A stretch of 36,132 nt of DNA from Bacteroidales bacterium. Its GTDB lineage: Bacteria > Bacteroidota > Bacteroidia > Bacteroidales > WCHB1-69. A model generated the notes under the pieces. That model did no database searches. It worked only from the letters and a program-made list of their open reading frames with translations, and had not been told where the DNA came from. Below, piece after piece: positions 1-36,132 of the stretch. The position numbers were made by a program, and so were the translations under genes. The stretch covers positions 1 through 36,132 of the forward strand of contig JAFXTE010000052.1 in NCBI GenBank assembly GCA_017525245.1, in the 5' to 3' direction. Position 1 is the stretch's first letter. Every line of letters begins with the position of its first letter.

Positions 1-178
1 CCCGTTGCTGGATCCGTTCGTTGGTCGGGCGCGCGACCGAGTACTCTTCGGTGGTGCAGGAAGTCAAAACGACCGCCCCGCCAAAGAGGAGCGGCGTGGC
101 GGCGGATATGAGGACGGTGGCAAACGCCAGCAGCCAGGTTCTTAATTTTTTCGTAACGAACTTTTTCGTAATAATCAC
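1..178 (-). CDS. N-terminal part of a lipoprotein, cut by the window edge
   Basis: Reading leftwards from a GTG at 178, an open frame runs off the window. It gives a basic N-terminus with several Lys and Arg residues, a hydrophobic stretch (WLLAFATVLISAATPLLFGG) and then LTSC, a good lipobox, followed by TTEEYS. This is what an exported lipoprotein start looks like. The signal region is long, about 40 residues before the Cys. The start is uncertain because no ATG is available in frame and the promoter box at 183-190 would place the transcript start almost at the GTG. The function cannot be told from 59 residues. Confidence 0.55.
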   Translation of the reverse strand, partial: MIITKKFVTKKLRTWLLAFATVLISAATPLLFGGAVVLTSCTTEEYSVARPTNERIQQR

Positions 179-182
179 GATG

Positions 183-212
183 CAAAAATATGAATAATAT
201 TAAAACTGGCAA
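183..212 (-). promoter_or_regulatory. Bacteroidota-type promoter of the left-edge lipoprotein gene
   Basis: On the minus strand a TTG (212-210), a 19-nt spacer and TATTTTTG (190-183) match the Bacteroidota sigma consensus TTTG-N19-TAnnTTTG. The predicted start of transcription falls at or just before the GTG at 178, so the mRNA may be nearly leaderless. Confidence 0.55.
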
Positions 213-278
213 GGAAATAATTATTCATAAAGGATGGTTTTAACACGCTGAAAAGATAGAAAATAATTATAGATAATC

Positions 279-322
279 AACCAAAACACGATAAAACAAC
301 ATAATTTTGGTTAGCTATCGTG
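279..322. repeat. Two crossing inverted repeats (pseudoknot-like or operator)
   Basis: AACCAAAA (279-286) is the reverse complement of TTTTGGTT (305-312), and CACGATA (287-293) is the reverse complement of TATCGTG (316-322). The two pairs interleave. They lie between the end of the AraC gene and the lipoprotein promoter. They could be a regulator binding site or an RNA fold; no family is recognised. The rest of 213-374 is AT-rich, with nothing else seen. Confidence 0.4.
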
Positions 323-374
323 ATGGATAAGTCACCAAAATACCTGAAAAAAAGTGGTCTTGGCTAATTCTGCA

Positions 375-1256
375 CTATCTCTTACACTCGTTTTGTCGGA
401 AATGGGCGGGCGACTGTCCTTTCAGGCGCTTGAACCATTTGCCGAAAGCAGAGGGATCCTCAAAGCCCAAACGTACAGATATTGTTTTGATTGACAACCG
501 CTTCTGTCGAAGCAAACGGATGGTATCACGCATCAGGTAGTGGTCTATCCACCAGCCTGCAGTATGTCCCGTGGCACGCTTGGCACATTCGCTCAGGTAC
601 TTGGGAGCCACACACAATTCGCCGGCATACCAAGCGACACGGTGTTCTCGTAGATAATGCCGGTCCAGCAGTTGCGTGAACCGCATCATCATCATTTCAT
701 GGCGTGCAGATTCCACATTCACCATGTTCGCCTCCTCAACATGCCCCCAAAACAACATTCGGAAGCCAAAGCTGAGCAGCATGGCATTGAAGTCGATCAA
801 ACTATTGGCATTAGGGTGCAGCAGCGCGTCACGCTGCAGTATGGCAATATCCTCCACAATACGCATTTCCTCAGGACTATAGTGGCGCACGGGATTCCTG
901 TTCAGATTCGAATAGACAGTGTACTCGTTCTGCACTAAAAGCTTAGAAGCGAATTCGCTTGACAAGAGCCAGACAATGCTGTTGATGTTCTCATCCAACA
1001 CTTCGGTCACCACATGCTGCCGCGGCAAAATGGCCAACGACGAATTGGCTGGCACTTGATACTGCGTGCCATCTATGAGGGCATTGACCTGACCGTTACG
1101 CACCACGATGAACGAATAGTAGTCTGGCTGCATGAAATCTAACCGATAATCTTTCATTTTCGGGTGTAGAAACAAAAAGAAATCCTCGCCGTTGCGATAG
1201 ATTTCCGTCGTATCGGCAAGCTTGGGAAACAGGCTTCGCACGCTATTGTCGTCCAT
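375..1256 (-). CDS. AraC-family transcriptional regulator
   Basis: This 293-residue protein has a cupin-like N-terminal sensor part (about residues 35-130) and a C-terminal pair of helix-turn-helix motifs (about 190-290). The C-terminus has the AraC/XylS pattern: an LCVAPKYLSECAKRATG first helix-turn-helix, then KRLSIKTISVRLGFEDPSAFGKWFKRLKGQSPAHFR for the second. Proteins of this type bind direct-repeat DNA sites and respond to a small ligand; the ligand is not evident here. The gene is divergent from the secreted glycosidase-like gene at 1419 across a 162-bp gap, and the lipoprotein gene lies on its other side. Either could be a target, by inference from position only. The ATG at 1256 is the natural start. 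Confidence 0.85.
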   Translation of the reverse strand: MDDNSVRSLFPKLADTTEIYRNGEDFFLFLHPKMKDYRLDFMQPDYYSFIVVRNGQVNALIDGTQYQVPANSSLAILPRQHVVTEVLDENINSIVWLLSSEFASKLLVQNEYTVYSNLNRNPVRHYSPEEMRIVEDIAILQRDALLHPNANSLIDFNAMLLSFGFRMLFWGHVEEANMVNVESARHEMMMMRFTQLLDRHYLREHRVAWYAGELCVAPKYLSECAKRATGHTAGWWIDHYLMRDTIRLLRQKRLSIKTISVRLGFEDPSAFGKWFKRLKGQSPAHFRQNECKR

Positions 1257-1365
1257 ACGCTTTCAATAGTCAAAATTTTCGCAAAAATAGCACTTTTTCC
1301 ATTGCGTAGAAACATCTTTTTCTCAAAGGAAAAAATGGCTAATCTTACGGAAAAATCGTCTAGTA

Positions 1366-1392
1366 TTGCAAACTCTAAATACACTATTTTTG
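1366..1392 (+). promoter_or_regulatory. Promoter of the GH53-like gene
   Basis: TTG (1366-1368), a 16-nt spacer and TATTTTTG (1385-1392) fit the Bacteroidota pattern, with a slightly short spacer. Transcription would begin near 1398, about 20 nt before the ATG at 1419. This argues against the longer in-frame start at 1302. Confidence 0.5.
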
Positions 1393-1418
1393 CCGCGATT
1401 AATTTAGATTTTCCGATT

Positions 1419-3311
1419 ATGAAAAGATTATTCGCTTTCGCATTGTTATCCGCAGTATGCTTTTGCACTATAGCACAGACCGTTACCTTTACGGGGCGTG
1501 ACACCGAAGGTCGCTATGTCAAGCTGGATCGCGTGATTGTCACCAACCTTACCACAGGGTGGCAGACGACCCTCTTCTGGCCCGACACCACTTTAAAGAT
1601 GGAAAACATCAACTATGGAACCCTTCTTTCTGAAAAGAGCGCGTTGACCTTGTCGCAAAACAACCCGAACCCGTTCAATGGCTCCACCGAGGTGGAACTC
1701 ATAACAGCCAATACCGGAGTTGTGACATTGGTGATTGCAGATATGAACGGCCGAGTGGTAGAGACGATGAGCACAGCGTCTCTACAAGCAGGAACGTACC
1801 AATTCCAAATCACCCTTGAACACCAAGGGGTTTATGTGATGTCGGCCCAACAGAACGGACTTTCGTCATCTATCAAGATGGTGTGTAACGAGGGTGGCGG
1901 TGGCAACCGCGTTGAATATAAATCAGGTCATGCCGAGACGCGCCAAGGCACGTCTCACGCACGCACCACCGACCAGATAGAATTTACGGGTTACGCAATC
2001 CTTGACGATGTTGAGGTGAAAACCACACCCATCCGAGAGAACGTCAGCAAGTCGCAGACCATCACATTGCCTTTTGCGAGAGTCTATAAAGGGACAAAAA
2101 CGGTTTCCGAGAAAAAATCCGACGAATTCCGCGTGGCTCTTTCTCTGAGTCCTTTTTCGCTCAATCAGTTTGAAAAAGGATACTCTTTTGAGATCGGCGA
2201 CAGAACCGCCTCGACTCCGGAGGAGCTTCAGCAGATCTACCGTGAACTTGGTTCCACCGAGATGTACGTGCGGATTGCCACAAAACGGCATGTGACCGCC
2301 GAGGATGTCACCGACGGAGAACCTGACGAGAATGCCAACGTCCACACATTCGACCAAGGAATACGCCTGTGCCAGATTGCAGCGGAATTGAACATTCCCA
2401 TCAATCCTGAAATCATGTGCGCTTACACGTATATGGACATGGACAAGCAGCAGGCACCGCGTTTCGACGAGTACCCGGAATTCAACTACCTGATGAACGG
2501 CAAAGCATGGTCGAAGCTGACACTTGACGAGATCTGCACGGTGTTGGAGGCATACGGGGAGTTTGTGGGTGAGGCAATTCTCGGCACCGGTTGCACGGTC
2601 AACAATTGGAATCTCGGCAACGAGGCCAATTTCGGTTTCGCCGGCATCAGCATGGGCTTGGAAACTGCGGTTGACCCCAAATTGGCAAAGGCCGGAACCC
2701 TTAAGAAATACACGGCGCCGGTGTTTGCACGCGGCTGGCTGAAAAAACATGTGTGGGAGCATAATGCCAAAGCGTACGCAGCCGTGAAAAACGGAATCTT
2801 GAACGCATACGCAAAATTAGGCATTGACGCTTCAAATGTCAAGTTCTCCACGCACATCGCCACTGTGGTCTTCCCGGCTGGCTGCAGCGCCAAGTTTTTC
2901 AACGTCATGAAAGAAAACGGATATGAGATGGAGACGGCTGGCATCAGCTACTATCCCAGTGCACCCTCCATGTCTCTGAACAAGAAGAGTTTGCTGAAAA
3001 AAACGGTGAAGAAAATCAAGAAGAAATGCGGGCTTCCCGTTTTCATCGGTGAGTTCTCTTACCCTTCGGGGAAAATGGACGGTCCCTTCGCCGGTTGGAA
3101 CAAAAAAGTAAAGGGTTACAAACACGACCAGCAGGGACAAGCCAACATCTATGCCGACGTGGTAAAGTGGGGTAAAGCGAACGGCATGGCAGGTATCCGT
3201 TACTGGGCTCCGGATTATGAGGGCTGGTACGCCATGTCCATGTTTGATTTTTCCAACAAGAAAGGTACGGCCAAAACCATCTTGAAGAATCATAAAACCA
3301 TCGTGGAATAA
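1419..3311 (+). CDS. Secreted GH53-like glycoside hydrolase with internal T9SS-like domain
   Basis: The product has 630 residues counted from the ATG at 1419. A signal peptide (MKRLFAFALLSAVCFCTIAQ) is followed by a short beta module (to about residue 75), a T9SS type A sorting-like domain starting at NPNPFNGS (about 80-150), and a linker. The C-terminal half (about 235-630) resembles GH53 endo-beta-1,4-galactanases: NWNLGNEANFGF carries the likely acid/base Glu402, ETAGISYYPS matches the GH53 YYP strand, and FIGEFSYPSG carries the likely nucleophile Glu545. GH53 enzymes cleave beta-1,4-galactan, but the substrate here is inferred. The sorting-like domain sits inside the protein, not at the C-terminus where T9SS requires it. 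The first 215 residues or so are paralogous to the FISUMP protein at 32742. Residues near 115-123 are encoded by a degenerate copy of a dispersed palindrome. Confidence 0.75.
   Translation: MKRLFAFALLSAVCFCTIAQTVTFTGRDTEGRYVKLDRVIVTNLTTGWQTTLFWPDTTLKMENINYGTLLSEKSALTLSQNNPNPFNGSTEVELITANTGVVTLVIADMNGRVVETMSTASLQAGTYQFQITLEHQGVYVMSAQQNGLSSSIKMVCNEGGGGNRVEYKSGHAETRQGTSHARTTDQIEFTGYAILDDVEVKTTPIRENVSKSQTITLPFARVYKGTKTVSEKKSDEFRVALSLSPFSLNQFEKGYSFEIGDRTASTPEELQQIYRELGSTEMYVRIATKRHVTAEDVTDGEPDENANVHTFDQGIRLCQIAAELNIPINPEIMCAYTYMDMDKQQAPRFDEYPEFNYLMNGKAWSKLTLDEICTVLEAYGEFVGEAILGTGCTVNNWNLGNEANFGFAGISMGLETAVDPKLAKAGTLKKYTAPVFARGWLKKHVWEHNAKAYAAVKNGILNAYAKLGIDASNVKFSTHIATVVFPAGCSAKFFNVMKENGYEMETAGISYYPSAPSMSLNKKSLLKKTVKKIKKKCGLPVFIGEFSYPSGKMDGPFAGWNKKVKGYKHDQQGQANIYADVVKWGKANGMAGIRYWAPDYEGWYAMSMFDFSNKKGTAKTILKNHKTIVE
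1758..1785. repeat. Degenerate dispersed palindrome inside the GH53-like gene
   Basis: GTAGAGACG (1758-1766) and CGTCTCTAC (1777-1785) flank a 10-nt unrelated centre. These are the outer 9 bases on each side of the 28-bp palindrome found at 18988, 21823 and 35197, with the same 28-bp overall length. Here it is read as protein between GRVV and LQAGTYQF. Confidence 0.5.
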
Positions 3312-3326
3312 GAAAGATTCTGTTTG

Positions 3327-3737
3327 TTATGTTTCGTTAGTCTCTCGGAACCGTTTTTTCAGTATTTCTATCACTTCCCAGTCGGCGGGCAGCCATTGCA
3401 CGCTGTCGAGTTCGTCAGGGGAGAGCCAGCGGGCGGCCTCGTGTTCGAGGAGGGTGAGCGAGCCGCTCTCCACGGTGCAGAGGAAGCAGTGCATGGTAAG
3501 GTGGAACTTGGGGTAGTCCCACTCAATAGTGTGCAAGAGCTCCCCGACGGTGATGTGGGTGTCCAGTTCCTCCCGGATTTCGCGGCGGAGGGCCTCCTCG
3601 GGGGTCTCGCCGGGTTCGATCTTGCCGCCGGGAAACTCCCACCAGTCCTTCCAGTCGCCGGCCCCGCGCTGGGTGGCGAAGATGCGGTTCTGGGAGTCGT
3701 GGATGACGGCGGCGGAAACGGTGATATGTTTCATCAT
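3327..3737 (-). CDS. Nudix hydrolase, MutT-like
   Basis: This 136-residue protein is the usual length for a single-domain MutT. The Nudix box is complete: GGKIEPGETPEEALRREIREEL at about residues 39-60, with the metal-binding REIREE core; the usual Gly after EEL is Asp. The N-terminus (VSAAVIHDSQNRIFATQRG) and WWEFPGGK are typical of MutT/NudG enzymes, which hydrolyse oxidised or modified nucleoside triphosphates to monophosphate and pyrophosphate. The exact substrate is not determinable. The start lies 5 nt after the stop of the ATPase gene, so the two are probably co-transcribed. A second ATG directly follows the first. Confidence 0.88.
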   Translation of the reverse strand: MMKHITVSAAVIHDSQNRIFATQRGAGDWKDWWEFPGGKIEPGETPEEALRREIREELDTHITVGELLHTIEWDYPKFHLTMHCFLCTVESGSLTLLEHEAARWLSPDELDSVQWLPADWEVIEILKKRFRETNET

Positions 3738-3742
3738 TTTGA

Positions 3743-4927
3743 TTATAAAAGATTCTCAAAGTTCCAAGACAGAAATTCATCAACCGGAATGCCATCTGTT
3801 CCGACTATGATTGACTGCTGGGGGTGGAACTTATTTGTGAATAATTTCAGACCTTCATTGGTTCCTCTTCTTCCGCTCTTAACCTCAATGGCTATCTTTT
3901 GATCACCGGAATCTACGACAAAGTCAACCTCAGCATCATTCTCACGCCAGTAATACAACTTGTAATCGTATTCATCAGCTTGATTGAGAAGGTGAGCTCC
4001 GACAGCACTTTCCACCCATCTACCCCATTGATTTGGAGTTGTGAATGTCTTATTGAACGTGGTGTTGGTTTGTGCGGTGAGCAGCGCCGTATTGTAAACC
4101 ATCAGCTTAGGTACAGAATTGTACTTACGCGCCTCGTCTTGGGCATATTTCTGAAGACCGCAGAGCATGCGTGCCTCGTCCAGCGTATGCAAATAATTCG
4201 CTAAGGTTGTCACATTTCCAGCATCTTGTAGTTGTCCAAGCATCTTGTTCAGCGACAATTCTTTACCGGAATACACACAACCCAAATCAAAGAGCTGTCT
4301 CATCAGCGCAGGCTTATAGACAGTCTTTGTTGTCAAAATATCTTGTTCTATGGCAGGGGCAATAATGCTGTCCTTGATATATCTTCGCCAACGACGTTCG
4401 TCGTGTATATATTTAGCCCCGCCAGGATATCCGCCAAAGTAGATATACTGGTCCAAGTTCATGCCAAATGCTTCGTGCATCTCGCTATAGTTCCAGTGCG
4501 GCATGCGAATCAGTTCAAAACGCCCTGCCAACGATTCTGTCAGCCCATCTTTCAGCAACAATCTCGAAGACCCGAGAATCACCACTTTCATATTAATGTC
4601 AAAACGCGTGTCGTCATCCCACTCTTTTTTCACCGCCTCACTCCAGTTATCCAACTTATGCACCTCATCGATGACCAGCAGAAATTCTGGCGCGTTAGCC
4701 GCTTTCATCTTGGCTCGCGCCGTAGCCCACATCTCGCTGATCCAAAAGGTGTTCGTTTTGGGCACATTGTCAGCACTAACCGACAAATAAGGAATGTCTG
4801 TCTCTTGCAGCACCTGCTTGACCATCGTTGATTTACCCACCTGACGCGACCCTGCTATTGTCTGAATCTTATCACGTGGTTCTGACAATCTTGACTTCAA
4901 CACATCACATTGTAATCTCTTAAACAT
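3743..4927 (-). CDS. AAA ATPase with DUF4143 nuclease-like C-terminus
   Basis: The product has 394 residues from the ATG at 4927. The P-loop AGSRQVGKST holds Lys32, and LLVIDEVHKL is the Walker B, as in the AAA_14 family. The C-terminal DUF4143 part contains WRENDAEVDFVV and IAIEVKSG, an Asp..Glu-x-Lys layout like restriction-endonuclease folds. These proteins are common in Bacteroidota and their role is not established. The longer frame to 4969 is rejected because the promoter (4948-4976) would lie inside it. Three 12-bp repeats with 22-bp period lie upstream, and a near-copy of the same motif overlaps the last codons (3751-3760). The Nudix gene follows 5 nt later. Confidence 0.88.
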   Translation of the reverse strand: MFKRLQCDVLKSRLSEPRDKIQTIAGSRQVGKSTMVKQVLQETDIPYLSVSADNVPKTNTFWISEMWATARAKMKAANAPEFLLVIDEVHKLDNWSEAVKKEWDDDTRFDINMKVVILGSSRLLLKDGLTESLAGRFELIRMPHWNYSEMHEAFGMNLDQYIYFGGYPGGAKYIHDERRWRRYIKDSIIAPAIEQDILTTKTVYKPALMRQLFDLGCVYSGKELSLNKMLGQLQDAGNVTTLANYLHTLDEARMLCGLQKYAQDEARKYNSVPKLMVYNTALLTAQTNTTFNKTFTTPNQWGRWVESAVGAHLLNQADEYDYKLYYWRENDAEVDFVVDSGDQKIAIEVKSGRRGTNEGLKLFTNKFHPQQSIIVGTDGIPVDEFLSWNFENLL

Positions 4928-4947
4928 AATCGTCTGATTTAGCGGCG

Positions 4948-4976
4948 CAAAAATAAGAAAAATTCTCAAATCACAA
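4948..4976 (-). promoter_or_regulatory. Promoter of the AAA/DUF4143 gene
   Basis: On the minus strand TTG (4976-4974), an 18-nt spacer and TATTTTTG (4955-4948) match the Bacteroidota consensus. The first of the three direct repeats lies within the spacer. Confidence 0.6.
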
Positions 4977-5014
4977 TAAGAAAATTCTCAAAAGTGACAA
5001 CAAAAATTCTCAAA
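4959..5014. repeat. Three direct repeats AAAATTCTCAAA with exact 22-bp period
   Basis: Identical 12-mers occur at 4959-4970, 4981-4992 and 5003-5014. The 22-bp period is about two helical turns, so all copies face the same side of the DNA. They overlap and extend upstream from the promoter of the AAA/DUF4143 gene and look like an operator array. Confidence 0.8.
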
Positions 5015-5036
5015 TCATATTCGTTGTAATGCTGTT

Positions 5037-5192
5037 TCACTCGTTCTTGTTCAGTATGACCAGTGCGCCGATGACGCCCGGCACCCATCCTGCGCAGGTG
5101 AGGATGAAGACGATGAGCACGGACCCGCATCCGCGGTCGATGACGGCCAGCGGCGGGAAAATGATGGAGAGGATGACGCGGAAAATGGACAT
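5037..5192 (-). CDS. Pmp3/YqaE family small membrane protein
   Basis: A 51-residue protein starts at the ATG at 5192. It has two hydrophobic helices (about 5-22 and 26-46) around a short turn. The family signature is clear: FPPLAVIDRGCGS, where the family normally has FPPLGVFL..G, then LIVFILTCAGWVPGVIGALVIL and a charged end NKNE. Members (UPF0057) are tiny membrane proteins linked in yeast and bacteria to membrane potential and stress; the molecular role is unsettled. A TACTTTTG box at 5216-5223 gives it its own promoter. Confidence 0.85.
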   Translation of the reverse strand: MSIFRVILSIIFPPLAVIDRGCGSVLIVFILTCAGWVPGVIGALVILNKNE

Positions 5193-5215
5193 AGCGGTTC
5201 GGTTTTTTGAATGGG

Positions 5216-5223
5216 CAAAAGTA
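5216..5223 (-). promoter_or_regulatory. Promoter -7 box of the YqaE-like gene
   Basis: TACTTTTG on the minus strand lies 24 nt before the ATG at 5192, in the short gap after the upstream membrane gene. No clear -33 element is visible. Confidence 0.4.
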
Positions 5224-5228
5224 CAAAA

Positions 5229-6122
5229 TTATGCTTCTTTATAGGGCATCCATTTCGCCAGAACCATTCCAACGAGGATGAACCAGCCTCCGCCGAGGGC
5301 GGCCAAGAGCGGGAACCACGGGAGCGCCTCGCAGGGCAGCAACGCCGGCACAATGGCGATGGCCAAAGCCGGGGCGAAGGGTTTGAACCGACGGAACAGC
5401 AGAAGCATAAGAGACACTGTCACAAACGTGCCCAATGCCAGCGGAAGGCCCCACCGATGATGGAGCAGCAGACAAGTGAGGGTGCCCAAGCCGGCGGCGG
5501 CGATGATGAGAGCCCAGATGGTCCACGGGCGTTCGCGGAAGCCGCTGCGGCGGTTGGAGAACTCGATCATAGTGACCACCAGAGGAGGCACTGCGAGAAA
5601 ACGGAGGGTGGGGTAGGGGAGGCAGAGGGTGACGGCCAGGGGGAGGCACACGGAGGCCGTGAGCAGAACCAGCTGGAGTCCTCCGAAGGGATGGTATTCC
5701 GTACGTTTCTCTTGTCGGAGCCAGCCTCTGCCGAGGGCCAGCAGCACCGAAATCACCAGTACGCAGGCGGGATAGAGCCATGAGGTAGTGCACACCAGCA
5801 CGGGCAGCATAGCCGCCGAAACGGTGGGGTACATATTGCACCGCACCAACCGCAGCAGTCCCATCACGATGACGAAAGCCAGCGCAAAGCGGACTTCGAA
5901 GCTGGCGGGCAGCAGCAGGTTGAGGGCCAGCCCGATGGTGGCCGCGGCCGTCAGGTAGAGGGGGATCTGCCATCCGCGTATGTTCCACACCGCCTTGGGC
6001 ATCAGCCAGAGTCCGACGCACAGCGCGGCCGCCTCGGGGAAGATGACCTCGCTTTGTCCCGAAACATCCGCCACAACCACCATCAGCGTGAGGAACAGCG
6101 CGACCGCAACATTCCGTTTCAT
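5229..6122 (-). CDS. HPP-like polytopic membrane protein
   Basis: The product has 297 residues from the ATG at 6122; another ATG at 6137 would add five residues. It is almost entirely hydrophobic, with about 8-9 predicted membrane spans. The opening (MKRNVAVALFLTLMVVVADVSGQSEVIFPEAAALCVG) and the TTSWLYPA segment resemble the HPP-family group, whose function is poorly known. This assignment rests on recalled resemblance. It follows the TSCPD gene by a short gap and is probably in the same transcript. Confidence 0.6.
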   Translation of the reverse strand: MKRNVAVALFLTLMVVVADVSGQSEVIFPEAAALCVGLWLMPKAVWNIRGWQIPLYLTAAATIGLALNLLLPASFEVRFALAFVIVMGLLRLVRCNMYPTVSAAMLPVLVCTTSWLYPACVLVISVLLALGRGWLRQEKRTEYHPFGGLQLVLLTASVCLPLAVTLCLPYPTLRFLAVPPLVVTMIEFSNRRSGFRERPWTIWALIIAAAGLGTLTCLLLHHRWGLPLALGTFVTVSLMLLLFRRFKPFAPALAIAIVPALLPCEALPWFPLLAALGGGWFILVGMVLAKWMPYKEA

Positions 6123-6148
6123 CGAGGAGGTGAGCATCAGGGGTTGTA

Positions 6149-6415
6149 CTATTTTTCGTGGGCGGCCTGTTTCAGCGATTCCAGTGCGCGGCAGAGCTGG
6201 TCGGGGCAGGAGGTGGGCTTCCCTCCGCAGCGGATGCCGTTGAGTTTTGGGATGACGTCGTCGATTTTCTGTCCGACGACCAGCCGGCAGATGCCCTGGA
6301 GGTTTCCGTCGCATCCGCCATAAAAGAAGACCTGCCGGATGACGCCCTCGTCATCGACGGTCACATCAATGAACTGCGAGCAGGTGCCTTGGGTTTTGTA
6401 GAGGGTGTGGGGCAT
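6149..6415 (-). CDS. TSCPD domain protein (TIGR03905 type)
   Basis: An 88-residue protein containing the name-giving TSCPD motif (KPTSCPDQLCRAL, about residues 66-78), with conserved Cys residues at TCSQF, GGCDGN, GICRL, IRCGG and SCPDQLC. The domain also occurs at the end of vitamin-B12-dependent ribonucleotide reductases and as this free-standing form; the free form has no assigned function. The Cys pattern suggests metal binding. It is the first gene of a likely pair with the downstream HPP-like membrane gene. Confidence 0.85.
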   Translation of the reverse strand: MPHTLYKTQGTCSQFIDVTVDDEGVIRQVFFYGGCDGNLQGICRLVVGQKIDDVIPKLNGIRCGGKPTSCPDQLCRALESLKQAAHEK

Positions 6416-6467
6416 AATTATGATTTTTATTTTTTCCCTTATTATTTATGTTATTCCTTTCTTTCCC

Positions 6468-8546
6468 TCAAATCTCCTTGTTATATAACATGCGTACGTA
6501 TTTGAGATTTAGCAATTCCCCATGTTTCATTTTACCTGCTATATTTATTGGGTTGTCGCCGAACGGGAAGAAGTGCCCTAAATAGAATTTCATTGCTCCG
6601 GATTTGGGATTGATTTTCATATCTGTTACCTCATAATATCCTCGCATGTCATACGAAACCATTGGCATCAGATATTTTATACTCATCAGACTAACCGCGG
6701 GAACCGCCTCCATGATATACTCTTTGGCATCTCCTGTATTATATTTGTTGTGATTCTTATCACTCTTTCTAACTACCGCAGTAATGATACATTTGCAATT
6801 TTCATCTATTGCAGGAGCAGTAACATGAAGTTGAGTTTGTTCTTCTGCACCAAACAACGTATTCGGATCCACGTCCAACTGGTCCTTGGGTATCGGGTGC
6901 CTATAGAAATACAAGTCAATCAGTTTAAACGTATCGGTATTGTCCACATTGCGGTCCAGCGCCAATGCCATGCAGTTGGTAGATACCGCATAAGGAGCGA
7001 ACACTTTGCCAAGTACTTGTTGGAAATTGTCGTGCAAGAATTGTTCTGCCTCATCTTGAACTTTCGGTTTGATGGCAAAGAAATTATACTGCGATTGGAG
7101 AACACTCTTGATGTTATCACGGAATATACTCCGGATTTTCTGAGTGTTCTCACCAGCACCTTGCACGTAGCACGCAAGCACAAAGAGGAAGTTTATATTA
7201 TATGCCTGCAATATCAGCGTATCCCGATCAAATAGACGGTTGTCAAAATGATACGATATCTTATAATTTTTACCGTCACTCATCGGCTCCAGTTGCAAGT
7301 TGGCATCATGGTAATTATTCAACTGGTTGGCTTGCAGATGTCCACGGATAAAGAAATTAGGCGTGATATTGTATCCCTCGGTCGTGTTGTCTCTGTATAG
7401 CAGGTTTTCCCGTTGGAACTCCTCTGGATTCTGGTTGAAAAAATCAATATTGTACTGGATAACGTTCTTGGCGTATGTGAACTGCTTGTAGATGGAGTTC
7501 GGACCGATGTCGTTGTCGTCTTTGTAATACTTGCTGTCACCGATGAAATAGATTTGTTTCTTGTCTTCTATCAGCGCGTTGTCGCGGTAGATATGGTCGA
7601 TTATCTTTCCGTCTTTTTGTGCTTTCAGTCCTCCTGATATATCACTATCTCCGATGAGCGAGTCAATCATATCTTCAAAGACAAGGTTGAACTCGCGAAC
7701 CAGCATAGCCTGTTCGTCGTCATTGTCTTTGCTTTGTACATACTGTGATTGCTCGAAGAACGTGAAAAGCAGGTTCCACAACTGCACCATCTCATCCGTG
7801 AAGTACTTGCGGCGATTTTGACGGAGTACACGAATGCCTTTTCCACTGTCTATCATGGATTGGATGGCCTCGGGTTTGAGCAAGTCGTACCCGAATGCCG
7901 GACGGACATTAAACTTGAATTCCTGAGCGAGATAGTTCAGTACTGAGTAAAACAGCACTATCAGCTCTTCATCGAAGTTAATGTCTTTCTGTTTGGTGTG
8001 CGGTTGAAGGTAAATAGGTACACCGTTTTGGATGAGTGCCTGTGTTCGGGAGATTGTTTTCTGCCAATGGATCTTGTTTTGTCCGGAGTGCTTGAGGCGG
8101 GTGATATAGGCAAACAGGTTCTTGTGCTCTTTGTCAAACTTCAGCAAGGAAAGCACAATATCTATCATTGTCTCGCTTCTCGGACCTTGGTGCGAAACCA
8201 CGTTCTGCAATATCTCCGATTCTTCTCCTAACTTGTCTTTGCGTTGGAAATAGAGTTTGATAGCGCGGTATATCCATACGGAAAGGCTGAACACATTGGC
8301 TTTATGCTCCGGCTTGAGGTTGTCGAAGTCGATAATCTCTTCTGGATCGTATTCACCAAAGGCTTTGCCGTCGATGATGAATACTTTCGGCAGGATAAAC
8401 ACCATGTCCGGAATCTTGTGTGATAGGAAATAACCCACATAGGGTATCTTGGCTTTCCCGTCACGCAGTTCCGTGAAATAGTGCGGGTCGAGTATGGCAC
8501 TCAACCTGTCCTTTGCGTAGCCGTATTGCTCAATGAGGATTTTCAT
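6468..8546 (-). CDS. LlaJI-type restriction endonuclease subunit (McrC-like partner)
   Basis: This 692-residue protein starts at an ATG that overlaps the stop of the McrB-like gene (ATGA), the usual coupling of McrB/McrC and LlaJI pairs. A PD-(D/E)xK core is visible: IEDKKQIYFIGDSKYYKDD, with Asp337 and Lys339 as the D-x-K end and acidic residues (VFEDMIDSL, about 290-297) upstream. In the LlaJI family this subunit cuts DNA and the partner NTPase drives translocation. With the methyltransferase at 13.7-15.0 kb it would form a methylation-sensitive restriction system. Its specificity cannot be predicted. Confidence 0.8.
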   Translation of the reverse strand: MKILIEQYGYAKDRLSAILDPHYFTELRDGKAKIPYVGYFLSHKIPDMVFILPKVFIIDGKAFGEYDPEEIIDFDNLKPEHKANVFSLSVWIYRAIKLYFQRKDKLGEESEILQNVVSHQGPRSETMIDIVLSLLKFDKEHKNLFAYITRLKHSGQNKIHWQKTISRTQALIQNGVPIYLQPHTKQKDINFDEELIVLFYSVLNYLAQEFKFNVRPAFGYDLLKPEAIQSMIDSGKGIRVLRQNRRKYFTDEMVQLWNLLFTFFEQSQYVQSKDNDDEQAMLVREFNLVFEDMIDSLIGDSDISGGLKAQKDGKIIDHIYRDNALIEDKKQIYFIGDSKYYKDDNDIGPNSIYKQFTYAKNVIQYNIDFFNQNPEEFQRENLLYRDNTTEGYNITPNFFIRGHLQANQLNNYHDANLQLEPMSDGKNYKISYHFDNRLFDRDTLILQAYNINFLFVLACYVQGAGENTQKIRSIFRDNIKSVLQSQYNFFAIKPKVQDEAEQFLHDNFQQVLGKVFAPYAVSTNCMALALDRNVDNTDTFKLIDLYFYRHPIPKDQLDVDPNTLFGAEEQTQLHVTAPAIDENCKCIITAVVRKSDKNHNKYNTGDAKEYIMEAVPAVSLMSIKYLMPMVSYDMRGYYEVTDMKINPKSGAMKFYLGHFFPFGDNPINIAGKMKHGELLNLKYVRMLYNKEI

Positions 8547-9763
8547 TTAGAGGCAACTTCCAAGTAATCCATGAACTGTTGCAATGTCTCTGTCGCTTGG
8601 TCTCCGTATAGGTCTTTGAATGTGAATTTGCTTAATACCTCTTTGCCGTCAACGGTTGTTTTTCCGTAGAAGAAGTATTTGTTGTTTTCCGTCTCGTCAC
8701 GCAGCACCTCGTACCAAAGGTAGAACATTACTTTGCTCTTGAAACCTTTTTCATCGATGGAGTGTTTGATGAAGAAGTTACCCATTTGCTTGTCTTCGCT
8801 CTGGGTAAGATCGAAAATCTTCTCATTCACTTTTTTGATGAACTCAACCCACGAATAGGACTTGTCGCCGATTGTGATGTCAAACTCGCCCGATTTGATG
8901 GTTGTGTCATAATTGATGGGCACGTATTCCCATTCCCAACGGCGTTTGAAAGCACTATCCATGGGGAACAGACTCTGGTCGGAGGTGTTCATGGTGGCGA
9001 GGATGTGCAGGTTTGCCGGCAGGCAAAGCTTTCCGTCTTGGATGCCTTCGGAATCCACTCCTAATTTTTCCTTAAGGTATTGTGCCAAATCCTTGTCTGC
9101 TTTAATTTTGTATTCAGAAACGCCTCCCTTTCTGTCCAATAGTTGGAACAGGTCGCCAAATATCTGTGCACAGTTACCACGATTGATTTCTTCAATGACC
9201 AGATAGGTCGGTTGATCGGAATTTTTATACGCATAAACGTACGCATCGGTAAAGACTTGTGGCACAAATTCATATACTATCTCTTCATCTTTGCCGGTCA
9301 AAGTCTTTTCCTCTTTGGATGTCGGTTTCATGGTAGGCTTGTAACATCCTACGAAAGAAGCATAATCCGTATCAGGATGGAAAGTCATACGGAACACATT
9401 TGGCAAATCCACTTCGTCTCCGTTATCCAACAATTCTCCGGTTAGTTTCTTAACTTCATGGCTTTTGCCTGTGCCGGGGGCACCGTAGAAGATTTGCTGG
9501 AGAGGGGAGTCTTGTGCAGACGAAAGCCTTGATTTTTGTAAAAACAATTCTTTCTCTAACAAAGCAATCAGTTGCTGGGCTGATTCTTTATCCATTTGGA
9601 TTGTTTGTGATGCACTGTCTGGATTTTGACGTGATGAACTGCCATAAGTCTCTATTTGAAACAATCCTTCCTCTATATTAACGGAATATGTAGCTTTTAC
9701 TATATCTTGTTTTCTAGGAGACTTCTCTTTTTTCTCACAATCAGAAACTATTATTCTTGCCAT
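8543..9763 (-). CDS. McrB-like AAA+ NTPase of a restriction system
   Basis: This 406-residue protein has a P-loop GAPGTGKS (94-101), a Walker B region LVIEEINRGNCAQIFGDL, and MNTSDQS, the variant of the McrB MNTADRS signature associated with GTP-dependent motors. The first 85 residues are a separate N-terminal part that may carry DNA or target recognition. McrB-type rings use NTP hydrolysis to translocate DNA and activate the nuclease encoded by the next gene, with which this one overlaps by 4 nt. It is separated from the upstream 90-aa gene by 198 nt, so the pair may also have its own transcript. Confidence 0.88.
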   Translation of the reverse strand: MARIIVSDCEKKEKSPRKQDIVKATYSVNIEEGLFQIETYGSSSRQNPDSASQTIQMDKESAQQLIALLEKELFLQKSRLSSAQDSPLQQIFYGAPGTGKSHEVKKLTGELLDNGDEVDLPNVFRMTFHPDTDYASFVGCYKPTMKPTSKEEKTLTGKDEEIVYEFVPQVFTDAYVYAYKNSDQPTYLVIEEINRGNCAQIFGDLFQLLDRKGGVSEYKIKADKDLAQYLKEKLGVDSEGIQDGKLCLPANLHILATMNTSDQSLFPMDSAFKRRWEWEYVPINYDTTIKSGEFDITIGDKSYSWVEFIKKVNEKIFDLTQSEDKQMGNFFIKHSIDEKGFKSKVMFYLWYEVLRDETENNKYFFYGKTTVDGKEVLSKFTFKDLYGDQATETLQQFMDYLEVASK

Positions 9764-9778
9764 GTTTTTATAGATTTA

Positions 9779-9880
9779 TCATCGACTTTCGAGTATTAGC
9801 TCTTGAATTGTCTAAACAATTTGTTTGACTTTTGATATTTTATCTGATACTTCGTTTATATCTTTATCTACTGTAGCCAT
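9779..9880 (-). pseudogene. Possible small ORF with in-frame TAG before the McrB-like gene
   Basis: From an ATG at 9880 the frame reads MATVDKDINEVSDKISKVK, continues to a TAG at 9814-9812, and then stays open for TIQELILESR until TGA, 15 nt before the McrB-like ATG. Composition on both sides of the TAG looks coding. It may be a decayed small gene or chance. The rest of the 198-nt gap shows no clear promoter. Confidence 0.25.
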
Positions 9881-9961
9881 ATATTAATTCTAAACTGTAT
9901 AATTCATACCATAAGGAAACCAACGCATTCTGCAAACAAATTCACGAATGTATATTTCATT

Positions 9962-10234
9962 TTACCTGCCATTATTTAGACCATTGATAATGCTTAATGC
10001 TATCGCATAAATATCTTCATTTTGTTTTTCGCAAATGTCAAAGCATTTACTTGTCATTTCATTAAGAGCCTTTGCTTCGTTATTGGAGAACGCTTTTTCT
10101 CCGTTCTTTTTCATGTAATCGGAAAAATCTTCGTCCGGATGAAATCCCATACCAAGAGCCAACCCGTTCGGCTCTATCACATATCGCAAGAATTGTTCAA
10201 CATCTTGCATCGTTTGTGTCTCAAAAGTTTTCAT
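9962..10234 (-). CDS. Small conserved-context protein of the defence operon, unknown
   Basis: A 90-residue acidic, helical-looking soluble protein with no signal peptide or membrane segment. I recognise no family. It starts 17 nt after the stop of the receiver-domain gene and ends 198 nt before the McrB-like gene, so it is probably translated from the same mRNA as the methyltransferase, GHKL and receiver genes. Position makes it a candidate accessory or regulatory subunit; that is inference only. Confidence 0.65.
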   Translation of the reverse strand: MKTFETQTMQDVEQFLRYVIEPNGLALGMGFHPDEDFSDYMKKNGEKAFSNNEAKALNEMTSKCFDICEKQNEDIYAIALSIINGLNNGR

Positions 10235-10251
10235 ACTATACCATATTTGGC

Positions 10252-11169
10252 TTATTTAGCGAATCCTAACATCTGCTTGAACAAGTCCGAGTATTTTCGA
10301 ATGTTAAGTCTAATACGTTTGAAGTCTTCATCACTAAATGCAGCATCTCCTTTCCGAGTTTTTAACACTTCTTTCCCGTCGATACTCTCACTTTTGCAAT
10401 GTGCCAATTGATTCCTTATAGAGATAATATCCTCATTGTAGTCTTCTAAGAAATTAGCCTTTCGTGGTATATAAAGATCGGAGGGAATAATATAATTTAC
10501 GGCTTTTGCCATAGAATATGACTCAAGGTCTGGGATAATTTTGTCTATTGACAAGCTTTTCCAAACATGACAACACATTTTGCTTTTTCCGTTACAATTT
10601 TCCAATAAATCCTTGATTCTTTGCTCTTGGGATTTTGTTATATGTTTATGAAATAATTGAGTTTTTTCTTCTGATGCAGAGAGAACATAATACTCATTGA
10701 GGATGTCCGACATCAAAACATCCAATTCGCTCACTTCTGCCATAACGAGACCACGAAGATTATTGAGGTCTTGAACTTTGTGAATCGTGGTTTTGATAAT
10801 GGAATTTACTTTGTTTATGAACAAGTCTTTATTTCTGCTGGCAAAATATACTCCTTCTAAATCTAAATCATGAGCCCGTTGTTTGATTTTCTGCAAACCA
10901 TCCGCAGAATAGAAAATGACATCGGTATATATTTCTCTATCACGAATGTTCTTTATGAGCACATCGCCGGTAGGCTCTGACTCCAGATTTAAGTCCATTA
11001 AGATTAAATCGTAGTCATTAAACATTATTGCATCATTCTGCTTGCTTGCAAAAGTTCTATCATAATCGAAACCATATTGTTGTTCAACCAACTCTTTGAT
11101 TTCTTCTTCGATTGACTCTGCCCAGTCAGAATCATTTTCCACCCATAATATTTTATACTTCAGCCTCAT
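10252..11169 (-). CDS. Receiver-domain protein with C-terminal HEPN-like region
   Basis: 305 residues. The first 120 or so form a response-regulator receiver: acidic pocket ILWVENDSD, phospho-acceptor Asp59 in LILMDLNL, and Ser88-Ala89 at the switch position. No DNA-binding helix-turn-helix follows. Instead there is a helical domain of about 180 residues containing RNQLAH (Arg252 to His257), the R-x4-H arrangement of HEPN ribonucleases. The gene starts 2 nt after the stop of the dual-GHKL gene, so the two are a natural signalling pair. I infer that phosphorylation could switch an RNase-like effector. The R-x4-H motif is short, so the HEPN call needs structural support. Confidence 0.72.
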   Translation of the reverse strand: MRLKYKILWVENDSDWAESIEEEIKELVEQQYGFDYDRTFASKQNDAIMFNDYDLILMDLNLESEPTGDVLIKNIRDREIYTDVIFYSADGLQKIKQRAHDLDLEGVYFASRNKDLFINKVNSIIKTTIHKVQDLNNLRGLVMAEVSELDVLMSDILNEYYVLSASEEKTQLFHKHITKSQEQRIKDLLENCNGKSKMCCHVWKSLSIDKIIPDLESYSMAKAVNYIIPSDLYIPRKANFLEDYNEDIISIRNQLAHCKSESIDGKEVLKTRKGDAAFSDEDFKRIRLNIRKYSDLFKQMLGFAK

Positions 11170-11171
11170 AT

Positions 11172-13742
11172 TTAGAACGTTATAACAAATTTAACACCTT
11201 TGTTTTTATAGTTGGAATGATAGGTCTCATCAATACTTATCGTTCCTTGCAATTCTTTTTCCACAAATTGCTTGATATTATACAAACCAAGTCCTGATCC
11301 ATTTGTTGTCGTTACTCCCTTTTCAAAAATAGATGCATGATCCGAGATTGTTTCGTTAAGACCTTTGCCATCATCGGATACCTGCATACTAATATGATTG
11401 TCTGCTAGTGGCGCAAAAACGACTTCAAAGTGTCTGGCTCCTGCCTTAATAGAATTGGAGAGTAAATTATCAATTATTAGGTTCACCTCCAATGGCCTGA
11501 AACGCATTGTTTTTTGGCACCCATTTGTAACACAACGGAACTGAATGTCCTCATAATAATCTGGCAAAACGGATGTGAGGTATTGGTTAACGAATTCCAC
11601 TACATCTGCTTGAAGGATTTCTCCTTCCACATTGAAGTTCGCCTTTGAGGCAAACATTGAGATAGATACTATTTTTTTGTTGGCTCTCGCTATTCTTTCT
11701 ACAGCACGGCTCATTGTTTCTTTTTCGGCACTGCTTGTCTTTAATTGACGGATGAGTGTGTCTAAAGAATTCTGAATAGTAAGGGCATTCAAACGAATAT
11801 CATGGTGATAACGGATAATTCTATCCTTGTCCAAATTCTCAACAGATTGCAAAAACAAATTCTGTTTTTTCTTTTGATTTAATTCTTTTTCCGCTTTTTC
11901 TCTCTTCGCCGCTTCCTCTTTCTGCTTTTGTTCTGCTTCTTTCCGTTTAATCTCTTCTTCTCGTCTTTTTAGTTCTGCTTCTTTAGCTTGAATTTGGGCC
12001 AATCGCTTTGCTTCTGCTTCTTCTTGTCTTTTTCTCTCTGCTTCTCTTCTGCGTTCTTCCGCCTCTTGTGCTTTGCGTTCCGCTTCCTCTCTTTTTTTCT
12101 CCGCTTCGATGGCTCGTTGTTCGGCAGCTGCTTTTTCTTTCTGTAGTTCTCTGATGTGTTTCTTGGCCTCGTCAATGCTTAGGAGCATATTTTCATCATT
12201 TGTGCTTTCTGCGATTTTTTCAAGATCATTGATGAATTGAGGCTTAATGTTTTCAATTTCAGATTGATCTGAAAGGATATTTGCAAGTTCTTTGTTATAA
12301 GATATAATCTCAACGTTTTTATCTCGGGCAAGAGACTTTATCAACTGAACGAAATCTATTTTACTACCTATACTAGACTTTAGCAAGTATTCTGGAGTAT
12401 CATTGTCTTTGTCGTTGTCTTGTAATTCTTTCCGTTTGGCTTTGGCCTCTTCCTCTGAACTAAAATACTCTTTTTGCAAAAAAAGGCCTCCCCATAAAAC
12501 TCCCATAACATAACGTTCCAATCTCCGATGAGCAGTTTCAAACAACTTAAATAATTGTTGTGAAGTTTTAGTCTCAATCAAACCACCATCACGACTAGAC
12601 ACTTCTTTCAGCTCATCAATCTGATCTGTAATTACGTCAACTCTACCAAATAAATCTCGTGTTCCAAGAAATCGTTTGTTACCTTGTTGTGCTCTATAAT
12701 CTAAGCCCCAACTATCATCACCTGTTTTTCCAAAAGGCATTATTCTAAAACCATTTCTGAACAAAAAGATGGAACCATAATTTACAGGTTCAATCCCCAT
12801 TAGTCGAGTAAAGTTGTTTTTGGCAGAACGGTTTAGATAATAAAGATTGACTCTTACGTCCTCAAGTTTGTCATATAAAAGGTTCTTTTCTCGAATTTCA
12901 TACATATTAACACCACGGTCAGAAAGAGTGGTAAATATATATTCTTTAGTCAACTTTACATCAATCTGGGTGGTTTTTAGATTAAGAATGCTTGTTATGC
13001 TATTTTTTAAAACACCATTGACCAATTCTCTCTCGTGTTTCCCGTTTTCAATGCACCTCTTGTCTTCAGCAAGTTCACTTTTACATTTTATCTCTATGCT
13101 AAAATCGTTTGTTTCAGCAAAAGGATTAATAAGTTTTTCCAGCGAATGCTTGAGATCCAGTAACCGCTTTCTGGTCCATGGCATTTTTTCATCATTCAAT
13201 CTACTGATTTCAAGAATCGTCCCATTAGTTTTATTATCTGGGAAAATCGTATCATATTCTGTTACTGAATCATGACCGACATTTATTTTGGCAAATTCAA
13301 GATTTTGGTCAATTTCAAAATCCGTCCATTTAACTTGAATCACTTCAAGTGTGTTTGAAGAAACACTTTTGGTTTTCAACAACAACTCTTTTCCGAGTCT
13401 ATCGCAAGAAAAACGTCCAATCCCCTTGGCCCCTGCATAATGACGGCGGATGTTATCTCTATAAGATTTCTGCTTTTCATCAGAATTGGCATCTTCAGTG
13501 CCGTCTTTTTTTGCAGAATAACCCAAAAACAACCATTTGTTTTTTATGTCATATAACGACATGCCTTTGCCATTATCAGCTATGATAATTTTATCCTCAA
13601 GGAACTCTATTACTACTTTTTTGGCGTAAGCATCATAGGCGTTTTTTACCAACTCAAATATGGCTACGTTATCGTTGATAATCAAATCTTTACCAACAAG
13701 ATCTTTTAGAGCCGAACTGATTTTAAACTGCAGTTGTTCCAT
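11172..13742 (-). CDS. Dual-GHKL ATPase: MORC/Hsp90-like plus histidine-kinase-like
   Basis: 856 residues with two Bergerat-fold ATPases. The N-terminal one has the N-box FELVKNAYDA (29-38), DNGKGM (56-61) and the GAKGIGRFSCDRLG lid, as in MORC/MutL/Hsp90-type enzymes. A highly charged coiled coil of Glu/Lys/Arg (about 520-640) follows. The C-terminal part resembles a sensor kinase: an H-box with His646-His647 (RYHHDIRLNAL), the N-box NLLSNSIKAGA, SDDGKGL, IFEKGVTTTNGSGLGL. The gene overlaps the end of the methyltransferase gene by 20 nt and precedes the receiver gene by 2 nt. MORC-like GHKL proteins in restriction loci were described by Iyer and Aravind; the added kinase half points to a phosphorelay. 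Confidence 0.82.
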   Translation of the reverse strand: MEQLQFKISSALKDLVGKDLIINDNVAIFELVKNAYDAYAKKVVIEFLEDKIIIADNGKGMSLYDIKNKWLFLGYSAKKDGTEDANSDEKQKSYRDNIRRHYAGAKGIGRFSCDRLGKELLLKTKSVSSNTLEVIQVKWTDFEIDQNLEFAKINVGHDSVTEYDTIFPDNKTNGTILEISRLNDEKMPWTRKRLLDLKHSLEKLINPFAETNDFSIEIKCKSELAEDKRCIENGKHERELVNGVLKNSITSILNLKTTQIDVKLTKEYIFTTLSDRGVNMYEIREKNLLYDKLEDVRVNLYYLNRSAKNNFTRLMGIEPVNYGSIFLFRNGFRIMPFGKTGDDSWGLDYRAQQGNKRFLGTRDLFGRVDVITDQIDELKEVSSRDGGLIETKTSQQLFKLFETAHRRLERYVMGVLWGGLFLQKEYFSSEEEAKAKRKELQDNDKDNDTPEYLLKSSIGSKIDFVQLIKSLARDKNVEIISYNKELANILSDQSEIENIKPQFINDLEKIAESTNDENMLLSIDEAKKHIRELQKEKAAAEQRAIEAEKKREEAERKAQEAEERRREAERKRQEEAEAKRLAQIQAKEAELKRREEEIKRKEAEQKQKEEAAKREKAEKELNQKKKQNLFLQSVENLDKDRIIRYHHDIRLNALTIQNSLDTLIRQLKTSSAEKETMSRAVERIARANKKIVSISMFASKANFNVEGEILQADVVEFVNQYLTSVLPDYYEDIQFRCVTNGCQKTMRFRPLEVNLIIDNLLSNSIKAGARHFEVVFAPLADNHISMQVSDDGKGLNETISDHASIFEKGVTTTNGSGLGLYNIKQFVEKELQGTISIDETYHSNYKNKGVKFVITF

Positions 13743-14979
13743 ATCGTAGCATATATAATAAAATTATTCCCGCTTGCTCTGCAAACAGCGGCGGAATAGC
13801 ATTGCCAACTTGGGTATAGCGAGGCACTTCCACCTTGCGCATCTTGCCGCCAGTGGTGTATTTCTTCTTGATTTCGTACCAATCCGGAAACGATTGGATG
13901 CGGGCACATTCACGCACAGTCATGATACGGGGTTCGCAGTAATGCAGGTAGTCATCAGGATGACCGGTAATGGTTGGCGAAACAGCGTTCGGGTCCAAAA
14001 CGGTAATTCCACGCTGCATAATTCCCCATGGTTCTCGAGCTTTTCCGTCAATTCGTTTGCCGCGTTGCGGATAATCAGCCAATAATCGTTTGTAACAATC
14101 CATTTTCTCCGGTTTGTGCTTTGCGAAACTATGACTGTCGGCTATCTCATGTGTCTTGGGATAATCCCCACGCATCAGTTTCTCGTATGCCGTCAGTTTT
14201 TTGTTGCCGTACTTTCCGGAATAAAACCCTTTGCGATCCGGACTCGGCTCTTCTCCATTGGAACGCAACAGATCGGAAATGGCTTCCTTTAGTGTTACGG
14301 TTGGCTTCAATCCTTTTTGCGACAAGAAGTTGTCTCGGTTTTCCATCAATAGATTTTCGAAATTCTCGGGAGAACCGACATCTTTTCGAACACCCACTAA
14401 GATGAAACGCTTGCGACGTTGCGGAACACCATAATTGGAAAAATCTATGACGTGGGGCTTGACATTGTACCCTAATTCTTCCAAACCGCATATCACTTTA
14501 TGTGAATATGGCTCAGCACCGTCTTTCTTGTTCTTGTCGAAAGCGTATGTAAAGCCTTTCACATTCTCGAAAAGAATCATCTTGGGCTGCACCAATTCAA
14601 TGAACTTGATATAAGAAAATACCAATTGGTTACGGACATCTTCCTCTACACGTTTACCTGCCATGGAAAAACCTTGGCACGGAGGGCCTCCAGCAACCAA
14701 ATCCACCTTACCTCTCAATGATTTCAACTGTTTCGGATACTTTTTCAATACCTCATTAATATCATGCTCAGTTTGCGGCAACCAATCTGGCCAGTTGAAG
14801 TGTTTTTTGTTGTCAATCAGATTATATTTCAGCGTTTCAAATGCAAAAGCATTTTTTTCAATGGCGAACAAGCTTTCCCATCCAGCTTGATACAAACCAA
14901 GCGACAACCCTCCCGCTCCCGCGAAAAGGTCTATCACCGTGGGGGTGTCACTCGCTCTATGTGTTTGATTTGCCAACAT
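13723..14979 (-). CDS. DNA (cytosine-5) methyltransferase
   Basis: 418 residues with the C5-methylase motifs in order: motif I DLFAGAGGLSLG for S-adenosylmethionine, motif IV GGPPCQGFS with the catalytic Cys, motif VI ENVKGF, motif VIII PQRRKRFILVG, and the C-terminal QVGNAIPP of motif X. It transfers a methyl group to C5 of cytosine in a recognition site set by the region between VIII and X, which cannot be predicted by eye. As first gene of the operon it would protect the host from the LlaJI/McrB-like nuclease downstream. A TATTTTTG box lies 26 nt before the start. Confidence 0.93.
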   Translation of the reverse strand: MLANQTHRASDTPTVIDLFAGAGGLSLGLYQAGWESLFAIEKNAFAFETLKYNLIDNKKHFNWPDWLPQTEHDINEVLKKYPKQLKSLRGKVDLVAGGPPCQGFSMAGKRVEEDVRNQLVFSYIKFIELVQPKMILFENVKGFTYAFDKNKKDGAEPYSHKVICGLEELGYNVKPHVIDFSNYGVPQRRKRFILVGVRKDVGSPENFENLLMENRDNFLSQKGLKPTVTLKEAISDLLRSNGEEPSPDRKGFYSGKYGNKKLTAYEKLMRGDYPKTHEIADSHSFAKHKPEKMDCYKRLLADYPQRGKRIDGKAREPWGIMQRGITVLDPNAVSPTITGHPDDYLHYCEPRIMTVRECARIQSFPDWYEIKKKYTTGGKMRKVEVPRYTQVGNAIPPLFAEQAGIILLYMLRYGTTAV

Positions 14980-15004
14980 TTATCGCTAATTTAAATGAAG
15001 CCCG

Positions 15005-15012
15005 CAAAAATA
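15005..15012 (-). promoter_or_regulatory. Promoter -7 box of the methyltransferase operon
   Basis: TATTTTTG on the minus strand lies 26 nt before the ATG at 14979. No good TTG at -33 is visible. It lies immediately after the decayed fragment at 15050-15183. Confidence 0.45.
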
Positions 15013-15049
15013 CGCATTTTTTCTTTTATCTCCGCAGCGTTTTTCCCAA

Positions 15050-15183
15050 TTACAAAATATCCTCCGCCACTTCTTCCTCGCTTATCGAATACTTCCCCAT
15101 CAACCGCTGCACCAGCCAAATAGCCTCTTCCTTGTCGAGCTTGTAACCCAACACGTCGTAGTAGGCGGTTGCTGCGTGGTTCT
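15050..15183 (-). pseudogene. Truncated duplicate of the C-terminus of the gene at 16731
   Basis: Read on the minus strand this gives HAATAYYDVLGYKLDKEEAI followed by WLVQRLMGKYSISEEEVAEDIL and a stop. It is nearly identical to the last 40 or so residues of the 205-aa protein at 16731-17348 (ending KYGLSGEEIATETK). The homology stops abruptly at 15183, so this is a 5'-truncated copy without a start. Confidence 0.8.
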
Positions 15184-15228
15184 GTTAGGATCGCCTTATT
15201 GTTCTTTCGGCAATCTGTGTGATCTCTT

Positions 15229-15390
15229 TTACAGATGTTTCTCGTTTTCCGTCAACGTGATCATTTTCGTGACCTCACGAAAATGATCGTCAATGTTGAC
15301 ACCCAGCGTTTTACACGTCTGCATGTAACGACCAATAGTAGTCGCAATTATTTTCCAGTTGGTATGTAATATCCCCCCTTTTTCCCATAC
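15229..15390 (-). pseudogene. Open remnant of an unidentified gene
   Basis: A frame open from a stop at 15391 to TAA at 15229 has convincing protein composition (including NWKIIATTIGRYMQTC and NIDDHFREVTKMI), but no start codon at its upstream end; the first ATG is internal. It looks like the C-terminal end of a lost gene. I cannot name the family. It contains a perfect 30-bp palindrome. The remaining parts of 15184-15498 hold nothing recognisable. Confidence 0.4.
15259..15288. repeat. Perfect 30-bp palindrome
   Basis: GATCATTTTCGTGA (15259-15272) and TCACGAAAATGATC (15275-15288) are exact reverse complements separated by CC. It lies inside the decayed reading frame at 15229-15390. Confidence 0.8.
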
Positions 15391-15498
15391 TTACATAGTA
15401 AATAACAAAACCTTTTGTTTTGCATTGTACAATTTGTCTTTCACTGCCGAAATTGACGAAAGTAGGTTGATGAAGGTGCATTTCTTCTTTGGCATAAG

Positions 15499-16686
15499 TC
15501 AGCTTTTCTTTATCAGGTTCTCGGTTCCATTGTCTTGCATCAGCCGTATTAGCTCCTCCTTGGGCGGAAGGGCCTTCAAGACTTCGGGATCCATCTCGTC
15601 GGCGGTCCTATAGGTGGCCACGCCCATCGGCTGGCGAAAATCCTGCATTATGTATCCAGCATAGTCCTTGTCTGCGTCCTTGCACAGGATGAGACCAAGG
15701 GGAGCCTCCTCGTGACTGCGTCGGTCTTCATCGTTCAGTATGCGGAGATAGGCACTCAGTTGGGCGAGATAGCTCACTTTGAATTTGCCGTTTTTCAGTT
15801 CAAACACAACAGTTCGGTTCAGGTCACGATTGAAGAAAAGGAGATCTATCCAGTGATCGTGGCCCAGTTTGTCGTAATGTACCTGACTGCCGCAGAAGGC
15901 AAATCCGCGCCCGAAGGTCATAATGAAGCTCTTTATATTGTGGACAACGTTGCTTTCTATCACACTTTCGTCCACATCCTCATCGTGCATACCCAGCTCT
16001 TCTACATTGATGAAATCAAGCAGATACTCATCTTTAAACATCCGGATAGCACGATATGCCTGTTTGTGGTCGGGGATAGTGCTCAAGAAGTTGTTCGGCA
16101 TCTTTTCCTGATGGTGATAGAGATCTTGCTTTTTGATAATGCTAGGCAAGTCTTCGGTTGTGGGCTTGTAATTGTGGCAATACCGTATATAGAACAGACG
16201 TTCGTCAAAGTCCTTTGTGTGATTTATGATTGCCATATGGTGCGTGAAACTGATGCTCAGAAACTCTGCAAGAGGGAACTCCGCATAATTCGTCAGTTGT
16301 AACTGACGAATAGTAGTCTGCTTATTATTAGCGATTTGTGCTTTGTTTTCAGAGGTTTCCAACTGGAATCCTGTTAATTCGTCAGTCACGACTGACGAAT
16401 TGGACTCAATATGCTTCCAAGCCTCATAAAACAGACGCATATTCTTTAGATTCGTCTCACTAAATCCACGAAGACCTGGAAGTTCAAGCTTAAGGCTGTC
16501 GCTAATATGTTTGAGTGCCCCGGTTCCCCAATTTTTGTTGCGGGTGTTCTCGGAAATGAATCTTCCAATGCCGAAATACAGAGCCAACTGCTCTTGATTG
16601 ACAGCCTTTGCTGCTCTCGCCTGACTCTGCAGAATCGCAGTTTTGATAACATCTACTGCGTTTTGATAATGCCTTATATCATTCAT
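15499..16686 (-). CDS. YhcG/DUF1016 family PD-(D/E)xK nuclease-like protein
   Basis: 395 residues from the ATG at 16686 (MNDIRHYQNAVDVIKTAI). The N-terminal DUF1016 winged region has the typical ALYFGIGRFISENTRNKNWGTGAL and LPGLRGFSETNLKNMRLFYEAW. The C-terminal nuclease core reads WIDLLFFNRDLNRTVVFELKNGKF, with Asp..Glu-x-Lys catalytic spacing, and the family ending GVATYRT. DUF1016 proteins are widely found in defence islands and are proposed nucleases; the molecular target is unknown. The frame extends upstream to 16866, but that part overlaps the preceding gene and is not protein-like. A deleted paralogue lies at 30970-31789. Confidence 0.88.
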   Translation of the reverse strand: MNDIRHYQNAVDVIKTAILQSQARAAKAVNQEQLALYFGIGRFISENTRNKNWGTGALKHISDSLKLELPGLRGFSETNLKNMRLFYEAWKHIESNSSVVTDELTGFQLETSENKAQIANNKQTTIRQLQLTNYAEFPLAEFLSISFTHHMAIINHTKDFDERLFYIRYCHNYKPTTEDLPSIIKKQDLYHHQEKMPNNFLSTIPDHKQAYRAIRMFKDEYLLDFINVEELGMHDEDVDESVIESNVVHNIKSFIMTFGRGFAFCGSQVHYDKLGHDHWIDLLFFNRDLNRTVVFELKNGKFKVSYLAQLSAYLRILNDEDRRSHEEAPLGLILCKDADKDYAGYIMQDFRQPMGVATYRTADEMDPEVLKALPPKEELIRLMQDNGTENLIKKS

Positions 16687-16730
16687 CGTTCCTCTTAATG
16701 TTTCAAATTTCCACCCCACAAAATATATAC

Positions 16731-17348
16731 TTATTTTGTTTCCGTCGCTATTTCCTCCCCACTCAAGCCATACTTCCCCATCAGCCTCTGCACCAACCAA
16801 ATAACCTCTTCCTTGTCGAGCTTGTAGCCCAACACGTCGTAGTAGGCGGTTGCCGCGTGGTTCCACCTGTAGGACATCACCGGCCCGGGCTCATGGCCTC
16901 TCACAAGAAAGTCGGAGAAGTCGGGCACTTTCTGCCATTCAGGTAGTGTGCCATCGGCTTCGATGGTCAGTTCCAGATAGTCGCCGAAGCCCATATCGTA
17001 CGGGGGAATCAGGGCGCTGGGGACGTAGCCTTGGATCTGCCATAGCGGCTTCATGTCATTGTCATACAAGGTGTAGGTGCCTTCGTCGCGCACTTTTGCC
17101 CAAACATGCAAATAGCCATTGTTTTCGTCCCAGTCCTTCAGCTTCTTCTCCCTTAAATCTATCCAGAACTCCAGTAATTTGGTGCTCTCATCGTACATCG
17201 GGGGCACGAAAGATTCGTCACACTCTAATTTTGGCATCAGACCATCGTCGAATGAGATTGACGTGTAATTGTCGCGTTTGTCGTAAGGGATGGTAATACG
17301 GAGGAATCTGGCCTCGTTTTCAAGTTTTTCTTTTAATGTTGTACTCAT
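16731..17348 (-). CDS. Conserved hypothetical protein, 205 aa
   Basis: A soluble acidic protein with no signal peptide or membrane segment. It is rich in Asp, Glu and Tyr, with a Trp-rich middle (MKPLWQIQGYVPSALIPPYDMGFGDYLEL) and the ending NHAATAYYDVLGYKLDKEEV. I do not recognise a family. It lies 44 nt upstream of the DUF1016 gene in the same direction and may share a transcript. Part of its C-terminal end is duplicated 1.6 kb downstream (15050-15183), so this gene has taken part in a local rearrangement. The promoter at 17484-17511 would give a leader of about 130 nt. Confidence 0.75.
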   Translation of the reverse strand: MSTTLKEKLENEARFLRITIPYDKRDNYTSISFDDGLMPKLECDESFVPPMYDESTKLLEFWIDLREKKLKDWDENNGYLHVWAKVRDEGTYTLYDNDMKPLWQIQGYVPSALIPPYDMGFGDYLELTIEADGTLPEWQKVPDFSDFLVRGHEPGPVMSYRWNHAATAYYDVLGYKLDKEEVIWLVQRLMGKYGLSGEEIATETK

Positions 17349-17483
17349 AGGTTTATGTTTTTGGTTTATAAATAGTGGTCAAATGACCGATTGTTTTTCC
17401 GATGTTCTTTGTCTTCTTGTTTTCTTTCAAATATTTTGTTTTCAATATATTATGGCCACAAACAAACATTTGTCTGCTGTTTG

Positions 17484-17511
17484 CAAATATACAATTTTTT
17501 TAATATAACAA
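17484..17511 (-). promoter_or_regulatory. Promoter of the 205-aa gene and DUF1016 gene
   Basis: On the minus strand TTG (17511-17509), a 17-nt spacer and TATATTTG (17491-17484) fit the Bacteroidota consensus. The gap 17349-17682 otherwise holds AT-rich leader sequence, two hairpins and a short tandem repeat. Confidence 0.5.
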
Positions 17512-17559
17512 AACAAATAAAAAATATTTTGACTTGTGATGGAATGTCTGTCGCTTCTC

Positions 17560-17628
17560 GCCCCTGAAGGGGCTTTCTTGGTCAGCAGGGCTGCATTCCC
17601 TTACCAAGCTTCTGTCCCTGCCGGGACA
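17560..17628. repeat. Two short hairpins in the ThrE downstream gap
   Basis: GCCCC-TGAA-GGGGC (17560-17573) and TGTCCC-TGCC-GGGACA (17613-17628) are perfect small stem-loops. They may end the minus-strand ThrE transcript or be remains of a dispersed repeat; neither has a strong T-tract in the right place. Confidence 0.4.
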
Positions 17629-17630
17629 TT

Positions 17631-17690
17631 TCATCGCCTTTCATCGCCTTTCATCGTCTCATCGTCTCATCGCCTCATCGCCTCATCGCC
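17631..17690. repeat. Short tandem repeat overlapping the ThrE stop codon
   Basis: Units of TCATCGCCTT (10 bp), followed by about five 8-bp units of CATCGCCT or CATCGTCT type, run into the last codons of the exporter gene. The stop codon of that gene lies inside a unit. Confidence 0.7.
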
Positions 17691-18921
17691 CCCGCGAGAG
17701 CAACCTCCCAATCCGGTTCTTCCCGTTCAGCTCCGCCACCAAGATGATGCCGAAGGCGATGGCTACAGTGACCTTCAGGGCAGTGATGCCCGTGTGCAGG
17801 GCGGCGCCAAGTTGCTCGGAGACAACGTTGTAGGTGGTCCAGAAGATGCCTGCGCCCGGCACCAACGGGAAGATGCCGCAGATCAGATAGACCGTGATCG
17901 GACACTTGCGCACGATGGCCAACACCATGGCCGTGAAGGTGACCAACACGGTGGCGAAAAAGACCACGTTGGCGACGGACAAGCCCGTGTGGTTCATTAA
18001 AATCAGGTAGAGCAGCCACCCCAACATCCCGCATAAACCGCTGTCTAAGTAGTACTTGCGGGGCACGCCGAAGAGCACGGCGAAGGCCACGGTGCCCACG
18101 TAGGCGGCTAACAGCTGCACGAACATCCCCGCCGTTTCGGGAGCGGCGGTCAACGTCTCCAAGTGCTGCATCGTGCCGCTGACGGCCGCGTCCAACATGA
18201 ACGCCAAGGCCACCCCCATGGAGATGCAGAAGAAGGTGAGCAGCGCGTCTAACAGCCGAGTGACACCGGCGATGTAGTCTTCGTGCGCCAGGTCGCGGAT
18301 GCCGTTGGTGAAGGGCACTCCCGGAATCAGCGGGATGATGGCCCCGATGATCATGTTGCTGAGGTGCGTGCCCAAACCCAGTCGGAACATCACCCCGCAG
18401 AGCAAGGTGGCCAGCAAGCCGCCCGTGATGGCGCCCGCGATGCGCGAAAGGTGCCGGTAACCGACGAACAACATATAGACCCAGAGCACCAACCCGGCCA
18501 CGAACGCCGCTATGCTGTCGGCGAAGCCGCCGCCGAAGATGATGCAGAAGGCCGCGCTGCCGAATGCGGAGGCCGCAATCTGCTCCCAAGCGGGCTTCGG
18601 GCGCATGGCGCGGATGGACTTCAGCCGCGACTCTAACTGGTCGAGGTCACACTTGCCCACAGAAACCTCGCGGGAGAGCTGGTTTACGGCCACCACCTTG
18701 TCGAGACTCGCTCCTTTGATGGGGATGAACTTGGTGCGGGCGAACCCTTTCGCCGTGGCCATGATGCCGTTGCTGAGCACGAAGAAATTCTCGTCGTCCA
18801 CGCCGTAGTGGCCGGCGATGCGACGCATGGTCTCATCCACGCGCGAGATCTCCGCCCCGTTCTCCAAGAGGATCGCGCCGGCCTCGTAGGCCAGCTCCAT
18901 GATTCTGGTTTGCTCGTCCAT
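17683..18921 (-). CDS. Threonine/serine exporter family protein (ThrE type)
   Basis: 412 residues from the ATG at 18921. The soluble N-terminal part (about 1-105) carries the ThrE pattern (LAYEAGAILLENGAEISRVDETM, then FVLSNGIMATAKG and SREVSVGKCDLDQLE). About ten membrane helices follow, covering both halves (ThrE and the smaller ThrE_2-like part) fused in one chain, including IPLIPGVPFTNGIRDLAHEDYIAG and, in the second half, CGIFPLVPGAGIFW. Characterised members export L-threonine and L-serine. The frame upstream to 18948 starts with a TTG inside the promoter box; an AAAGGAG stretch 9 nt before 18921 supports this ATG, unusual in this window. Confidence 0.88.
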   Translation of the reverse strand: MDEQTRIMELAYEAGAILLENGAEISRVDETMRRIAGHYGVDDENFFVLSNGIMATAKGFARTKFIPIKGASLDKVVAVNQLSREVSVGKCDLDQLESRLKSIRAMRPKPAWEQIAASAFGSAAFCIIFGGGFADSIAAFVAGLVLWVYMLFVGYRHLSRIAGAITGGLLATLLCGVMFRLGLGTHLSNMIIGAIIPLIPGVPFTNGIRDLAHEDYIAGVTRLLDALLTFFCISMGVALAFMLDAAVSGTMQHLETLTAAPETAGMFVQLLAAYVGTVAFAVLFGVPRKYYLDSGLCGMLGWLLYLILMNHTGLSVANVVFFATVLVTFTAMVLAIVRKCPITVYLICGIFPLVPGAGIFWTTYNVVSEQLGAALHTGITALKVTVAIAFGIILVAELNGKNRIGRLLSRGR

Positions 18922-18945
18922 ATCTCGTATCTCCTTTCCAGTGTG

Positions 18946-18953
18946 CAAAAGTA
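18946..18953 (-). promoter_or_regulatory. Promoter -7 box of the ThrE-type gene
   Basis: TACTTTTG on the minus strand lies 25 nt before the ATG. The dispersed palindrome at 18988-19015 lies just upstream of it. Confidence 0.5.
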
Positions 18954-18987
18954 TGCAATTTACGAATACAAAAACACGAATTGTTCA

Positions 18988-19015
18988 GTAGAGACGTTTC
19001 ATGAAACGTCTCTAC
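18988..19015. repeat. Dispersed palindrome, copy A
   Basis: A 28-bp perfect palindrome with half GTAGAGACGTTTCA. It is identical to copy C at 35197-35224 and nearly identical to copy B at 21823-21850. It sits about 35 bp upstream of the promoter box of the ThrE-type gene. Confidence 0.9.
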
Positions 19016-19021
19016 AAGGAC

Positions 19022-19054
19022 AAAAAAAACGGCAGATCCGTTTGAATCTGCCGT
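19022..19054 (-). terminator. Rho-independent terminator of the S6-S18-L9 operon
   Basis: On the minus strand ACGGCAGAT, an 8-nt loop and ATCTGCCGT form a 9-bp perfect stem followed by a run of T. It lies 22 nt after the rplI stop. Confidence 0.9.
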
Positions 19055-19075
19055 CGTGGATATGAATAAAATGAA

Positions 19076-19534
19076 TTATTCTGCTGTTTCGGGAACAACG
19101 TTGAGCTTGATCTCCACCTTGAAGTCGCGGTGCAGGTTCACCTGAGCGGTGTATTGACCCAACTCTTTGATACGGTCTTCGCTGATGGCGATTTTGTGAC
19201 GGTCGATCTCGATGTCGTGCTGGGCCTTGAGGGCTTCAGCGACCATGATGTTGTTCACAGAACCGAACAAAGTGCCGGTTTCAGAAGCCTTGGCGGGGAT
19301 GTTGACCTCGAGGCCTTCGATCTTGCCGGCCAGGAATTCAGCTTCCTTGCGGATCTTCTCTGCCTTGAAAGCGCGTTGTTTGATGGTTTCCGCCAACATT
19401 TTCTTCTTTGCCGGGGTAGCGAGTTCGGCATAACCTTGCGGAATGAGGTAATTGCGGGCATAACCGTCTTTCACCTTTACGAGGTCGTCGGCAAAACCCA
19501 GATTAGCTACGTCTTGTTTCAATATAACTTCCAT
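19076..19534 (-). CDS. rplI: 50S ribosomal protein L9
   Basis: 152 residues, the normal length. The N-terminal rRNA-binding domain starts MEVILKQDVANLGFADDLVKVKDGYARNYLIPQGYA, the L9 signature; the long connecting helix and C-terminal domain (IAISEDRIKELGQYTAQVNLH) follow. It binds 23S rRNA near the base of the L1 stalk. It is last in the S6-S18-L9 operon, 14 nt after rpsR, and is followed by the terminator at 19022-19054. Confidence 0.98.
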   Translation of the reverse strand: MEVILKQDVANLGFADDLVKVKDGYARNYLIPQGYAELATPAKKKMLAETIKQRAFKAEKIRKEAEFLAGKIEGLEVNIPAKASETGTLFGSVNNIMVAEALKAQHDIEIDRHKIAISEDRIKELGQYTAQVNLHRDFKVEIKLNVVPETAE

Positions 19535-19548
19535 GACAAAATGCTTTT

Positions 19549-19821
19549 TTAGTTAGATTTTAAATTATCGGTGACGAACGGCAGAAGAGCCAGGTGACGG
19601 GCGCGTTTCACGGCCTGGGCCACTTTCTTCTGATATTTCAGGGAGGTGCCGGTCAGACGACGAGGCAGGATCTTGCCCTGTTCGTTCACGAATTTTTTCA
19701 AAAATTCAGCATCTTTGTAGTCGATGTACTTGATGCCGCTCTTTTTGAAACGACAATATTTTTTCTTCTTGATGTCAACTGCTACGGGAGCAATGTATTT
19801 AATATCGTTTTGCTGTGCCAT
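19549..19821 (-). CDS. rpsR: 30S ribosomal protein S18
   Basis: 90 residues. It has the S18 pattern [40 protein letters not shown] and [22 protein letters not shown]. It forms a heterodimer with S6 on the platform of the small subunit, matching its position 4 nt after rpsF. A single Cys is present where some relatives have a zinc ribbon. Confidence 0.98.
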
Positions 19822-19825
19822 AATC

Positions 19826-20236
19826 TTATGCTTCTACTTCGGTTTTGGGTTCTTCGTTAACTACTTCTTCAGCAACGGGTTGCTGTTCAGCCTGTTCGGC
19901 TTTCTGCTTGCGGTTGTTGCGTCTCTTCTCTGCGAAAGCGATGGCGTATTTGTCCATCGTCACGGTCAGGAAGCGGATGATACGCTCGTCGCGGCGGAAT
20001 TGCAGTTCCAGCTCGCCAACCACGTTACCGTCGGCTTTGAATTCAAATAAATGATAAAATCCGGAGGACTTTTTCTGGATGGGGTATTCCAGCTTGCGCA
20101 GGCCCCAGTTCTCCTGGTGGACGATTTCTGCACCTTGGTCGGTGAGAATCTTCTCAAACTTCTGTACCGTTTCCTTCATCTGTTCATCAGACAAAACGGG
20201 AGTCATAATGAAAACGGTTTCGTAATGATTTGCCAT
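19826..20236 (-). CDS. rpsF: 30S ribosomal protein S6
   Basis: 136 residues from [27 protein letters not shown]. The core domain (about 1-95) has the S6 elements [28 protein letters not shown] and [17 protein letters not shown] charged, low-complexity tail ([24 protein letters not shown]) follows, common in Bacteroidota S6. The frame extends to 20302, but the promoter box lies inside that extension, so the ATG at 20236 is chosen. It is the first gene of the operon. Confidence 0.97.
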
Positions 20237-20277
20237 ACTGTTTTTTAATTTTTTATTTGTACTAAAATTTTGGGCGG

Positions 20278-20285
20278 CAAAAATA
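20278..20285 (-). promoter_or_regulatory. Promoter -7 box of rpsF-rpsR-rplI
   Basis: TATTTTTG on the minus strand lies 41 nt before the rpsF ATG; the leader is AT-rich, with no evident structure. Confidence 0.5.
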
Positions 20286-20366
20286 CACTTTTTTCTTTTC
20301 ACTCAAGTTGTTGAGTGAGATTTTTTTTCAACCATGAAAAAACAATTATGAATTATACATTTTAAA

Positions 20367-20393
20367 TTGTGAATTGAAAAAATCGTATCTTTG
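20367..20393 (+). promoter_or_regulatory. Promoter of gapA
   Basis: TTG (20367-20369), a 16-nt spacer and TATCTTTG (20386-20393) match the Bacteroidota pattern; the start codon is 36 nt further on. Confidence 0.5.
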
Positions 20394-20423
20394 CCCGTTT
20401 TTTGAACATTTCAAATTTAATAA

Positions 20424-21443
<1,020 letters not shown>

Positions 21444-21539
21444 CAGTTAGTGATTGGCCCCCCTTGGCCCCCCTAAAGAGGGGAAACATCCAAGTGCAGT
21501 GGCCAGTTAACATCCAAAAACCATCAAATTATAAAAAAT

Positions 21540-21698
21540 ATGGAAAAGTACGTATGTGATTTGTGCGGTTATGTGTATGATCCCGAAGTCGGTGATCCCG
21601 ACAACGGCATTGCCCCCGGCACCGCTTTTGAAGATCTCCCCTCCAACTGGACCTGCCCGATGTGTGGCGTGGACAAATCCAGTTTTTCGAAACAATAA
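21540..21698 (+). CDS. Rubredoxin
   Basis: 52 residues starting [20 protein letters not shown]. Two CxxC pairs (Cys6/Cys9 and Cys39/Cys42) bind one iron; [19 protein letters not shown] is the standard second half. Rubredoxins carry single electrons in the cytoplasm, often to peroxide- or oxygen-reducing enzymes in anaerobes. It follows gapA by 96 nt and ends in a hairpin terminator region, so it may be expressed with gapA or alone. Confidence 0.96.
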
Positions 21699-21723
21699 TT
21701 CGGTTTGCGATATGTGTGATGTA

Positions 21724-21744
21724 GGGGCGAATCGCATACGCCCC
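21724..21744. repeat. Small palindrome GGGGCG..CGCCCC
   Basis: GGGGCG (21724-21729) and CGCCCC (21739-21744) form a 6-bp stem with a 9-nt loop between rubredoxin and the terminator. It resembles dispersed GC-rich repeats but occurs once here. Confidence 0.4.
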
Positions 21745-21774
21745 ACATCAATTGCAAATCCAATAAAAAACCAA

Positions 21775-21804
21775 GCGACCGTCCCCATAGAGACGGCCGC
21801 TTTT
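21775..21804 (+). terminator. Terminator after rubredoxin
   Basis: GCGACCGTC and GACGGCCGC pair with one mismatch around an 8-nt loop and are followed by TTTT. Confidence 0.65.
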
Positions 21805-21821
21805 GTGTTATTAAGAATAAT

Positions 21822-21851
21822 TGTAGAGACGTTTCAGGAAACGTCTCTACA
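21822..21851. repeat. Dispersed palindrome, copy B
   Basis: Arms TGTAGAGACGTTTC and GAAACGTCTCTACA around AG. The homology with copy C continues about 50 bp beyond the palindrome, through CTGTCTGTGTGTATTC and TATTTTATGTACATTTGC, ending at the promoter box. Confidence 0.9.
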
Positions 21852-21890
21852 GTGTCGTTTTTATCTGTCTGTGTGTATTCATATTTTATG

Positions 21891-21898
21891 TACATTTG
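21891..21898 (+). promoter_or_regulatory. Promoter -7 box of the cobalamin-regulated gene
   Basis: TACATTTG, at the end of the repeat unit shared with copy C. Transcription would begin just before the riboswitch. Confidence 0.5.
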
Positions 21899-21904
21899 CC
21901 GTCG

Positions 21905-22065
21905 CAAAGTGGTGAAGGATTTTTTCAAAATCCTGAGAGGGAAACAGGTGCAAGTCCTGTGCAGTACCCGCTGCTGTGAGTTTCATTAAGAGGAGCTGCA
22001 AAAGGCCACTGTCGGACGACGGGAAGGCGCAGTTCTGGAAACGAGTCAGAAAACCTGCCACGTTG
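21905..22065 (+). promoter_or_regulatory. Cobalamin riboswitch
   Basis: The conserved elements appear in order: GAGAGGGAAACAGGTGCAAG, then TCCTGTGCAGTACCCGCTGCTGTGAG in two overlapping blocks, GGCCACTG followed by CGGGAAGGC, and the B12-box-like GAGTCAGAAAACCTGCCA near 22043-22060. It folds around adenosyl- or related cobalamin and normally lowers expression of the downstream gene when vitamin is plentiful. The start codon follows about 95 nt later. Confidence 0.93.
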
Positions 22066-22157
22066 TGTTGTTATCGCTTCGGGAGGTAGGTGGATGCAAA
22101 AGTGTCTTTTTCAAGCACTTTATTCCGAACATTGACCGAAGCATTTGTTAAACCTAA

Positions 22158-23273
22158 ATGCCGAGGATTATGCGTTTTTGTAATTTTTTGAAAGTCAATC
22201 TTTTATGGTTTGTTTTGTTACCCTTGCTCGCCGCTTCTTGTCACCGTCCGGGGCCAGAGCCAGAACCGGAACCCCGTCCCGATGCTTACGCTAAAGGATT
22301 GTATATCTTGAACGAGGGATTATTCCAGTTAAACAACAGCACCCTGTCGTATTATGACTTCACGACCGGAGACTTCACAGAAAACATCTTTTTGGATGTC
22401 AACCACCGTGGTTTGGGTGATGTGGGTAATGACATGAAACAGTATGGCACGAAGCTTTATATCGTGGTGAACAACTCCAACATTGTGGAAGTGGTGGATG
22501 CTAAAACTGTCAAATCGCTGAAAACCATCAATATGAGTGGAAAACAGCCGCGACAAATTGATTTCCACGAAGGCAAGGCCTATATTTCCTGCTTCGATGG
22601 CGATGTGGTGCGTGTGGATACCGCTTCGTTGGAGATAGAAGCCTCTGTGCATACGGGTCCGAATCCTGACGGTCTGTGTGTCTGCAACGGCAAAATCTAT
22701 GTCTGCAACTCCGGTGGCCTCAACTATCCGAATTACGGCAACACTGTATCTGTGATTGACCTTGCCACCTTCACTGTCACGAAAGACATCACCGTGGCGG
22801 TCAACCCTGTTCGGGTCAAAGCATACAACGACCGCTATGTGTATGTGGTTTCCAACGGCAACTACGCTGATGTCACTTATACGTTCCAAAAGATTGATAG
22901 CCAAGTCGATGAGATAGTAAAAGTCTATGATCTCGAGGTGTTGAATTTCGACATTTGTCAGAACTTGGCCTACATTTATACATATAATTTCAACACGATG
23001 GCCTCTGCGTGGATCAGTGTGTTGGATTTGGAGACCGACGAGATCGTGAAGGAGCAGTTCATCAGCGACGGCACGACGTTGAAGACCCCATACGGTATCA
23101 AAGTGAACCCATTAAACGGTGATGTCTATATTACCGATGCGGGTACGTTCACCACCAATGGCGATATCTATTGCTTTGATAAAGAGGGGAAGAAGAAGTT
23201 CTCCTTTGAGGGAGGATTGAACCCTTCTGCGATGGTGATAGACTTTGGTGAGCAGCTTGTTGCAAAAAAATAA
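22158..23273 (+). CDS. btuG: BtuG-like surface lipoprotein, beta-propeller (DUF5074/YncE type)
   Basis: 371 residues. The signal peptide ends LLPLLAASC, so the protein is a lipoprotein; a Pro/Glu-rich linker (PGPEPEPEPRPD) follows. The rest is a propeller of repeated strands such as KLYIVVNNSNIVEVVDAKTVKSLKTI, GKAYISCFDGDVVRVDTAS and GKIYVCNSGGLNYPNYGNTVSVID. BtuG of Bacteroides binds cobalamin very tightly at the cell surface and hands it to BtuB. The cobalamin riboswitch directly upstream supports the same role. No btuB or other uptake gene follows. An ATG at 22170 is an alternative start. Confidence 0.82.
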   Translation: MPRIMRFCNFLKVNLLWFVLLPLLAASCHRPGPEPEPEPRPDAYAKGLYILNEGLFQLNNSTLSYYDFTTGDFTENIFLDVNHRGLGDVGNDMKQYGTKLYIVVNNSNIVEVVDAKTVKSLKTINMSGKQPRQIDFHEGKAYISCFDGDVVRVDTASLEIEASVHTGPNPDGLCVCNGKIYVCNSGGLNYPNYGNTVSVIDLATFTVTKDITVAVNPVRVKAYNDRYVYVVSNGNYADVTYTFQKIDSQVDEIVKVYDLEVLNFDICQNLAYIYTYNFNTMASAWISVLDLETDEIVKEQFISDGTTLKTPYGIKVNPLNGDVYITDAGTFTTNGDIYCFDKEGKKKFSFEGGLNPSAMVIDFGEQLVAKK

Positions 23274-23296
23274 CGATTTCAGATTAAAACGAAAAA

Positions 23297-24052
23297 CTAC
23301 CGTTTCATATCCCCCACCGTCACATTCGGGTGGTGGTACTGGTGCGCTTTGGGCGTGGGCTTGCGGTTGAGCTCGACAGCCTGCTTCGGGCAGAAGTGGA
23401 CGCAGGCGAGACACTGCGTGCAGTTGTCGCCGCAACAGGCTTTGCCGTCGGTGAGGGCGATGTTGCCTTGCGGGCACACGTCAGCGCAGATGCCGCAGCC
23501 CACGCATAGGTCGGGGTTGACGGCGGGCGTGAGCATCGGCAATGTGCGGCGTTGCATACCGGGACGGGCACACAGCGCGCCTATCGGTCCCCACCACGCG
23601 TAGTGCAGGCTCTGTGTGTCGGCGGCAATCTCCTCGGTGATACGCTCCAGTCGCCCGGCATACTTCTCGAACTTCCAGACCTGTTTGTTGGGGTCGCGCC
23701 CGAAGCCGACGGCGCTGTTGTCGGGCACGCGGATTTTCTGACTATATGATAGCTGTAAACCTTTGTCGGCCAGCAGTTTCTGAACCGTGTGGATGGCGTT
23801 GCCGGCCTGCGCGCCGCAAGGGATGACGATGAAGACGTACGCCTCTTTGGGCAGCTGCAGTCGCGGCAGCAACTCCGTCACCGCCCGCGGTGCGTTGAAC
23901 CAGTAGCTGGGATAGACCAGCCCGATGCGCCGCTCCTGCGACAAATCCTGATGCACCGCCTGACTGAGCGGCATCACCGTTTCGTTGAGTCTCTCCGCGA
24001 TATGGCGGCTGATAGCCAGGCTGTTGCCCGTGCCTGAGAAATAGAGGATCAT
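23297..24052 (-). CDS. EFR1-type flavodoxin/ferredoxin fusion
   Basis: 251 residues from the ATG at 24052. The N-terminal flavodoxin-like part opens with ILYFSGTGNSLAISRHIAE, a phosphate-binding loop for FMN. The C-terminal part has two [4Fe-4S] motifs: CVGCGICADVCP and CTQCLACVHFCP. This is the EFR1 family of electron-transfer proteins, cytoplasmic and of unknown partner. The frame to 24088 starts at a TTG within the promoter box and is rejected. A stretch rich in Lys and His (KAHQYHHPNVT) closes the protein. Confidence 0.88.
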   Translation of the reverse strand: MILYFSGTGNSLAISRHIAERLNETVMPLSQAVHQDLSQERRIGLVYPSYWFNAPRAVTELLPRLQLPKEAYVFIVIPCGAQAGNAIHTVQKLLADKGLQLSYSQKIRVPDNSAVGFGRDPNKQVWKFEKYAGRLERITEEIAADTQSLHYAWWGPIGALCARPGMQRRTLPMLTPAVNPDLCVGCGICADVCPQGNIALTDGKACCGDNCTQCLACVHFCPKQAVELNRKPTPKAHQYHHPNVTVGDMKR

Positions 24053-24077
24053 AGTATTTACATTATCAATTAGTGTG

Positions 24078-24085
24078 CAAAAATA
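24078..24085 (-). promoter_or_regulatory. Promoter -7 box of the EFR1-type gene
   Basis: TATTTTTG on the minus strand, 26 nt before the ATG at 24052. Confidence 0.5.
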
Positions 24086-24127
24086 CAAATATTTATTTGC
24101 CGTACAAGTTCTATGCCGAATTTTATA

Positions 24128-24135
24128 TATCTTTG
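24128..24135 (+). promoter_or_regulatory. Promoter -7 box of the WG-repeat protein gene
   Basis: TATCTTTG, 38 nt before the ATG at 24173; no TTG at the right distance is evident. Confidence 0.4.
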
Positions 24136-24172
24136 CAGTCCCAAACCTTGAACCTTGAATTATCGCAGACCT

Positions 24173-25699
24173 ATGAGTAGAAAGTTACCTATAACGTTTC
24201 TTTTCCTGATGATTTTGGGCGTGTGTGTCTCCTCTGCCCAGGAGAATCTCCCTTACGCAGAGGTTGAAATCCAGAATGTCACACCCTATTATGCCCAATA
24301 TCGTTATGATCATAATGCGGCTTGCCACCATGTTTACAATTATCAAGATTATGGCAACGAGGTAGAGCTTTTGTCGAATGTTTTCGGCCTCTCGCTTGAG
24401 GATGTCGTCTTTCATTGGGGAAAGCGCTATGATACCGTCTGGGGCCATTTTTGGACGAATCTGGAGCCCGGCAAGGAATATACCATTTGGAGTGTCGCGG
24501 CCGACTCCAATGACCGCCGGTACAAGTGTTCCGGAAAACCCTTCAGAACGAATACAATAGGGGGTGTAGGGAAATCATCCATACAGATATACAGCAGTTT
24601 TCTCTCCGACACAGGATCCTATGTGATATGTGTGCCAAATTCGGAAACATGCGGCTACCAAAACGGCATCGTTTCCGCCTCGTGGTTTGAGAAACTCGGC
24701 TTGGATTCGCTCTGCCGTATCATCAACAGAAACTCCACCATTTATGAGACAGACAGGTGGGGGCGGCTGTTGCTGAACCACGGTACAAAATACTGCGTCA
24801 TTGCTTTCGGCCGGAACGCCAGCGGGCTGCCCGGCGACACCACCGTGCACTGGTTCACCACCCCAGGGGATCCACTGGTCTCGGAGCCAGACACCGTGCC
24901 GGTGATATCCTATTCCCATTCGAGTGATTCAAAAGTGTTGGACATCCCGGAAAACAAATTCGACCAATATCTCGTCAGAGTGAGCAGACCCGACAGAGCC
25001 AAAACGTTGCAGGAAACAACATTAGGAAAAGGAAATGTCATCATAGCGACTTTGCCCGCTGGAGATTATTTCGTTGATGTCATCAGAAAACAGGATGGGG
25101 AAAACATAAAAGAAATACGCCTCTACAACAGGAAAAAGGAGGTGAACACGGAGTACCATGAAGAGTCAGACGGATTCTCCTGGTCAAAACTTCGTCAAGA
25201 CTGTCTCTATGCCATTGGCGATTCGGCAGGGAAAGCCGTGACGCCATTCATATTTACTCAATTGGAATATAATGGGGGTTTCTTCGGAGGAAGAACGCAT
25301 TCCGGGAACAAGCTCTATGGCGTTATCCTCACCAAACAGGGAAAAAGTCTCATTGGCGCCGACCGCCACTACGACTACATTTGTTTCTATCCCGACGCGA
25401 ATACCTTTTGGTTCAACAAGGATAAAAAAACCGGAATTTGCGGTGTTGACGGCAAAGTGATCATTGCACCGCTTTATGATGACATTTTGGAATTTGACAA
25501 CTACTATAAAGTCAAGCAAAACAGGCTTTATGGCTGTGTTGACAAAAATGGGAAAACGGTATTCGCTCCTCAATACGAACGTTTTGAGCAGGACAAGTAT
25601 GGTTTCAAGGCTTTGAAGGACGGCGTGGAGTATTATTTGGATCCCAACGGCAAAGTGCTCGGCAACTCAAGCCAAGAGATAGAATGGGTCGAAGAGTAA
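24173..25699 (+). CDS. Secreted protein with C-terminal WG-like repeats
   Basis: 508 residues from the ATG at 24173. The signal peptide is MSRKLPITFLFLMILGVCVSSA. The middle has no recognised family and includes the fibronectin-like phrase VEIQNVTPYYAQYRYDHN near the N-terminus. From about residue 345 come WG-type repeats: LYAIGDSAGKAVTPFIFTQL, TGICGVDGKVIIAPLYDDI and LYGCVDKNGKTVFAPQYERF. Each has the G-x-x-D-x-x-G-K...P-x-Y pattern. Such repeats form beta structures in exported Bacteroidota proteins; their job is unknown. The upstream in-frame TTG at 24155 is not used as start. Confidence 0.78.
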   Translation: MSRKLPITFLFLMILGVCVSSAQENLPYAEVEIQNVTPYYAQYRYDHNAACHHVYNYQDYGNEVELLSNVFGLSLEDVVFHWGKRYDTVWGHFWTNLEPGKEYTIWSVAADSNDRRYKCSGKPFRTNTIGGVGKSSIQIYSSFLSDTGSYVICVPNSETCGYQNGIVSASWFEKLGLDSLCRIINRNSTIYETDRWGRLLLNHGTKYCVIAFGRNASGLPGDTTVHWFTTPGDPLVSEPDTVPVISYSHSSDSKVLDIPENKFDQYLVRVSRPDRAKTLQETTLGKGNVIIATLPAGDYFVDVIRKQDGENIKEIRLYNRKKEVNTEYHEESDGFSWSKLRQDCLYAIGDSAGKAVTPFIFTQLEYNGGFFGGRTHSGNKLYGVILTKQGKSLIGADRHYDYICFYPDANTFWFNKDKKTGICGVDGKVIIAPLYDDILEFDNYYKVKQNRLYGCVDKNGKTVFAPQYERFEQDKYGFKALKDGVEYYLDPNGKVLGNSSQEIEWVEE

Positions 25700-25837
25700 A
25701 AAACTCTCCGCAAAAACAGCGTGAAAAATGACAGTTCTCCCCCGACACATTCTACTTCCGCACCGCCTTAATCCAGCTTACAAAGTACCTTAGTCCTGCT
25801 ATTGCGAGGGCGGCACCGAGGCCCGGATAGAATCCTG

Positions 25838-26029
25838 TCAGTGTTCATAGATCTTGGTGAATTGGTACTTCTCCCGCAACTCAGCCTGCTTTTCAGGTGA
25901 CAGCGAAGTGAAGTAGTTCTTCCAACCCGGACAGAAGTTGATGTGCCAGCGCCAGAAGCGGCCCATCAGAGACTTCGGTTTCTCGTCGTAGTGTGCGCGA
26001 ATTTTGCAATTTTCACAAGCATGTGCCAT
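25838..26029 (-). CDS. Small Cys/Trp-rich conserved protein
   Basis: 63 residues beginning MAHACENCKIRAHYDEKP with a CxxC pair, then GRFWRWHINFCPGWKNYFTSLSPEK in two short overlapping runs. I know similar small Bacteroidota proteins without assigned function; the Cys residues suggest metal binding. It starts 12 nt after the stop of the glutathione peroxidase gene and is probably co-transcribed. Between 25700 and 25837 another frame holds a hydrophobic fragment without a start (see rejected items). Confidence 0.72.
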   Translation of the reverse strand: MAHACENCKIRAHYDEKPKSLMGRFWRWHINFCPGWKNYFTSLSPEKQAELREKYQFTKIYEH

Positions 26030-26041
26030 AATCCTGACGTT

Positions 26042-26590
26042 TTATTTCAACATAGATTCAACATCTGCCTCCATATCCTCGGGCGTGGCCACAGGCGGGA
26101 AACGTTTGACGACGCTGCCGTCTTTGGAAATGAGGAACTTGGTGAAATTCCAGCGCACGCCGCCTTCCTCGCGACCTTCAGATTTGCTCAGACCGTCCAC
26201 AAGAGCCATCGTGGCCTTGTTTTTCAGCCCTTTCACCTCTTCAGTGGGCACGGTTTGCGTCAGATATTTGAAAATCGGGTGGGCATTCTCGCCGAAAACG
26301 TCGATCTTTTTCATCAGCGGGAAGGTGACGCCATGGTTGAGGCGGCAGAACTCCGCGATCTCCGCGTCGGAGCCGGGCTCCTGGTGCTTGAACTGGTCGC
26401 ACGGGAAACCGAGAATCACGAGACCTTGGTCTTTGTACTTCTTGTACAGTGCCTCCAGCCCGTCGTATTGCGGGGTGAAACCGCATTTGGAAGCGGTGTT
26501 GACAATCATGAGGACCTTGCCGCGGTATTGCGCCATGTCCACCTCTTCGCCCTTGTTGTTCAGGGCCTTGAAATCATAAATAGTAGCCAT
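26042..26590 (-). CDS. Glutathione peroxidase-family peroxidase
   Basis: 182 residues. Signature NTASKCGFTPQY carries the peroxidatic Cys36; ILGFPCDQFKHQEPG holds the catalytic Gln and a second Cys, and RWNFTKFLIS the Trp-Asn pair. A Cys at the Sec position and a second Cys in FPCDQF suggest a thioredoxin-dependent enzyme of the BsaA/Gpx type. It reduces hydrogen or organic peroxides. The adjacent OhrR-like regulator gene ends 86 nt upstream on the same strand, and a small CxxC protein follows. Confidence 0.93.
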   Translation of the reverse strand: MATIYDFKALNNKGEEVDMAQYRGKVLMIVNTASKCGFTPQYDGLEALYKKYKDQGLVILGFPCDQFKHQEPGSDAEIAEFCRLNHGVTFPLMKKIDVFGENAHPIFKYLTQTVPTEEVKGLKNKATMALVDGLSKSEGREEGGVRWNFTKFLISKDGSVVKRFPPVATPEDMEADVESMLK

Positions 26591-26676
26591 TTCTTTATTG
26601 TTTTAAGTGATATTTTTTGTTAATTCGAATTTTCTTTGGGTTTTGGGTTTGGCTTTTAGCTGTTGGCTTTTGGCAG

Positions 26677-27132
26677 CTAACAGCCAATTCGCCGTTCACT
26701 CAATCCTTCGATGAGTTTGTCGAGGGTGGGCACTAAGGTTGCTAACTCCTCCAAAGAACCCATTTTCTCTAAGATGTTCGCGCTCAGGCATTCGGGGATG
26801 TGCTTTGCTTGTTCGCACAGGGCTGTTCCCTTTTCGGTCAGCGACACAATGCGCTGGCGTGTGTCCGTTTTTCCTTTCGTGCGCTGGAGCAGCCCCGACT
26901 TCTCCATGCGCTGCAGCAGCGGCGTGACGGTGTTCGTGTCGAGCATCAGCCGCTTGGCGATGTCGCATACCGGCTGTTTGTCCTGCTCCCACAACACGAG
27001 TAGCACGAGATACTGCGGATAGGTGATGCCTAACGGGTCGAGGTACGGGTGATACGCGCCCACGGTCAGCCGTGCCGCCGTATAAAGACGGAAACAGAGT
27101 TGGTTGTTTAACTTAAGTTGCTCGTATTCCAT
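26677..27132 (-). CDS. MarR-family regulator, OhrR-like peroxide sensor
   Basis: 151 residues from the ATG at 27132. The winged helix reads GITYPQYLVLLVLWEQ, CDIAKRLMLDTNTVTPLLQRMEKSGLLQR and the wing GKTDTRQRIVSLTEKG. Near the N-terminus LNNQLCFRLYTA carries Cys13, placed as the reactive Cys of OhrR, which is oxidised by organic hydroperoxides and then leaves DNA. The neighbouring glutathione peroxidase is a fitting target. Two matching operators flank its own promoter, implying autorepression. The frame to 27171 begins at a TTG and is rejected. Confidence 0.88.
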   Translation of the reverse strand: MEYEQLKLNNQLCFRLYTAARLTVGAYHPYLDPLGITYPQYLVLLVLWEQDKQPVCDIAKRLMLDTNTVTPLLQRMEKSGLLQRTKGKTDTRQRIVSLTEKGTALCEQAKHIPECLSANILEKMGSLEELATLVPTLDKLIEGLSERRIGC

Positions 27133-27145
27133 TACTTGCAGATTT

Positions 27146-27159
27146 ATATCGTTCACGAT
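27146..27159. promoter_or_regulatory. MarR operator 1
   Basis: ATATCG-TTCA-CGAT, an inverted repeat just downstream of the -7 box. It shares TTTATATCGT with operator 2. Confidence 0.55.
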
Positions 27160-27160
27160 G

Positions 27161-27168
27161 CAAAAATA
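27161..27168 (-). promoter_or_regulatory. Promoter -7 box of the MarR-type gene
   Basis: TATTTTTG on the minus strand, between the two operators and 29 nt before the ATG. Confidence 0.55.
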
Positions 27169-27182
27169 CAAAAAAAATATTT

Positions 27183-27198
27183 ATATCGTGGGCGATAT
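27183..27198. promoter_or_regulatory. MarR operator 2
   Basis: ATATCG-TGGG-CGATAT, a perfect 6-bp inverted repeat with a 4-nt spacer, over the -15 to -35 region of the MarR promoter. Confidence 0.6.
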
Positions 27199-27247
27199 TT
27201 TTGATTTTTTTTGAAAAAAACGCAAATAATAAGATAGACCTGCCTTG

Positions 27248-27442
27248 ATGGATATGGATTTAGAAGCCACTGTTCACTATGAACAAGGCGGAATGTGTGA
27301 GCATAGTCGGATGACTACCTATAGCACTATCAAATTATTATCCCATTTAGTGTGTAGTGAGGTTGTACAAAATACGAACGGTATAGCTGTGCCCCTCGCG
27401 GATGTATATTCTTTGGTTGAAGTACATATTGTTTTTGAATAA
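27248..27442 (+). CDS. Doubtful small ORF, unknown
   Basis: 64 residues from ATG (MDMDLEATVHYEQGG...VEVHIVFE). Composition is not obviously wrong, but there is no promoter box, no recognised family and no partner gene; it ends 8 nt before a convergent gene. It may be a real small protein or the tail of a lost gene. Confidence 0.25.
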   Translation: MDMDLEATVHYEQGGMCEHSRMTTYSTIKLLSHLVCSEVVQNTNGIAVPLADVYSLVEVHIVFE

Positions 27443-27450
27443 GATTCTGG

Positions 27451-28305
27451 TTATCTGTCTTGTGGCACTTTCCATTTTCTAATGGGGTAGCCGTATTTCT
27501 CGAAGATGCCGTCTATGACGTTGAAGTCTTGTTTCTCATGCAAGACCCCTGCGATGTAATTGATGATGACGTAGGTTTGAATCACCTCGCGGTCGTACAG
27601 GTCGGTTACATGACGCTCATAGTCTGCTTTGGTGTAAGGGTGTTGCGGTGTGCGGCAAAGCTCGAAGTCGAGCAACTCCAACGCCCAAGTGTAGTTCTGC
27701 TCGTGGATGGCGTTGTGCAGCACCTCGTGGTCGTGCATGATACGAAGGTTGCGGATGAGCACTTCTGCGGCAATAAGGTGATTTTGCTGCCAGCCAGACT
27801 CGTTGTACTGCTGCCATTTGGCCACTTCTGCCTCAATCTGTTCCCGCTCCATAAAGGCGGCATCGCAGATACGGTAGGGGCACTCCACGCTGTATTGCAA
27901 TAGGCACGGTTTCAGGTCTGCGCCGGTTTTCTCAATATGGATGGGGTAGTCTAATTCCAACACACACTCCATCCAGTTGGTTTTGATGCCCAGCGCCCGC
28001 ACATCCTGACAGCAGTAGAAATCGCGTAAGGCATCTTCCTTAAGCAGCAACCCCCAAATGTCCGTAGGCATATCAGGAGTGTAAAGGAACGGGTACTGCG
28101 AATAGCAAAGTCCGTTCCCTTTGCTCACAATATATCGGCCATCCTCGTGCCGCCCGACCACGAAACTGCGGCCGTGAAGGGGACTGACGGAGTAAATGGT
28201 TTGGAAACCGCAGTCATTACGAAGTAGTGGATATAGATGATTATTTCCATTTTGATCGATTATAGTAAACGCACAAGAATTGCTATTATAACGAAATATA
28301 AGCAT
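27451..28305 (-). CDS. Unknown protein with kinase-like catalytic features
   Basis: 284 residues from the ATG at 28305, which overlaps the preceding gene by 20 nt. The C-terminal half contains LHNAIHEQNYTWALELLDFEL (two overlapping pieces: a His..Asn catalytic-loop-like segment and DFE where kinases have DFG). GRSFVVGRHEDGRYIVSKGNG earlier could be the nucleotide loop strands. This resembles atypical kinase folds, but the usual catalytic Asp is not evident, so it is an inference. A Trp/Cys-rich middle (YCCQDVRALGIKTNWMECVLELDYP in parts) has no known match. It lies downstream of the peptide-maturase locus in the same direction. Confidence 0.6.
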   Translation of the reverse strand: MLIFRYNSNSCAFTIIDQNGNNHLYPLLRNDCGFQTIYSVSPLHGRSFVVGRHEDGRYIVSKGNGLCYSQYPFLYTPDMPTDIWGLLLKEDALRDFYCCQDVRALGIKTNWMECVLELDYPIHIEKTGADLKPCLLQYSVECPYRICDAAFMEREQIEAEVAKWQQYNESGWQQNHLIAAEVLIRNLRIMHDHEVLHNAIHEQNYTWALELLDFELCRTPQHPYTKADYERHVTDLYDREVIQTYVIINYIAGVLHEKQDFNVIDGIFEKYGYPIRKWKVPQDR

Positions 28306-28555
28306 CTTTTGAATTAATTTTCTGTTGTATAATTCTTTTGGAAATATCAATGAAATCCTTCACTTGAATATCAACATTATAAAAATCCGAAGTCATTGTC
28401 AGCAATGCTTCAACACCTCCCCCAACTCTATTGTAGAAGACAATCTCAACTCCATTGATGAGATAATACAATATGAACTTTCCTTGAAATTCCTTATGGA
28501 ATTCTCTATAACAAGGATTCATGTTCAATATTTTTATCACTTCTTGCTCAGTCAT
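28286..28555 (-). CDS. Small unknown protein
   Basis: 89 residues (MTEQEVIKILNMNPCYREFHKEF...). Soluble, mixed alpha/beta by composition, no signal peptide. Family not recognised. The end overlaps the start of the kinase-like gene, suggesting translational coupling and a joint function. Confidence 0.62.
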   Translation of the reverse strand: MTEQEVIKILNMNPCYREFHKEFQGKFILYYLINGVEIVFYNRVGGGVEALLTMTSDFYNVDIQVKDFIDISKRIIQQKINSKDAYISL

Positions 28556-28586
28556 AACATATAATTTATATAATGAATAATTTTAG

Positions 28587-28817
28587 CTATTCGTCTTCAT
28601 TTCTCATTTTGCCTTGCCACATAGTTTCTCCATTGTTGACTTTTCTGATAATTTCTTTCATTCTATCTAATTGAGAATAACAACGTGCACTGTTGTAAAA
28701 ATCTAAAATTGCCTTTTTCTCTTCCGTGTTGAGGTCCAATTCTGTAAGATCATCAATATCAAGATTTATATCGCATATCTTTTGTATTAAATCTAATGCT
28801 TCATTTATTTTATTCAT
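28587..28817 (-). CDS. Small acidic helical protein, unknown
   Basis: 76 residues from the ATG at 28817 (MNKINEALDLIQKICDINLD...). Acidic, Leu/Ile-rich and probably all helical, ending MWQGKMRNEDE. The longer frame starts at a TTG inside the terminator hairpin and is rejected. It lies 31 nt before the next small gene and just after the terminator of the peptide locus, so it more likely belongs to a separate downstream unit. Confidence 0.6.
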   Translation of the reverse strand: MNKINEALDLIQKICDINLDIDDLTELDLNTEEKKAILDFYNSARCYSQLDRMKEIIRKVNNGETMWQGKMRNEDE

Positions 28818-28845
28818 TTTTCCAAAATTCAGATTTAATTTTTTT

Positions 28846-28872
28846 AAAAGTAGGGTGGGCAAACCACCCTAC
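28846..28872 (-). terminator. Hairpin terminator after the Cys-rich peptide gene
   Basis: On the minus strand GTAGGGTGG-TTTGC-CCACCCTAC forms a perfect 9-bp stem followed by TTTT. It lies 17 nt after the stop of the peptide gene. Confidence 0.6.
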
Positions 28873-28888
28873 GTGCAATTTAAAATGA

Positions 28889-28993
28889 CTAAATCATTCT
28901 ATACATGATGCCACAAGAACTTTCCGTACACTGTGGACACCCACTCATTGCAATCACGTTGCTCTGCTTTTTTACTTTCAATTCTACTTTCAT
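28889..28993 (-). CDS. Candidate RiPP precursor peptide, 34 aa, Cys-rich core
   Basis: Starting at the ATG at 28993, a charged leader of about 16 residues (MKVELKVKKQSNVIAM) is followed by SGCPQCTESSCGIMYRMI and a TAG. Cys19, Cys22 and Cys27 form C-x2-C-x4-C with Ser, Thr and Gly around them, a pattern typical of radical-SAM-modified peptides such as sactipeptides or ranthipeptides. It lies 46 nt after the stop of the radical SAM/SPASM gene, on the same strand, and is followed closely by a hairpin terminator, so the two form a compact unit. It is too short for most gene finders. The modification is inferred. Confidence 0.68.
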   Translation of the reverse strand: MKVELKVKKQSNVIAMSGCPQCTESSCGIMYRMI

Positions 28994-29039
28994 TTCGGTA
29001 AAATTTAAGCGGTTACAGGTGTACTGCGGGAGACACCAT

Positions 29040-30575
29040 TTATCCCTTTGTATTATACTGGCGTTGAAGTGTCACCTTGGCCTTTGGCAACGCTTGCAAT
29101 GCCTTTACAAATTCTTGTCCGTGAAGTGGGTCATACCCATCCATCATCATACGCGCCAAATTGAAGCGGATTTTAGCCATATAGCAGCAGTTCTCGGCAG
29201 GTTTGCGCCAATCGCCGTGTTCCATCTGTCCGAGACCCGCACAAAGGTTGCAGTAGTCACAATAGTCGTGGCGGCCACATTCGGTAAACTGTTGCAAAGT
29301 GTGGTGTTGCCACTGTTGCAATGGTTCATTAACAGCAAACACACCCGACAACGATGTTTCTTTCAGGTTTCCAAAAGATAACGGGAAAGCGCAACAAGGC
29401 TTCAGATAACCTTCCGGTGTAATACAAAAGGTGGTTTTACCTGCCCCGCAAGCGATATTGTTCAGGTCACGAAATTGACCACCAAAGTTGGGTGCCTCGG
29501 GACCTACATAAAGCGGTACATTATCGTCTCGTAATACCACTTGCAACTGTTCTTCTGTAAGACGTAACTGGCGGGCGCAAGTGTCTCTCTCGTTGGAGTC
29601 AGAAATGTTGATTTCAAACTGCGGCTGCGCACCCAATTTGAACGCCAAATCGGCAACTGTATAATAACTGTGCAGGTTGGGCTGCATCACACAGCATTTG
29701 ATATTCATCGGCACTGCCAGTTCGGAAAGCCGTCGCACCACTTTCATCGAGCGTTTCCACGAGCCCGGCACGCGCGTGATGGCATCGTGGTCTTCGGGAA
29801 CGCCGCTGTATATGCTCACACCTACTATCCGCGGATAATAATCCGCCAACCTTTCCACCTCACTCACAATGCGTTGTCCGTTTGTAAACACATCAAACGC
29901 AATCTCCTTCTGGTACAGATAGTCAATGATGTCCCACGCGATGGGCTTCGAAAAGGGATCTCCACCAGAGAGGCACACCTTCACCAAACCAGCTTCATCA
30001 AGCTCGTCAATAATGCGTTTGTAGTCCTCCCATTGCAGCTCCTCACGGTCTCCGCGATGTGAGATTTCGCTGTCGTTGCGCGTAGCACCGGGATTGTAAC
30101 AATGGATGCACTTCTCGCTACAGTTGTAGGTCAATTCGAACATCACGGAGGTCACTATACCTTGTGCCTCCACCGCATCGTAATATGCCTGTTCGGCATT
30201 GGAAGTCTCCATTGGCAGTTTCTCAAGGGTGGTTTTCTCCACCTGCTGCTCGCGACACTTCGCTTCCGCCAACTGATGCCGGTAGCGAAGAATGTCCTCT
30301 TTAGTCGGCACGACAGGAACAAGAAGTCCCAGTTCCACAAACTGCTGGAAGAATGGTTCGATGCTTTCCTCGGCGATACCGGTACTCTGTGCCACTTCGG
30401 CGACTGAAACTTCCTTATTTCGTTTCACATTGAGAATCCGCCCCACTACATCTGCGGAGTAACTTTCAAAAAAGTAGCTGTAACCGGCGATGAGGTTGTA
30501 CATCAGCGCCACGTGTTTGTCGGTGTTATATCTGCCACAGGTCCATTCAGGACGGAAATAGCTGTTCTTTGCCAT
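29040..30575 (-). CDS. Radical SAM/SPASM peptide maturase with PqqD-like N-terminus
   Basis: 511 residues from the ATG at 30575. Residues about 20-90 (VALMYNLIAGYSYFFESYSA...EVAQSTGIAEESIEPFFQQFVELGLLVP) look like a PqqD-type leader-binding domain. The radical SAM motif is TYNCSEKCIHCYNPG (Cys152, Cys156, Cys159), followed by VKVCLSGGDPFSKP. The C-terminal SPASM region has NIACGAGKTTFCITPEGYLKPCCAF in two pieces, and CGRHDYCDYCNLC, for auxiliary clusters. Such enzymes install thioether or carbon-carbon links in a precursor peptide; the 34-aa Cys-rich peptide downstream is the likely substrate. The frame up to 30866 is rejected because it starts at a TTG in the promoter box region. Confidence 0.88.
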   Translation of the reverse strand: MAKNSYFRPEWTCGRYNTDKHVALMYNLIAGYSYFFESYSADVVGRILNVKRNKEVSVAEVAQSTGIAEESIEPFFQQFVELGLLVPVVPTKEDILRYRHQLAEAKCREQQVEKTTLEKLPMETSNAEQAYYDAVEAQGIVTSVMFELTYNCSEKCIHCYNPGATRNDSEISHRGDREELQWEDYKRIIDELDEAGLVKVCLSGGDPFSKPIAWDIIDYLYQKEIAFDVFTNGQRIVSEVERLADYYPRIVGVSIYSGVPEDHDAITRVPGSWKRSMKVVRRLSELAVPMNIKCCVMQPNLHSYYTVADLAFKLGAQPQFEINISDSNERDTCARQLRLTEEQLQVVLRDDNVPLYVGPEAPNFGGQFRDLNNIACGAGKTTFCITPEGYLKPCCAFPLSFGNLKETSLSGVFAVNEPLQQWQHHTLQQFTECGRHDYCDYCNLCAGLGQMEHGDWRKPAENCCYMAKIRFNLARMMMDGYDPLHGQEFVKALQALPKAKVTLQRQYNTKG

Positions 30576-30857
30576 CGTTCCTTTTTTTCCGCACCTCAGG
30601 CCCGCAAGGCGCACCACATATAACAAGAAAGTGGAGCCATTCCATTCTCGACTCATCCTAACGTGAGGGCTCGACTCCCTGTCAAATGGATGAGAAGAGC
30701 GAACAACCCCACGTTGAGTATGTCGTATGAAACGAATACCTAACAAGGAGCGCTCATCTTCCCAGTATCCCGATTTGACTTGTGAATTGTCGAGTTTCAC
30801 GTTACGGAATAAAGCGAAAACGCGCTTTCTGAATGCTGCGGATTTCTCCCCGCAACA
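30576..30857 (-). other. Long structured leader of the maturase gene
   Basis: The only promoter box upstream is about 290 nt from the start codon, so the mRNA has a long leader. It contains a nested fold at 30652-30694: outer stem CTCATCC/GGATGAG, symmetric 7-nt internal loops and inner stem AGGG/CCCT. A further stem with a GCGCCT/AGGTGC-type pairing lies near the ATG. It could be a regulatory RNA or riboswitch-like element; no known class is recognised. Confidence 0.4.
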
Positions 30858-30863
30858 CCGCTG

Positions 30864-30871
30864 CAAAGATA
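30864..30871 (-). promoter_or_regulatory. Promoter -7 box of the maturase locus
   Basis: TATCTTTG on the minus strand at the end of an AT-rich stretch; the next ATG of the gene is 289 nt away. Confidence 0.5.
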
Positions 30872-30969
30872 CAAATTTTTTGAAACTATATACTCATTGG
30901 CAAAATAAACGCAAGAGTTCCAAAACCCTTGTGTAATCTTGATGTTGATCCTGATATGCTGACAAAGTT

Positions 30970-31789
30970 CTATTGTTTGTTCAACACTTTCTTCAGCTCC
31001 TCCATATCTGGCAAGGCCTTCTTCAAATTTTCGGGCATTTCCTCAGATGATTTATAAGTGGCCACACCCATTGGTTTATTGTAGTCACGGATTACAAATT
31101 CCACATAATCCCTATTAGCCGATTTGCACAACACAATGCCGATTGAAGGGTTCTCGTGAGGTTTCTTCACCTTGGCATCCAAAATGGAAAGGTACGACAT
31201 CAACTGCCCGAGATAGGAGGACTTGAATTCACCTGTTTTCAATTCCACCACAACCAAAGCATCTGGCAAAAACATCCTTTGTGCCTTCAATGATTCTGAT
31301 GTGATGAGAGAAAGGAAGTCGGAAAAAATCCTCAACAGGAAATTCTTTTATATCTGGAATTTGCAGATTGTGATAAATATCAATACTATCATTTGTTTTT
31401 AAATCGGCAATTGCAATTGTCGATTCTCTATTTGATTGTCTGTTTGCATTTTGCATTTCGGCAATTGCGATTGTCGAAATATTGTCAGTCGAAACAGACG
31501 AATTGGGGTCCAGCATCACCCATTCCTCATAAAATTTCCTCATGTTTTTCATACTTGTTGCCGAAAATCCCTTCAATCCCGGCAATTCTTTCCGAAGTTG
31601 CTGGCTGATGGCCTCTAAAGCTCCGGTCCCCCAAACACCATTTCGAGTATGTTGGGATATGTATTTCCCGATGCCAAAATAAACCGCAAGCTGAATTCGG
31701 TTCACCCCTTTCGCGGCCTCGTATTGTCCTTGAAGTATGGCAGTTTTGATAGTCTCAACTGCCCTGTTGAATGTTTCAGATGGTTTCAT
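30970..31789 (-). pseudogene. DUF1016 (YhcG) gene with internal deletion and frameshift
   Basis: From the ATG at 31789 the N-terminal DUF1016 half reads MKPSETFNRAVETIKTAI through LPFSHHIRIIEGTKD. Near 31270 it jumps into VFARCF and the frame is lost. The nuclease end (LPDALVVVELKTGEFKSSYLGQLMSYL to the stop at 30970) continues in another frame. Compared with the intact paralogue at 15499-16686, about 160 codons between HTKD and NRTVVFELK are missing. Both ends are otherwise well preserved, so the deletion looks recent. Confidence 0.88.
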
Positions 31790-31847
31790 AGTTTTCATTT
31801 TTATCTTGTTATGGGTACAGTTGCTCAATTACCTTCACGGAACACGT

Positions 31848-32609
31848 TCACTCTTTCGCCCCCGCCATCCGCTTGCCCGCCTCGAAGGCCTTCTGCAGGT
31901 CCTCCTCCCAATGTTCCTCGCGGTATTTCCGTTTGGCCTCTTCGGAGAAGCCGGCCAGTTCGTAACGGTCGTAGTTCTTCACCTGGTAGGTGTTGTAGGC
32001 GACCAGGCGTTCGGGGTCGCCGAGTGCGGCGGAGATGCAGTGCTCCATCGAGCCGTAGCCCTTGCTGTTGTTGCGGGCGGGCGTGCCGTTCATGGTCTCC
32101 AACAGCACCACGGGCATCTTCTTGGGCGCTGTCATACTGTAGTCGTTGTAGGAGAGCCACGGGAAAGCCAGCCGCTCCAGGAAGGTGCGCATCTGGCCGG
32201 TCACGTCGCCGAAGTAGATTGGGGAGCCGAGCACCAGACCGTCGGCTTCAGCAATTTCCTCCAAAACTGGGGTCAAGGCGTCCTTGAACTTGCAGATGTT
32301 CGAGGCTTTGTCTTTGAGCTTGCAGGCCATGCACGACATGCAACCTTTGTAGTCCATGTCGTAGAGGCGCACAAGTTTCACTTCCGCCCCACCCTCTTTG
32401 GCTCCGTTGGCGAAGGATTCCAGCATGGCGGCGGTGTTCATGTTACGGCGCGGACCGCCGTCGATAATCATTATTTTCTTCATATTATTCGTTATTTTAT
32501 TGTTAATCAATTCATTTGCTGTAGCCACGGCGGGATGCTCCAGCAGGCTGGTTGCCGCCACTGCCGCCACCCCGAGGGCGGCTTTCTTCAAAAATTCGCG
32601 TCTGTCCAT
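31848..32609 (-). CDS. Flavodoxin-fold NAD(P)H-dependent oxidoreductase with Tat signal
   Basis: 253 residues from the ATG at 32609. The N-terminus MDRREFLKKAALGVAAVAAT is a twin-arginine signal. After a linker the flavodoxin fold begins (KKIMIIDGGPRRNMNTAAML, FMN loop), with CMSCMACKLKDKAS (a CxxCxxC run), DGLVLGSPIYFGDVTGQMRTFLERL and a C-terminal helix. Flavodoxin_2/FMN_red proteins transfer electrons with FMN; Tat export fits folding with the cofactor before transport. An internal ATG at 32483 would give a cytoplasmic form. Promoter box TAACTTTG lies 22 nt upstream. Confidence 0.85.
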   Translation of the reverse strand: MDRREFLKKAALGVAAVAATSLLEHPAVATANELINNKITNNMKKIMIIDGGPRRNMNTAAMLESFANGAKEGGAEVKLVRLYDMDYKGCMSCMACKLKDKASNICKFKDALTPVLEEIAEADGLVLGSPIYFGDVTGQMRTFLERLAFPWLSYNDYSMTAPKKMPVVLLETMNGTPARNNSKGYGSMEHCISAALGDPERLVAYNTYQVKNYDRYELAGFSEEAKRKYREEHWEEDLQKAFEAGKRMAGAKE

Positions 32610-32630
32610 TCGCTGTTTAAATTCAGGGGG

Positions 32631-32638
32631 CAAAGTTA
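32631..32638 (-). promoter_or_regulatory. Promoter -7 box of the Tat flavodoxin gene
   Basis: TAACTTTG on the minus strand, 22 nt before the ATG at 32609. Confidence 0.45.
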
Positions 32639-32741
32639 TAACTTTTTAGCTAACTAAATGCACAAGAGTTATTTTATGTGTCAAAATTAAAAAAATAGTA
32701 ATTTCGCAGTCCAAAAAACCTTTGTCCAAAAATCTGTCATT

Positions 32742-34493
32742 ATGAACAAAAAGGCTTCTCTTTTCTGCATAGTCACCTTGTTTGCGGTTTGTGGTTTCGC
32801 GCAGACCGTCACACTCACCTTCACGGGACGGGACGCCGCCAACCACCATGTGCAAGCCGAACTCTTTCGAGTGGCCAACCTTTCAAAGAACTGGCAGGAG
32901 TATCTTTACTGGCCCGACACGGTGCTGACCCTACAAAAGGGATCTGGCATTCAAAATCCTGAGATGTCACAGCTGCCGTCTTTGGAACTGTCGCCAAACA
33001 GTCCGAATCCGTTTCATGGCACCACGGACATCCACTTGACCTTGGCGGATGCAGGCGTGGTGACGTTGGATATCGCGGATGTTGGCGGACGGCTTGTTTG
33101 GGCGGACGACATCCTTTTGAATCCTGGGCGCCACCAGTTCCGCATCACCCTTTCCCATGCGGGCACATACGTGATGAGCGCCCGCCTTAAGGGGGAATTG
33201 TCTTCCGTCAAAATGGTGTGCAACGAAGGCGGGGGTACCAATGTTGTTGAATATGTGGGCTATACAAGGAAGGATAGTCGAGAAGCGCCGCCGGCCAAGT
33301 CCCATACCCGTGGCTCGGTCGTCCGTCCTTACGATCTCGGCGACCAGATGGAATATTCGGCGTATGCCACCATCAACGGCCAAGGTGAGGAAAGCCCGCA
33401 CATCGAACAGCCCCTTGCGGATTCACAGACGGTGGTGCTGCCGTTTTCGAGTGTACAGCTACGTCTTCCAACCGTCGTTACCGCGAATGTCACGAATATT
33501 ACCGGCACTTCCGCTGTATGTGGCGGCATTGTGACCGATGATGGCGGTGACAGTGTAACGGCCCGAGGCGTTTGCGTAAGCATTTCGCCCAATCCGACGC
33601 TTGCCGGGCTGCATACGTCCGACGGGAGCGGCTTGGGAGTCTTCACCAGCCAATTGACAGGACTGATGTCCAATCTTGTTTATTATGTTCGTGCATACGC
33701 CATCAATTCTGTGGGCATTGCCTATGGCGAGAAACAAAGTTTTTTCATACCTGTCAATCCCGACGGTGATGCGAGGTCTTGTCCAGACGCACCGTTTGTT
33801 GTGGATATAGACGGGAATACGTATAACACGGTGCAAATTGGCCAGCAATGCTGGATGCGCGAGAATTTGCGTACAAGAAGGTATGCCGATGGCACCGACA
33901 TTCCACAGGGGGAGAGCTATTCCCTCACATCGGCTTTTTGGTATTACCCGATGAACGAATCCGCCAACAAAGCGAATTACGGACTGCTGTACAACTGGGC
34001 GGCGCTGATGCACGACGCCACCGCCTCCAATTCCAATCCAAGTGGAGTGCAGGGTATCTGTCCTGACGGCTGGCATGTTCCGAGCAATGCCGAATGGGAA
34101 CAGCTCCACACCTATGTGAAAAGCCATGGTCAAAATGTATGCGGCGGCATTGAGGACCAGATTGGTAAGTCGCTGGCCGCCACGATGGGTTGGGATCTTG
34201 GGGGTACCTCCTGCGAGGTGGGCAATGCCAATCCGGCCACCAACAATGCTACTGGTTTCAGTGCATTGCCGGCAGGGTATTATCAAGGAGGCGATTACCT
34301 CATACCTGAGTTTGTCAATTACGGTGGGCTTGGCTATAACACATTTTTCTGGACCACTACCATGGGAACCGACTCTTATGGCTTCAACAACACCTATTAC
34401 TGGGGACTTCATTCGAACTATGCCTCCGTAATCCACAATAACTTTTATGACGCCGACGGCGACGCTTATTCGGTGCGCTGTGTGAAAGACTGA
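32742..34493 (+). CDS. Secreted FISUMP-domain protein with internal T9SS-like domain
   Basis: 583 residues. The signal peptide is MNKKASLFCIVTLFAVCGFAQ. The next 215 residues or so match the GH53-like protein at 1419: a beta module (VTLTFTGRDAANHHVQAELF), a sorting-like domain from NSPNPFHGTTD, and SSVKMVCNEGGG. A fibronectin/Ig-like domain follows (about 240-340). From about residue 345 the FISUMP domain (TIGR02145) begins: VDIDGNTYNTVQIGQQCWMRENLRTRRYADG, then GICPDGWHVPSNAEWEQL and the end YSVRCVKD. FISUMP proteins are exported and of unknown role. The upstream TAATTTCG is one base off the promoter consensus. Confidence 0.85.
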   Translation: MNKKASLFCIVTLFAVCGFAQTVTLTFTGRDAANHHVQAELFRVANLSKNWQEYLYWPDTVLTLQKGSGIQNPEMSQLPSLELSPNSPNPFHGTTDIHLTLADAGVVTLDIADVGGRLVWADDILLNPGRHQFRITLSHAGTYVMSARLKGELSSVKMVCNEGGGTNVVEYVGYTRKDSREAPPAKSHTRGSVVRPYDLGDQMEYSAYATINGQGEESPHIEQPLADSQTVVLPFSSVQLRLPTVVTANVTNITGTSAVCGGIVTDDGGDSVTARGVCVSISPNPTLAGLHTSDGSGLGVFTSQLTGLMSNLVYYVRAYAINSVGIAYGEKQSFFIPVNPDGDARSCPDAPFVVDIDGNTYNTVQIGQQCWMRENLRTRRYADGTDIPQGESYSLTSAFWYYPMNESANKANYGLLYNWAALMHDATASNSNPSGVQGICPDGWHVPSNAEWEQLHTYVKSHGQNVCGGIEDQIGKSLAATMGWDLGGTSCEVGNANPATNNATGFSALPAGYYQGGDYLIPEFVNYGGLGYNTFFWTTTMGTDSYGFNNTYYWGLHSNYASVIHNNFYDADGDAYSVRCVKD

Positions 34494-34534
34494 AATAGAC
34501 AACTCAAAGCCTGAAATGATCCAGCACTTCCGTC

Positions 34535-34550
34535 CCGGCGAGAACGCCGG
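34535..34550. repeat. GC-rich hairpin between convergent genes
   Basis: CCGGCG-AGAA-CGCCGG, a perfect 6-bp stem in the 91-bp gap between the FISUMP gene and the flavodoxin lipoprotein gene; it could help end either transcript. Confidence 0.4.
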
Positions 34551-34584
34551 CAATGGCATCGACAGGCTCAGCGACGGAGATGAT

Positions 34585-35127
34585 TTAGCGATTCATCAGA
34601 CGGCTTTCGCCCCATTTGTACTGCGGGTACGCCTTCTTGAGATCGTTGGCGCATGGTTCCACAGGGCTGCCTCCGCTGGTGGCGAACACGTTGAGCACCT
34701 TGCCGCTGAGGTCGTGGGCCTCGATGAAGGTGTTGACGATGGTGGGGGCAGTGTACCACCACACGGGGAAGCCGATCCACACCGTGTCGTAGTCGGCGAT
34801 GTTCTCGCATTTGCCCTTGATAGCGGGACGCGAGCTCTTGTCCTGCATCTCCAGCGTGGAGCGGGACTTCTTGTCGCGCCAGTCAAGGTCGGCGGCGGTG
34901 TAAGGCTGTTCCGGGGTGATTTCGTAAAGGTCGGCGTTGAACTCCTTGGCGAGCTTTTGCGCGGCGGCCTTGGTGGTGCCAGTGGCCGAGAAATAAACAA
35001 TCAAAGTCTTTTTCATCTCTTTCTGATTGGTTTGTGAATTCTTTTGGTTTTCAGTGCCTTTGGGCGACTGAGCGCACGCGGCCATCATCAGGCAGCACGC
35101 AGCGACGATAAAGGTGATGTTTTTCAT
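34585..35127 (-). CDS. Flavodoxin-fold lipoprotein
   Basis: 180 residues. MKNITFIVAACCLMMAAC is a lipoprotein signal with Cys18 as the likely lipidated residue; a Gln/Asn/Lys linker follows. From about residue 38 a flavodoxin begins: KKTLIVYFSATGTTKAAAQKLA (FMN phosphate loop), WIGFPVWWYTAPTIVNTF and LNVFATSGGSPVEP. It is probably anchored in the periplasm or outer membrane and carries FMN electrons; partners are unknown. Its promoter lies in the dispersed repeat C, with box TACATTTG 22 nt upstream. Confidence 0.88.
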   Translation of the reverse strand: MKNITFIVAACCLMMAACAQSPKGTENQKNSQTNQKEMKKTLIVYFSATGTTKAAAQKLAKEFNADLYEITPEQPYTAADLDWRDKKSRSTLEMQDKSSRPAIKGKCENIADYDTVWIGFPVWWYTAPTIVNTFIEAHDLSGKVLNVFATSGGSPVEPCANDLKKAYPQYKWGESRLMNR

Positions 35128-35148
35128 TTCTGTCTTTTTTTAAGGCCG

Positions 35149-35156
35149 CAAATGTA
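35149..35156 (-). promoter_or_regulatory. Promoter -7 box of the flavodoxin lipoprotein gene
   Basis: TACATTTG on the minus strand, at the end of the unit shared with copy B at 21822-21900. Confidence 0.5.
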
Positions 35157-35195
35157 CATAAAATACGAATACACACAGACAGATGAAATTGACGC

Positions 35196-35225
35196 TGTAG
35201 AGACGTTTCATGAAACGTCTCTACA
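35196..35225. repeat. Dispersed palindrome, copy C
   Basis: A 30-bp palindrome with half TGTAGAGACGTTTCA. The neighbouring sequence on the flavodoxin side matches copy B for a further 50 bp or so. It lies between the divergent flavodoxin and MarC-family genes. Confidence 0.9.
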
Positions 35226-35297
35226 CTTTCGGAAGAAAGATACATCTTTTCTTGAAATACAACATTGTGGGAAGCAGTTCCGCATCTGACATTTTTG

Positions 35298-35305
35298 TAC
35301 TTTTG
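35298..35305 (+). promoter_or_regulatory. Promoter -7 box of the MarC-family gene
   Basis: TACTTTTG, 25 nt before the ATG at 35330. Confidence 0.45.
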
Positions 35306-35329
35306 CCGCCGTTAAAAAAAGGGAAGATC

Positions 35330-35926
35330 ATGTTCGGAACCATCAACTTCGTAGAGATATTCAGCTCGTTCATCGTGATGTTCGCCATCATTGATATTTT
35401 GGGCTCCATCCCCATTTTCATGGGCATTCGTGAGAAAAACCAGGACATCAAGGCGGCACAGGCCTGTCTGACGGCTTTGGGTCTGTTCTTGCTCTTTTTC
35501 TTCGCCGGCGATGCCTTGTTCCGGCTCTTCGGCATCAACTCGGCCTCCTTTGCGGTGGCGGGTTCGTTGGTGCTCTTCATCCTTGCGGTGGAGATGGTCT
35601 TGGGGCGCGACATCATCAAGAACGAGCCGAGCAGCGGCGGCGCGAGCATCGTGCCCGTGGCCTTCCCGCTCATTGCGGGTCCCGGCGCCATCACCGCCCT
35701 GCTCTCCCTCCGCGCCGACTACGCCGTCATCAACATCCTGCTGGGACTGTCGCTGAACATCATCCTTGACTACCTCGTCATCCGCTACCTCGACAAAATC
35801 CAGAAGCTGTTGGGTGCCAACGTGATCTTCATCATCCGCAAGTTTTTCGGCGTCATCCTCTTGGCGATGGCCATCAACATGTTCGTCAACAATATTGTAG
35901 AGATCATCCACCAGGTGCCGAGATAA
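35330..35926 (+). CDS. MarC family integral membrane protein
   Basis: 198 residues from the ATG at 35330; the longer frame to 35210 would begin inside the palindrome and is rejected. Six membrane helices are evident. Family hallmarks are FAIIDILGSIPIFMG near the N-terminus (normally FxxxDPxGxxPxF), VPVAFPLIAGPGAITALLSL in the middle and IIRKFFGVILLAMAINMFVNNI at the end. MarC proteins were once linked to multiple antibiotic resistance; their transport function is not settled. Confidence 0.92.
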   Translation: MFGTINFVEIFSSFIVMFAIIDILGSIPIFMGIREKNQDIKAAQACLTALGLFLLFFFAGDALFRLFGINSASFAVAGSLVLFILAVEMVLGRDIIKNEPSSGGASIVPVAFPLIAGPGAITALLSLRADYAVINILLGLSLNIILDYLVIRYLDKIQKLLGANVIFIIRKFFGVILLAMAINMFVNNIVEIIHQVPR

Positions 35927-35988
35927 GATGGTGACATGAGTCTCTTTTTCGGCGGGAGGGCTGGCTAAAAAATTTTCTGAATTATCCC

Positions 35989-36132
35989 TTATTTAAGTTT
36001 CGCAAGCTCTTTTTGTTGCAGCTGTTGGCGTGTTTTCGTGATTTTCCGTTGGAGATTCCGCTCGCTCACTGCGTTCGCGGCGGAATGGTGCGCACCTCCG
36101 TATGAGACCAAGGGGAAGAAGATGGGCGGCGG
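35989..36132 (-). CDS. C-terminal end of an unidentified gene, cut by the window edge
   Basis: A frame enters from the right edge and ends in TAA at 35989, giving 47 residues: a Pro/Phe-rich part (PPPIFFPLVSYGG) and a basic, helical tail (NLQRKITKTRQQLQQKELAK). The middle (AANAVSERN) is encoded by a GC-rich repeat. The family cannot be told. Confidence 0.4.
   Translation of the reverse strand, partial: PPPIFFPLVSYGGAHHSAANAVSERNLQRKITKTRQQLQQKELAKLK
36055..36086. repeat. Inverted repeat ATTCCGC..GCGGAAT
   Basis: ATTCCGC (36055-36061) and GCGGAAT (36080-36086) flank CTCGCTCACTGCGTTCGC. The segment resembles dispersed palindromic repeats of Bacteroidota and appears to have been inserted into the coding end of the right-edge gene. 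Confidence 0.45.

Follow-up and report, generated by a model that had tools for sequence, protein, structure and literature searches.

Six genes read in one direction, among them a C5 cytosine DNA methylase, a kinase and receiver pair and a restriction pair of McrB/LlaJI type, raise the question of whether such an array encodes a single restriction system or separate systems placed side by side. The array was analysed within a stretch of 36,132 nucleotides, hereafter the window, in which it occupies positions 6468..14979 of the minus strand. Recomputed coordinates, strand and gaps were exactly those of the single-direction array described in the first-pass annotation. The methylase gene (P0001, 13723..14979) overlaps by 20 nt the gene of a dual-GHKL protein (P0002, 11172..13742), followed after 2 nt by the gene of a receiver-HEPN protein (P0003, 10252..11169) and, 17 nt further on, by a gene for a 90-aa protein (P0004, or orf90, 9962..10234). 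A gap of 198 nt precedes the genes of an McrB-like AAA+ protein (P0005, 8543..9763) and of a LlaJI-type nuclease subunit (P0006, 6468..8546), which overlap by 4 nt. On balance, the operon is read here as two systems side by side, a triad formed by the first three genes standing apart from a restriction cassette.

Upstream of the array, on the same strand, lies a gene for a DUF1016/YhcG PDDEXK nuclease (P0008, 15499..16866; Pfam YhcG_C 2.6e-35) with a 94-bp direct repeat on both sides, which is probably a neighbour and not a member of the triad.

Recurrence of the triad

At least 33 loci from other records were collected, their genes being called as longest ORFs and labelled by iterated HMMs; sampling is biased to proteins with the two peptide patterns of the contig scan. 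Two records, L025 and L087, look like one, and L025 was excluded from the counts over 35 and 31 rows reported below. The GHKL gene is found directly 5' of the receiver-HEPN gene in 33/33 of these loci, and the methylase gene directly 5' of the GHKL gene in 28. Because the same gene order recurs in 28 of the 33 loci from other records, the triad is not a chance association. The co-occurrence initially predicted for the GHKL and receiver homologues therefore holds for the methylase and fails for McrB/LlaJI, a LlaJI homologue being located near just one triad (L066) of the 33 within the contig stretches examined, several of which end at contig ends. Two viral contigs carry methylase, GHKL and receiver-HEPN genes, with no McrB or LlaJI gene within the stretches examined. 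Judged by gene order and sequence, the conserved unit is thus the triad of C5 methylase, dual-GHKL protein and receiver-HEPN protein, with the methylase as constant partner.

Triads were also found next to ordinary genes. Among the neighbours scanned, nuclease genes (HNH_2, SRA-like HNH, McrBC-type and LlaJI) adjoin some triads, and an endonuclease may therefore take part in those. An order-wide profile search gave matches passing 1e-5 in 78 of 393 genomes, near full-length in only three, the window's genome included; the remaining genomes, in which the match is to the receiver half of some other protein, were excluded from the count. P0003 gave no match against plasmids (E 1e-5) or phages (E 1e-3).

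The kinase and receiver pair

The methylase matches Pfam DNA_methylase (4.7e-58), and the PPCQ motif is kept in 29/29 triad methylases among the matches listed. P0002 matches both HATPase_c (2e-19) and HATPase_c_3 (3.2e-18), and is made up of a MORC-like ATPase (residues ~1-420), a coiled coil and a histidine kinase core (~636-856); a fold search with its model returned Hsp90 and SMCHD1 as well as HK853 as structural matches. The GHKL ATPase motifs are invariant in the MORC-like half, to which the SMCHD1/Hsp90 fold matches belong. Alignment and models agree on a DHp-type helix pair, carrying a conserved histidine, beside the CA domain. This histidine, H647 (codon 11802..11804, minus strand), the predicted phospho-acceptor, is located on the first of two neighbouring predicted helices (637-668 and 674-699), and is invariant in 31/31 class A GHKL proteins among the matches listed and in 13/13 other GHKL proteins. 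Within the alignment of the matches listed, the following position is occupied by D, Q or H, where E or D is usual, and the ATP motifs of the kinase are invariant although their surroundings diverge.

P0003 matches Response_reg (PF00072) at 7e-6, with 26.6 bits, under the Pfam cutoff of 30.2. Its predicted phospho-accepting aspartate, D59 (codon 10993..10995, minus strand), is kept in 35/35 receiver proteins among the matches listed, in whose alignment no prominent beta-5 lysine was seen. In the second half, which is helical in the model, the sequence RNQLAH (R252-H257; 10399..10416, minus strand) provides the Rx4H motif of HEPN domains, and the R, N, A and H of RNxxAH are found in 35/35 receiver-HEPN proteins among the matches listed. 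When 34 C-terminal halves were scanned singly, the three most-matched Pfam families were all HEPN, each in 7/34, with best E values of 1.8e-6, 1.5e-4 and 7e-4; the best HEPN match of the window's own P0003 is weak (HEPN_RiboL-PSP, E 0.021). Fold searches with the whole model listed receiver-type matches only, over its first part, and a profile search of the HEPN half against the PDB gave seven chains at E 0.67-10, with no HEPN protein among them. The HEPN label, at first a guess based on the motif, gains support from the motif's invariance and from the Pfam families over the C-terminal halves, and the output of P0003 looks like a predicted HEPN RNase. The phosphorelay-like character assigned to the pair is likewise borne out by the invariant His, Asp and kinase motifs and by the HK853-like fold: going by sequences and models, P0002 and P0003 look like a true phosphorelay.

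Control of neighbouring R-M genes by a kinase and receiver pair has been offered as a speculation in the part of PMC8011034 available to us. The pair would then act on the expression or activity of these genes, with HEPN as a binding or dimerisation module and not an RNase. Such a role would be in keeping with the constant methylase partner, with receivers being regulators as a rule and with the timing that R-M genes require; however, the invariant RNxxAH is what is expected of a catalytic HEPN, no DNA-binding domain was found in P0003 by Pfam and triads also stand next to ordinary genes, and the regulatory role is considered unlikely.

The restriction cassette

No match to the orf90 protein was obtained at E <=0.01 with the models of Pfam, PADLOC or NCBIfam. 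Its gene is present in two of 104 family genomes, that of the window and G029, a genome of the same genus; given this distribution, the idea of a conserved antitoxin was dropped. P0005 is R1.LlaJI-like (AAA_5 5e-10), matches PADLOC REase_II models (3e-48) and is similar to solved McrB chains (6ut3, 3e-13; 6hz4, 8e-9). P0006 is R2.LlaJI-like, with an RE_LlaJI match (2e-5) that scores 24.4 bits, just over the cutoff of 23.6; the two proteins form a pair of LlaJI type, made of an McrB-like R1 and a PD-D/ExK R2. Residues 72-403 of P0005 are 87% identical to the G029 protein, whose 197-residue N terminus is replaced in the window by about 70 residues of its own. Simple truncation of the gene by decay is not supported, given this separate N terminus and the R1-like proteins of 337-343 aa on record in the consulted part of PMC1459862.

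G029 has the flanks, orf90, McrB and LlaJI in common with the window, and between the same flanks a methylase/GHKL/receiver set unlike that of the window. Sequence comparison thus slightly favours orf90, McrB and LlaJI as a separate restriction cassette, located at a shared exchangeable site.

In one integral six-gene system, McrB/LlaJI would cut unmethylated DNA, and the GHKL and receiver-HEPN proteins would sense infection or back up restriction. The common strand and tight spacing suggest such a unit, as do LlaJI genes beside other receiver classes (G009 and G029) and the L066 triad, and McrB-type genes beside several further receiver-class or triad loci. Nevertheless, the near absence of LlaJI from the triads collected, its complete absence from both viral-contig stretches and the different set found with the same cassette in G029 lend no support to the first-pass annotation, which took the pair for a layer added to McrB/LlaJI; the gap ahead of McrB also argues against integration, and a six-gene system is distinctly unlikely.

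Exchange of the output half

GHKL relatives were detected with about 80% identity in the sensor half and less than 30% in the kinase half, and those with a divergent kinase half carry another receiver and a caspase-like protein. Because the sensor half is so similar, the kinase half so different and the receiver another one, the sequences indicate that the output half of the GHKL system is swapped as a module. The kinase half and the receiver co-vary. Co-variation of the MORC half with the methylase was not supported (partial Spearman 0.10, vs 0.16 for the kinase half, over 29 class A triads among the matches listed); the only sequence support for it comes from a class B methylase fragment in G043, with 0.89-0.91 identity to the four nearest class A methylases, where the median is 0.73. 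In the tree of C-terminal halves, class B still falls within the class A clade (0.74).

For the class B and C partners, which have no Pfam match, the designation caspase-like is based on invariant HG and C, and comparison of the class C partner with caspase-8 gave an E of 0.77 only. Class B, D and E receivers, also devoid of a Pfam receiver match, were identified by visual inspection and from their position.

The MORC half is the best-conserved part of P0002 (mean identity 0.49, vs 0.36 for the kinase half), and paraMORCs are linked to R-M loci in the portion of PMC2292703 consulted. Both points would suit a MORC-type DNA clamp or loop-former, in which phosphate transfer is vestigial and the receiver-HEPN protein is recruited by binding, as a subunit. 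Invariant H647, D59 and kinase ATP motifs amid diverged surroundings, and the co-variation of kinase half and receiver, point the other way and leave this proposal improbable.

Comparison with known systems

The general class, a C5 methylase with a HATPase_c_3 plus HATPase_c kinase and a receiver, is already known, since a sister family, two-component-like pairs of HEF_HK (PF19191) and Response_reg_2 (PF19192) proteins, has been described next to C5 methylases (Bellieny-Rabelo 2021, PMC8011034); the triad is a variant of it, as far as the consulted part of that paper extends. Both sets combine the two ATPase domains and a conserved His in one soluble protein, with an adjoining receiver that has a conserved Asp, and a C5 methylase usually upstream. 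Neither PF19191 in P0002 nor PF19192 in P0003 was matched at E up to 1, the only Pfam matches being HATPase_c and HATPase_c_3 in the former and PF00072, below cutoff, in the latter; as a control, L030_4 matches PF19192 at 2.5e-26. In addition, the window's receiver carries HEPN, whereas the receivers in the consulted part of PMC8011034 are reported without other known domains, and no mention was found there of output-half exchange, of partners resembling caspases, of carriage by phages or of triads standing alone. The claim that no characterised system has this whole set thus stands for the set, within the literature searched, and not for the class, published in 2021.

Other likenesses are more limited, as judged from the accessible parts of the reports. 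MORC/paraMORC ATPases of R-M loci (Iyer 2008, PMC2292703) share the GHKL ATPase half with intact motifs and the R-M neighbourhoods, but in P0002 this half is joined to a histidine kinase core, and the protein is coupled with a receiver. In R-M loci, HEPN-paraMORC fusions and other HEPN RNases (Anantharaman 2013, PMC3710099) likewise show a HEPN RNase coupled with a GHKL ATPase, by direct fusion and not, as in the window, via a separate receiver and a kinase half. LlaJI R-M (O'Driscoll 2006, PMC1459862) features an McrB-like R1, a PD-D/ExK R2 and 5mC methylation, but has two 5mC methylases, where the six-gene cluster has one C5 methylase, extra relay genes and an R1 whose N terminus differs from that of its G029 relative. 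HATPase and REC are among the domains of defence systems predicted, and not validated, by DefensePredictor (PMC13092281), a likeness at the level of domain names taken from a legend.

Among the matches listed, no Detocs-labelled PADLOC model was found for P0002 or P0003. Detocs provides phage defence by a histidine kinase and a receiver-bearing effector, as in the window's pair; to our knowledge, it has neither methylase nor MORC half, and its sensor and effectors differ from those of the window.

Proposed mechanism

The reading that we hold somewhat likelier than its opposite is that the first three genes form an autonomous, modification-linked phosphorelay defence, separate from orf90, McrB and LlaJI. 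The methylase would mark the cell's own DNA, and the MORC-like half of P0002 would monitor DNA or methylase state. Upon encountering unmarked or disturbed DNA, the C-terminal histidine kinase would phosphorylate H647, from which the phosphate would pass to D59 of the receiver; this would switch on the HEPN domain, with RNA cleavage and arrest of phage growth as an abortive or dormancy-type immunity. By analogy with R-M, a relay to an RNase would stand in for the endonuclease. Against this reading weigh the unusual residues after H647, the lack of a prominent beta-5 lysine, the weak HEPN match of the window's own protein and the PDB profile search with no HEPN chain, the failure of methylase distance to track the MORC half preferentially in class A, the nuclease genes next to some triads and the place of class B in the tree of C-terminal halves.

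A mainly addictive role, in which loss of the methylase would let HEPN kill the cell and so maintain the cassette in the population, phage defence being secondary, is the least probable of all, although the constant methylase link, the triads on viral contigs and at an exchangeable site, and the small HTH-type ORFs found, like R-M control genes, 5' of the methylase in 6/35 loci (a sequence cluster of which one member was scanned) fit it, and sequence cannot separate it from phosphorelay defence, the relay used being the same.

More broadly, and tentatively, His-Asp phosphorelays may serve as the restriction arm of modification systems. The state of DNA or methylase would be read by a MORC half, and the kinase half, itself exchangeable, would phosphorylate interchangeable shutdown effectors (a receiver-HEPN RNase, a receiver plus caspase-like protease, and others), by which bacteria and some phages would link self-marking to programmed shutdown with no need for a DNA endonuclease.

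If true, this would join DNA modification systems and two-component signalling, fields with little contact. If the triad protects without DNA cutting, many methylases regarded as 'orphan' or as parts of incomplete R-M systems may be the marking arm of signalling-based immunity. Modularity could be tested directly on the output half, which is swapped naturally at the coiled coil, and the MORC half provides a bacterial setting for asking what MORC ATPases sense, a question shared with their eukaryotic relatives.

Recurrence of a three-gene core

The six minus-strand genes of the first-pass annotation were present as described when their coordinates were rechecked. Domain scans identified the first as a C5 methylase and the second as a protein carrying HATPase_c_3 and HATPase_c domains (the dual-GHKL protein, with a MORC-like ATPase half and a histidine kinase half). 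The third (receiver-HEPN) matches a receiver domain under the cutoff, the fourth is a 90-aa ORF (orf90) given no assignment by the domain scan, the fifth is a McrB-like AAA+ protein and the sixth a RE_LlaJI nuclease, scoring barely over the cutoff.

Species genomes were scanned with a profile built from three receiver-HEPN proteins, which revealed at least 33 loci. Those listed are mostly from Bacteroidota, and also from Campylobacterota, a Patescibacteria, an Ignavibacteria and a Mycoplasmataceae MAG, as labelled in the records. In all 33 a GHKL gene lies directly upstream of the receiver-HEPN gene, at a spacing of -17 to +7 bases. In 28 of them the methylase gene directly precedes the GHKL gene; in four of the remaining five (L076, L083, L087, L088) the GHKL gene is incomplete and close to the end of the contig, and the fifth (L067) has methylases downstream. 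At the Polaribacter locus L082, counted among the 28, the methylase is split into two ORFs of 216 and 179 aa, by sequencing error or because it is broken; the GHKL and receiver-HEPN genes are uninterrupted.

Neighbouring genes were surveyed up to 10 kb on each side of the 33 loci, contig ends cutting some of the stretches. A LlaJI homologue was found only near L066; McrB profile matches occur only near L066 and L074, and McrBC-type genes were recognised by Pfam also near L094 and L096. Other neighbours include an HNH_2 nuclease (L067, by domain scan; L071, L088 and L098, by homology), a BpuJI_N/NOV_C gene (L067), an HNH protein weakly matching SRA (L092), genes judged by eye to be Vsr-like (L020, L025/L087), a HhH-GPD glycosylase (found by scan in L084 and by homology in L092), a small HTH gene (scanned in L080, with five homologues) and, near two triads, NB-ARC proteins that are homologous to each other and about 880-900 aa long (L069:12721-15351, L091:3573-6284). 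A calcineurin-like phosphatase gene directly follows receiver-HEPN in 4 of the 33 loci, overlapping it in three (L073:10875-11576, scanned; L074_10, L079_11 and L095_13, by homology); among solved structures it comes closest to an Ap4A phosphatase (9.6e-15) and the metallophosphoesterase 4j6o (2.3e-12), which serves as the phosphatase in a bacterial RNA-repair enzyme. By domain scan, the nearest or next downstream gene is an ordinary one at seven loci (L072, L080, L082, L086, L090, L093, L097), coding for a polyprenyl synthetase, a beta-lactamase fold, ribosomal protein L13, an outer-membrane barrel, a class I methyltransferase, a DEAD helicase and a short-chain dehydrogenase; the downstream gene of L085, the eighth scanned, gave no domain match. 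Since the neighbours vary and can be ordinary genes, the conserved core is, as judged from gene content, the triad of methylase, dual-GHKL and receiver-HEPN genes, which can occur with no recognised restriction gene next to it.

Conservation of the active sites

Among 31 GHKL proteins, E30, N34, D56, G58, G60, K106, G107 and G109 of the N-terminal ATPase and H647, N763, D790, G815, G817 and G819 of the kinase half are invariant (window numbering). Between residues 418 and 746 just five positions are at least 90% conserved, H647 being one of them. All 35 receivers keep D59, as well as R252, N253, A256 and H257 of the HEPN domain; positions 11, 12 and 88 are E/D, D/N and S/T throughout. The methylase PPCQ motif is invariant (29/29). 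Two features call for caution: H647 is followed by D, Q or H, and the receivers show no beta-5 lysine that stands out.

Output classes and exchange of modules

A search with the window's GHKL protein across 104 genomes of its taxonomic family gave matches in 15, the window's genome among them, and gene maps revealed several output classes behind dual-GHKL proteins. Class A has receiver-HEPN; classes B and C have a receiver (recognised by eye in B, Response_reg 3.4e-7 in C) and a further, separate protein whose HG and C are invariant, putatively caspase-like at the motif level only; D and E have longer receiver-like proteins, recognised by eye, and F the published Response_reg_2 type. The arrangement of dual-GHKL, receiver and HG/C protein was seen at L021, L022, L023, L024, L026, L027 and L029. 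H647 is kept in all 13 GHKL proteins of classes other than A, and D790 is replaced by N in all three of class F.

Over 62 pairs, the identity between class A and class B GHKL proteins averages 0.51 for the N half (range 0.37-0.83) and 0.25 for the C half (range 0.20-0.31); the corresponding means within class A are 0.49 and 0.36. The N-half tree nests both class B proteins within class A (supports 0.92 and 1.0). For the C half, the tree places them with a low support of 0.55, still inside an A + B clade (0.74). When the GHKL protein of L066 is compared along its length with that of genome G043, identity drops near residue 550, inside the coiled coil, from 0.72 to 0.22. Among class A members, distances between receivers track those between kinase halves once the MORC half is controlled for (partial Spearman 0.43); with the roles of the two halves swapped, the value is -0.04. 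The methylase had been expected to track the MORC half and did not (0.10, against 0.16 for the kinase half). Methylases are less alike in their target-recognition regions (mean identity 0.39) than in the parts on either side (0.62 and 0.75), and the marked sequences therefore probably differ between triads.

Exchange is also seen at the window's own site. A genome of the same genus, G029, shares both flanks (5037-6416 and 16770-17380, 94% each), the LlaJI-side DNA (7072-9505, 87.6%), orf90 (89%) and McrB (87% over residues 72-403). Between the common parts G029 carries an N6/N4-type methylase, a GHKL protein (27% identical to the window's at the best stretch), a receiver-like protein of 413 aa, a second C5-type methylase and a NOV_C protein. 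Similarity ends at 9505, just before the McrB P-loop, and at 14902, after some 26 codons of the methylase gene; these codons and the promoter-side DNA are common to the window's C5 and the G029 N6/N4-type gene (L035:2290-3666). Among 40 genomes of the genus, 32 and 26 contain matches to the two flanks, many of those in one flank's search being to a short dispersed repeat; a repeated element at about 17629-17690 has copies over many contigs of the window's own genome and of the genus. A GHKL gene is present in 6 of the 18 stretches examined at this site, where G009 has class C with LlaJI, G038 class C without it, and G040 methylase and McrB without GHKL. From these comparisons, the site is one that exchanges modules, the window's six-gene set being one assembly. 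Upstream of the six genes, a DUF1016/YhcG gene (16866-15499, by domain scan) is bracketed by a 94-bp direct repeat (15089-15182 and 16770-16863, 88/94 identical); as the repeat stretch is present once in G029, the gene appears to have been inserted, with duplication of one end.

Triads on viral contigs

A scan of viral contigs revealed two loci, with no McrB or LlaJI match in the stretches examined. L120 has methylase, GHKL and receiver-HEPN genes in this order (8.2 of 55 kb examined); four neighbours scanned gave no PHROG match, and the viral assignment is that of the sequence collection. In L119, a GHKL gene cut at the contig end is followed by receiver-HEPN, a polynucleotide-kinase 3'-phosphatase homologue (L119:2697-3140; PDB 4xrp 7.9e-19, 1ltq 3.3e-15) and a methylase, adjoining portal and large terminase genes. 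Such phosphatases act in the repair of RNA ends, and the homologue would thus fit an RNase output.

Relation to described systems and proposed mechanism

HEF_HK/Response_reg_2 pairs next to C5 methylases are described in the available part of PMC8011034, where a two-component-like system linked to R-M and paraMORCs is proposed; the window proteins do not match their Pfam models. The accessible portions of PMC3710099 and PMC13092281 report, respectively, HEPN-paraMORC fusions in R-M loci and HATPase and REC among the domains of predicted defence systems. No description of the gene set was found in the literature searched, whose scope left out preprints and most subscription papers, nor in the available parts of PMC2292703, PMC12137116, PMC7159879, PMC12839542, PMC11090510 and PMC1459862.

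The likeliest mechanism, which we favour by a small degree, is a modification-linked phosphorelay switching on an RNase. Two of its parts are likelier than the whole: a phosphorelay quite probably exists, and the HEPN domain is, with good probability, a nuclease. Unmarked or foreign DNA is suggested only tentatively as the trigger, the weakest step of the proposal; these gradings reflect judgement and were not computed.
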